This document shows, piece after piece, positions 1-38,843 of a DNA stretch of 38,843 nucleotides. How positions within the stretch are numbered: position 1 is the first letter of the stretch; the number at the start of each line of letters is the position of its first letter. The notes beneath the pieces were generated by a model. The model did not search any database. It saw nothing but the letters and a program-made list of their open reading frames with translations, and was not told where the DNA came from. Source of the stretch: an uncultured Lachnospiraceae bacterium (GTDB lineage Bacteria > Bacillota > Clostridia > Lachnospirales > Lachnospiraceae); contig CANRFJ010000023.1 in assembly GCA_947629865.1 (NCBI GenBank), forward strand, positions 1 to 38,843, in the 5' to 3' direction. A program made the position numbers and the translations under genes.

Positions 1-112
1 ACAGACGTTAGAGTTCCTGGTATACTGTTTGTACGAAAGGAGGAGTACAAAGGCGACGGGGAATCAATATGGCCGATTCCAAGACAAAAATAAAAATAAG
101 GAGGAAAGAAAT

Positions 113-754
113 ATGGGAAATAAACATTACCTATTACAAGCCGATAGTGCAACAGATCCTGTCACAGCAGTTTCCGGGCCATTATGCGGCGCCATCTGTA
201 CAGTCTATCTGTTAGGGGAATTTCAAGCGGAACTTGAGCGGACATTGCTCAATAATTGCTGGAAAGCTGTCAACTATAAGGACCAAGCGTCGAATCCGTA
301 CAAGATTCAGAGATACCTGACATCGTTCTTCGATACTGACAATACGCTTGAGGTGTCTCTGGTAGCGATCTCGGATAGTCCACTGTCTGCCTTTAATGGG
401 GAAATGCTGGATGATCTGAAGAATGCGGGCATAACCAGCGCGCCAAAACTTCTTAAAGATTTTCCAAAAGATTGCGAGTATTTTATGGGAGTGTTTTCGT
501 ACGAATTGAATCCAGAACATCCAAAATCTCATTCAAACACAGAAAGTCGGCAAAAGAGTCCGGGCGAATACCATTATATCCTGCTTCACAAATGCGATAA
601 TGGCTGGGAGTATATAAACCCCCACGAAAATAAGTGGATAACTGCGGGAAAAATAGAAGAAGACGACCGTACACTTCCTGCAGGTTTTATACTCGGAAAC
701 TGGAAGTGGGAAAATTTCGGATTGGCAATTAAGAAGACAAACAAATCTAAATAG
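113..754 (+). CDS. Hypothetical protein, possible papain/C39-like cysteine peptidase fold
   Basis: The product is 213 residues, and I do not recognise the family with certainty. The ATG at 113 is chosen because AAGGAGG lies 8-9 bases upstream; an in-frame TTG at 29 has a weaker context. Near the N-terminus is GPLCGAICTVYLL (Cys25, then Gly-Ala and a hydrophobic helix), which resembles the catalytic-Cys helix of C39/papain-like peptidases. Near the C-terminus, EYHYILLHKCDNGWEYINPH places His154 at the start of a beta strand, followed by an Asn-Pro (Asn169). That is the usual order of Cys, His and Asn/Asp in the fold. No signal peptide or membrane segment is visible. It is the first gene of a same-strand series with the DUF2589-type genes and an amidase. 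The peptidase reading is inference from motif order only. It could instead be an inactive or unrelated cytosolic protein. Confidence 0.6.
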   Translation: MGNKHYLLQADSATDPVTAVSGPLCGAICTVYLLGEFQAELERTLLNNCWKAVNYKDQASNPYKIQRYLTSFFDTDNTLEVSLVAISDSPLSAFNGEMLDDLKNAGITSAPKLLKDFPKDCEYFMGVFSYELNPEHPKSHSNTESRQKSPGEYHYILLHKCDNGWEYINPHENKWITAGKIEEDDRTLPAGFILGNWKWENFGLAIKKTNKSK

Positions 755-798
755 CAAAATTTTCCGGATTGCTCCGGAAAATGGAAATGAGGAAATGG

Positions 799-1710
799 AT
801 GAATAAGGAAGAACAAAACAAGAGAAGTGAAACACTTTTACACAAGGAAGCGGAGCAACCAAAGGTGCCGCACAAGCAAAATAGCGAAAATACCTATATG
901 GACAACGATTTTATCGAGTTGAAAAGTTTGATCTATGCTCCGTTAGAGGCACTGGCGGAATCAAATTTCCAATTGCAGCGCTCAACACTGCGGGCGCTCC
1001 AGGAGATGGGTACATTACGAAAAGACGGGGATGAGTCCGTTATCCATCTAAAAACAACGAATCTGGCATACGAACACATAAAACCGGAACAGGAGGATGG
1101 CTACAGCGTAGAGAATATTCAGCTACAGGTGCCTACCATTTCTCTCATTCCGCTTAATAACCTGGCTGTGAAAAAAGCTGAAATCGACTTTTCCACAGAA
1201 ATCCATGTGAACAATAATGAGGAAAACAATTTCCAGATTTACGCAAGAATCTGCTCGCCTGAGCAGAGGGGAACAGATTTTTCCCCGAAAGTATCCTATA
1301 AGATGAAGGTGGAAACGCTTCCGGCGACAGAAGGTTTCTTGAGAATTCTGGATATGCTTGGGAGCAGTCAGGTTGGCCGGCAGTTGGAGAATAAGATACT
1401 TTTGCCGGACGGAAGCATCCAGTCAGCAGAAATCCAGGCTCTGTATCAGAGCAAGATGGAACTCCGCAATCGAATCAACTCTCTGCAGGCGCTTCATAAA
1501 ACTATCGCAAACAGGATCATGCAGATCCAGAACATGAGCGATTCGCTGGACGCAGATATGCCAAAGGCAATCAGCCGGAAACTGGAGTCGCTGCGGAAAT
1601 TGAAGACGAAAATCATGGAGGAAATCATGTATCTGGAGCTGGATTTAACGGAAAAGGATGTGCAGGAACAAAATGTTTCAGGAACAAAAAAACAAGGAAC
1701 AAATCCCTGA
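799..1710 (+). CDS. DUF2589-like protein with C-terminal coiled coil (paralogue 1)
   Basis: The product is 303 residues. The ATG at 799 has GAGG six bases upstream; earlier in-frame starts at 781 and 787 lack this spacing. Residues about 38-200 look like a divergent DUF2589 domain. They align with the downstream paralogue at LIYAPLEALAESN, at the strand around VPTISLIPLNNLAV, and at ATEGFLRILDML. Residues about 215-290 are charged heptad-like helix, a probable coiled coil. No signal peptide or membrane helix is seen, so it is probably cytosolic. DUF2589 has no function that I know of. Two paralogues side by side suggest a hetero-oligomer built on beta domains and joined by helices; that part is inference. 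Confidence 0.72.
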   Translation: MNKEEQNKRSETLLHKEAEQPKVPHKQNSENTYMDNDFIELKSLIYAPLEALAESNFQLQRSTLRALQEMGTLRKDGDESVIHLKTTNLAYEHIKPEQEDGYSVENIQLQVPTISLIPLNNLAVKKAEIDFSTEIHVNNNEENNFQIYARICSPEQRGTDFSPKVSYKMKVETLPATEGFLRILDMLGSSQVGRQLENKILLPDGSIQSAEIQALYQSKMELRNRINSLQALHKTIANRIMQIQNMSDSLDADMPKAISRKLESLRKLKTKIMEEIMYLELDLTEKDVQEQNVSGTKKQGTNP

Positions 1711-1717
1711 TGAGGTG

Positions 1718-1870
1718 ATGTCTGTGAGGGCGGAGCAGTTTCGGAGAAATCTGATCTGCTATCTCAATATCCGCCTGCTGCAGGATTACCTTCTTCGCGG
1801 GGATGAACTGGAGACCAGAATGATCTGGCTCAGTGATTTGGAACAAACTATAGAATGGGCGGGGCGGTAA
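1718..1870 (+). CDS. Small hypothetical protein between the two DUF2589 genes
   Basis: This is a 50-residue frame beginning eight bases after the preceding stop. A GAGG sits almost against the ATG, so translation may depend on re-initiation after the DUF2589-like gene. A longer start at 1673, overlapping that gene and preceded by AGGA, is also possible and would add 15 residues. The peptide is helical and charged (RAEQFRRNLICYLNIRLLQ) with no transmembrane stretch. It fills the space between the two DUF2589 paralogues neatly and lies on the same strand with tight spacing. I do not recognise it. It could be an adaptor or a chaperone for the coiled-coil partners, but nothing in the sequence proves this. 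Confidence 0.5.
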   Translation: MSVRAEQFRRNLICYLNIRLLQDYLLRGDELETRMIWLSDLEQTIEWAGR

Positions 1871-1895
1871 GTCCCGCTGAGAAAGGAGAATGTAT

Positions 1896-3050
1896 ATGGC
1901 AATATCAGATCAATTTCGGGGGCTGGATATGAAAAACCTGATCGGAGGCCCTCTGTCTGCAGCAGCAGACGCCAGCCTGGCGCTGGCAAACAGCACGGCA
2001 ACTTTTATCAACACGGTTGGATTTGACGAGAGGGGAAGGACGCGAACGGTAAAATTCGGCTACCAGCAGACATCTCAGAACGATGACGGAACTACCAATA
2101 ACGACGAGATGAATGTAGACATTCCGCTGTTAGCAATCACGCCGATCCCCAATCTGCAAATCGACAACGTAGACGTTTTATTTGACATGGAGGTAAAGGA
2201 AACCTCCAAAAGCGAGAGCAGTAACGACCTCTCTGCCTCAGGGAGTGCGACCATTGGTTTTCTCGGCTTTAAGATGACTGTGACGGGAAGCGTCAGCGCC
2301 CATCAGTCCAACACCAGAAGCAGCGACAATTCGGCCAAGTATCATGTGGAGGTCAACGCAAGCAACTACGGTACGCCGGAGGGACTGGCAAGAGTGCTCG
2401 ATATGATGGCGGCCAATATTTCACCGGCATTAATAAGTTCTACGCCGAAGGATGCGAACGGACAGGATCTGACAAAGGAAAAGAGAGAAAAGGTGGAGCG
2501 CCGAAAGCAGCTATCTTTGGCAGTGTCCGATCTGGAGCGTCAGGTAAACGCCGCCAGAAATGTGTATAACGAGCGGCTGACACAGTTCAGGCGGATTGCC
2601 TCCGCACAGCTGAATGAGTATTTGGCGAGAATCAGCAACGAGCTGTCTGCGCAGGAGGAAAAATTAAAAGGACTGGATCCGAGCAAAGACGCCGACTATC
2701 AGACGAACAAAAGCGCGATTGACGAGACTATTCAGAAGATAACCAATATGCGCGATGAAGTGATTGCCTCGTGGAATAATTTCCAGAACAATCTGGAGGG
2801 CCTGATGAATATTGTGGCCGATACCTCGGACACGAGTGGCGGGATATCTTCGGTGTTCGGATTAAAAATGCCCCAATTAGGGGAAAAAGATTCAATCAAA
2901 GCGATAAACTTCGCCAATAATGACAGCAGCCAATACGATGCCATGCTCACTATTCAGAATAAGTCAGTAGACGACAAAAAGAAAATGACAGCTTTGGAAA
3001 ACAGCTTGTCGGACAAAAAGAGAGAATATAATCTGGCGCTGACAGAATAA
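1896..3050 (+). CDS. DUF2589 domain protein with long coiled coil (paralogue 2)
   Basis: The product is 384 residues. AAAGGAG at about 1882-1888 favours the ATG at 1896 over the one at 1890. Residues 1-175 match what I know of DUF2589: a start of the type NLIGGPLSAAADASLALA, a strand block DIPLLAITPIPNLQIDNVDV, a Ser/Gly-rich low-complexity insert, and a GTPEGLARVLDMM helix. Residues about 195-300 and the last 30 residues are long, charged, heptad-like helices that probably form a coiled coil. There is no signal peptide or membrane span. It is the better preserved of the two paralogues and probably partners the gene at 799. Molecular function is unknown. Confidence 0.8.
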   Translation: MAISDQFRGLDMKNLIGGPLSAAADASLALANSTATFINTVGFDERGRTRTVKFGYQQTSQNDDGTTNNDEMNVDIPLLAITPIPNLQIDNVDVLFDMEVKETSKSESSNDLSASGSATIGFLGFKMTVTGSVSAHQSNTRSSDNSAKYHVEVNASNYGTPEGLARVLDMMAANISPALISSTPKDANGQDLTKEKREKVERRKQLSLAVSDLERQVNAARNVYNERLTQFRRIASAQLNEYLARISNELSAQEEKLKGLDPSKDADYQTNKSAIDETIQKITNMRDEVIASWNNFQNNLEGLMNIVADTSDTSGGISSVFGLKMPQLGEKDSIKAINFANNDSSQYDAMLTIQNKSVDDKKKMTALENSLSDKKREYNLALTE

Positions 3051-3082
3051 AAGAATCGACGTTGTTAAAAGGAGGAATTCTA

Positions 3083-3382
3083 ATGCCAAAAGGAGAAAGC
3101 AAGAAATCCTATTTGCAGGAAATACAGTATGTAAAGACCGTGACAATAGGAAGTATCAATCCAAACGTCCCGTTTTCGGACAAGAGCCGCGGGAGACAGG
3201 AGAACTTTTTGAACCGCTGCCTGTCCGGTCATCCCAAAGGAATTATACTCAGTAAAGATGTTGCCGTTGGATGCTTTCAGGCGGGCGAGCACAGCTTTAC
3301 ACTGGAGCGGACGACCTATCATGTAGGTTTCCGGAGAAAACCGGGATGGCTGACAGACGAGTCGGGAGGTGAAAAAGCATGA
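3083..3382 (+). CDS. Small hypothetical protein coupled to the amidase gene
   Basis: The product is 99 residues. The ATG at 3083 is preceded by AAAGGAGG with good spacing. Its last four bases overlap the amidase start as ATGA (3379-3382), a typical translational-coupling arrangement, so the two proteins are probably made together. It has a basic N-terminus, one cysteine-containing stretch (NRCLSGHPKGIILSKDVAVG) and an aromatic, arginine-rich C-terminus (TTYHVGFRRKPGWL). No membrane helix or signal peptide is visible. I do not recognise the family. Its coupling suggests an accessory, inhibitor or loader for the amidase, which is inference. Confidence 0.65.
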   Translation: MPKGESKKSYLQEIQYVKTVTIGSINPNVPFSDKSRGRQENFLNRCLSGHPKGIILSKDVAVGCFQAGEHSFTLERTTYHVGFRRKPGWLTDESGGEKA

Positions 3383-4353
3383 AAGGCAAAAAGAGCACGA
3401 AGGCAGGCAAGAACACGAAAGCCAGCAAGAGCACAAAGGCCGGCATGAGCACAAAGGCCGAAAAGAGCACGAAGGCCAGCAAGAGCGCAAAGGCCGATAA
3501 GAGCACAAAAGCCGGCATGAGCACAAAGGCCGGCAAGAACACGAAAGCCGGCATGAGCACAAAGACCGGCATGAGCACGAAGGCCGGCATGAGCACAAAG
3601 ACCGGTAAGAGCACGAAGGCCGGCATGAACACGAAAGCCAGCAAGAGCACAAAAACCGGCATGAGCACAAAGGCCGGTAAGAGCACAAAAACCGGCATGA
3701 GCACAAAAGCCGGTAAGGGCACAAAGGCCGGCATGAACACGAAAGCCAGCAAGAGCACAAAAGCCGGTAAGAGCACAAAGACCGGCATGAGCACAAAGAC
3801 CGGCATGAGCACAAAGACCGGCATGATCATAAAGGCCGGAAAAATAAATATCATAAGAAACCTGACAAAGATAAATGTGGTAAAATGTCTGGGGATCAGT
3901 CCGCCAAAATACATAGTAATCCACAGCACTGGCAATACGGCCTCTGCCCAAAACGAGAATCTCAACATTGTCAACAACAATCGCCACGGAATAGGGGCGC
4001 ATTACTCGGTAGATGAAAAAGATATTTACCAGGCTGTATTAGACGATCATAAAATATACCACTGCGGAACGGCGAATGTATATACGCAGAAACATTTGGA
4101 ATGTCGGAACAGCAATTCAATCGGGATTGAGATGTGTCAAAAGGACATGAAGGGGAATGTAGCCGAGGGTACAATTAAAAACACAGCTCTGCTCGTACAG
4201 TATCTAATGAAGATACACAATATTAATGAAAGCCATGTGCTCCGTCATTTTGATGTGGTAAGCAAGACCTGCCCGATTGCCTATGCGGGAACCACCGAAA
4301 AAAATAAGCGGTGGGGAGTTTTGAAAAAAAAGCTGGTGGGGAAAAGTAAATAG
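3379..4353 (+). CDS. PGRP-fold N-acetylmuramoyl-L-alanine amidase with N-terminal lysine-rich hexapeptide repeats
   Basis: The product is 324 residues. Residues 5-154 are 25 tandem copies of a six-residue unit, consensus (K/M)STK(A/T)G, which makes the N-terminal half strongly basic. Residues about 175-310 form an Amidase_2 (peptidoglycan-recognition) domain. The expected zinc ligands are visible: His182 in IVIHSTG, His290 in VLRHFDV and Cys298 in SKTCP, with SIGIEMC as the core strand. The predicted reaction is cleavage of the amide bond between N-acetylmuramic acid and L-alanine in peptidoglycan. There is no Sec signal peptide, so wall access would need lysis, a dedicated exporter or a phage-like route. 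The basic repeats could bind teichoic acid, DNA or membranes. A link with the DUF2589 proteins is inferred from adjacency alone. Confidence 0.87.
   Translation: MKGKKSTKAGKNTKASKSTKAGMSTKAEKSTKASKSAKADKSTKAGMSTKAGKNTKAGMSTKTGMSTKAGMSTKTGKSTKAGMNTKASKSTKTGMSTKAGKSTKTGMSTKAGKGTKAGMNTKASKSTKAGKSTKTGMSTKTGMSTKTGMIIKAGKINIIRNLTKINVVKCLGISPPKYIVIHSTGNTASAQNENLNIVNNNRHGIGAHYSVDEKDIYQAVLDDHKIYHCGTANVYTQKHLECRNSNSIGIEMCQKDMKGNVAEGTIKNTALLVQYLMKIHNINESHVLRHFDVVSKTCPIAYAGTTEKNKRWGVLKKKLVGKSK
3391..3840 (+). repeat. 18-bp coding minisatellite, 25 units
   Basis: Twenty-five in-frame 18-bp units encode (K/M)(S/N)TK(A/T)(G/S). The first position alternates between Lys and Met, and the final unit is degenerate (MIIKAG). 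Because the period is a multiple of three, copy-number change by slippage or recombination would lengthen or shorten the protein without breaking the frame. The opposite strand is open through the array, but it encodes only a Cys/Leu- or Ala/Phe-rich periodic shadow. Confidence 0.95.
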
Positions 4354-4416
4354 CAGAAACAGTCTATCGCAAGGAACAGCACACTAAAGTCAGTGTGACA
4401 TCCCACCAAAAACTGT

Positions 4417-4451
4417 AAAAAGGCTTTCGGGCGTATGCCCGAAAGCCTTAT
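4417..4451 (-). terminator. Intrinsic terminator, copy 1 of a duplicated 35-bp sequence
   Basis: The perfect arms GGCTTTCGGGC and GCCCGAAAGCC enclose a GTAT loop. On the minus strand the hairpin is followed by TTTTT, so it should end the alarmone-synthetase operon; the plus-strand tail is poor but could still slow transcription from the amidase gene. The same 35 bases recur exactly at 6399-6433 after tuf, in the same orientation. Confidence 0.85.
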
Positions 4452-4526
4452 CTTTGCTGTCGGTTTCCTTTGAATCCATAAGGATTCTGGTATGTATCCG
4501 CGCACACCAAATGTCCATTAACCTAC

Positions 4527-5081
4527 TTACTTTTGATGATCTGCGGAGTATTGATACCCGCAACCCGCCTGAAAGGCCAAAATCATCAATTCAATATTTT
4601 TAGCTGAATACTCCCTATATCGGAAATGGTACAGCATGGTTTCCACAAAACTGTTCACTTTTTTCTGTTGATTTTCCAGAATTGACACACTTTCCGGTTC
4701 AGAAAAAAGGTAAGAGCGCAAAAAGCAACTCACAAATTCTTCATTTATAAAAACCAGTTCCGCCACTTGAGACGGCACTGTAATCTGGAAAACCTTATGC
4801 CTCAGCAACCAGTAACTCAGATATGCATAAATTTTTGACTCGTGTACCTTCTTGATATCCTGAAATTCCTTCAGGCGGTCGATATCCACGAAATAATCCA
4901 CAATAACATGTTTCAAAATGTCATCCGAGATGACCACCTTGTCCTGAAGTTTTCTCTTGTTAACAAAATCTTCCAGCAAATCATTCAGCCACTCATATCT
5001 GCTTCGAATTTTTTCTTCACCGAATTTATCAATCAAATATTTATATGTTTTAGGCGCAGCCTCTGCACAATTCTTATCCAT
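4527..5081 (-). CDS. Hypothetical helical protein, third gene of the alarmone-synthetase operon
   Basis: The product is 184 residues. Its ATG (5081) overlaps the stop of the 68-residue gene by eight bases, with GAGGAG just upstream, so translation is coupled. The sequence is soluble and predicted mostly helical, rich in Lys, Glu and aromatics (for example KTYKYLIDKFGEEKIRSRY near the start). It has no membrane segment and no catalytic motif that I recognise. Local base use is clearly more AT-rich than the neighbouring tuf gene, consistent with horizontal acquisition. Its position behind a RelA/SpoT-type gene makes an antitoxin, sensor or effector role possible, but that is speculation from context. 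Confidence 0.7.
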   Translation of the reverse strand: MDKNCAEAAPKTYKYLIDKFGEEKIRSRYEWLNDLLEDFVNKRKLQDKVVISDDILKHVIVDYFVDIDRLKEFQDIKKVHESKIYAYLSYWLLRHKVFQITVPSQVAELVFINEEFVSCFLRSYLFSEPESVSILENQQKKVNSFVETMLYHFRYREYSAKNIELMILAFQAGCGYQYSADHQK

Positions 5082-5271
5082 GATACTCCTCTCTTACCAG
5101 CCTTTGATCCATCAAAAAACAACCACAGGAACTGATATACCTGTCGAAGTAATAGTAGTGCAGACCTTCCAGTCCCCCTGTAAACTCCGTGCCATGATTT
5201 GGCAGATTGATTTTAGGAAATGTCCCGTTTTTTAATTCTTCAATGAACTGTTTTCCCTTTGTCTTATTCAT
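5074..5271 (-). CDS. Small hypothetical protein, second gene of the alarmone-synthetase operon
   Basis: The product is 65 residues from the ATG at 5271, which has GGCGGTG upstream. A GTG at 5280 would add three residues. It begins about 25 bases after the synthetase stop and overlaps the next gene by eight bases. The sequence has a charged N-terminus (NKTKGKQFIEELKNG) and a Gly/Tyr-rich middle (GGLEGLHYYYFDRYISSCG) with no membrane span. I do not recognise it. Small size and tight coupling to a RelA/SpoT-type enzyme are typical of toxin-antitoxin layouts, so it is a candidate antitoxin, without direct evidence. Confidence 0.6.
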   Translation of the reverse strand: MNKTKGKQFIEELKNGTFPKINLPNHGTEFTGGLEGLHYYYFDRYISSCGCFLMDQRLVREEYHG

Positions 5272-5295
5272 CTCGCACACCGCCTTGTCTGATTA

Positions 5296-6237
5296 TTATA
5301 CCGTTATCTTTTCTCTAAAATCTTTCATCTCACCCTCTATTTCTTCCAGACGAAGAATGAAACTATCCACTTCTTTTACTATCGCATCGGATGTCTCCCA
5401 TCCTCCTTTGGGCCGCACAACCACTGCCTCCGTCTCATAGACATCTCGCATTTCATCGCCAAGATCATTGGACAGTCTAGTAAGTTTAGCCAGAATATCT
5501 GACATCTTCTCTAAAGCCGTATGGCTTTTATTGTTATCCTTTTTGTATACATAATTGTGGTCGCAATCACTCCATGCTTCGTCATATATAGTTCTGACCT
5601 GAATCTCTATATAGGTTTTGCAAAAACTCACAGTATAATGTATACTACGATAGCCTTTCTTGTGTCGTTTAACGTCCAACCCCTGTTCCTTATATGGTTC
5701 TATGCTGTCCCCTTCCGCATAATACACTTTGGGTATTTCCGCCTGGAATTTTCTTCCCTCAATATGTTCCAACGGCTTATCTTTCTCATACTTCCTGTCT
5801 TCATCCATTGGAAAAGCCTCTAAAATTTCCCGATGAATGTCTAACCACTTTCCCCTGTAATTAATGATAACTCTAAGCCCAATCAAGTCTGTAATGACAT
5901 CCTTATAATTTTCTACATTAATTTTAGCATATTTGTGCTCGTCATCCCCCAGCCACTCATGGCGTTTACTAATTACCTTTCCTATCAGACTTTCCACCGA
6001 CTTAACTCTCTTTGTGTGCAAATGCACACCAGGAAATTGCTCAATAATATCCCATATCTTCTTCTTGACGTCCTCGCAGTAATCTTTCCATTTACCATAA
6101 TCGTCATAAATCTGATGACAAATCTGCTCTGTATTTTGGGAGTGTCCCTTGGCACAGTCAACTACATTCATGTCTTCCACTTTTTGCTGCAATTTACGAT
6201 CTCGCAGAAGCATCTCCCAAAATTCAATCCACTCCAT
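5296..6237 (-). CDS. RelA/SpoT-domain small alarmone synthetase, possibly a toxSAS-type enzyme
   Basis: The product is 313 residues, with GAGGAG ten bases before the ATG. A RelA/SpoT nucleotidyltransferase domain spans about residues 75-265. The basic segment RVKSVESLIGKV (77-88) corresponds to the ATP-binding region. DLIGLRV (117-123) carries the metal-binding Asp, GYRSIHY (195-201) is the G-loop, and EIQVRT (211-216) holds the second acidic residue, followed by a DH pair at 226-227. All core residues look intact, so pyrophosphate transfer from ATP to a nucleotide, or to tRNA as in some toxSAS enzymes, is plausible. There is no HD hydrolase, TGS or ACT domain. About 75 N-terminal residues and 45 C-terminal residues are extra to the core. 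It leads a three-gene operon with two unknown proteins. Whether it is a housekeeping alarmone synthetase or a toxin cannot be decided here. Confidence 0.85.
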   Translation of the reverse strand: MEWIEFWEMLLRDRKLQQKVEDMNVVDCAKGHSQNTEQICHQIYDDYGKWKDYCEDVKKKIWDIIEQFPGVHLHTKRVKSVESLIGKVISKRHEWLGDDEHKYAKINVENYKDVITDLIGLRVIINYRGKWLDIHREILEAFPMDEDRKYEKDKPLEHIEGRKFQAEIPKVYYAEGDSIEPYKEQGLDVKRHKKGYRSIHYTVSFCKTYIEIQVRTIYDEAWSDCDHNYVYKKDNNKSHTALEKMSDILAKLTRLSNDLGDEMRDVYETEAVVVRPKGGWETSDAIVKEVDSFILRLEEIEGEMKDFREKITV

Positions 6238-6272
6238 AAGCTGCTATCTCCTCTGTAAAAGAATGTATAGTA

Positions 6273-6300
6273 ATTATATCACATTGTTATATAATTGCAA
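6273..6300 (-). promoter_or_regulatory. Predicted promoter of the alarmone-synthetase operon
   Basis: On the minus strand TTGCAA (6300-6295) and TATAAT (6278-6273) are 16 bases apart, with a TG just ahead of the -10 box. The sequence around it is very AT-rich. Confidence 0.65.
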
Positions 6301-6398
6301 TTAATTTTTATTCCGGTCAGCAACAAGGCGATAACAGACTTATCCGGCCGAAGTCAAGGGCATCCTGCTACCTGCTTTCTAAAAGCAGATTAGAAAAG

Positions 6399-6433
6399 AA
6401 AAAGGCTTTCGGGCGTATGCCCGAAAGCCTTAT
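6399..6433 (-). terminator. Intrinsic terminator of the str operon, copy 2 of the duplicated 35-bp sequence
   Basis: This has the same GGCTTTCGGGC/GCCCGAAAGCC hairpin as at 4417-4451. It lies 18 bases after the tuf stop and is followed on the minus strand by TTTTTCTTTT. It is the natural end of the rpsL-rpsG-fusA-tuf transcript. Confidence 0.9.
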
Positions 6434-6451
6434 AAATTCTAACTTTTTTGA

Positions 6452-7639
6452 TTACTCAATAATGCTGGCTACACGACCGGAACCTACGGTACGGCCACCC
6501 TCGCGGATAGCGAACGTAAGGCCCTGATCCATAGCGATCGGGTGAATCAGTTCAATCGTCATCTCTACGTTATCACCAGGCATACACATCTCTGTGCCCT
6601 CCGGCAACTGAACAACACCTGTTACGTCCGTTGTACGGAAGTAGAACTGCGGACGGTAGTTGTTGAAGAACGGAGTATGACGTCCGCCCTCGTCCTTAGT
6701 CAGTACATAAACCTGAGCGGTAAACTTGGTGTGGCATGTCAGTGTACCCGGCTGACAAAGCACCTGTCCTCTCTCGATCTCGTTCTTCTGAACGCCACGG
6801 AGAAGTACACCGGCATTATCACCAGCCTGAGCCTCATCCAGCTCTTTGTGGAACATCTCGATACCAGTTACAACAACCTTGCGGGTATCCTCTTTGATAC
6901 CAACAATCTCAACCTCATCATTCAGATGAAGTGTACCAGCCTCAACACGTCCGGTAGCAACCGTACCACGTCCGGTGATGGAGAATACGTCCTCGACAGG
7001 CATTACAAACGGTTTATCCGTATCACGCTGCGGATCCGGAATATACTCGTCGATAGTATTCATGAGCTCCATGATCTTGTCGCCCCACTCGCCGCTCGGA
7101 TCTTCCAGAGCTTTCAGAGCGGAACCCTTGATAATCGGGCAGTCTGTGAACTCATACTCCTCAAGCTGCTCGGTAACTTCCATCTCTACCAGCTCAATCA
7201 GCTCGTCGTCATCTACCATATCGCATTTGTTCAGGAATACAATGATATACGGTACGCCTACCTGACGGGACAGAAGGATGTGCTCCTTAGTCTGAGCCAT
7301 AACACCATCGGTAGCAGCTACTACCAGGATAGCGCCGTCCATCTGTGCGGCACCGGTAATCATGTTCTTAACGTAGTCGGCATGTCCAGGACAGTCTACA
7401 TGTGCATAGTGTCTTTTCTCTGTCTCGTACTCTACATGTGCAGTGGAGATTGTGATACCACGCTCTCTCTCCTCCGGCGCTTTATCAATGTTCTCGAAAT
7501 CAGTAGCTTCATTTCCCGATACCCTCTCAGCCAGTACCTTTGTGATAGCGGCTGTCAGAGTGGTCTTACCATGGTCAACGTGTCCGATGGTACCAATGTT
7601 ACAATGCGGTTTACTTCTTACATACTTTTCCTTAGCCAT
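6452..7639 (-). CDS. tuf: Elongation factor Tu
   Basis: The product is 395 residues, the usual EF-Tu length. It delivers aminoacyl-tRNA to the ribosome in a GTP-dependent manner. Visible signatures are GHVDHGKTT (P loop), DCPGHADY (G3), NKCDMVD (G4) and the C-terminal beta-barrel domains ending [10 protein letters not shown]. The ATG at 7639 is preceded by AGGAGG; an upstream TTG extension of seven residues is not credible. It is last in the str operon but has its own promoter in the repeat-containing spacer upstream, so it can be made in excess of fusA. Confidence 0.99.
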
Positions 7640-7702
7640 TTCTAAACGTCCTCCTAACATTTTTTATACTTTTTATTTAGAAACTTCTGCCAATATAGCA
7701 CC

Positions 7703-7731
7703 ATTATAGGGCATATAGACTAAAAAAGCAA
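7703..7731 (-). promoter_or_regulatory. Predicted tuf promoter with its -35 box inside the 27-bp repeat
   Basis: On the minus strand TTGCTT (7731-7726) and TATAAT (7708-7703) are separated by 17 bases. The -35 box belongs to the tuf-proximal unit of the five-unit 27-bp array, and only this unit is followed by a -10 box. Confidence 0.75.
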
Positions 7732-7854
7732 CCCCTTTTTAGTCTGCTAAAAAATCAATTCTTTTTTAGTCCGCTAAAAAAGCAACCCTTTTTTAGTTTG
7801 CTTAAAAGGCAAGTCTTTTTTAGTCTGCCAAAAAAGCAACGCCCTTTTATCCTT
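7720..7854 (-). repeat. 27-bp tandem repeat, five units, between fusA and tuf
   Basis: Units begin at 7720, 7747, 7774, 7801 and 7828, each 27 bp and imperfect. Most units contain CTAAAAAAG and CTTTTTTAG separated by five or six bases, a nine-pair AT-rich hairpin. In the mRNA each unit could act as a weak stem with a U-run. As DNA, the A/T tracts recur every 27 bp and each unit carries a TTGCTT-like hexamer. Confidence 0.9.
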
Positions 7855-7864
7855 TTGTGTACAT

Positions 7865-9985
7865 TTATTTGCCGTTCTTCTGATCAAGCACTTTGTCCTG
7901 AACATTTTTCGGGCATTTTTCGTATCTCTCAAAGAACATGGAATAGTTACCGCGTCCCTGAGTGGTAGAACGAAGTTCTGTGGAGTAGCCGAACATTTCC
8001 GCCAGCGGAACAAACGCTCGAACGATCTTGCCGCCGCCCAGGTCATCCATTCCCTCGATCTGGCCTCGCTTTGCATTCAGGCTTCCGATTACATCGCCCA
8101 TGTATTCCTCCGGCATTGTTACCTCAACCTTCATGATCGGCTCCAGCAGTACGGCTCCGCCCTTCTGCATTGCCTCCTTGAAGGCCATGGAACCGGCAAT
8201 GTGGAATGCCATCTCACTGGAATCCACCTCATGGTAGGTACCGTCGTAGCAGTTTGCGTGGATACCAAGTACCGGAAATCCTGCCAGAATACCGGACTGA
8301 GCAGCCTCCTGAATACCCTCGTCAACGGCCGGAATATATTCCTTAGGAATGGCGCCGCCGACTACGGTGGACTCAAACTCATAAGTGGTCTCGCCGTTCG
8401 GATCAATTGGCGTAAAGCGCACACGGCAGTGTCCATACTGTCCACGACCACCGGACTGCTTCGCATATTTGCTGTCGATCTCCACTTCTTTTGTAAAGGT
8501 TTCCTTATAGGCAACCTGCGGAGCTCCTACGTTTGCCTCTACATTGAATTCACGGAGCAGACGGTCTACAATGACTTCCAGATGAAGTTCGCCCATTCCG
8601 GCAATGATAGTCTGTCCCGTCTCCTGGTCTGTATGCGCGCGGAAGGTCGGATCCTCCTCTGCCAGTTTTGACAGCGCCTCGCCCATCTTGCCCTGGTCGT
8701 TCTTTGTCTTGGGCTCGATTGCCAGCTCGATAACCGGCTCCGGAAATTCCATCGACTCAAGAATTACCGGATGGTTCTCGTCACAGATCGTATCTCCTGT
8801 AGTTGTCAGTTTGAAACCAACGGCTGCGGCGATATCGCCGGAATATACCTTGTCCAGTTCGCTCCGCTTGTTGGCGTGCATCTGAAGGATACGTCCGACA
8901 CGCTCTTTCTTACCCTTGGTCGCATTCAGTACATAGGAACCTGAATTCAGTGTTCCGGAATACACGCGGAAAAATGCAAGTTTTCCGACGAATGGATCTG
9001 ACATGATCTTAAATGCCAGAGCGGAAAACGGTTCCTCGTCAGACGAACGGCGGGTTACTTCGTTGCCGTCGTCATCCACACCAGTGATGTCCGGAATGTC
9101 TGTCGGCGCCGGCATGTACTCGATTACGCCGTCTAACATTTTCTGAACGCCCTTGTTCTTATATGCGGAACCGCAGTATACAGGCACTGCCTCACATGCG
9201 ATGGTTCCCTTCCTGAGCACCCTCTTGAGATCCTCTACGGACGGCTCCTCGCCCTCCAGGTACTGCATCATCAAATCGTCGTCCATGTCGCAGATTTTCT
9301 CCACAAGGTTCTCATGCCATTCCTGGGCGAGTTCCTTCATGTCATCCGGAATCTCGGTAATCTCGATTTCCTCGCCTTTATCATCTCTGTAGTAATATGC
9401 TTCCATTTCGAACAAATCAATCAGGCCGATAAAGTCGTCCTCTTTTCCAATCGGAATCTGAACGGGAATTGCATTTTTGCCCAGACGGTCAATGATCGTC
9501 TGCACAGAATAGTAAAAATCTGCACCCATCTTATCCATCTTGTTGATGAATGCCATACGCGGTACGTTGTATGTGTCGGCCTGACGCCATACGTTCTCAG
9601 ACTGCGGCTCAACACCTGCTTTTGCATCAAATACGCCTACCGCACCATCCAATACACGCAGGGAACGCTCTACCTCTACGGTAAAGTCAACATGTCCCGG
9701 GGTATCAATGATATTGATGCGGTGCTCCAACGCACCCGGTTTTGCTTTGTGGTGGTCTTCCAGTGTCCAGTGACAGGTGGTAGCGGCAGATGTAATGGTA
9801 ATACCACGCTCCTGCTCCTGCTCCATCCAGTCCATGGTGGAAGCGCCATCATGAGTCTCACCAATTTTATAATTGACACCGGTATAGTACAGAATACGCT
9901 CTGTCAGCGTCGTCTTACCGGCATCGATATGAGCCATAATACCAATGTTTCTGGTACGCTCTAATGGATATTCTCTTCCAGCCAA
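7865..9985 (-). CDS. fusA: Elongation factor G
   Basis: The product is 706 residues, normal for EF-G, the GTPase that drives ribosomal translocation. The N-terminal G domain shows [17 protein letters not shown] and [10 protein letters not shown]; domains II-V follow, including [10 protein letters not shown] in domain IV. The start is a TTG at 9985, supported by AGGAGG eight bases upstream and by family alignment from residue 2 onward. There is no ATG in the right place. It lies between rpsG and tuf, with unusual repeat-filled spacers on both sides. Confidence 0.98.
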
Positions 9986-10027
9986 AGCCAGTTCCTCCTT
10001 TTCACAAAATTTACATGCAGCATTTTC

Positions 10028-10723
<696 letters not shown>

Positions 10724-10818
10724 TTACTCTCCATATTCTCATAAAAACGTTTTTCAAAAATTTTTTACAAAAAATATATTCTAAGACGCAAAAATTAATC
10801 CGGTACTTTTACATTAGC

Positions 10819-11238
10819 TTATTTTGCAGCTTTCGGTTTCTTGGCGCCGTACTTGGAACGGGCCTGCTTTCTGTCAGCGACACCTGCTGTGTCCAGCGTA
10901 CCGCGGATAATGTGGTACCTGGTACCAGGAAGATCCTTGACACGTCCGCCACGAATCATGACAACGCTATGCTCCTGAAGGTTGTGACCTTCGCCTGGAA
11001 TATAGCTCGTCACCTCAATACCGTTGGAGAGACGAACTCTGGCAATCTTACGAAGTGCTGAGTTAGGCTTCTTCGGTGTAGCAGTACGAACTACAGTGCA
11101 AACACCACGCTTCTGAGGAGAACTGGTATTAACCGATTTCTTCTTCAGAGAGTTGTAGGATGACTGTAGCGCCGGAGAATTGGATTTCTTGGCAACCGAT
11201 TTTCTTCCCTGCTTCACTAATTGGTTAAAAGTTGGCAT
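10819..11238 (-). CDS. rpsL: 30S ribosomal protein S12
   Basis: The product is 139 residues. uS12 sits at the decoding centre. The sequence is canonical, with [11 protein letters not shown] and [11 protein letters not shown]. The lysines in these two loops, where streptomycin-resistance substitutions usually occur, are wild type. An AGGAGG lies eight bases before the ATG. It is the first gene of the str operon, behind a consensus promoter. The spacer to rpsG holds an AT-rich AAAAACGTTTTT palindrome but no convincing terminator. Confidence 0.99.
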
Positions 11239-11311
11239 TAATTTTCACCTCCTGTTCTTTATTTTACACGTCCGGGCGCACTATAAAAAGCGCACGAACG
11301 CATTCTAAAAC

Positions 11312-11340
11312 ATTATAGCGTGTGCGCTTTCCTTTGTCAA
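11312..11340 (-). promoter_or_regulatory. str operon promoter (consensus sigma-A) inside an inverted repeat
   Basis: On the minus strand TTGACA (11340-11335) and TATAAT (11317-11312) are 17 bases apart, a perfect consensus. The -10 box lies between the perfect arms AAAGCGCAC (11287-11295) and GTGCGCTTT (11322-11330), so a large DNA palindrome spans the core promoter. Confidence 0.9.
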
Positions 11341-11386
11341 GATAAATTTCTGCGGCAAAACCCCTACAAATTTCTGCCGCAAACCC

Positions 11387-11878
11387 CTACAGGGTTGGAA
11401 AGTCAAAATTGTTTAATATGGCCGGAAGCGGGTTGCATTTTTGCAGCGCCATCAGTATATCGCTCTGCCGGACATATCCTGCTGCCTCCCGGCACCACTC
11501 TGCCTCCTGGAAGGCGCCGATCACAAACAGCGCCACCCACACGAGCAACATTCCGAACACCAGCCCTAACAGTGCGCCGCCCGCCTTGTTCACCTCTTTC
11601 ACCACCGGTATGTGGTCGATCACCTTCAGCACTCTTGCCACGATTCCCAGGGCAACAGCCGTCACAAGCAGCGCCACTACAAATGCCGCCCCTTCCCGCA
11701 CCACTACGTCTTTCGGTATCATCGGAAGGATAAGCGGCGCCAGCACAGTGGTGATCACCAGAAGAAGGGCCAGGCGCACAATGGAGTACACCTTCATCAC
11801 AAGTCCGCGGTATGCCCCGTCCAGCACACAGACCAGCACGACAACCGCTGCAATTATCTCCGCAATCCTCACTTCCAT
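11387..11878 (-). CDS. CvpA family membrane protein
   Basis: The product is 163 residues with four hydrophobic segments (about 7-25, 32-52, 62-84 and 101-122). The conserved CvpA-like stretch VNKAGGALLGLVFG precedes the last span. CvpA proteins are inner-membrane proteins first linked to colicin V production and more recently to envelope stress tolerance; the molecular activity is unclear. It begins 18 bases after the stop of the DUF5711-like gene and is last in a three-gene operon whose other two members are also single-span envelope proteins. Confidence 0.82.
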   Translation of the reverse strand: MEVRIAEIIAAVVVLVCVLDGAYRGLVMKVYSIVRLALLLVITTVLAPLILPMIPKDVVVREGAAFVVALLVTAVALGIVARVLKVIDHIPVVKEVNKAGGALLGLVFGMLLVWVALFVIGAFQEAEWCREAAGYVRQSDILMALQKCNPLPAILNNFDFPTL

Positions 11879-11896
11879 TTTTCCTCCGTTCCGCTC

Positions 11897-13084
11897 CTAT
11901 CCGGCCGCCAGTTGAATCTTCCGGATGGACGAACTGTCCACCACTGTATATATGTTGCCGTTGGCCGTGGGATAGACCGCTTCGAGTTCACTGTCAAAAT
12001 GACAGTTGAATTTGTCATGTCCGTTCATTCTCAGAATGTTGCAGTTGTGACTGGAATGAAACAGTATCTCGTCCCCGTAAATTTCCATGTCGGAATACTC
12101 ATAGGTAATTTTCTTCGACAATTCCTCCCGCCCCCTTAGATTATACACATGCAGCGTCAGGTTCTCCCTGTCCTTTCCGCCCGCCGTCACAACGGCGATG
12201 TATTCATCATTGCAGGCCATGCTCCGTATTTCCTCGTCAAAAGTCTGCTCGCACAGCAGATCCGGCTGCTTCATCCGCTCAAAGAGGCTGAATCCCTTCT
12301 CGTGGAACACCGCCACGGTATCGCCCCCCAGAAATTCAATCCTGGAAATCACGCTGTCCCCGAAGGATTTTCCTCCCACCAGCGTGTTTTTGTCCTGCCC
12401 CACCTCCGTGAAGTTGTAAAAACTGACTTTGTTCTCCAGCGTGTTGCCGGACACCGCCAGATAGGCTATGACTATACTGTTTCCGTCCGGTGAAATGTCA
12501 AAATCCAGAGGATACCCCTCCTCGCTGACATTGCTGGGTATCTCTACCAGCAGGCTGTCCGCAGTGCTGTATGGATTATACAGGTTCAGGACGTTGGAAT
12601 CGCTGTCCTCCAGGAGAGCCGCCACCACACCCTGATCCGCCACCTTGGCACGGACGATGGGAAGCGTGGTCTCCATGCCCGTCCCCTCGTCTTTTCCGTT
12701 GTATACATAGAACTGCTTGCCCTTCACATCCGCAGCCACTACAAACTCCCCGCAGGTGTCCACCTGGGGCTGCTCCATCTCATAGCCGCCGTTCCACAGG
12801 CTTCTGCCCGTATTGTCAATCGCGCTGATTCCGCTCCGGCTGTATTTTAATATATTTTTATTGAAATATGTATAGTGGACATTGCTGCTGTCGCTGCGCT
12901 CCGTCTCGCTCTCCACCTGATAACTGTCGAAACAGCGGTTGCTAAAATAATAGGACAGAACAAAAAGCGCGCAGAGAGCCGCGGCCACAATAAGCGCCAC
13001 CAGCATGACGCGGCGCCGCATCTTCTTTTTCGCATCCTCGCTCAATCCGGAATTTCTGCGGAAGAAAATCATATCTGCCACCAT
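11897..13084 (-). CDS. DUF5711-like membrane-anchored beta-propeller protein
   Basis: The product is 395 residues, with AGAGGTGG before the ATG at 13084. A basic N-terminus and a single transmembrane helix (about 26-47) precede a long extracytoplasmic region. That region contains repeated strand-turn segments of the type FDISPDGNSIVIAYL and NDEYIAVVTAGG, as in WD40/PQQ-like propellers. From memory this matches the DUF5711 family found in Lachnospiraceae-type Firmicutes; its function is unknown. It follows the pseudo-JAMM gene by 38 bases and precedes cvpA by 18, so the three are probably one transcript. Confidence 0.75.
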   Translation of the reverse strand: MVADMIFFRRNSGLSEDAKKKMRRRVMLVALIVAAALCALFVLSYYFSNRCFDSYQVESETERSDSSNVHYTYFNKNILKYSRSGISAIDNTGRSLWNGGYEMEQPQVDTCGEFVVAADVKGKQFYVYNGKDEGTGMETTLPIVRAKVADQGVVAALLEDSDSNVLNLYNPYSTADSLLVEIPSNVSEEGYPLDFDISPDGNSIVIAYLAVSGNTLENKVSFYNFTEVGQDKNTLVGGKSFGDSVISRIEFLGGDTVAVFHEKGFSLFERMKQPDLLCEQTFDEEIRSMACNDEYIAVVTAGGKDRENLTLHVYNLRGREELSKKITYEYSDMEIYGDEILFHSSHNCNILRMNGHDKFNCHFDSELEAVYPTANGNIYTVVDSSSIRKIQLAAG

Positions 13085-13122
13085 ATACCACCTCTTACAG
13101 GCGATTATACCATACCATGGAT

Positions 13123-14058
13123 TTATTTGGCAACCGGACTTTGCGGAGCCGGCGCAATTCCCTGACCGGACGCAGAGAGCGGAGTGGCGGCCGCAGCCGG
13201 GCCGGAAGCGGCGGGCGTGGGCGTCACCCGAACCAGATTGCTCCCCATCGTCTCCACCATCGTGGTGTTGCTCTTTCCCTGCTCGCCCAGCGCCAGCTCC
13301 TGAAGATTATGTACCTGCTCCTTTACCTGATTGATGGTGTTCTGGTTCTGCATGACGGAAGCCCCCACTAACACCGCGATCAGCGCCACGCACAGGCCCA
13401 GGCCGTATCCCATCCGGTTTTCCCGCTGGTTCTGCCGGTTCCTGCTCTTTTCCTTTTCCTCTATGATGCCGCGGATATTCCGCACCACCCGGTCGTCCTC
13501 CTGCTCTACGATGTGTACATGGCGGTTGGCTTCCTTTTCCATATAGTTGAGCATTTCCGGATTTTTTTCATAATATATGTAATACCCCTTCTGCTTTTCA
13601 AACTGTCCGTTCCGGTAGAGAAAAAAGTTGTCCTCCCGCTCCGCTTCTTCATATATATATAACACCTTGTCCCTGTGCTGAAAGTTCCTCTTGTGAATCT
13701 CCAGCAGTCTGGCCGCATCTTTGACCATAAAACCGCGGCAGGAGTAGTACCACCCCACGATCTCCAGATCCGTAAAGTTCTCCTTTATCTCCGTGTAGAT
13801 CCGGTTCCACATCTCCTGGGTAAATTCCGGGCCGGTGCGTCCGGCAAAGCCGGGAATCTCCACGATTCCTGAGATCTGATACACCTTGTCCCCGTTGTAC
13901 AGGAATGTATTTCCCAGGAGCACCGCCCCCTTTTCCAGACCTTTCCCCTGCTCCGAGAGTTTTCGCGCAAAGCGGATCACATAATCTTCCATGTAGATTT
14001 TTCCGCGTCCGGGGATACTTCCTATCTGTCTCACGCTTTTTGGTTTATTCCACTGCAT
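13123..14058 (-). CDS. Membrane protein with a degenerate JAMM/MPN domain
   Basis: The product is 311 residues from the ATG at 14058, preceded by GGAGG; longer in-frame starts lack a ribosome-binding site. Residues about 20-150 resemble an MPN (JAB1/Rpn11-type) fold. KGAVLLGNTFLYNG corresponds to the GLLLG strand. EIVGWYYSCRGF (99-110) sits where VGWYHSHPG is expected, followed by an IHKRNFQHRDKVLYIY helix-strand pair. Both metal-binding His positions are replaced (Tyr105, Cys107), and the downstream Ser and Asp positions are Ala115 and Leu118, so a zinc isopeptidase activity is not expected. A transmembrane helix follows (217-235), then a short coiled-coil-like stretch and an Ala/Pro-rich tail. 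It probably acts as a binding scaffold. The MPN assignment is by eye. Confidence 0.75.
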   Translation of the reverse strand: MQWNKPKSVRQIGSIPGRGKIYMEDYVIRFARKLSEQGKGLEKGAVLLGNTFLYNGDKVYQISGIVEIPGFAGRTGPEFTQEMWNRIYTEIKENFTDLEIVGWYYSCRGFMVKDAARLLEIHKRNFQHRDKVLYIYEEAEREDNFFLYRNGQFEKQKGYYIYYEKNPEMLNYMEKEANRHVHIVEQEDDRVVRNIRGIIEEKEKSRNRQNQRENRMGYGLGLCVALIAVLVGASVMQNQNTINQVKEQVHNLQELALGEQGKSNTTMVETMGSNLVRVTPTPAASGPAAAATPLSASGQGIAPAPQSPVAK

Positions 14059-14307
14059 ATAAATCCTCCATTCCGAAGCGCAGCGCCGGAACTGTCGCCA
14101 CCGCTCCTTCGCATTTTTCTTTCTGCTACTATAGCACAAACAAAATGCTGAATTTGTCGATTGGGAGCACGCACCAAAATTTTCCTCTCCTGCCAGACTC
14201 TGCCTCTCCGGCATTTTCTTTCTGTAATTCGATTTCTTCTGGATTAAAACCCCGATTTCGGAGAATACTTTTTATAGATTATTAAAGTGAGAAAGGCTGA
14301 TAGCGTT

Positions 14308-14886
14308 ATGATACAATATTTTAATCCTGGCGAGCGCCAGGCTCTTTTCGACTTTACCTGCTCCCTGCAGAAATTGCTGGAAAAGCATCACTATACAAGC
14401 CGCGAGACGGTTCTGATCTGCATTGGCTCAGACCGCGCCACCGGCGACTGCCTGGGGCCCATCGTCGGGCACAAACTGGGAATCCACGAGAGGCACTTTG
14501 AAAAAAAAGACTTCCATCTCTATGGCACGCTGGAAAAGCCCATCCATGCCAAAAATCTGGAAGCCACTGTCAATTTTGTCCAGTTATATCATCCGGACGC
14601 CCTGATTATCGCCATTGACGCCTCTCTGGGCATCGCGCCCCATGTGGGGTACATCACGCTGGGCGAGGGCTCTCTGTGTCCCGGCGTCGGTGTGGACAAG
14701 GATCTCCCCTCCGTGGGGGACATCTTCATCACCGGAATCGTGAATCTCTCCGGCTTCGGCGGACAGATGCTGTTACAGACGACACATCTGAATCTCGTCA
14801 TGCAGCTGGCGGACTTCATCGCCCTGGGCATCTACCGGTGCCTCCTGCGCTCAGAATTCCGTCCGGCCCTCCAGCGCGCGGAATAA
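14308..14886 (+). CDS. yyaC: YyaC-family (DUF1256) spore protease-like protein
   Basis: The product is 192 residues from the ATG at 14308, with GAAAGG 12 bases upstream; a GTG at 14287 is an alternative. The family signature GSDRATGDCLGPIVG occurs at about residues 40-54, with AIDASLG and the Gly-rich VNLSGFGGQMLLQTT later. This is the fold shared with the germination protease and hydrogenase maturation endopeptidases. YyaC homologues are sporulation-associated, which implies a spore-former. Its 3' end overlaps the convergent recR by 36 bases. Confidence 0.88.
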   Translation: MIQYFNPGERQALFDFTCSLQKLLEKHHYTSRETVLICIGSDRATGDCLGPIVGHKLGIHERHFEKKDFHLYGTLEKPIHAKNLEATVNFVQLYHPDALIIAIDASLGIAPHVGYITLGEGSLCPGVGVDKDLPSVGDIFITGIVNLSGFGGQMLLQTTHLNLVMQLADFIALGIYRCLLRSEFRPALQRAE

Positions 14887-15450
14887 CGTCATCTCGTCAA
14901 TAAACTCCAGCGCCCCGCCCACCGGCACGCCGCTGGCGATGCGGGTGACTTTAATGCCCGCCTGCTTCACATATTTGCTGATCCACAGAGCCGTGGCCTC
15001 TCCCTCTACCGTAGAGTTGGTGGCCACGATCACCTCCTGTACGTCCTCGCGCTGGAGACGCTGCAGAAGTTCCTTCAGTTTCAGATTCTCCGGCTGGACA
15101 CCCACCATGGGATTGACTGCGCCGTGCAGCACATGGTACACTCCCTTGTACTGTCCGGTCTTTTCGTAGGCGGCCAGATCGCTCGGCTCCTCCACCACCA
15201 TAATGGTGCTCCGGTCTCTCTTTTCGTCCTGGCAGATAGGACAGACCGGCTGGTCGGACAGATTAAAACACCTGCTGCACAGACAGATTTTCTGCCTGGC
15301 GTCTAACAGGCTCCTGGCCATCTGCTCCACCCGTTTCTCCGGCATATTCAATATATGGAACGCCAGGCGCTGGGCAGTCTTTGGCCCGATGCCTGGAAGT
15401 CCCGCCAGTTCTTCTATCAGGTTGTTAATCGACTCGCTATAGTAATTCAT
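14851..15450 (-). CDS. recR: Recombination mediator RecR
   Basis: The product is 199 residues, typical length. It shows a helix-hairpin-helix N-terminus (LAGLPGIGPKTAQRLAFH), a four-cysteine zinc motif (CLCSRC and CPIC at about 57-72) and a Toprim domain with VVEEPSDLAAYEKTG. RecR acts with RecO/RecF in loading RecA at gaps. Its ATG overlaps the ybaB stop as TGATG, so the two are translationally coupled. The 3' end runs 36 bases into the convergent yyaC gene. Confidence 0.98.
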   Translation of the reverse strand: MNYYSESINNLIEELAGLPGIGPKTAQRLAFHILNMPEKRVEQMARSLLDARQKICLCSRCFNLSDQPVCPICQDEKRDRSTIMVVEEPSDLAAYEKTGQYKGVYHVLHGAVNPMVGVQPENLKLKELLQRLQREDVQEVIVATNSTVEGEATALWISKYVKQAGIKVTRIASGVPVGGALEFIDEMTLFRALEGRTEF

Positions 15451-15803
15451 CAGAATGGGAATCCTCCGCCCAGATTGATACCGCCGGTCAGCGCCTCCAT
15501 GGATTTGGCGCTGTCCTCCTCCAGTTTGCGCAGCGCCTCGTTGGTGGCTGCCACAATCAGATCCTCTAACATCTCAATGTCGTCCGGATCCACTACCTCC
15601 TCGCTCAGTTTCACGGAGAGCACTTCTTTTTTTCCGGATACCCTCACGGTCACGGCCCCGCCGCCCGCTGTGGCCTCAAATTCCTTTTCCTCCATCTCTT
15701 TCTGCGTCTGCTCCATCTGCCGCTGCATCTTCTGTGCCTGCTTCATCAGATTGTTCATGTTTCCCGGCATCCCTCCGCCCGGAAATCCTCCACGCCTTGC
15801 CAT
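15450..15803 (-). CDS. ybaB: YbaB/EbfC family nucleoid-associated protein
   Basis: The product is 117 residues from the ATG at 15803; an upstream ATG overlaps the GGAGG ribosome-binding site and is less likely. A Gly-rich N-terminus ([17 protein letters not shown]) precedes a helical, Met/Gln-rich segment ([18 protein letters not shown]) and the conserved beta region ending [11 protein letters not shown]. Family members are small dimeric DNA-binding proteins. It lies between dnaX and recR, the order seen across Firmicutes. Confidence 0.95.
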
Positions 15804-15832
15804 AGTTTCCTCCATTCTGCGGTCTCCCGCCT

Positions 15833-17410
<1,578 letters not shown>

Positions 17411-17463
17411 GATCCCTCACATTTCCTTTCCACTGTCTTTTACCGGTATCTGTCCCGCAGTCC

Positions 17464-18552
17464 TCAGGACTTCTGGCGCTCGTCGCCAAAACTGATGCCG
17501 AGGCTCTTTGCCTCTCTGATGATGGAAGCATCCGGATCCACCATCTTCAGACGGCCCGCCACCTCCTCAAGGGGAACCGGTACAATCACGTCGTTTTTAA
17601 ATCCAACCATGTAACCGTACTTCTCCTCCAGTATCAGCCTGGCCGCCGCCGCTCCCAGACGGCTGGCAATCACTCTGTCGTAGGCGCAGGGACTTCCGCC
17701 CCTCTGGGTATGGCCCGGCACGGTGATGCGTATCTCCTGCCCCGTGCGCTCCTCGATCTCAGCGCCTATTTTATAGGAAACACTCGGATACGGATTGTTT
17801 TTCAGTTTTGCCTTCAATTCCTTCTTGGTGAGAGCCGCATCCTCTTTGGAAATCGCGCCCTCCGCCACTGCCAGTATGGAGAACCGCTTGCCGGCCTCCG
17901 TCCTCCGCTCAATGGCCTCGACCACCGCGTCTATATCATAGGGAATCTCCGGTATGAGGATTACGTCCGCCCCTCCCGCTATACCGGCGTGGAGAGTCAG
18001 CCAGCCCACCTTGTGGCCCATGACTTCGACAATGAACACCCGACCGTGGGAATAGGCCGTCGTGTGTATGCAGTCGATGGCATTGGTCGCTATATCCACG
18101 GCGCTCTGGAAACCAAACGTCATGTCGGAACCCCATATGTCATTGTCGATGGTCTTGGGGAGGCTCACTACATTCAGCCCCTCCTCCCGCAGCATGTTGG
18201 CAGATTTCTGCGTGCCGTTGCCGCCGAGGATCACCAGACAGTCCAGCTTCAGTTTTTTATAAGTATTCACCATCGCCAACACCTTGTCCATCCCGTTGGC
18301 GTCAGGCTTGCGCATATTCTTAAACGGCTGGCGGGAGGAACCGAGGATTGTGCCTCCCTCGGTCAGGATACCGGAAAAATCCGATGGTTTCATCTTGATG
18401 TATTTTTCATACATAAGTCCCTTATACCCCTCCAGGATACCGATGATCTCCGTGTCCGGATCCGCATTGTACAGCGCCTTTGCCACGCCGCGCATGGTAG
18501 CATTGAGCGCCTGGCAGTCGCCGCCGCTTGTCAGAAAAGCCACTCGTCTCAT
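17464..18552 (-). CDS. pfkA: 6-phosphofructokinase, phosphoryl donor uncertain
   Basis: The product is 362 residues. It phosphorylates fructose-6-phosphate to fructose-1,6-bisphosphate. The N-terminal TSGGDCQALNATMRG, the catalytic PKTIDND and the HTQRGG motifs are clear. The donor-site motif is GGNGT, where ATP enzymes usually have GGDGS and PPi enzymes GGDDS, while the Lys in PKTIDND is the residue typical of PPi-dependent enzymes. The signature is therefore mixed. GGAGG lies upstream of the ATG and a good promoter is at 18597-18625. It heads a run with dnaX, ybaB and recR. Confidence 0.93.
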   Translation of the reverse strand: MRRVAFLTSGGDCQALNATMRGVAKALYNADPDTEIIGILEGYKGLMYEKYIKMKPSDFSGILTEGGTILGSSRQPFKNMRKPDANGMDKVLAMVNTYKKLKLDCLVILGGNGTQKSANMLREEGLNVVSLPKTIDNDIWGSDMTFGFQSAVDIATNAIDCIHTTAYSHGRVFIVEVMGHKVGWLTLHAGIAGGADVILIPEIPYDIDAVVEAIERRTEAGKRFSILAVAEGAISKEDAALTKKELKAKLKNNPYPSVSYKIGAEIEERTGQEIRITVPGHTQRGGSPCAYDRVIASRLGAAAARLILEEKYGYMVGFKNDVIVPVPLEEVAGRLKMVDPDASIIREAKSLGISFGDERQKS

Positions 18553-18596
18553 AATAACCCTCCATTCTGTTTATCGTTCTTATCGTTCTTCTACTT

Positions 18597-18625
18597 ATTC
18601 TACCCCATTTATAAAAATATGGCAA
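18597..18625 (-). promoter_or_regulatory. Predicted pfkA promoter
   Basis: On the minus strand TTGCCA (18625-18620) and TAGAAT (18602-18597) are 17 bases apart, followed about 45 bases later by the pfkA start. Confidence 0.75.
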
Positions 18626-18671
18626 CGAAAAAAAGTATCTCTTTCCCGTTTTATCTTTTCACACAAATCAG

Positions 18672-18700
18672 TTGCATTTTCCCCATAAATATATTAAAAT
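18672..18700 (+). promoter_or_regulatory. Predicted promoter of the isomerase-xylulokinase genes
   Basis: TTGCAT (18672-18677) and TAAAAT (18695-18700) are 17 bases apart, leaving a leader of about 55 bases before the ATG at 18764. No obvious operator palindrome is seen in the leader. Confidence 0.6.
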
Positions 18701-18763
18701 GAATGTACTGGTTTTGTTGAGAAAGTAGCACAATAAATATAATGAAAGGATGGTTTACTGAAA

Positions 18764-20257
18764 ATGACAAACAACATGCCTAAAACCAAAATCGGAATTG
18801 TGGCTGTGAGCCGGGACTGCTTTCCGGAGTCACTTTCCGTCAACAGAAGAAAGGCCCTGGTAGAGGCCTACGGGAAAAAGTACGATGCGGCTGACATCTA
18901 TGAGTGCCCGATCTGTATCGTAGAGAGCGAGATTCACATGGTACAGGCTCTGGAGGACGTCAAGAAGAACGGCTGCGATTCCCTGGTCGTATACCTCGGA
19001 AACTTCGGCCCGGAGATTGCCGAGACGCTTCTTGCCAAGCACTTTGACGGCCCGGTTATGTTCTGCGCCGCCGCAGAGGAGACCTCGAAAGACGGCGGAC
19101 TCGTTCAGGGACGTGGAGACGCTTACTGCGGTATGTTAAATGCCAGCTACAACTTAAAGCTGCGCAACATCCGCGCTTACATACCGGAGTATCCGGTGGG
19201 CACCGCCGAGGAGTGTGCGGATATGATCCACGAGTTCGTTCCGATCGCCCGCGCCATCGTTGCCCTGAACAACTTAAAGATTATAAGCTTCGGCCCGCGG
19301 CCGCTCAACTTCCTCGCCTGCAACGCACCGATCAAGCAGCTCTACAACTTAAATGTTGAGATTGAGGAGAACTCCGAGCTGGATCTTTTCGAGGCCTTCA
19401 ATAACCATGCGGGCGACTCCCGTATTCCGGATGTAGTAGCCGACATGGAGAAAGAACTCGGCGCCGGCAACAAGAAACCGGAGATTCTCGCCAAGTTAGC
19501 CCAGTATGAGCTGACGCTCCTCGACTGGGTAGAGGAGCACAAAGGCTATCGCAAGTATGTTGCCATCGCGGGCAAATGCTGGCCGGCCTTCCAGACACAG
19601 TTCGGCTTCGTTCCGTGCTATGTCAACAGCCGTCTCACCGACAGAGGCATTCCGGTGTCCTGTGAGGTGGATATCTACGGCGCCCTCTCCGAGTTCATCG
19701 GAACCGTTGTCAGCGAGGACACCGTTACCCTGCTCGACATCAACAACTCTGTTCCGGCCGACATCTACGAGGAGGACATCAAGGGCAAATTCGACTACAC
19801 ATCCACAGATGTGTTCATGGGCTTCCACTGCGGAAACACAGCTTCCAGCAAGCTCTCCTTCTGCGAGATGAAGTATCAGATGATCATGGCCCGGAGCCTT
19901 CCGGTAGAGGTTACGAACGGAACACTGGAGGGAGACATTGTGCCGGGAGATATTACGTTCTTCCGTCTCCAGAGTACATCCGACGCCAAGATCCGCGCTT
20001 ACATCGCCCACGGCGAGGTGCTTCCGGTAGCAACCCGCTCCTTTGGAGCCATCGGTATTTTTGCCATTCCGGAGATGGGACGCTTCTACCGCCATGTGCT
20101 GATCGAGGGCAACTATCCTCACCACGGCGCAGTCGCATTCGGACACTTCGGCAAGACGCTGTATGAGGTATTCAAGTACATCGGCGTTCCGGTAGAGGAG
20201 ATTGGCTTCAATCAGCCGAAGGGAATGCTCTACAAGACAGAGAACCCGTTCAAATAA
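18764..20257 (+). CDS. L-fucose/L-arabinose isomerase family protein
   Basis: The product is 497 residues. The FucI/AraA-type architecture is visible. GKCWPAFQTQFGFVPC is followed by GIPVSCEVDIYGAL, containing a candidate metal-binding Glu, and the C-terminal barrel contains GEVLPVATRSFGAIG and NYPHHGAVAFGHFG. Such enzymes interconvert aldoses and ketoses using a divalent metal. The downstream neighbour is xylulokinase and no xylA is present in the window, so it may supply D-xylulose or another 2-ketopentose to that kinase; this is inference. It has an AAGG-type ribosome-binding site and its own promoter. The substrate could equally be D-arabinose, L-fucose or L-arabinose. Confidence 0.85.
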   Translation: MTNNMPKTKIGIVAVSRDCFPESLSVNRRKALVEAYGKKYDAADIYECPICIVESEIHMVQALEDVKKNGCDSLVVYLGNFGPEIAETLLAKHFDGPVMFCAAAEETSKDGGLVQGRGDAYCGMLNASYNLKLRNIRAYIPEYPVGTAEECADMIHEFVPIARAIVALNNLKIISFGPRPLNFLACNAPIKQLYNLNVEIEENSELDLFEAFNNHAGDSRIPDVVADMEKELGAGNKKPEILAKLAQYELTLLDWVEEHKGYRKYVAIAGKCWPAFQTQFGFVPCYVNSRLTDRGIPVSCEVDIYGALSEFIGTVVSEDTVTLLDINNSVPADIYEEDIKGKFDYTSTDVFMGFHCGNTASSKLSFCEMKYQMIMARSLPVEVTNGTLEGDIVPGDITFFRLQSTSDAKIRAYIAHGEVLPVATRSFGAIGIFAIPEMGRFYRHVLIEGNYPHHGAVAFGHFGKTLYEVFKYIGVPVEEIGFNQPKGMLYKTENPFK

Positions 20258-20291
20258 GGATTGGCCGAAAAACCGGTCATACAACGATCAT

Positions 20292-20321
20292 AAAAAGCGA
20301 CTCGCTTGCGAGTCGCTTTCT
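20292..20321 (+). terminator. Strong hairpin between isomerase and xylulokinase genes
   Basis: AAAGCGACTCGC (20294-20305) pairs fully with GCGAGTCGCTTT (20308-20319), but only three T residues follow. It may therefore attenuate transcription or stabilise the upstream mRNA rather than fully terminate. Confidence 0.6.
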
Positions 20322-20345
20322 ATCAATAATAAATGGAGGTACAAT

Positions 20346-21821
20346 ATGTATTACATAGGTGTTGATTTAGGAACATCCGCAGTGAAGCTGCTGCTGATGG
20401 AGGGAAACGGTAAAATCTGCAATATCGTCTCCAACGAATACCCCCTGTCCTTCCCGCATCCGGGCTGGTCGGAGCAGAAACCGGAGGACTGGTGGGACGC
20501 TGTCGTAGACGGCGTAAAAAAACTGACGGACGGCTTTGACGCCTCCCAGGTTGCCGGCATCAGCTTCGGCGGACAGATGCACGGCCTCGTAATCCTCGAC
20601 AAGGACGACAACGTGATCCGCCCGGCGATCCTCTGGAACGACGGACGAACCACCAAGGAAGTGGATTACCTCAACAACACGATTGGCCGGGATAAATTAT
20701 CCCAGTACACCGCCAATATCGCTTTTGCCGGCTTCACCGCCCCGAAGATCCTCTGGGTAAAGGAAAACGAGCCGGAGAATTTTGCAAAGATTGCAAAGAT
20801 CATGCTGCCGAAGGACTACATCGCCTACAAGATGACCGGCGTACACAGCTGTGATTACTCCGACGCCTCCGGTATGCTTTTGCTGGACGTAAAGAATAAA
20901 TGCTGGTCTAAGGAAATGTTGGAGATCTGCGATGTAAGAGAGGAACAGCTGCCGACGCTCTTTGAGAGCTACGAAGTGACCGGCACACTCACGGGAGAAG
21001 CCGCTGCCGCTCTCGGCCTCACAACCGCCTGCAAGGTCGCAGCCGGCGCGGGCGACAATGCCGCCGCTGCCGTGGGAACCGGAACCGTGGGCGACGGCGG
21101 ATGCAATATTTCCCTCGGAACCTCCGGCACCATCTTTATCACCAGCAAAGAATTTGGCGTGGATCGCTTTAACGCCCTCCACTCCTTTGACCATGCGGAC
21201 GGCAATTATCATCTGATGGGCTGTATGCTCAGCGCCGCCTCCTGCAACAAGTGGTGGATGGATGAGATCATCGGCACTAAAGATTACGGCCGTGAGCAGG
21301 AGCCGATTACAGATGAAAAGCTGGGAAGAAACAACGTGTTCTATCTCCCCTATCTGATGGGGGAGCGCTCGCCCCACAACAATCCGGACGCCAGGGCGCT
21401 CTTTATCGGCATGTCCATGGATACCACGCGGGCCGATATGACTCAGGCCGTACTGGAGGGAGTCGCCTTCGCCATGCGCGACTGCTATGAGATTGCCAAA
21501 GACCTGGGCATCCGGATCACCGAGACCAAGATCTGCGGCGGCGGCGCCAAGAGCCCGCTGTGGAGAAAGATTATGGCCAATGTCCTGAACATCAACGTCA
21601 ACATCATTGAGAGCGAGGAGGGGCCGGGACTGGGCGGCGCCATGCTGGCAGCCGTCGCCTGCGGCGAATATGCTTCTGTTCAGGAGGCTGCCGACAAGAT
21701 CGTAAAGGTAGTCGGGACGGAGAAGCCGGATCCGGCGCTGGCAGCGCGCTATGACGAGCGCTACGCCAAATTCAAGGAGATCTATCCCACAGTCAAGGCG
21801 CTATATGACACTTTGAAGTGA
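20346..21821 (+). CDS. xylB: Xylulokinase
   Basis: The product is 491 residues from the ATG at 20346 with GGAGG upstream; an in-frame extension to 20202 overlaps the preceding gene and is rejected. It is an FGGY carbohydrate kinase with N-terminal phosphate-binding GVDLGTSAVKLLLM, the xylulokinase-type GGQMHGLVILD, and C-terminal KICGGGAKSPLWRKIMA and GPGLGGAMLAA. It phosphorylates D-xylulose to xylulose-5-phosphate for the pentose phosphate or phosphoketolase route. The isomerase-family gene upstream probably provides the substrate. Confidence 0.93.
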   Translation: MYYIGVDLGTSAVKLLLMEGNGKICNIVSNEYPLSFPHPGWSEQKPEDWWDAVVDGVKKLTDGFDASQVAGISFGGQMHGLVILDKDDNVIRPAILWNDGRTTKEVDYLNNTIGRDKLSQYTANIAFAGFTAPKILWVKENEPENFAKIAKIMLPKDYIAYKMTGVHSCDYSDASGMLLLDVKNKCWSKEMLEICDVREEQLPTLFESYEVTGTLTGEAAAALGLTTACKVAAGAGDNAAAAVGTGTVGDGGCNISLGTSGTIFITSKEFGVDRFNALHSFDHADGNYHLMGCMLSAASCNKWWMDEIIGTKDYGREQEPITDEKLGRNNVFYLPYLMGERSPHNNPDARALFIGMSMDTTRADMTQAVLEGVAFAMRDCYEIAKDLGIRITETKICGGGAKSPLWRKIMANVLNINVNIIESEEGPGLGGAMLAAVACGEYASVQEAADKIVKVVGTEKPDPALAARYDERYAKFKEIYPTVKALYDTLK

Positions 21822-21831
21822 GGATAAACAC

Positions 21832-22275
21832 ATGAAACTGAAACTGCGATTGACCGTTATTCTCTGCCTGATAACCGCATTGCTTCTCACGGGATGCGGT
21901 TATCAGAAGCCGGAGGCGTATGCTGTGCAGAAACTTTCCGTGGATTCCATCACCACGGTCTGCCAGACGGACTGCCGCCTGTCAGATGTGACAGTGAGCG
22001 CCGACGACAAAAACTGCACGACCGTATATGAGTACACAGACGTGGCGGAGAACCGGGGCGCGGAGGACGCCAGAGCCTACCACGATTACCTGAGGGCGCA
22101 GAAGTGCTGCCGCCGGATAGAGGATTTTCCTGACGGCGGGGGATCCTATACCGCTTACATTGTCTCCCAGGAAAAAATCGCCACCGGTTTTACTCTGAAA
22201 GTGGCCTTTACCAACGATTCCTATACGGTCACGATAACGGATAACCTGATTCCGGACGACATACCGGAGAACTGA
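21832..22275 (+). CDS. Small lipoprotein of unknown function
   Basis: The product is 147 residues. It begins ten bases after xylB, with GAGG upstream. The N-terminus is a lipoprotein signal with lipobox LLTGC, so Cys22 would be lipidated and the protein anchored on the outer face of the membrane. The mature part has three further cysteine clusters (VCQTDC, NC, KCC) that might form disulfides, and beta-type segments such as GFTLKVAFTNDSYTVTI. I do not recognise a domain. Tight spacing suggests co-transcription with xylB, though a functional tie to pentose metabolism is unproven. Confidence 0.82.
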   Translation: MKLKLRLTVILCLITALLLTGCGYQKPEAYAVQKLSVDSITTVCQTDCRLSDVTVSADDKNCTTVYEYTDVAENRGAEDARAYHDYLRAQKCCRRIEDFPDGGGSYTAYIVSQEKIATGFTLKVAFTNDSYTVTITDNLIPDDIPEN

Positions 22276-22293
22276 GCAGAAAGGAGGGAGCTC

Positions 22294-22479
22294 ATGTCAA
22301 CAGATTATAACATTCGGGAGCGCATCAAAGATATCATCAACGGCTCTACCGATTACGACAAGCTGCGGAAATCCAGCATACAGGGAATGATCGACCGGGC
22401 GGACAATATTTTCCAATTTCTTCTCCTCCTGTTCGGCCTTGGCTTCTGGATCGTCATGATTCTGAAGTATTTCCTGTAG
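22294..22479 (+). CDS. Small single-span membrane protein
   Basis: The product is 61 residues with AAAGGAGGGAG ahead of the ATG. The first 40 residues are charged and helical (NIRERIKDIINGSTDYDKL). Residues 41-60 are a transmembrane helix (FQFLLLLFGLGFWIVMILKY). It lies 18 bases after the lipoprotein gene, so the two may act together at the membrane. No family is recognised. Confidence 0.75.
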   Translation: MSTDYNIRERIKDIINGSTDYDKLRKSSIQGMIDRADNIFQFLLLLFGLGFWIVMILKYFL

Positions 22480-22500
22480 GGGAGCTTTTGCAAATCCATA

Positions 22501-22543
22501 TGTGTTCCGGATAAATCAAGGATTATTCCGGAAATATCATAGC
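22501..22543 (+). promoter_or_regulatory. Conserved upstream element, copy 1 (before esterase)
   Basis: This 43-bp block aligns without gaps with 24311-24353 before the GH43 gene, with 32 matches. The core is ATTCC, two variable bases, then AAATATCATAGC. A second ATCAA half lies upstream, giving a direct-repeat look typical of AraC-type sites. It ends about 70 bases before the esterase start, just upstream of where a promoter should sit. Confidence 0.55.
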
Positions 22544-22615
22544 CTTTTTTTCCTTCTGAGCCTAGAATAAAAGCAGTATATTGTAGTATAGCACGGCAAA
22601 AAAGGAGGAGAACCT

Positions 22616-23980
22616 ATGAAGCAATGGAAACGCACAACCAGCCTTCTGCTGTCCGGAGCGATGATTCTGTCGCTGACACTGAGCAGTCTGACAGGCGCCG
22701 TCTCTGAGGCAAAGGCAAAGAAAGCTGTCCTGAAAACCAAGTCAGTAAAACTCACGGTGGGAAAGACAAAAACCATCCGTATAAAGAACAAAAAGGCATC
22801 CTGTAAGTATACCTTCCAGAGCAATAAGAAAAAAGTTGCTTCCGTGTCAAAAAAAGGGAAGATCAAAGCTCTGAAGAAGGGCTCTGCCAAAATTACGGTA
22901 AAGGAAACTGCCAAAAAAGGCAAAAGAAAAACGAGAAAGATCGGTGTTGTAAAAGTGAAAATAACAGAATCTGCAAATAATAAGGACAAAAATACAGATA
23001 CGAACAAAGACACCGGCGCAGACAGCAGCAAGCCGACGCCCGCACCGGGCAATACGGCCACAGTTACGCCCTCGTCTGCACCGTCGTCCGCACCGGACGG
23101 AACCCCCACACCCACGCCGAAGAACTCACCTTCTTCCAAGCCGTCGGGAACTCCGAAGCCAACCGTGCCACCCACATACCAGCCGCCGGCTGATTACACC
23201 AACAAAAAAGCGGATGTGGCCTACGGGGAGAAGAAAGAGATTGAGTACGACTCAAAGACGACAGGCAATACGAGGAAAGCGATTGTCGTTCTGCCGCCCG
23301 GATATGACAAGTCCAAGCAGTATCCGGTAGTATACCTGCTCCACGGAATCGGCGGAGACCACACAGAGTGGTTCCAGGGCGGTAAGCCCATTGAGATTCT
23401 CGGCAATCTCATCGCCGCCGGAGAGGCAGACGATATGATTATGGTGTTCCCGAACATCCGCGCCAGATATGATGACAAAGCGGCCTACGAACTCACTCCG
23501 GAGGCATTTAAAGCATTTGACAATTTCATCAACGATTTGAGGGACGATCTGATGCCTTATATCGAGAAAAACTTCTCCGTGAAGACCGGCCGGGAGAACA
23601 CAGCTGTGTGCGGCCTGTCCATGGGCGGACGGGAATCCCTCAACATCGGTCTGAAGATGCCGGATAAGATTGGTTACATCGGCGCCTTTGAACCGGCTAT
23701 CGGTGTCCTGCCATACGACACAGAGCCGGAAGGACTGTTTACGAAGGAGACCATGACCTTGCCGGAGGAATACAAGAATAATACCTTCCTCATGATTGTG
23801 AAGGGACAGAACGACGGCGTCGTCGGCGAATGGCCTCTCACTTACCACAATACGCTGGAGGCAAACGGTGTGCCCCATCTGTACTACGACATGCCGGGCA
23901 GTCATGATTTCTCCGTGTGGAACAATGGATTCTACAATTTTGCAAAAAGGATTTTCAGTAAAAGTCCCATTGCGGGATAA
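22616..23980 (+). CDS. Secreted BIG2-domain esterase (alpha/beta hydrolase, feruloyl/acetyl-xylan esterase type)
   Basis: The product is 454 residues, with AAGGAGG before the ATG. A signal peptide (about 1-33) is followed by a lysine-rich BIG2 module (about 35-122), a Pro/Thr/Ser linker (about 125-195) and a catalytic domain. The domain has the esterase-D/CE1-type opening YPVVYLLHGIGGDHTEWF, the nucleophile elbow CGLSMGG (Ser335), Asp400 in GQNDG and His430 in GSHDFSVW, a complete Ser-Asp-His triad. CE1-like enzymes release ferulate or acetate from arabinoxylan. The neighbouring GH43 gene shares its N-terminal module and an upstream element, supporting joint action on plant cell wall. The exact ester substrate is unknown. 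Confidence 0.88.
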   Translation: MKQWKRTTSLLLSGAMILSLTLSSLTGAVSEAKAKKAVLKTKSVKLTVGKTKTIRIKNKKASCKYTFQSNKKKVASVSKKGKIKALKKGSAKITVKETAKKGKRKTRKIGVVKVKITESANNKDKNTDTNKDTGADSSKPTPAPGNTATVTPSSAPSSAPDGTPTPTPKNSPSSKPSGTPKPTVPPTYQPPADYTNKKADVAYGEKKEIEYDSKTTGNTRKAIVVLPPGYDKSKQYPVVYLLHGIGGDHTEWFQGGKPIEILGNLIAAGEADDMIMVFPNIRARYDDKAAYELTPEAFKAFDNFINDLRDDLMPYIEKNFSVKTGRENTAVCGLSMGGRESLNIGLKMPDKIGYIGAFEPAIGVLPYDTEPEGLFTKETMTLPEEYKNNTFLMIVKGQNDGVVGEWPLTYHNTLEANGVPHLYYDMPGSHDFSVWNNGFYNFAKRIFSKSPIAG

Positions 23981-24007
23981 ACACAATTACAATTATATTC
24001 CTTAAAA

Positions 24008-24044
24008 ACAGTGCAGTTCCGAAAGGAAACTGCACTGTTTTTTT
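24008..24044 (+). terminator. Intrinsic terminator after the esterase gene
   Basis: ACAGTGCAGTTCC and GGAAACTGCACTGT flank a GAAA tetraloop, with seven T residues at the end. It is a strong stem 28 bases after the stop. Confidence 0.93.
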
Positions 24045-24123
24045 GGGCGGAAGTGTGGTATTCTGATAGAAGGGAGAAGAAACAGAGTGAGGGGAGCGCA
24101 GCCGCTCCGGATTGGAGATTTAT

Positions 24124-24303
24124 ATGGATTTTTCTGTGGGACAGATTATTAAGATGAAGAAACCGCACCCCTGCGGTGAAAACCGCTGGGAGATTCTGCG
24201 GGTAGGCATGGACTTCCGCCTCCGCTGCCTGCGCTGCGGACGCCAGGTGATGGTTCCACGCAAGACGGTGGAAAAGGGCTTCCGCGGTTTCCTGACGGAG
24301 TAG
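24124..24303 (+). CDS. DUF951 family protein
   Basis: The product is 59 residues from the ATG at 24124 with GGAG six bases before. It matches the DUF951 pattern: VGQIIKMKKPHPCG, then WEILRVGMDFRLRCLRCGR with a CxxC pair, then VPRKTVEKGF. Family members are small beta-rich proteins of unknown function, usually encoded close to rpsF in Firmicutes. Here the GH43 and araC-type genes (24451-27886) lie between it and rpsF. Confidence 0.88.
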   Translation: MDFSVGQIIKMKKPHPCGENRWEILRVGMDFRLRCLRCGRQVMVPRKTVEKGFRGFLTE

Positions 24304-24310
24304 CCGTCTG

Positions 24311-24353
24311 TTTGTGCGGAATATATCAACATTCATTCCTAAAATATCATAGC
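24311..24353 (+). promoter_or_regulatory. Conserved upstream element, copy 2 (before GH43)
   Basis: This is the partner of the block at 22501-22543. It carries the identical ATTCC and AAATATCATAGC cores with the same two-base gap and an upstream ATATCAA half. It ends 97 bases before the GH43 ATG. Candidate -10 hexamers (TAAAAT at 24366, TACAAT at 24373) lie just downstream. Confidence 0.55.
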
Positions 24354-24450
24354 AATTTTCCCTGATAAAATTTACAATATAAGTAGTGAAATTACCGCGA
24401 AACAGGCAGTTTCACTTAAATTTATCAGATTTTATCAAGGAGGTATTTTT

Positions 24451-26967
24451 ATGGAAAAGCAAAAACGTCTTGGGAAGATTGTCCTGTCAGGGCTTCTGGC
24501 GCTGGCTATGACAATTAGCGGTATGTCCGGCACACCCGCTGACGCCAAGGCAAAAAAAGCAGTTTTGAAGACAAAGACCGTGAAACTGAAGGTTGGGAAA
24601 AGCAGGAAGATAACAATCAAAAACAAGAAAAAATCCTGCAAATACACCTTCAAAAGCAACAAAAAAAAGGTTGCCACCGTATCTAAAAAAGGAAAGATCA
24701 AAGCCAAAAAGGCGGGTACGGCAAAAATCACAGTAAAAGAAACACGCAAGGGCAAGAAGTCAAAGGCACGCAAGGTAGGGGTAGTAAAGGTAAAAGTTAC
24801 CGGCAAGAATACTGACAAGAATACCGACAAGAATACCGACAAGAATACCGACAAAAACACCGATACGAACACCAACAAAAACACCGACAAGAACACCCAG
24901 GCTCCCACCGGTACTCCGACGCAGAAGCCTTCACCGTCGGCGCCGACATCACCCTCTGCCAACCCACCCCAGTCAGGGGACTCGGCCTCTGTAAAAGTCT
25001 ACACAGACAAGATGGACGAGAGCAACAAGGTTGCAGAGGTATACGGCATCGGCACCACACCGACTCCGTCCCCCACTCCTGCTACCGGCCAGGCTACACC
25101 GGAGCCGACGCCGCAGGTTCTAGTCAATGTGACCATGGAGGACGGCAAGACAGATCCTGTTTCCCCGCGGGGCAGCACATCCATCGATATTATTGAGGGA
25201 GGCGCCAACAATACCTCCAAATGCGCCGAGGTGACTAAGCGTACATCCGACTGGCACGGGGCTCAGATTGACCTCACGAAGCTGGTCGTTACCGGCAATG
25301 ATTACGAGATTCATTTTTATGCAAAGCAGTCTACCGGCGAAGATAGCAAAATCGACCTGAGCTGCCAGTATATAGACGCAGATGGCACGACAAAATATGA
25401 CGGCATCGGTACCTTTGATCTGCCGAACGATACGTGGACAGAGTGCGTGAAGACGCTGACCGTACCGGAGCACACGGGCGACTTTTCCATCTACTGGCAG
25501 TCTGTATACAACTCAGGTAACTCTATGGATTTCTGTCTGGACGAGATAACCGTACAGGGTGTTCTCAAATCGGCGGACGATGAGGAAAAACTGCCGGATC
25601 TGAGCGCCGGACTGGTAAAGGGCGCCGTCGGCAACCCGATTGTCACCTCACGTCTGACAGCCGATCCCTGGGCCATGGAGTATAACGGGAGGGTGTATGT
25701 ATATGGAACAAACGATTCCCAGCAGTACGAGCTGGCTCCAAACAAGGATAACAACTACGCAAAGATTAACACGCTGAACTGTTATTCCTCCGCCGACATG
25801 GTGAACTGGACAGACCACGGCACCATCAACGTCAAGGGCGCTGCCAAATGGGCCGCTAACTCCTGGGCTCCGGCAGCTGCACACAAGAAAATCAATGGAA
25901 AGGAAAAATTCTTCCTCTATTTTGCCAACAATGCAAGCAGCATCGGCGTGCTGACCGCCGACAGTCCGGTCGGGCCGTGGACGGATCCAATCGGCAAACC
26001 GATCATTGACCGCTCGATTGGAAACTGCGGCGAGAGCGACGTTGCCTGGCTCTTTGATCCAGCCGTGCTGGTAGACGATGACGGACAGGGCTATCTGTAC
26101 TTCGGCGGCTTCGGCGATGCAAAAGATGCCGCATACAACAAAAATCCCAAATGCGCCCGCGTCATCAAACTGGGCGACGATATGATCTCCACTGTGGGAG
26201 ACGCCGTTACCATTGACGCCCCGTATATGTTTGAGGACTCCGGCATCAACAAGATAAATGGCAAATACTACTACAGTTATTGCACCAACTGGACAGCAGA
26301 GGCTGGCGCCGATCCCAAAGTCGGCTCTGCCACAATCGCAGTCATGGAGAGCGACAATCCTATGACAGGCTTCAAATATGTGGGCGCCGTCATGAAAAAT
26401 CCGGGTAATTACTTCGGCGCATATGGAAACAACCATCACTGCTTCGCGCAGTTCAATGGCAAAATGTATTCCTTCTACCACACAAAAGCCGACACGGTTC
26501 GAATCGGAACCAAGCAGGACTTCCGCACCACCTATGTGGATAAACTGGACCTGGGCGACAACGGAGACTTCACAAACGAAGACGGCTCTGTCGCTGTCAC
26601 CGCACTCACCAAAGCAGGTGTGGCCGCTGTCTCCACTGTAAATCCGTATGAGACTGTGGAGGCCGAGACCTTTGCCTTGGCGGACACGATGGGAACCGCA
26701 GCCAACACGCTGAGCAGTTCCAACGCCGCCTGGAGCACTAACCTCTCGCTGTTTAACGGCAAGATCGGCGCATATGCCGGCGTAGCCGAAGTAGATTTTG
26801 GAGCAGACGGCGCAACGGAACTCACCATGAAACTGGGTGACGCCACCACCGGAAAGTACGAAGACGTAACAGTCAAACTGCAGAAGAAAATTACCGGAAA
26901 GCACACCATTTACTTTGAATTTGATAAGTGCAATGTGCTGATGGATTCCTGGTGCTTCAAAAAATAA
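24451..26967 (+). CDS. Secreted multidomain GH43 glycoside hydrolase (arabinofuranosidase/xylosidase type)
   Basis: The product is 838 residues, with AAGGAGG seven bases upstream. The order is: signal peptide (about 1-32); lysine-rich BIG2 module (35-115); an Asn-Thr-Asp-Lys repeat linker (about 118-148); a Pro/Thr linker; a CBM4/9- or CBM22-like beta-sandwich (about 225-370); a five-blade GH43 catalytic domain (about 390-700); and a C-terminal CBM6-like half-module. Putative catalytic residues are Asp405 (TADPWAM), Asp536 (LFDPAVL) and Glu595 (MFEDSGINKINGKYYYSY). The FEDSGINKINGKYY form recalls arabinoxylan arabinofuranohydrolases. Predicted role: extracellular debranching of xylan together with the esterase upstream. 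The exact sugar specificity is not determined. Confidence 0.9.
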   Translation: MEKQKRLGKIVLSGLLALAMTISGMSGTPADAKAKKAVLKTKTVKLKVGKSRKITIKNKKKSCKYTFKSNKKKVATVSKKGKIKAKKAGTAKITVKETRKGKKSKARKVGVVKVKVTGKNTDKNTDKNTDKNTDKNTDTNTNKNTDKNTQAPTGTPTQKPSPSAPTSPSANPPQSGDSASVKVYTDKMDESNKVAEVYGIGTTPTPSPTPATGQATPEPTPQVLVNVTMEDGKTDPVSPRGSTSIDIIEGGANNTSKCAEVTKRTSDWHGAQIDLTKLVVTGNDYEIHFYAKQSTGEDSKIDLSCQYIDADGTTKYDGIGTFDLPNDTWTECVKTLTVPEHTGDFSIYWQSVYNSGNSMDFCLDEITVQGVLKSADDEEKLPDLSAGLVKGAVGNPIVTSRLTADPWAMEYNGRVYVYGTNDSQQYELAPNKDNNYAKINTLNCYSSADMVNWTDHGTINVKGAAKWAANSWAPAAAHKKINGKEKFFLYFANNASSIGVLTADSPVGPWTDPIGKPIIDRSIGNCGESDVAWLFDPAVLVDDDGQGYLYFGGFGDAKDAAYNKNPKCARVIKLGDDMISTVGDAVTIDAPYMFEDSGINKINGKYYYSYCTNWTAEAGADPKVGSATIAVMESDNPMTGFKYVGAVMKNPGNYFGAYGNNHHCFAQFNGKMYSFYHTKADTVRIGTKQDFRTTYVDKLDLGDNGDFTNEDGSVAVTALTKAGVAAVSTVNPYETVEAETFALADTMGTAANTLSSSNAAWSTNLSLFNGKIGAYAGVAEVDFGADGATELTMKLGDATTGKYEDVTVKLQKKITGKHTIYFEFDKCNVLMDSWCFKK

Positions 26968-27004
26968 ATAAACCAAAGTGTACCTTCACTTTTTCAGCAA
27001 CCGG

Positions 27005-27044
27005 CCGGAGCCTGTGCCCTGCACAGGCTCCGGTAATTTTTTTC
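27005..27044 (+). terminator. Intrinsic terminator after GH43
   Basis: CCGGAGCCTGTG and CACAGGCTCCGG flank a five-base loop, followed by TAATTTTTTT. The stem is perfect over 12 pairs. Confidence 0.95.
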
Positions 27045-27045
27045 A

Positions 27046-27074
27046 TGGAAAAACAATCCCGTATATGGTAAAAT
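27046..27074 (+). promoter_or_regulatory. Possible extended -10 promoter of the AraC-type gene
   Basis: TGGTAAAAT (-10 hexamer TAAAAT at 27069-27074 with a TG extension) lies 24 bases before the ATG. A weak -35 match (TGGAAA) sits 17 bases upstream. The promoter follows the GH43 terminator directly, so the regulator appears to be transcribed separately. Confidence 0.45.
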
Positions 27075-27097
27075 TGTCACAGGAGGAGGAAACGGGA

Positions 27098-27886
27098 ATG
27101 TTTAAAATTTTGTATGCGATGACAAGGGAGCACATGCCGCCCGGTTTTGAGGACAATCTGGTCTTCGCCGAGGGCGAATATGAAATGATGCTCTTTGAGT
27201 CCGAGACGTTGATCGAGGTCGATGGGGAAATGGATGTTTATCCGCCTCATACCGGAATCATTTACAAGCCCGGCCAGCGGGTTCACTACAGGGCAAAGAG
27301 CGGCACGCTGATCTATACCTGGATACGCTTTGACTGCGACGAGCCTCTGTTTGCCGAGGGCTACGTTCCTTTCGGGAAGCCAATCCTGTGCGTCAATTAC
27401 GACTATTTCCTTAAATACTGGGATATGGTCGCCTGTGAAAATTTCTGGCATCTCCCCAGCGAGGAGCACAACATAGAAAATCTGATGCACATTATTTTCC
27501 ACTGGTTCCACGACTACGCCTTCCCCTCGGAGAGCTCGCGCTACCAGCGCGAACTGGAGTCTCTGCGGGCCAGTATATACGCCCATCCGGAATATGACTG
27601 GACGCTGGAAAAAATGGCCGAACAGGTAAATATAAGCACGCGCTATCTTCTGAAGCTGTATAAGGATTACGCGCATCTCTCCTGTATCTCCGAGGTATTG
27701 GAATCCCGCATGACGCGTGCCAAAATGCTGCTTATGCAGACTTCCCAGAACATCAATGAGATCAGCGAGCAGTGCGGCTACCACAATGTGGAGCACTTCT
27801 GCCGCCAGTTCAAGCGCCACACCGGCGTCTCGCCCGGCAAATACCGCAGGCAGCACCAGATTGGGGAGCGCGGCCCGGACGAATGA
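27098..27886 (+). CDS. AraC family transcriptional regulator
   Basis: The product is 262 residues from the ATG at 27098 with GGAGGAGG upstream. Residues about 20-140 form a cupin-like sensing domain (YPPHTGIIYKPGQRVHYRAK). Residues about 165-255 hold two helix-turn-helix units: WTLEKMAEQVNISTRYLLKL, then INEISEQCGYHNVEHFCRQF, closing with HTGVSPGKYRR, the AraC hallmark. It probably binds a pentose or xylo-oligosaccharide and controls the adjacent secreted enzymes. The conserved 43-bp element before the esterase and GH43 genes is the natural candidate site. The regulatory link is inference from position. Confidence 0.93.
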   Translation: MFKILYAMTREHMPPGFEDNLVFAEGEYEMMLFESETLIEVDGEMDVYPPHTGIIYKPGQRVHYRAKSGTLIYTWIRFDCDEPLFAEGYVPFGKPILCVNYDYFLKYWDMVACENFWHLPSEEHNIENLMHIIFHWFHDYAFPSESSRYQRELESLRASIYAHPEYDWTLEKMAEQVNISTRYLLKLYKDYAHLSCISEVLESRMTRAKMLLMQTSQNINEISEQCGYHNVEHFCRQFKRHTGVSPGKYRRQHQIGERGPDE

Positions 27887-27896
27887 GCCACGCTGT

Positions 27897-27972
27897 ATTC
27901 CCCCCTGCCGAAGAATACGCTGGAAAACGCAGCGAGTATGTCGGAAAATGCGGCGGGAGGGGAATTTTTTTC
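27897..27972 (+). terminator. Branched intrinsic terminator after the AraC-type gene
   Basis: ATTCCCCCCTGCCG (27897-27910) pairs imperfectly with CGGCGGGAGGGGAAT (27951-27965), followed by seven T residues. An inner ATACGCTG/CAGCGAGTAT stem sits in the loop. Its T-run abuts the -35 box of the rpsF promoter. Confidence 0.75.
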
Positions 27973-28001
27973 TTGCTTTTCCGGAGTTCCTGTGGTAAAA
28001 T
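27973..28001 (+). promoter_or_regulatory. Predicted rpsF-ssb-rpsR promoter
   Basis: TTGCTT (27973-27978) and TAAAAT (27996-28001) are 17 bases apart, with a TG extension before the -10 box. A TATAAT overlaps just downstream at 28001-28006. Confidence 0.75.
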
Positions 28002-28033
28002 ATAATTCCGTGATGTAAAAATCATATTCCTTG

Positions 28034-28060
28034 TTCTCTCCCACAGAGGAGAGAGCCGGA
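28034..28060 (+). promoter_or_regulatory. Possible S6:S18 leader hairpin upstream of rpsF
   Basis: TTCTCTCC (28034-28041) pairs with GGAGAGAG (28048-28055) around a six-base loop. A CCG directly follows, about 25 bases before the rpsF start. A hairpin with a CCG element is what the autoregulatory S6:S18 mRNA leader looks like in many bacteria. The full consensus could not be verified by eye. Confidence 0.4.
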
Positions 28061-28084
28061 GACCAAAAGGAGGTGCAGGCAACT

Positions 28085-28372
28085 ATGAATAAGTACGAAT
28101 TAGCTTTAGTTGTTAGTGCAAAAGTTGAAGACGAAGTAAGAAATGCCACCGTCGAAAAGGCCAAAGAGTACATCACGACCTTGGGCGGAACAATTACAAA
28201 CGTCGATGAATGGGGCAAGAAAAAACTTGCCTATGAAATTCAGAAGATGAGTGAGGGCTTTTATTACTTTATTCAGTTCGATTCCGAGCCAACTACGCCG
28301 GGCGAATTGGAACAGAGACTTCGCATTATGGACAACGTGCTCAGATACTTATGCGTAAAGCAGGAAGCATAA
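28085..28372 (+). CDS. rpsF: 30S ribosomal protein S6
   Basis: The product is 95 residues with AAGGAGG about 11 bases before the ATG at 28085. The sequence is typical of bS6: MNKYELALVVSAK at the start, WGKKKLAYEIQKMSEGFYY in the middle and an RIMDNVLRYLCVK end. It binds 16S rRNA as a pair with S18. It is the first gene of the rpsF-ssb-rpsR operon, followed by ssb after 18 bases. Confidence 0.98.
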   Translation: MNKYELALVVSAKVEDEVRNATVEKAKEYITTLGGTITNVDEWGKKKLAYEIQKMSEGFYYFIQFDSEPTTPGELEQRLRIMDNVLRYLCVKQEA

Positions 28373-28390
28373 GATAAGGAGGAGTCTTCC

Positions 28391-28846
28391 ATGAATAAGG
28401 TAATTTTAATGGGTAATCTTACCCGCGATCCTGAAATTCGCTATACACAGAGCGAAAATTCACTGGCAATCGCCAGATTTAGTATTGCCGTAAACCGTCG
28501 TTTTGCCCGCCAGGGTGAAACCGATGTCGATTTCTTTAACTGCACTGCTTTCGGCAGACAGGCGGAATTTGTAGAAAAGTATTTCAAACAGGGTTCCCGT
28601 ATGCTTCTGTCCGGACGTGTGCAAAATGACAATTACACCAACAAAAATGGTGAACGTGTCTACAGTGTTCAGATTATTGCTGAGGAAATTGAGTTTGCAG
28701 AGAGAAAGAGCACGGCGGATGCCAATGCCGCTGCCGCTGCCAGCCAGAACAATTTTGGGGGCGGCGCTCCGGAGCCAAACGCAGCAGCCAGCGATGATTT
28801 CATGAACATTCCCGATGGTATCGAAGACGGATTACCGTTTAACTAA
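28391..28846 (+). CDS. ssb: Single-stranded DNA-binding protein
   Basis: The product is 151 residues. An OB-fold N-terminus (MNKVILMGNLTRDPEIRYT, then VDFFNCTAFGRQAEFVEKYF) is followed by an Ala/Asn-rich flexible linker and the acidic tip DGIEDGLPF, the partner-binding tail of SSB. It protects single-stranded DNA in replication and repair. It sits between rpsF and rpsR, as in most Firmicutes. Confidence 0.98.
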   Translation: MNKVILMGNLTRDPEIRYTQSENSLAIARFSIAVNRRFARQGETDVDFFNCTAFGRQAEFVEKYFKQGSRMLLSGRVQNDNYTNKNGERVYSVQIIAEEIEFAERKSTADANAAAAASQNNFGGGAPEPNAAASDDFMNIPDGIEDGLPFN

Positions 28847-28881
28847 ATCCTGCAAGCAATGAAATAAGGAGGTTTTGAGAG

Positions 28882-29145
28882 ATGGCTTACAATAAAGACC
28901 GCGGCGATTCTCCCGCAAGGCGGAGAGGGCCCCGCAGAAGAAAGAAAGTATGCGCATTCTGTTCCGACAAAGAGCATGACTATATTGACTACAAGGACGT
29001 AAACAAATTAAAGAGATATATGTCCGAGAGAGGTAAGATTCTTCCTAGAAGGATCACCGGTACATGCGCAAAGCATCAGAGGGCTCTGACTTCTGCCATT
29101 AAGCGCGCCCGCCATGTTGCACTGATGCCGTATACATTGGATTAA
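28882..29145 (+). CDS. rpsR: 30S ribosomal protein S18
   Basis: The product is 87 residues, with AAGGAGG before the ATG. The basic N-terminus ([17 protein letters not shown]) precedes the conserved core [20 protein letters not shown] and [14 protein letters not shown]. Three cysteines remain (CAFC and TCAKH), the zinc-type form of bS18. It is the last gene of the operon. Confidence 0.98.
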
Positions 29146-29192
29146 TTGCATATTTCCCACGGCAGGCTGCCTAGTTGGCAGCGCAGCCGTGC

Positions 29193-29245
29193 AAAAAAGC
29201 CAGGGAGCGCGCCGGCCGCATGATGCGGCGGCGCGCTCCCTGGCT
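29193..29245 (-). terminator. Long bidirectional terminator between rpsR and the zinc-ribbon gene
   Basis: A long perfect GC-rich outer stem (AGCCAGGGAGCGCGCC with its complement) continues into an inner CCGCATGATGCGG stem. Six T residues follow on the minus strand, so it mainly ends the zinc-ribbon gene; the plus-strand tail is weaker but should also stop rpsR transcripts. Confidence 0.92.
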
Positions 29246-29258
29246 CTATTTCATCTTT

Positions 29259-30113
29259 TTATTTCGCCTTTTTTACCTTCTCTAGAACATAGCCGTATTC
29301 CGCGTCCTCATCCCTGTCCACATAGAGAGTGTAGCCCTGGAAATATCCCTTATCCGCTTTGTTGCTCTCCGATACAAGTCCGGCGCTCACATTTATCCGG
29401 TAGCTTCCCTCCTCGTACTCCGTTATCTTCTTTACCGTCATGCTGTATGTCTTTCCGGTAATACGGCTGGCGTTATACACCAGAGTATCGTTTACCGGAC
29501 GGTACACATAATCCGGAAAGCTGTCGCCGTAGGTGAGGCTGTACTCATAATTCTCCGCAAAGAGCCGCTTCATCTCCTTCTTTACCTCCCGACGGATCTT
29601 CGAGCGGGTGTCCCCATACTTCACTGCACCCTCCACCTCGTACAGGTTGTAAAGCGCCATAACGGTGGCCGCACCGTCGCCCCATCGGAACGTGTGGGAG
29701 CCGTTTTCATAATAAGAGGCGGCAAATGCCAGGAAGGGGCGTACCTTCTTCATGAGCGGCCTTAATTCGCCCCGCATCTCCTCTGTCACCTCAGACGGCT
29801 GAAATACATACGGCGTCGCCGTCGGCTCTGCCGTCCTGTCGTGCGGAGCCTCTGTCTTTTCCGGCGCCGCGGCCGTATCTTCACCCTGCGGCGCACCCGC
29901 CGCGCCGCTCCCGCCTCCTATCGGGAGTGAGAGCCGCCCCGTCCATATAAACCAGGCCAGCACTGCCACTGCCGCCACTACCAGTATGGCCGCAAGGCTG
30001 CCGTAAAAAGCGCGGCTGGCAAACATCCTCTGAAATACCGTCGTGCGCTGTCCGCAGCGATAGCAGAACTCGTCGTCGTTTTTCAATTCCGTCCCACATC
30101 TTTTGCAATTCAT
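29259..30113 (-). CDS. Zinc-ribbon, single-span membrane protein of unknown function
   Basis: The product is 284 residues from the ATG at 30113, with GGGGGTG five bases upstream; an in-frame start at 30152 lacks this. The N-terminus is a zinc ribbon with Cys3, Cys6, Cys17 and Cys20 (CKRCG and CYRCG). A transmembrane helix follows at about 38-56, then a Gly/Ala/Pro low-complexity linker with TAEPTATP, and a C-terminal extracytoplasmic domain of about 170 residues (FLAFAASYYENGSHTF to the end). Many Firmicutes carry such zinc_ribbon-TM proteins, but the C-terminal domain is not one I recognise. It is divergent from gdpP. Confidence 0.8.
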   Translation of the reverse strand: MNCKRCGTELKNDDEFCYRCGQRTTVFQRMFASRAFYGSLAAILVVAAVAVLAWFIWTGRLSLPIGGGSGAAGAPQGEDTAAAPEKTEAPHDRTAEPTATPYVFQPSEVTEEMRGELRPLMKKVRPFLAFAASYYENGSHTFRWGDGAATVMALYNLYEVEGAVKYGDTRSKIRREVKKEMKRLFAENYEYSLTYGDSFPDYVYRPVNDTLVYNASRITGKTYSMTVKKITEYEEGSYRINVSAGLVSESNKADKGYFQGYTLYVDRDEDAEYGYVLEKVKKAK

Positions 30114-30180
30114 CAAATCACCCCCTACGGCAATCTCCTTCGTATCTCTCAATAACTGTCAGCCGATTTGCAACATTTAT

Positions 30181-30209
30181 TTGTCAACCCCTCAAAGACG
30201 TGTTATAAT
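30181..30209 (+). promoter_or_regulatory. Predicted gdpP-rplI-dnaB promoter
   Basis: TTGTCA (30181-30186) and TATAAT (30204-30209) are 17 bases apart, and TGT before the -10 box gives an extended -10. Confidence 0.85.
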
Positions 30210-30285
30210 GTATTCTTAGATATTATAACACAGAAAAGAATTTTCGTCTATTTATAATATGTTATTTCGGAGGGAGGTGCCGGAT

Positions 30286-32343
30286 TTGAAACACAACCGG
30301 ATTAAGGGAACCCTGCGGTCTTATCTCCGATGGCCGCTTTTGCTGGGTATTCTTCTGATTGTTATGAATATACAGATCTACACGGTCGATTTGAAGGCGG
30401 GGCTCATTCTGTCCGTCTATGTGGCCGTTTACCTGATTATTGCCCTGCTTTTGTACCATTTTAAGAGGGCGGCGCTGCTGCATGATTTAATCGAATATTC
30501 CATGCGCTTCCACGTCACGGTAAACCAGGTGGCAGAGGAGCTGGACATCCCCCTCTCCATTCTGGGGCCGGACGGCCGCTGCATCTGGGAGAACAAGCAG
30601 TTTCATCAGACCTTTTCCGAACATCTCAGGAAAAAGTACCTGATCACGGACGCCATCGCGGTACTGACTCCGGACGCCCTGCCGGAATCCGCCGACAGCA
30701 ATAAGGAGATTCATTTCCATAATGAGGAAATCTTTTACAAGGCCATTCTCCAGCGGGTTGATCTGGAAAAAGCGCCGGAGGAGACAAAGAAACAGGCCGG
30801 AGAAATTGGCATTGGGGACGTCCTCTATGTAATTTATGTGTATGACGAGACGGAGATCGTCCACTATATCCGCGAGAATTATGACCAGCGGCTGGATGTG
30901 GGGCTTCTTTACATTGACAACTACGAGGAGTCCTTAGATACCGTAGATGATGTGCGCCGCTCTCTCCTGGCTGCCCTGATCGATCGGAAAATCAATAAAT
31001 ATATGCTGAAAATAGACGCCATTACCCGCAAGATGGAAAAGGATAAGTATATTTTCCTGTTCCAGCACAAGTATCTGTCGAAGCTGCAGGGAGACAAGTT
31101 CTCCCTTTTGGACGAAATACGCGGCATCAGCGCCGGAGAAGACATATCCATCACCATCAGCATGGGAATCGGCATCCAGGCGGACACCTTCCGCAAGCGT
31201 CAGGAATATGCGCGCAGCGCCATGGATCTGGCCCTCGCCCGCGGCGGCGACCAGGTCGTCATAAAGACAAAAGACAATATTTTGTACTACGGCGGCAAGA
31301 GCATCCAGCAGCAGAAGAACACCCGCGTAAAGGCCCGCGTAAAGGCTCATGCCCTGCGCGATTCCATCGAGAACGCAGACAACATCATCATTATGGGCCA
31401 CACCCTGCCGGATGTGGACGCCATCGGAGGCGCCATCGGCATTTACCGCATCGCCCAGTCCCTCGGCAAGCCCACGCACATCGTGGTGAACCAGGTGACT
31501 TCGTCCCTTGCGCCCCTTTTACAGCTCTTTAAGAACAATAAGGACTACCCCGAAGATCTCTTTATAACCGGAGAAGCGGCCAGGGAATTTATCGGAAACG
31601 GCAACAGCGCCCTGCTTGTCGTAGTGGACGTAAACCGCCCCTCCTATACCGATGAACCGTCCCTTCTGTCAATGACGTCCTCTCTTGTGGTGATTGACCA
31701 CCACAGACAGACGGGCGAATCCTTTGACAATCCGACGCTGTCCTATATTGAGCCCTTCGCCTCATCCGCCTCTGAGATGGTAGCGGAGATTGTGCAATAT
31801 GCGGGAGAGGAAATACGCCTCAGGGCGGCAGAGGCAGACGCTCTGTATTCGGGCATTATGATCGATACCAATAACTTTATGAACAAACCGGGCGTCCGCA
31901 CCTTTGAGGCCGTGGCGTTTCTGCGCCGCTCCGGAGCCGATATCATGCGGATACGAAAGATGTTCCGCTCCGACCTCGCCGAATATAAGGTGCGCGCTGA
32001 GGCGATTCAGAACATGGAGCTCTTTATGGACGCCTATGCCATCGCCCCGTGCAACGCCGACAACTGTATTTCACCCACGATCGTGGGCGCCAAGATTGCC
32101 GACGAGTTGCTGGACATCAAGGGAATGAAGGCCTCCTTTGTGCTGACCGCCTACGAGGGGAAAATCTATATCAGCGCCCGCTCCATCGACGAGCTGAATG
32201 TCCAGGTCGTCATGGAAAAACTGGGCGGCGGCGGGCATATTACCAGCGCCGGTACGCAGCTGAGCGACTGCACGCTGGAGGAGGGCGCCGAGAAAATCCG
32301 CACGATATTGACAAAAATGAAAGAAGAAGGTGATATAGAATGA
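30286..32343 (+). CDS. gdpP: GdpP-type cyclic-di-AMP phosphodiesterase (DHH family)
   Basis: The product is 685 residues from a TTG at 30286, chosen because GGAGGGAGG lies seven to eight bases upstream; an ATG at 30259 overlaps that ribosome-binding site. The order is two transmembrane helices (about 16-34 and 40-60), a PAS-like domain (75-165), a degenerate GGDEF domain lacking the GGDEF motif (about 200-330), a DHH domain with [12 protein letters not shown] and [10 protein letters not shown], and DHHA1 with [10 protein letters not shown]. It hydrolyses c-di-AMP to pApA at the membrane and so affects potassium balance and wall stress. The ATGA overlap with rplI couples their translation. The gdpP-rplI-dnaB order is conserved in Firmicutes. 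Confidence 0.93.
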
Positions 32344-32786
32344 AAGTAATTCTGTTACAGGACGTAAAATCCCTGGGGAAAAAGGATGAGATTGTGGACG
32401 TCAACGACGGCTATGCGAGAAATTTTATATTAAAAAAGAATCTCGGCATCGAGGCCAGCCCTAAAAATCTCAACGACTTAAAACTGCGCCGCCAGAATGA
32501 GGACAAGGTAGCGGCCGAGAATCTGGAAAACGCCAGAAAATTTGCCGGCGAACTGAAGGATAAATCGGTGGAGGTAGCCATCAAAGCGGGACAGGACGGA
32601 CGGGTATTCGGCTCCGTCTCCACCAAGGAAATCGCCTCCGCCGCCAAAGAGCAGTTAGGCTATGATCTGGACAAAAAGAAGATGCAGTTAAAGGAGCCCA
32701 TTAAAAACATCGGCACCTACACCGTTCCGATCCGGCTTCATCCAAAGGTAACTGCGGAATTAAAAGTGATTGTGAGAGGAAAATAA
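32340..32786 (+). CDS. rplI: 50S ribosomal protein L9
   Basis: The product is 148 residues, normal for bL9. It shows [21 protein letters not shown], the [11 protein letters not shown] signature and a long connecting helix before the C-terminal domain ([13 protein letters not shown]). Its start overlaps the gdpP stop as ATGA. It is followed five bases later by dnaB. Confidence 0.98.
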
Positions 32787-32791
32787 AACCT

Positions 32792-34141
32792 ATGGACGAA
32801 ACGGTAATTAAGAGAATTATGCCGAACAGCCCGGAGGCAGAGCAGTCTGTCGTCGGCTCCATGCTCTTAGACCAGGAGGCCATTATTCTGGCTTCGGACA
32901 GACTGAGAGAGGAAGATTTCTACAATCCGCGCTTTCGGGTTCTTTTCTCCGCCATCGTCAGTCTCTATCAGGAGGGACGTCCGGCGGATCTTGTAACCCT
33001 TACGGACAAGCTGCGGGAAAATAATGTGGCGGAGGAAATCGGCAGCGTGGAATTTATCAGCAGCCTGATCGCCGCCGTCCCGACCTCGGCCAATGTCCGC
33101 TACTATGCGGACATTGTTCGCCAGAAGTCCATGCTCCGTGAACTGATCCGCACCACGGAGGACATCGCCGGTCGCTGCTATCAGGATTCCAGCGATCTGG
33201 GGGAGCTGATGGAGGATGCCGAGCGGAGCATTTTCAACCTCGTGCAGAGCCAGACCTCCTCCGAGGACTTCACTCCCATCAACGAAATTGCGATAGAGAC
33301 ACTGGAGAGTATCCAGAGCGCCGCCGCCAGCACAGGTTCTGTCACCGGTCTTTCCACCGGCTTTCGGGATCTGGATTACCGGACGGCGGGACTGCAGCCC
33401 TCGGATCTCATCCTGATCGCCGCCAGACCCTCCATGGGGAAGACGGCTTTTGCCCTGAACATCGCGGAGTATGTGGCCATGAACAACCATGTGCCGACCG
33501 CTGTTTTCAGTCTGGAGATGTCCAAAATACAGCTGGCCAAGCGTCTGATCTCCATGAATTCCAAGGTGGATTCGCAGCATATCCGCACCGGTAATCTGGA
33601 GGACGACGAATGGATGAAGATTACGGAGAGCTCCATTGTCCTGGGCGAGTCCTCCCTGATTATTGACGACACTCCCGGCATCACCATTCAGGAACTGCGC
33701 ACCAAATGCCGGAAACTCAAGATCGAGCAGGGACTGGGGCTAATCATCATCGACTACCTCCAGCTCATGTCCGGCGGCGGAAGTAACCGGAACACCTCGC
33801 GCCAACAGGAAATATCAGACATCTCTCGCTCCCTCAAGGCGCTGGCAAGAGAAGTCCAGTGTCCGGTAGTGGCTCTCTCCCAGCTGAGCCGCGAGGTGGA
33901 AAAAAGGGAGGATAAGCGCCCGATTCTGTCAGACCTCCGCGAGTCGGGAGCGATCGAGCAGGACGCCGACGTGGTGATGTTTCTGTATCGGGACGAGTAC
34001 TACACCAAGGACGCCTCAACCCAGAAGGGCGTGACGGAGGTTATTATCGGCAAACAGCGAAACGGCCCCACCTGTACGGTGAAATTGAAGTGGCTGCCCC
34101 AGTACACAAAGTTTGCCAATCTGGAAATACGGGAAGAATGA
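32792..34141 (+). CDS. dnaB: Replicative DNA helicase DnaB (DnaC in Bacillus)
   Basis: The product is 449 residues. An N-terminal primase-interacting helical domain (NSPEAEQSVVGSMLLD) is followed by the RecA-like helicase domain with Walker A ARPSMGKTAF, Walker B LIIIDYLQLM and the arginine-finger region SRSLKALARE. No intein is present. The AGAGGAAAA ribosome-binding site lies at the end of rplI, so the gene belongs to the gdpP-rplI-dnaB operon, which a clear terminator ends. Confidence 0.98.
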   Translation: MDETVIKRIMPNSPEAEQSVVGSMLLDQEAIILASDRLREEDFYNPRFRVLFSAIVSLYQEGRPADLVTLTDKLRENNVAEEIGSVEFISSLIAAVPTSANVRYYADIVRQKSMLRELIRTTEDIAGRCYQDSSDLGELMEDAERSIFNLVQSQTSSEDFTPINEIAIETLESIQSAAASTGSVTGLSTGFRDLDYRTAGLQPSDLILIAARPSMGKTAFALNIAEYVAMNNHVPTAVFSLEMSKIQLAKRLISMNSKVDSQHIRTGNLEDDEWMKITESSIVLGESSLIIDDTPGITIQELRTKCRKLKIEQGLGLIIIDYLQLMSGGGSNRNTSRQQEISDISRSLKALAREVQCPVVALSQLSREVEKREDKRPILSDLRESGAIEQDADVVMFLYRDEYYTKDASTQKGVTEVIIGKQRNGPTCTVKLKWLPQYTKFANLEIREE

Positions 34142-34148
34142 TCCCTTC

Positions 34149-34189
34149 TGCGCACTGCCCGGAATCTGTGCCGGACAGTGCGCATTTTT
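34149..34189 (+). terminator. Intrinsic terminator after dnaB
   Basis: TGCGCACTG and CAGTGCGCA, with inner CCGG/CCGG pairs, form a hairpin followed by TTTTT. Confidence 0.88.
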
Positions 34190-34256
34190 GTCGTCCTGTG
34201 TCGGAGAGTTTTTGGAAAAGAGGAGCTTGTCTCCTCTTTCGCCATTTTTCTCATGG

Positions 34257-34262
34257 TATAAT
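34257..34262 (+). promoter_or_regulatory. Extended -10 box before the RacA-like gene
   Basis: TATAAT preceded by TGG forms an extended -10 element 26 bases before the ATG at 34289. The best -35 match at 17 bases is poor (CTCTTT); TTGTCT at 34227 is too far away. Confidence 0.5.
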
Positions 34263-34288
34263 GAAAAAAAATTCCAGGAGGTAATGGT

Positions 34289-34870
34289 ATGGATAAGACA
34301 CAGTATATGATTTCCGATGCGGCGAAGCATCTCCATGTTGAGGCGCATGTCCTGCGCTACTGGGAGGACGAGTTAAAGCTCCGTATCCCCCGCAACAAAC
34401 TGGGGCACCGCATATATGGGGCCAGGGAAATGGCTCTGTTCCGCCAGATCCTGATGTGGAAAAAGGAAGGGCTTTCCCTGAAGGAAATCCAGATACGATG
34501 TCAGGAGGCAGCCCCCGAAGCGCCGGAGGCTCCCGCCACGGGACAGGTCATTCCCTACCCGTCGGAGCACAGCGCCGTCACCGTGGAGGACTCCAAAATG
34601 ACTCAGTTCAAACAGATTCTCGGCCGGATTGTCACCGACGCGATCCACAACAATTCCGGCGAACTGACTTCCGGCATTGCCTCCCATGTGTCCACCCATG
34701 TAAATAAGGAACTGGATTTTCTCTTTCGCGAAAAGGAGGAGGCCGACGAGAAACGTTTTCGCCAGTTAGATGAGACGATCCGCACTATGCAGCGCGCCAG
34801 ACAGGAGGCCGCTGCCGCCCAGAACGAGGAGCATACGTCAAAAAGCCGTCATTTTTTTGGCAAAAAGTAG
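34289..34870 (+). CDS. MerR-type helix-turn-helix protein with coiled-coil tail, RacA-like
   Basis: The product is 193 residues, with AGGAGGT six bases before the ATG. Residues 1-70 are a MerR winged helix (MISDAAKHLHVEAHVLRYWE, then GHRIYGAREMALFRQILMWK). A Pro/Ala linker follows, then from about residue 140 a charged coiled coil (LFREKEEADEKRFRQLDETI). No cysteine metal site or drug-binding domain is present, so it is not a classical MerR activator. A MerR head plus coiled coil resembles RacA, which anchors the chromosome origin region in Bacillus sporulation. Its location beside replication genes fits that reading, but the assignment is by architecture only. Confidence 0.82.
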   Translation: MDKTQYMISDAAKHLHVEAHVLRYWEDELKLRIPRNKLGHRIYGAREMALFRQILMWKKEGLSLKEIQIRCQEAAPEAPEAPATGQVIPYPSEHSAVTVEDSKMTQFKQILGRIVTDAIHNNSGELTSGIASHVSTHVNKELDFLFREKEEADEKRFRQLDETIRTMQRARQEAAAAQNEEHTSKSRHFFGKK

Positions 34871-34894
34871 TTACAATTTTCTTTGTAATACCTC

Positions 34895-34923
34895 TTGATT
34901 TTCGTATAGTAAAATGGTATAAT
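34895..34923 (+). promoter_or_regulatory. Predicted promoter of the secreted BIG2 gene
   Basis: TTGATT (34895-34900) and TATAAT (34918-34923) are 17 bases apart, with TGG extending the -10 box. Confidence 0.8.
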
Positions 34924-34992
34924 ATGTTCACGCAAAGCAAAAGGTTTTTGTATATTTTTTACAAAGCCAAAAACTTAAAAGGAGGATTTGAA

Positions 34993-35889
34993 ATGTTCGC
35001 AAAAATTTCAAAAAAAGTTGTGGCCGTTGCTTTGGTTGCAGCTATGGCTGTTACGACCGCCACGGTATCTGCGGATTCTACTGCAGACGCAGCAAAGAAG
35101 GTTAAGCTGAACAAAAAGAGCGCCAAGATTTCACAGAACAAGACTGTTAAGCTCAAAGCTAACGCCAAGGCTAAATGGTCTACCAGCAACAAAGCTGTTG
35201 CTACTGTTTCTGCCAAATCCGGCAAGACCTGTACCGTAAAGGGAATCGCTGCCGGTAAGGCTACTATTACCGCTACTGTAGGCAAGAAAAAAGCTACCTG
35301 CAAGGTTACGGTTAAGAAAGCCGGTAAAGGTACTGTCATTTACAATCTGGCAAACGAGACAGGTTCTGATCCATCCACCGGTGAGTCCTGGGGCCCGCCA
35401 GTAGTCTGCAAGTATACGGAATTCAAATACAATTCTTTCCGTATCTGGCTGTGCCGCGCTACTCTTTATGATCCGGCAAACGGCGGTGTAGACTATCGTG
35501 GACGTAAGCTGAATGTATCCATTACAGTTAAGAACTCCGGTAAGCGCGACCTTCCTGAGTTGGGCGTTTGCTTCAACTACACCAAGGGTGGAACCGATGG
35601 ATCTTATCCTTTCGCTCTGCATGTATCTGCTAAGAAGCTTTCCGCTAAGGTAAAGAAAGATAAGCAGCACAAGCACACGACCTTCAAAGTACAGAAGATC
35701 AAGAAGGGCAAGACCTATACATGGAGTTTCAACTTCACGATTCCGAAGGATGCCATGAACGGTGACAAAGATCAGGAGACTGGTCTGAACTATCCGATTA
35801 TGATGTACATTCCTAACATGAAAGATACCTCCCCGTACAAACCGGGCGACGAGGTTACTGTTAAGAAATGTGTCATCAAGCTTGCTTAA
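34993..35889 (+). CDS. Secreted protein with BIG2 domain and unknown beta-rich C-terminal domain
   Basis: The product is 298 residues from the ATG at 34993 with AAGGAGG upstream. A signal peptide (about 1-27, ending TATVSA) is followed by a lysine-rich BIG2 domain (about 33-110, with WSTSNKAVATVSAKSG and GKATITATVGKKKATCKVTV). A C-terminal domain of about 185 residues resembles a carbohydrate-binding or adhesion beta-sandwich (KLNVSITVKNSGKRDLPELG and YTWSFNFTIPKDAMNG) but is not one I can name. Codon choice looks highly biased (repeated AAG, GCT, ACT and GTT), and the promoter and ribosome-binding site are both strong, which suggests an abundant surface protein. Confidence 0.87.
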   Translation: MFAKISKKVVAVALVAAMAVTTATVSADSTADAAKKVKLNKKSAKISQNKTVKLKANAKAKWSTSNKAVATVSAKSGKTCTVKGIAAGKATITATVGKKKATCKVTVKKAGKGTVIYNLANETGSDPSTGESWGPPVVCKYTEFKYNSFRIWLCRATLYDPANGGVDYRGRKLNVSITVKNSGKRDLPELGVCFNYTKGGTDGSYPFALHVSAKKLSAKVKKDKQHKHTTFKVQKIKKGKTYTWSFNFTIPKDAMNGDKDQETGLNYPIMMYIPNMKDTSPYKPGDEVTVKKCVIKLA

Positions 35890-35921
35890 TCGGATTAACA
35901 GCTATTTGAATGATTGCAGAG

Positions 35922-35952
35922 AGGACTGCCACGGGAAGTGGCAGTCCTTTTT
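35922..35952 (+). terminator. Intrinsic terminator after the secreted BIG2 gene
   Basis: AGGACTGCCAC and GTGGCAGTCCT flank GGGAA and are followed by TTTT, a perfect 11-pair stem. Confidence 0.93.
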
Positions 35953-36022
35953 CTCGCCTCGCTTACCCTCACTCACCCCGCCCGCCAAATGCAGATGCGG
36001 GAAAAAGCGCAAAAAAGCGCGC

Positions 36023-36071
36023 AAAAAACGCTGCCGGAGAGGAGATTCCTGCGAATCACCCGCCGACAGCG
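36023..36071 (-). terminator. Probable terminator of the tRNA-Glu/tRNA-Cys transcript
   Basis: On the minus strand CGCTGTCGG and CCGGCAGCG pair around a loop of about 25 bases that holds an inner GATT/AATC stem. Six T residues follow. Confidence 0.65.
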
Positions 36072-36118
36072 CTTCTTGTTTGGAAGAAAATCGATACAGC
36101 GATGATTTTCTTAGTCTA

Positions 36119-36189
36119 AGGCGACTACCAGATTTGAACTGGTGATCAGGGAGTTGCAGTCCCATGCCTTACCACTTGGCTAAGTCGCC
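36119..36189 (-). tRNA. tRNA-Cys (GCA)
   Basis: The 71-nt gene folds as a cloverleaf on the minus strand: acceptor GGCGACT/AGTCGCC; D arm with AAGTGGTAA; anticodon loop CTGCAAC giving GCA; T arm ACCAG-TTCAAAT-CTGGT; discriminator T. CCA is not encoded. The first pair of the anticodon stem is a T-T mismatch. Confidence 0.95.
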
Positions 36190-36234
36190 GCAAATTGATA
36201 TATGCTTCGGTATCTTATCTCCCGGAAGCCATAA

Positions 36235-36306
36235 TGACTCCAAGGGGATTTGAACCCCTGTTACCGCCGTGAAAGGGCGGTGTCTTAACCACTTGACCAT
36301 GGAGCC
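36235..36306 (-). tRNA. tRNA-Glu (TTC)
   Basis: The 72-nt gene folds on the minus strand: acceptor GGCTCCA/TGGAGTC; D arm with AAGTGGTTAA; anticodon stem CCGCC/GGCGG around CTTTCAC giving TTC; T arm AGGGG-TTCAAAT-CCCCT. It lies 45 bases upstream of tRNA-Cys in the same transcript. CCA is not encoded. Confidence 0.96.
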
Positions 36307-36523
36307 AATCGGAAGCATATGCGATATGCTCCAAGCGTTTTTGTCGATAATTCTTATTTTAGTTATATTCAACAACAAAATGAATGATACCATATTTGAG
36401 GACATATTGCAAGTATTTTTTCTGTGTTTCTTATTTTCATGCTACTTATTTTCATCCGCAACATTCAGACTGTTATATAAAACCGCAGCCATTATTTTAC
36501 ATCATCTTGATTTCTCCGGCAAT

Positions 36524-36982
36524 TCATTTATCCCGCGTCTCCAGATACCGCTGTAATGTCAGCGAATCTCCCTGAAGAATGGCTGTCTCCACCCATGGCG
36601 GCAGCTTTTTATCCGGATGCTTTTTCATCCAGTCAACATACATCTCGGCATCTTTGCGATTGGCGTCATTCTGCGCAATAAACTCTACGGCCTTAAATCT
36701 GCGATAGGCGCTAAAATCCTCCTGCGCAAGAGCGTATTCCCTTTTTTCCCTTAAAAACTTTCGGATATCCGAAACAACTAAGGCCAGAAAAACGATAACC
36801 GCGACAAGAGCGCCAAGCAGCCAAACCGTCTGAACCAAAACCGAATCCGAACGGATGGACAGGCAAATAATCGCGGCAAGAACAAAAAACAGATTGAGTA
36901 TCCAACCTGCCAATGTGCCAAGCCGAGGTTTCTTTGGAAAATCAAATTGTCCAGCCAGTTTATCCAACTCACTATTTTCCAT
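36524..36982 (-). CDS. Hypothetical membrane protein
   Basis: The product is 152 residues with AAAGG about nine bases before the ATG at 36982. Two transmembrane helices (about 23-43 and 49-70) are followed by a soluble, charged, helical tail containing KAVEFIAQNDANRKDAEMY and a WMKKHPDKKLPPWVETAI segment. No family is recognised. It is the last of a minus-strand set of small membrane proteins lying upstream of the tRNA genes, all AT-rich compared with the core genes, which is consistent with accessory DNA beside a tRNA locus. Confidence 0.72.
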   Translation of the reverse strand: MENSELDKLAGQFDFPKKPRLGTLAGWILNLFFVLAAIICLSIRSDSVLVQTVWLLGALVAVIVFLALVVSDIRKFLREKREYALAQEDFSAYRRFKAVEFIAQNDANRKDAEMYVDWMKKHPDKKLPPWVETAILQGDSLTLQRYLETRDK

Positions 36983-37006
36983 ATCCGTCAGCCTTTCGTC
37001 TGAGTC

Positions 37007-37246
37007 TCAATATGTTTCAGCCATATTTGTAAAGTAAACCGCCAGAAGAATAACTCCCACAATAATCGTGATAATGTTCCATAAAATTATTATAGTAGTC
37101 AGACTTTCTCCGGCAAGAAAAAATGTTGCGCACAGGAGAAACACAGAAAAAATCCCCAAAAAAGCCGCACACATCTTAACTAAATACGTCCATCTTCCTA
37201 ATTGTTGTTTTTTTTTTGCGAAAAAAGCGTCGATATCGCCAGGCAT
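37007..37246 (-). CDS. Small two-span membrane protein, possibly the frameshifted second half of the upstream gene
   Basis: As an independent gene it would be 79 residues from the ATG at 37246, which has only a weak AGG upstream; an in-frame start at 37294 has no better site. It has two transmembrane helices (about 27-45 and 50-71). Its first 49 bases overlap the end of the preceding gene in another frame. The overlap contains a run of ten A on the coding strand, inside an A-AAA-AAC type slippery context, so this frame may be reached by a -1 shift from the upstream gene. Confidence 0.5.
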   Translation of the reverse strand: MPGDIDAFFAKKKQQLGRWTYLVKMCAAFLGIFSVFLLCATFFLAGESLTTIIILWNIITIIVGVILLAVYFTNMAETY

Positions 37247-37425
37247 ATAAAGCCTATAATAATTGAAAAAAACGCAATCTGAACCGAGAAGCACAATGTC
37301 CCAATCATGCCCAGAGCTGCTAAATCCTCATCCATGATTGTTGTAATAAAAAGAACAATTGCCGAAATTATTCCCTCTATTATACTTATATACCCAAGAA
37401 TTTTTAATGCCTTTTGAATTTTCAT
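37198..37425 (-). CDS. Small two-span membrane protein
   Basis: The product is 75 residues from the ATG at 37425, chosen because AAAGGAG lies six bases upstream. It has two hydrophobic helices (about 10-30 and 40-66) and a polar end, SQKKNNN, read from a run of ten A. The open frame continues upstream to 37611 without a ribosome-binding site, so a longer form is possible. The downstream frame also encodes two helices, and together they would form a four-span protein of about 145 residues if the ribosome slipped by -1 at the A run. Function unknown. Confidence 0.55.
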   Translation of the reverse strand: MKIQKALKILGYISIIEGIISAIVLFITTIMDEDLAALGMIGTLCFSVQIAFFSIIIGFICLAISTLFSQKKNNN

Positions 37426-37767
37426 CCTTTTCTCCTTTACTGCGCCGATTGTTATCATTTTCGTGGCCTCACGAAAATGATTGGAAACCTCTATTCCGCT
37501 GATTTCACAGGATTCAACTGCGTGTTTGACAACTTTCTCAAAATTCTCTCGACGTTCATATCCGAGAATTTTCCCTTGTAAATATGCCAAATCATTAATA
37601 ATTATAATCATAATAATGAAAAAAATCAATAATCAATATTGTCTGGGATGTTAATATTCAATACCTACATTTTGAAAACTGCATTCAAAAAAAGAGGATG
37701 TCCATTCGTCACTTGACTTTCAGAACATCCTCTTGAAAACACCCGATTCTCGAAAATACTCCCATCT
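37426..37767 (-). other. Stretch without a confidently assigned gene
   Basis: About 340 bases lie between the two minus-strand genes. From 37426 to 37611 the frame of the small membrane gene stays open and reads like protein (ILGYERRENFEKVVKHAVES), but no ribosome-binding site precedes its upstream ATGs; it may be a longer start or a decayed N-terminus. From 37612 to 37685 the DNA is very AT-rich, then comes the terminator of the gene to the right. Confidence 0.5.
37686..37734 (-). terminator. Intrinsic terminator of the 321-residue unknown gene
   Basis: AAGAGGATGT (37692-37701) pairs with ACATCCTCTT (37725-37734). An inner GTCACTTGAC palindrome sits in the loop. On the minus strand the stem is followed by six T residues. 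Confidence 0.82.
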
Positions 37768-38733
37768 TTATACTTGGAAATTAATATGCCCCCTAGCCAC
37801 CTTTTCTACCGCCTTATTCGCCTGTTCAAAGTAAGCAGAAAACAAATCTAAATCCTCTGATATTTTCGACTCTGTAAATTTCGACGAACCGGCATACAAT
37901 TCCAAATACGCTGGCCGCATCCAATCCTTGTACTGTTCCAAAAGCGCATTGCGCTCTTTGTCATCGTTCCAGTTGACTGTTGAAAATTTCGAACGTATAT
38001 TACCGGCAAGTTCTTTATTTGAAGCAGACATCAGCATAGATGAACTGTCAAGGCTCACTGCTTCAAACACCCGCTTCGTTTGTTCCGGCACATTCGACTT
38101 TGCCACCATGTCTTTCATAGCCTGCAGAGCTTTCCTTAGCAGTTCATTATCTGCGCCTGAAATTCTTTTCCCATAATACTGATTTTCAACTGTATAAGAT
38201 GGCTGCAGCCACTCATCTTCACTGGCTATCACCTGATCAAAATACTGGGACACTACCCGATTTACGACCTCTGCCTGCTCACCTGTCAAATTCTTTTCTG
38301 CATAAGAGCGAACCGCATTCTCTGCCAATCCCATTTTGGCATAATCCGCATATACCAGAGCAGATTTTTCATCCGGCGCGATAGAAAATAAGTCTTCCAG
38401 CAAGCCTCGTATATCTTCTACTTTTTCCGCAGAAAAGTTTACCCCATCAACCACAACATCCCTGCTTGCAGCATTGGAATAACTCTTTGATGTGAATACG
38501 CTTTCTGATACAAAAATATGATTGTCCTGCGATGGCTGACTGCCTTCTGTCTGGTTTTTCTCAATAGCCAAGTTTTCTCCTGACAAGCTACGCCCTTCTA
38601 ATTTCTTGCCCTGCAGACCTTCTAGGGCTTTCCCTGGCCGTTTGAGAGGTTCCTTCTTGTTTTTTCCCTGAAAATTACGCACATCCTGTGATACCCTTTC
38701 CCGATATCCACCTGCATCTGTTACGATTGACAT
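37768..38733 (-). CDS. Hypothetical protein of 321 residues
   Basis: AAAGGAG nine bases upstream favours the ATG at 38733; one at 38742 abuts the ribosome-binding site. The first 75 residues are polar, Lys/Gly/Gln-rich and probably disordered (KKEPLKRPGKALEGLQGKKL). The remaining 245 residues are predicted mostly helical and soluble, with segments such as VEDIRGLLEDLFSIAPDEKS and NELLRKALQAMKDMVAKS. No signal peptide, membrane helix, cysteine or catalytic motif is recognised. It is followed by a good terminator and stands as a single-gene unit. A disordered head with a helical body could be an exported substrate or a structural protein, but there is no direct evidence. Confidence 0.75.
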   Translation of the reverse strand: MSIVTDAGGYRERVSQDVRNFQGKNKKEPLKRPGKALEGLQGKKLEGRSLSGENLAIEKNQTEGSQPSQDNHIFVSESVFTSKSYSNAASRDVVVDGVNFSAEKVEDIRGLLEDLFSIAPDEKSALVYADYAKMGLAENAVRSYAEKNLTGEQAEVVNRVVSQYFDQVIASEDEWLQPSYTVENQYYGKRISGADNELLRKALQAMKDMVAKSNVPEQTKRVFEAVSLDSSSMLMSASNKELAGNIRSKFSTVNWNDDKERNALLEQYKDWMRPAYLELYAGSSKFTESKISEDLDLFSAYFEQANKAVEKVARGHINFQV

Positions 38734-38768
38734 CCCTGTCATCTCCTTTCAATCAACTATCTACATTA

Positions 38769-38813
38769 GGCGTTTGCGAAACGCCACAAGCCGCATGAAT
38801 ACGGCATTTTTTT
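38769..38813. other. Hairpins and T-run at the window edge
   Basis: GGCGTTT and AAACGCC flank a three-base loop (38769-38785). A second, imperfect GCCG/CGGC dyad (38790-38805) is followed by seven T on the plus strand. No plus-strand gene precedes it in the window, so whether it is a terminator or a leader element of the minus-strand gene is unclear. Confidence 0.4.
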
Positions 38814-38843
38814 GTTGCTAAAATCAAAAATCTCCTCACGGTT

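Follow-up and report, generated by a model that had tools for sequence, protein, structure and literature searches.

Among the closest described systems to the operon reported here are those in which an endolysin opens the cell from within. Type 10 (holin-endolysin) secretion is represented by YenLC of Yersinia entomophaga and TcdE of Clostridioides (PMC10847048, PMC9527704) and is reported to act in a lysing subpopulation of cells (PMC10847048). In Pseudomonas, a pyocin endolysin is reported to cause the explosive lysis of a subpopulation, with release of cytosolic content (PMC4834629). For regulation, the nearest precedent is the cwpV switch of Clostridioides difficile, described as a pair of inverted repeats around a 195-bp segment with a terminator inside, acted on by a tyrosine recombinase (PMC2784873).

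The operon lies in a window of 38,843 nucleotides from an uncultured Lachnospiraceae bacterium (GCA_947629865.1), which is the whole of contig CANRFJ010000023.1, so that the DNA upstream of base 1 is missing. It shares with type 10 secretion a leaderless endolysin-type hydrolase in the operon and, in some loci, signal-peptide-free cargo; expression in a subpopulation, as reported for type 10 secretion (PMC10847048), would fit the possible inversion switch considered below. Unlike type 10 secretion, it has no conserved holin-like gene but a pair of DUF2589 proteins and a small protein, SP2. As to explosive cell lysis, the likeness would lie in endolysin lysis of a subpopulation and release of cytosolic content, whereas the genes and the trigger differ (PMC4834629). 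We tentatively favor, at a little short of an even chance, a chromosomal, non-phage module that joins a pore to an endolysin under phase-variable control and serves self-lysis or release, the pore and lysis functions being those we infer.

Gene content and recurrence

An original prediction, made from the letters of the sequence, had proposed six same-strand genes, and all six open reading frames were confirmed (Table 1), together with the ATGA overlap by which the last two were said to be joined (SP2 stop TGA at 3380–3382, amidase start ATG at 3379–3381). The predicted lack of signal peptides agreed with a scan of Kyte-Doolittle hydropathy only, in which 0 of the 6 proteins had a strongly hydrophobic N-terminus and no holin was seen among them.

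Table 1. Features of the operon in the window
Feature	Positions	Strand	Description
First gene (pep)	113..754	+	213 aa, cytosolic, no family; possible cargo or passenger
dufA	784..1710	+	DUF2589 paralogue with helical tail, lacking the Ser/Thr hairpin; possible TTG start at 769
Small gene between dufA and dufB	1658..1870	+	Motif like LNxRLL...W, by eye
dufB	1896..3050 (alternative start 1890)	+	DUF2589 paralogue with N-terminal helix, long beta-hairpin and coiled-coil tail; candidate pore former
dufB hairpin, residues 106-140	2211..2315	+	Hydrophobic and Ser/Thr positions alternate
SP2	3083..3382 (frame opens 3062)	+	Conserved core protein of about 97 aa
Amidase	3379..4353	+	PGRP/Amidase_2 protein, an N-acetylmuramoyl-L-alanine amidase of the endolysin type; signal peptide not seen
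18-bp tandem repeat	3391..3839	+	Encodes the Lys-rich extension at the amidase N-terminus

Recurrence was assessed in a set of 91 loci. Of 264 dufB relatives, the best 80 supply its named loci, so conservation is stated here for near kin; six loci were removed as duplicates of named contigs (L053–L058, the same as L121, L071, L069, L085, L140 and L065), and six order or genus loci with a divergent DUF2589 and no SP2 match (L029, L059–L063) lie outside the 91. Within the set, all three of dufA, dufB and SP2 are present in 84 loci, with a median span of 2.6 kb, SP2 is found in 86, dufA has counterparts in other loci, and the gene order is kept across phyla. The small gene matched nothing in Pfam, PHROG or NCBIfam, and by eye it has counterparts of matching position and motif in many loci. 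SP2 is predicted to fold as beta-alpha-beta-beta (model pLDDT 81), and its alignments contain invariant residues of the type GxxNP...PKG...EH...YHxGFxRKP. The hosts are Lachnospiraceae, and the operon also occurs in Treponema, in Chitinispirillales and on plasmids. Two cultured commensals, Eubacterium sp. 14-2 (L104) and Lachnospiraceae COE1 (L076), have the module. Among 392 genomes of the order, nine carry SP2, of which eight are DUF2589-positive by Pfam and the ninth has an adjoining piece of dufB; five of 13 DUF2589 genomes are without SP2, which counts against the explanation favored here.

The first gene stands apart. It was found only in its own genome (1 of 200 genomes of the family), was not found in viral contigs, and matched no family in Pfam, PHROG, NCBIfam or PDB. 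The Cys-His-Asn order that suggested a papain/C39-like fold for its product is visible by eye. Pfam, NCBIfam, PDB and hhalign to C39-like neighbors of other loci gave no papain/C39 match, and the assignment as a C39/papain-like peptidase is not supported. The recurrence by which the original prediction proposed to judge the system extends to five of the six genes. That no described system has this composition holds in the literature and database searches made. A recurrent operon of Lachnospiraceae, undescribed and non-phage, is well supported as a module, and the earlier interpretation as a whole is partly supported.

Paired DUF2589 proteins and a predicted pore hairpin

The two genes read as DUF2589 paralogues are indeed a pair, as PF11655 matches dufA at E 2.2e-15 (57.7 bits) and dufB at E 4.5e-39 (134.7 bits) against a Pfam gathering score of 23. 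The AlphaFold2 model of dufB (pLDDT 77, pTM 0.61) contains two 30-residue strands at residues 91–120 and 127–156, forming a hairpin that is its least confident region (pLDDT below 50 at 105–145). The alternation of hydrophobic and Ser/Thr positions in this hairpin exceeds that of shuffled columns (p 0.0008 and 0.0019). The pattern is present in 64 of 92 dufB proteins, against 0.25 expected, and in 0 of 90 dufA proteins and 2 of 540 other open reading frames. An alternating transmembrane hairpin of the kind found in beta-barrel pores is thus seen in dufB as a sequence pattern in a predicted hairpin, making it a candidate beta-barrel pore former.

Compared to lysenin, aerolysin and binary-toxin pores, dufB has a similarly long, alternating, Ser/Thr-rich hairpin but is cytosolic, has no signal peptide and shows no sequence kinship with a solved structure; sequence searches against solved structures matched its helical tail only. 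Foldseek found no match of the dufB model in PDB at E ≤ 0.001, lysenin, aerolysin and binary-toxin pores recurring in weak rows with E of 0.1–0.6 and TM-scores of 0.08–0.13, and a second look covered the helical tail. These weak matches to toxin pores would also suit a device directed at other cells, in which the DUF2589 pair would form a translocation pore in the target membrane and carry wall hydrolases (in most loci) or other enzymes (in some) into host cells or neighbors; the producer's own lysis would then be an exit route only. We regard this as unlikely, although it deserves serious attention; neither dufA, dufB nor SP2 has a conserved receptor-binding domain in Pfam, PHROG or NCBIfam.

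Wall hydrolases, other enzymes and the relation to phage

The window amidase matches PF01510 (Amidase_2) at E 9.2e-21, belongs to PHROG amidase/endolysin families and has solved relatives in 1yb0 and 3hmb. Its zinc ligands had been described as intact, and its His, His and Cys align with those of the prophage amidase 1yb0, which we take to be the zinc ligands there. The polybasic character ascribed to it was traced to an 18-bp repeat of 24.9 copies with 79% matches, and Lys makes up 26% of residues 1–150. This extension could bind surfaces, as a delivery device might require.

Hydrolases accompany the core closely. Among 60 fully flanked loci, 50 have one within 3 kb and 10 are without; within 4.5 kb, one is found in 69 of the 91 near-kin loci and none was seen in 22. 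Hydrolase reading frames number 78 in 477 kb near the core and 3 in 671 kb farther out, a density about 37 times as great, with profiles seeded from loci of this set plus L029 and L147, a bias that favors the near side. Of the genes directly upstream, 64 of 76 were scanned (the window, L021–L028, L096, L144 and L145 were left out), and 41 matched GH24, 37 Amidase_2 and 2 M15. Lineages exchange one hydrolase fold for another: Amidase_2, GH24, CHAP, GH73, M15, M23, GH108 and muramidase are all represented, the window's genus having both CHAP and GH73 and Chitinispirillales having M15. N-terminal hydropathy is low in 63 of 63 amidases, without a hydrophobic N-terminus among them. A search for small hydrophobic reading frames near the core of the 91 loci gave no conserved holin-like gene in the operon: same-strand candidates with a hydrophobic stretch occur in 17 loci, and at least two stretches in only 2. 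A holin encoded elsewhere in the genome would escape such a search.

Such hydrolases belong to the same PHROG families as phage endolysins, as a decayed prophage lysis module would have it. Unlike phage endolysins, they stand in a chromosomal operon with no phage neighbors and no holin. The prophage origin that the original prediction had named as its own refutation was already disfavored and seems hardly tenable: PHROG has no match for dufA, SP2 or the small gene and a weak one for dufB, two loci lie in viral contigs, 50,697 phage records yielded one weak match, and the conserved gene order likewise argues against it.

The remaining loci bear on delivery. Those free of hydrolases often carry another enzyme, such as a C39-like family (c50) in L091, L102 and L104 (by Pfam on L091 only), Exo_endo_phos in L105 and a LanM-like DUF4135 in L113; PF12919 glycosyltransferases occur in L027 and L028, and annotated toxin-like genes lie near the Vibrio plasmid copies. 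However, the hydrolases are of the endolysin type, cutting from inside, and in a family scan covering 133 of 143 neighbors each effector-like family was present in at most 3 of the 133, among the matches listed (first 25 families). That effector-like cargo occurs in a minority of loci only also counts against the release model. Between delivery or release with a wall hydrolase and lysis or injection, the two readings first offered for the locus, we lean to lysis or release.

A possible upstream switch and route of release

A recombinase-type inverted site pair lies upstream in 27 of the 91 near-kin loci, compared to none of 91 downstream and none in shuffled sequence, and 17 of the 27 have a recombinase in the locus. 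The pair is present in loci such as those in the range L069–L085 and absent from L076 and L104. The segment measures 128–204 bp in most loci. A terminator-like hairpin faces the operon in 11 of 27 segments (0.3 expected), while such hairpins face away in 7; the segments contain no conspicuous promoter, and no flipped segment was found between close relatives among the assembled ones. No site pair was found in the window's own genome, where the contig ends upstream of the operon; L027, from the same genus, carries one. The arrangement resembles cwpV in its inverted repeats, segment size, internal terminator-like hairpin and tyrosine recombinase (PMC2784873). It differs in that the recombinase often adjoins the switch, the facing hairpin is present in 11 of 27 only, and inversion was not seen among the assembled relatives.

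Downstream, many Lachnospiraceae loci carry a STAS/SpoIIE partner-switching set (STAS family in 36 of the 91 loci) and a SpoIIE-HAMP-HATPase sensor protein. Both would suit non-lytic wall remodeling in development or stress, with the hydrolase tethered to the membrane by dufA and dufB and gated by the STAS/SpoIIE set. We consider this improbable, since leaderless GH24 and amidase endolysins without a wall-binding domain are lytic tools, and neither a phase switch nor a patchy distribution, here 10 of 37 genomes in the window's genus, befits a development gene. Patchy presence, the sensor module and self-toxic parts would equally be expected of an abortive-infection defense, in which an infected cell would be killed by its own pore and endolysin. 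Such a role is very improbable: the six proteins gave no PADLOC model match beyond E 0.15, defense genes are not recurrent neighbors (JetD in 1 of 64 upstream genes), and an inversion switch is no fast sensor of infection.

For the self-lysis or release module, we propose the following. dufB would oligomerize at the cytoplasmic membrane, on its inner side, where hairpins rich in Ser/Thr would build a beta-barrel pore; the hairpin-free dufA, and SP2 with the small gene, may control or cap this pore. The hydrolase would exit through the membrane lesion and open the wall; in the window the wall cutter would be the Lys-rich amidase, and the first gene may supply cargo or a passenger. DNA inversion, by a terminator flip, would leave the module OFF in most of the population and limit lysis or leakage, with its release of cytosolic cargo, to a few cells. 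The overall action would be like type 10 secretion without a recognizable holin. More doubtful, though still a real possibility, is the fuller proposal of a self-permeabilizing machine of non-phage origin in gut commensals, in which a cytosolic two-paralogue DUF2589 beta-pore and the adaptor SP2 serve as an inside-acting holin substitute and export interchangeable endolysins and other leaderless enzymes, with the terminator-flip switch ON in few cells. A surface-acting version in Treponema or Proteobacteria would need an outer-membrane step too.

The newness of the system rests on its composition, namely a DUF2589 pair with SP2, no holin and exchangeable endolysins; on a stricter view it could be a variant of endolysin-based release. 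If the proposal is true, lysis or leakage by design, without a phage holin, would exist in many Firmicutes of the gut and in some Proteobacteria and Spirochaetes, and the DNA switch would confine it to few cells. DUF2589, for which a single passing mention was found in the literature, would gain a testable function, and commensals would have a way to release folded proteins from the cytosol.

Recurrence of the dufA-dufB-SP2 core

The contig carrying the operon (G000:C23) is represented entire, in a genome of 2.64 Mb, and its first 4.35 kb hold six ORFs on one strand with short gaps or overlaps. Pfam assigned two of the six proteins to DUF2589 (PF11655; the paralogues dufA and dufB) and one to Amidase_2. 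The remaining three had no family in Pfam, PHROG or NCBIfam, searches in which SP2, a core protein of ~97 aa, gave a sub-cutoff PTEN_C2 row (E 0.12). A literature search returned one passing mention of DUF2589 and none of PF11655, and a search on combined terms returned no description of this DUF2589/SP2/hydrolase system.

Among 61 near genomes, DUF2589 was present in 10, each belonging to the window's genus (10/37 there); across the order it was detected in 13 of 392. Every positive genome of the genus had at least two matches, which in G025 share one frame. Searching named genomes with dufB yielded 264 relatives. The set of 91 loci consists of the best 80 of these (mostly from Lachnospiraceae and also from Oscillospiraceae, Treponema, other Spirochaetes, Chitinispirillales and others), two contigs from a viral collection, the window itself and eight further loci from the window's genus; six loci with a divergent DUF2589 and no SP2 were kept out. 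All three core genes were found in 84 of the 91 loci (median span 2.6 kb), with the order A-B-SP2 in 66. Five of the seven exceptions are truncated by a nearby contig end (L089, L094, L116, L130, L131), and the other two have no SP2 in the ~1,170 (L110) and ~780 (L118) bases downstream. Plasmid copies in Vibrio and one deltaproteobacterium carry the core as well.

Across the order, SP2 occurred in 9 of 392 genomes, eight of them among the 13 with DUF2589; the remaining genome, G215, has a fragment of dufB next to SP2 (E 1.4e-21). The 5 of 13 DUF2589 genomes without SP2, and the six loci kept out of the set, count against the recurrence. The dufA-dufB-SP2 operon is almost certainly a real module.

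In an alternative layout (L029, L060, L061, L063), SP2 is missing and a single longer DUF2589 protein precedes two proteins of ~280 and ~190 aa. At L029, whose DUF2589 is divergent and which lies outside the 91, a phage-type lysozyme and an ELLD endolysin-like domain protein are still there. Elsewhere in the window, the genes at 4527-6237 (-) may represent a toxin-antitoxin set of the alarmone type, or a stress set.

Positions of side features in the window and at compared loci
Locus	Position	Feature	Remark
Window	4527-5081 (-); 5074-5280 (-)	Two small ORFs	After synthetase gene, same strand
Window	5296-6237 (-)	RelA/SpoT-like synthetase	Weak GTP pyrophosphokinase matches, best E 8.1e-05
Window	7720-7848; 10081-10205	Tandem repeats, 27/54 bp and 49 bp units	Flank ORF 7865-9985
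Window	7865-9985	ORF	Presumably EF-G, beside a presumed EF-Tu gene
Window	24798-24897	12-bp repeat, 8.3 copies	Near start of 838-aa ORF
Window	24451-26967	838-aa ORF	
L027	7387-8988	PF12919 glycosyltransferase domain, stand-alone	Pfam
L028	4973-6499	PF12919 glycosyltransferase domain, stand-alone	Pfam
L148	406-1929	PF12919 glycosyltransferase domain, stand-alone	Annotation; adjoins the module
L096	17-7120	2368-aa protein: Listeria-Bacteroides repeats, fn3, Big_2	Immediately 5' of dufA
L105	9001-10152	dufB broken into two ORFs	Adjoins Exo_endo_phos protein

Wall hydrolases and other neighbours

A profile search placed a peptidoglycan hydrolase at most 4.5 kb away in 69 of 91 loci, and within 3 kb in 50 of the 60 having 3 kb on both flanks. 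There were 78 matches in 477 kb within 3 kb of the core versus 3 in 671 kb farther out, a comparison in which the seeds, drawn from Pfam-verified members, favour near families. Upstream neighbours (n=64) included a GH24 lysozyme match in 41 and Amidase_2 in 37, many of these hydrolases being two-domain enzymes. The fold is CHAP or GH73 in other loci of the window's genus, M15 at two Chitinispirillales loci, GH108 at L144 and M23 at L133; a muramidase lies near the deltaproteobacterial plasmid copy, and Vibrio sp. 16 (L148) has no annotated hydrolase within 8 kb. In a PHROG search of ten hydrolase-type and core proteins, the hydrolases were phage endolysin types whereas the core proteins were not. 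Hydropathy revealed an N-terminal leader in none of 63 amidases. The usual partner is very probably a wall hydrolase that has to cross the membrane, and the independent, repeated recruitment of differing wall cutters is the strongest hint to function.

Many Lachnospiraceae loci have, downstream of SP2, a STAS protein (36/91), a GNAT-like protein (27/91) and a large sensor protein that combines Cache, HAMP, SpoIIE and HATPase domains; we take the STAS and sensor genes to be a partner-switching set. The 133 scanned neighbours scatter thinly over 180 families. Effector-like neighbours occur at a minority of loci: the stand-alone glycosyltransferase-domain proteins of L027 and L028 (see table), a C39-like family at three loci (one member scanned with Pfam), Exo_endo_phos at L105, LanM-like DUF4135 at L113 and toxin-like annotated genes near Vibrio copies. 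A further such family, c11 (311-469 aa, invariant GDYD and QHG motifs), without a match in Pfam, NCBIfam or PDB, adjoins the module in Lachnospiraceae and Treponema at seven loci (L064, L079, L096, L115, L116, L137, L138). Delivery into other cells, the main rival to self-lysis or release, appears unlikely.

A possible upstream inverted-repeat switch

Inverted pairs of the site AATACGATATT, spaced 100-500 bp, lie at most 4 kb upstream in 27 of 91 loci, among them L027 of the window's genus, and neither downstream in any of the 91 nor in shuffled sequences; 18 further loci had less than 2.5 kb of upstream sequence when scanned. The assembled sequence of the window's genome, which lacks the operon's own upstream part, has no such site. 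A tyrosine recombinase of a single family occurs in 30 of 91 loci. Of the 27 segments between paired sites, 11 contain a terminator-like hairpin that faces the operon and 7 one that faces away (0.3 expected per strand). No promoter signal was found in these segments, and no flipped segment was seen among assembled relatives. The cwpV gene of Clostridioides difficile has a 195-bp inverting segment and expression in about 5% of cells, with a terminator proposed within the OFF transcript (PMC2784873); the site pair and hairpin match that switch as sequence features. Three Treponema-type loci (L136, L138, L143) have 19-31-bp inverted repeats of different sequence adjoining their own recombinase.

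A candidate pore and the proposed outcome of the module

The dufB model (71 sequences; pLDDT 77, pTM 0.61) has a helix (12-42), one long hairpin (strands 91-120 and 127-156) and a coiled-coil tail. Alignment columns 109-122 and 125-136 alternate between hydrophobic and Ser/Thr residues (column shuffle, p 0.0008 and 0.0019); the flanking strands alternate as well (p 0.04, 0.01) but are Ser/Thr-poor. A rule-based scan found the hairpin pattern in 64 of 92 dufB (0.25 expected), 0 of 90 dufA and 2 of 540 other ORFs, and by eye it is retained in Vibrio and deltaproteobacterial dufB copies. Foldseek against PDB gave no row at E <= 0.001; its weak rows (E 0.1-0.6, TM-scores 0.08-0.13) include recurring pore-state beta-toxins (lysenin, probability 0.95; aerolysin, 0.80) and also unrelated helical proteins. 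dufB is predicted to be the pore, a proposal that we regard as evenly balanced.

The 91 loci have no conserved holin; a small hydrophobic same-strand ORF is near in 17, with more than one hydrophobic stretch in two. In its working, the module would resemble the type 10 secretion system of holin-endolysin release, but it has no recognisable holin and is therefore not classed there. We tentatively favour self-lysis or release as the module's outcome, at somewhat less than even confidence.
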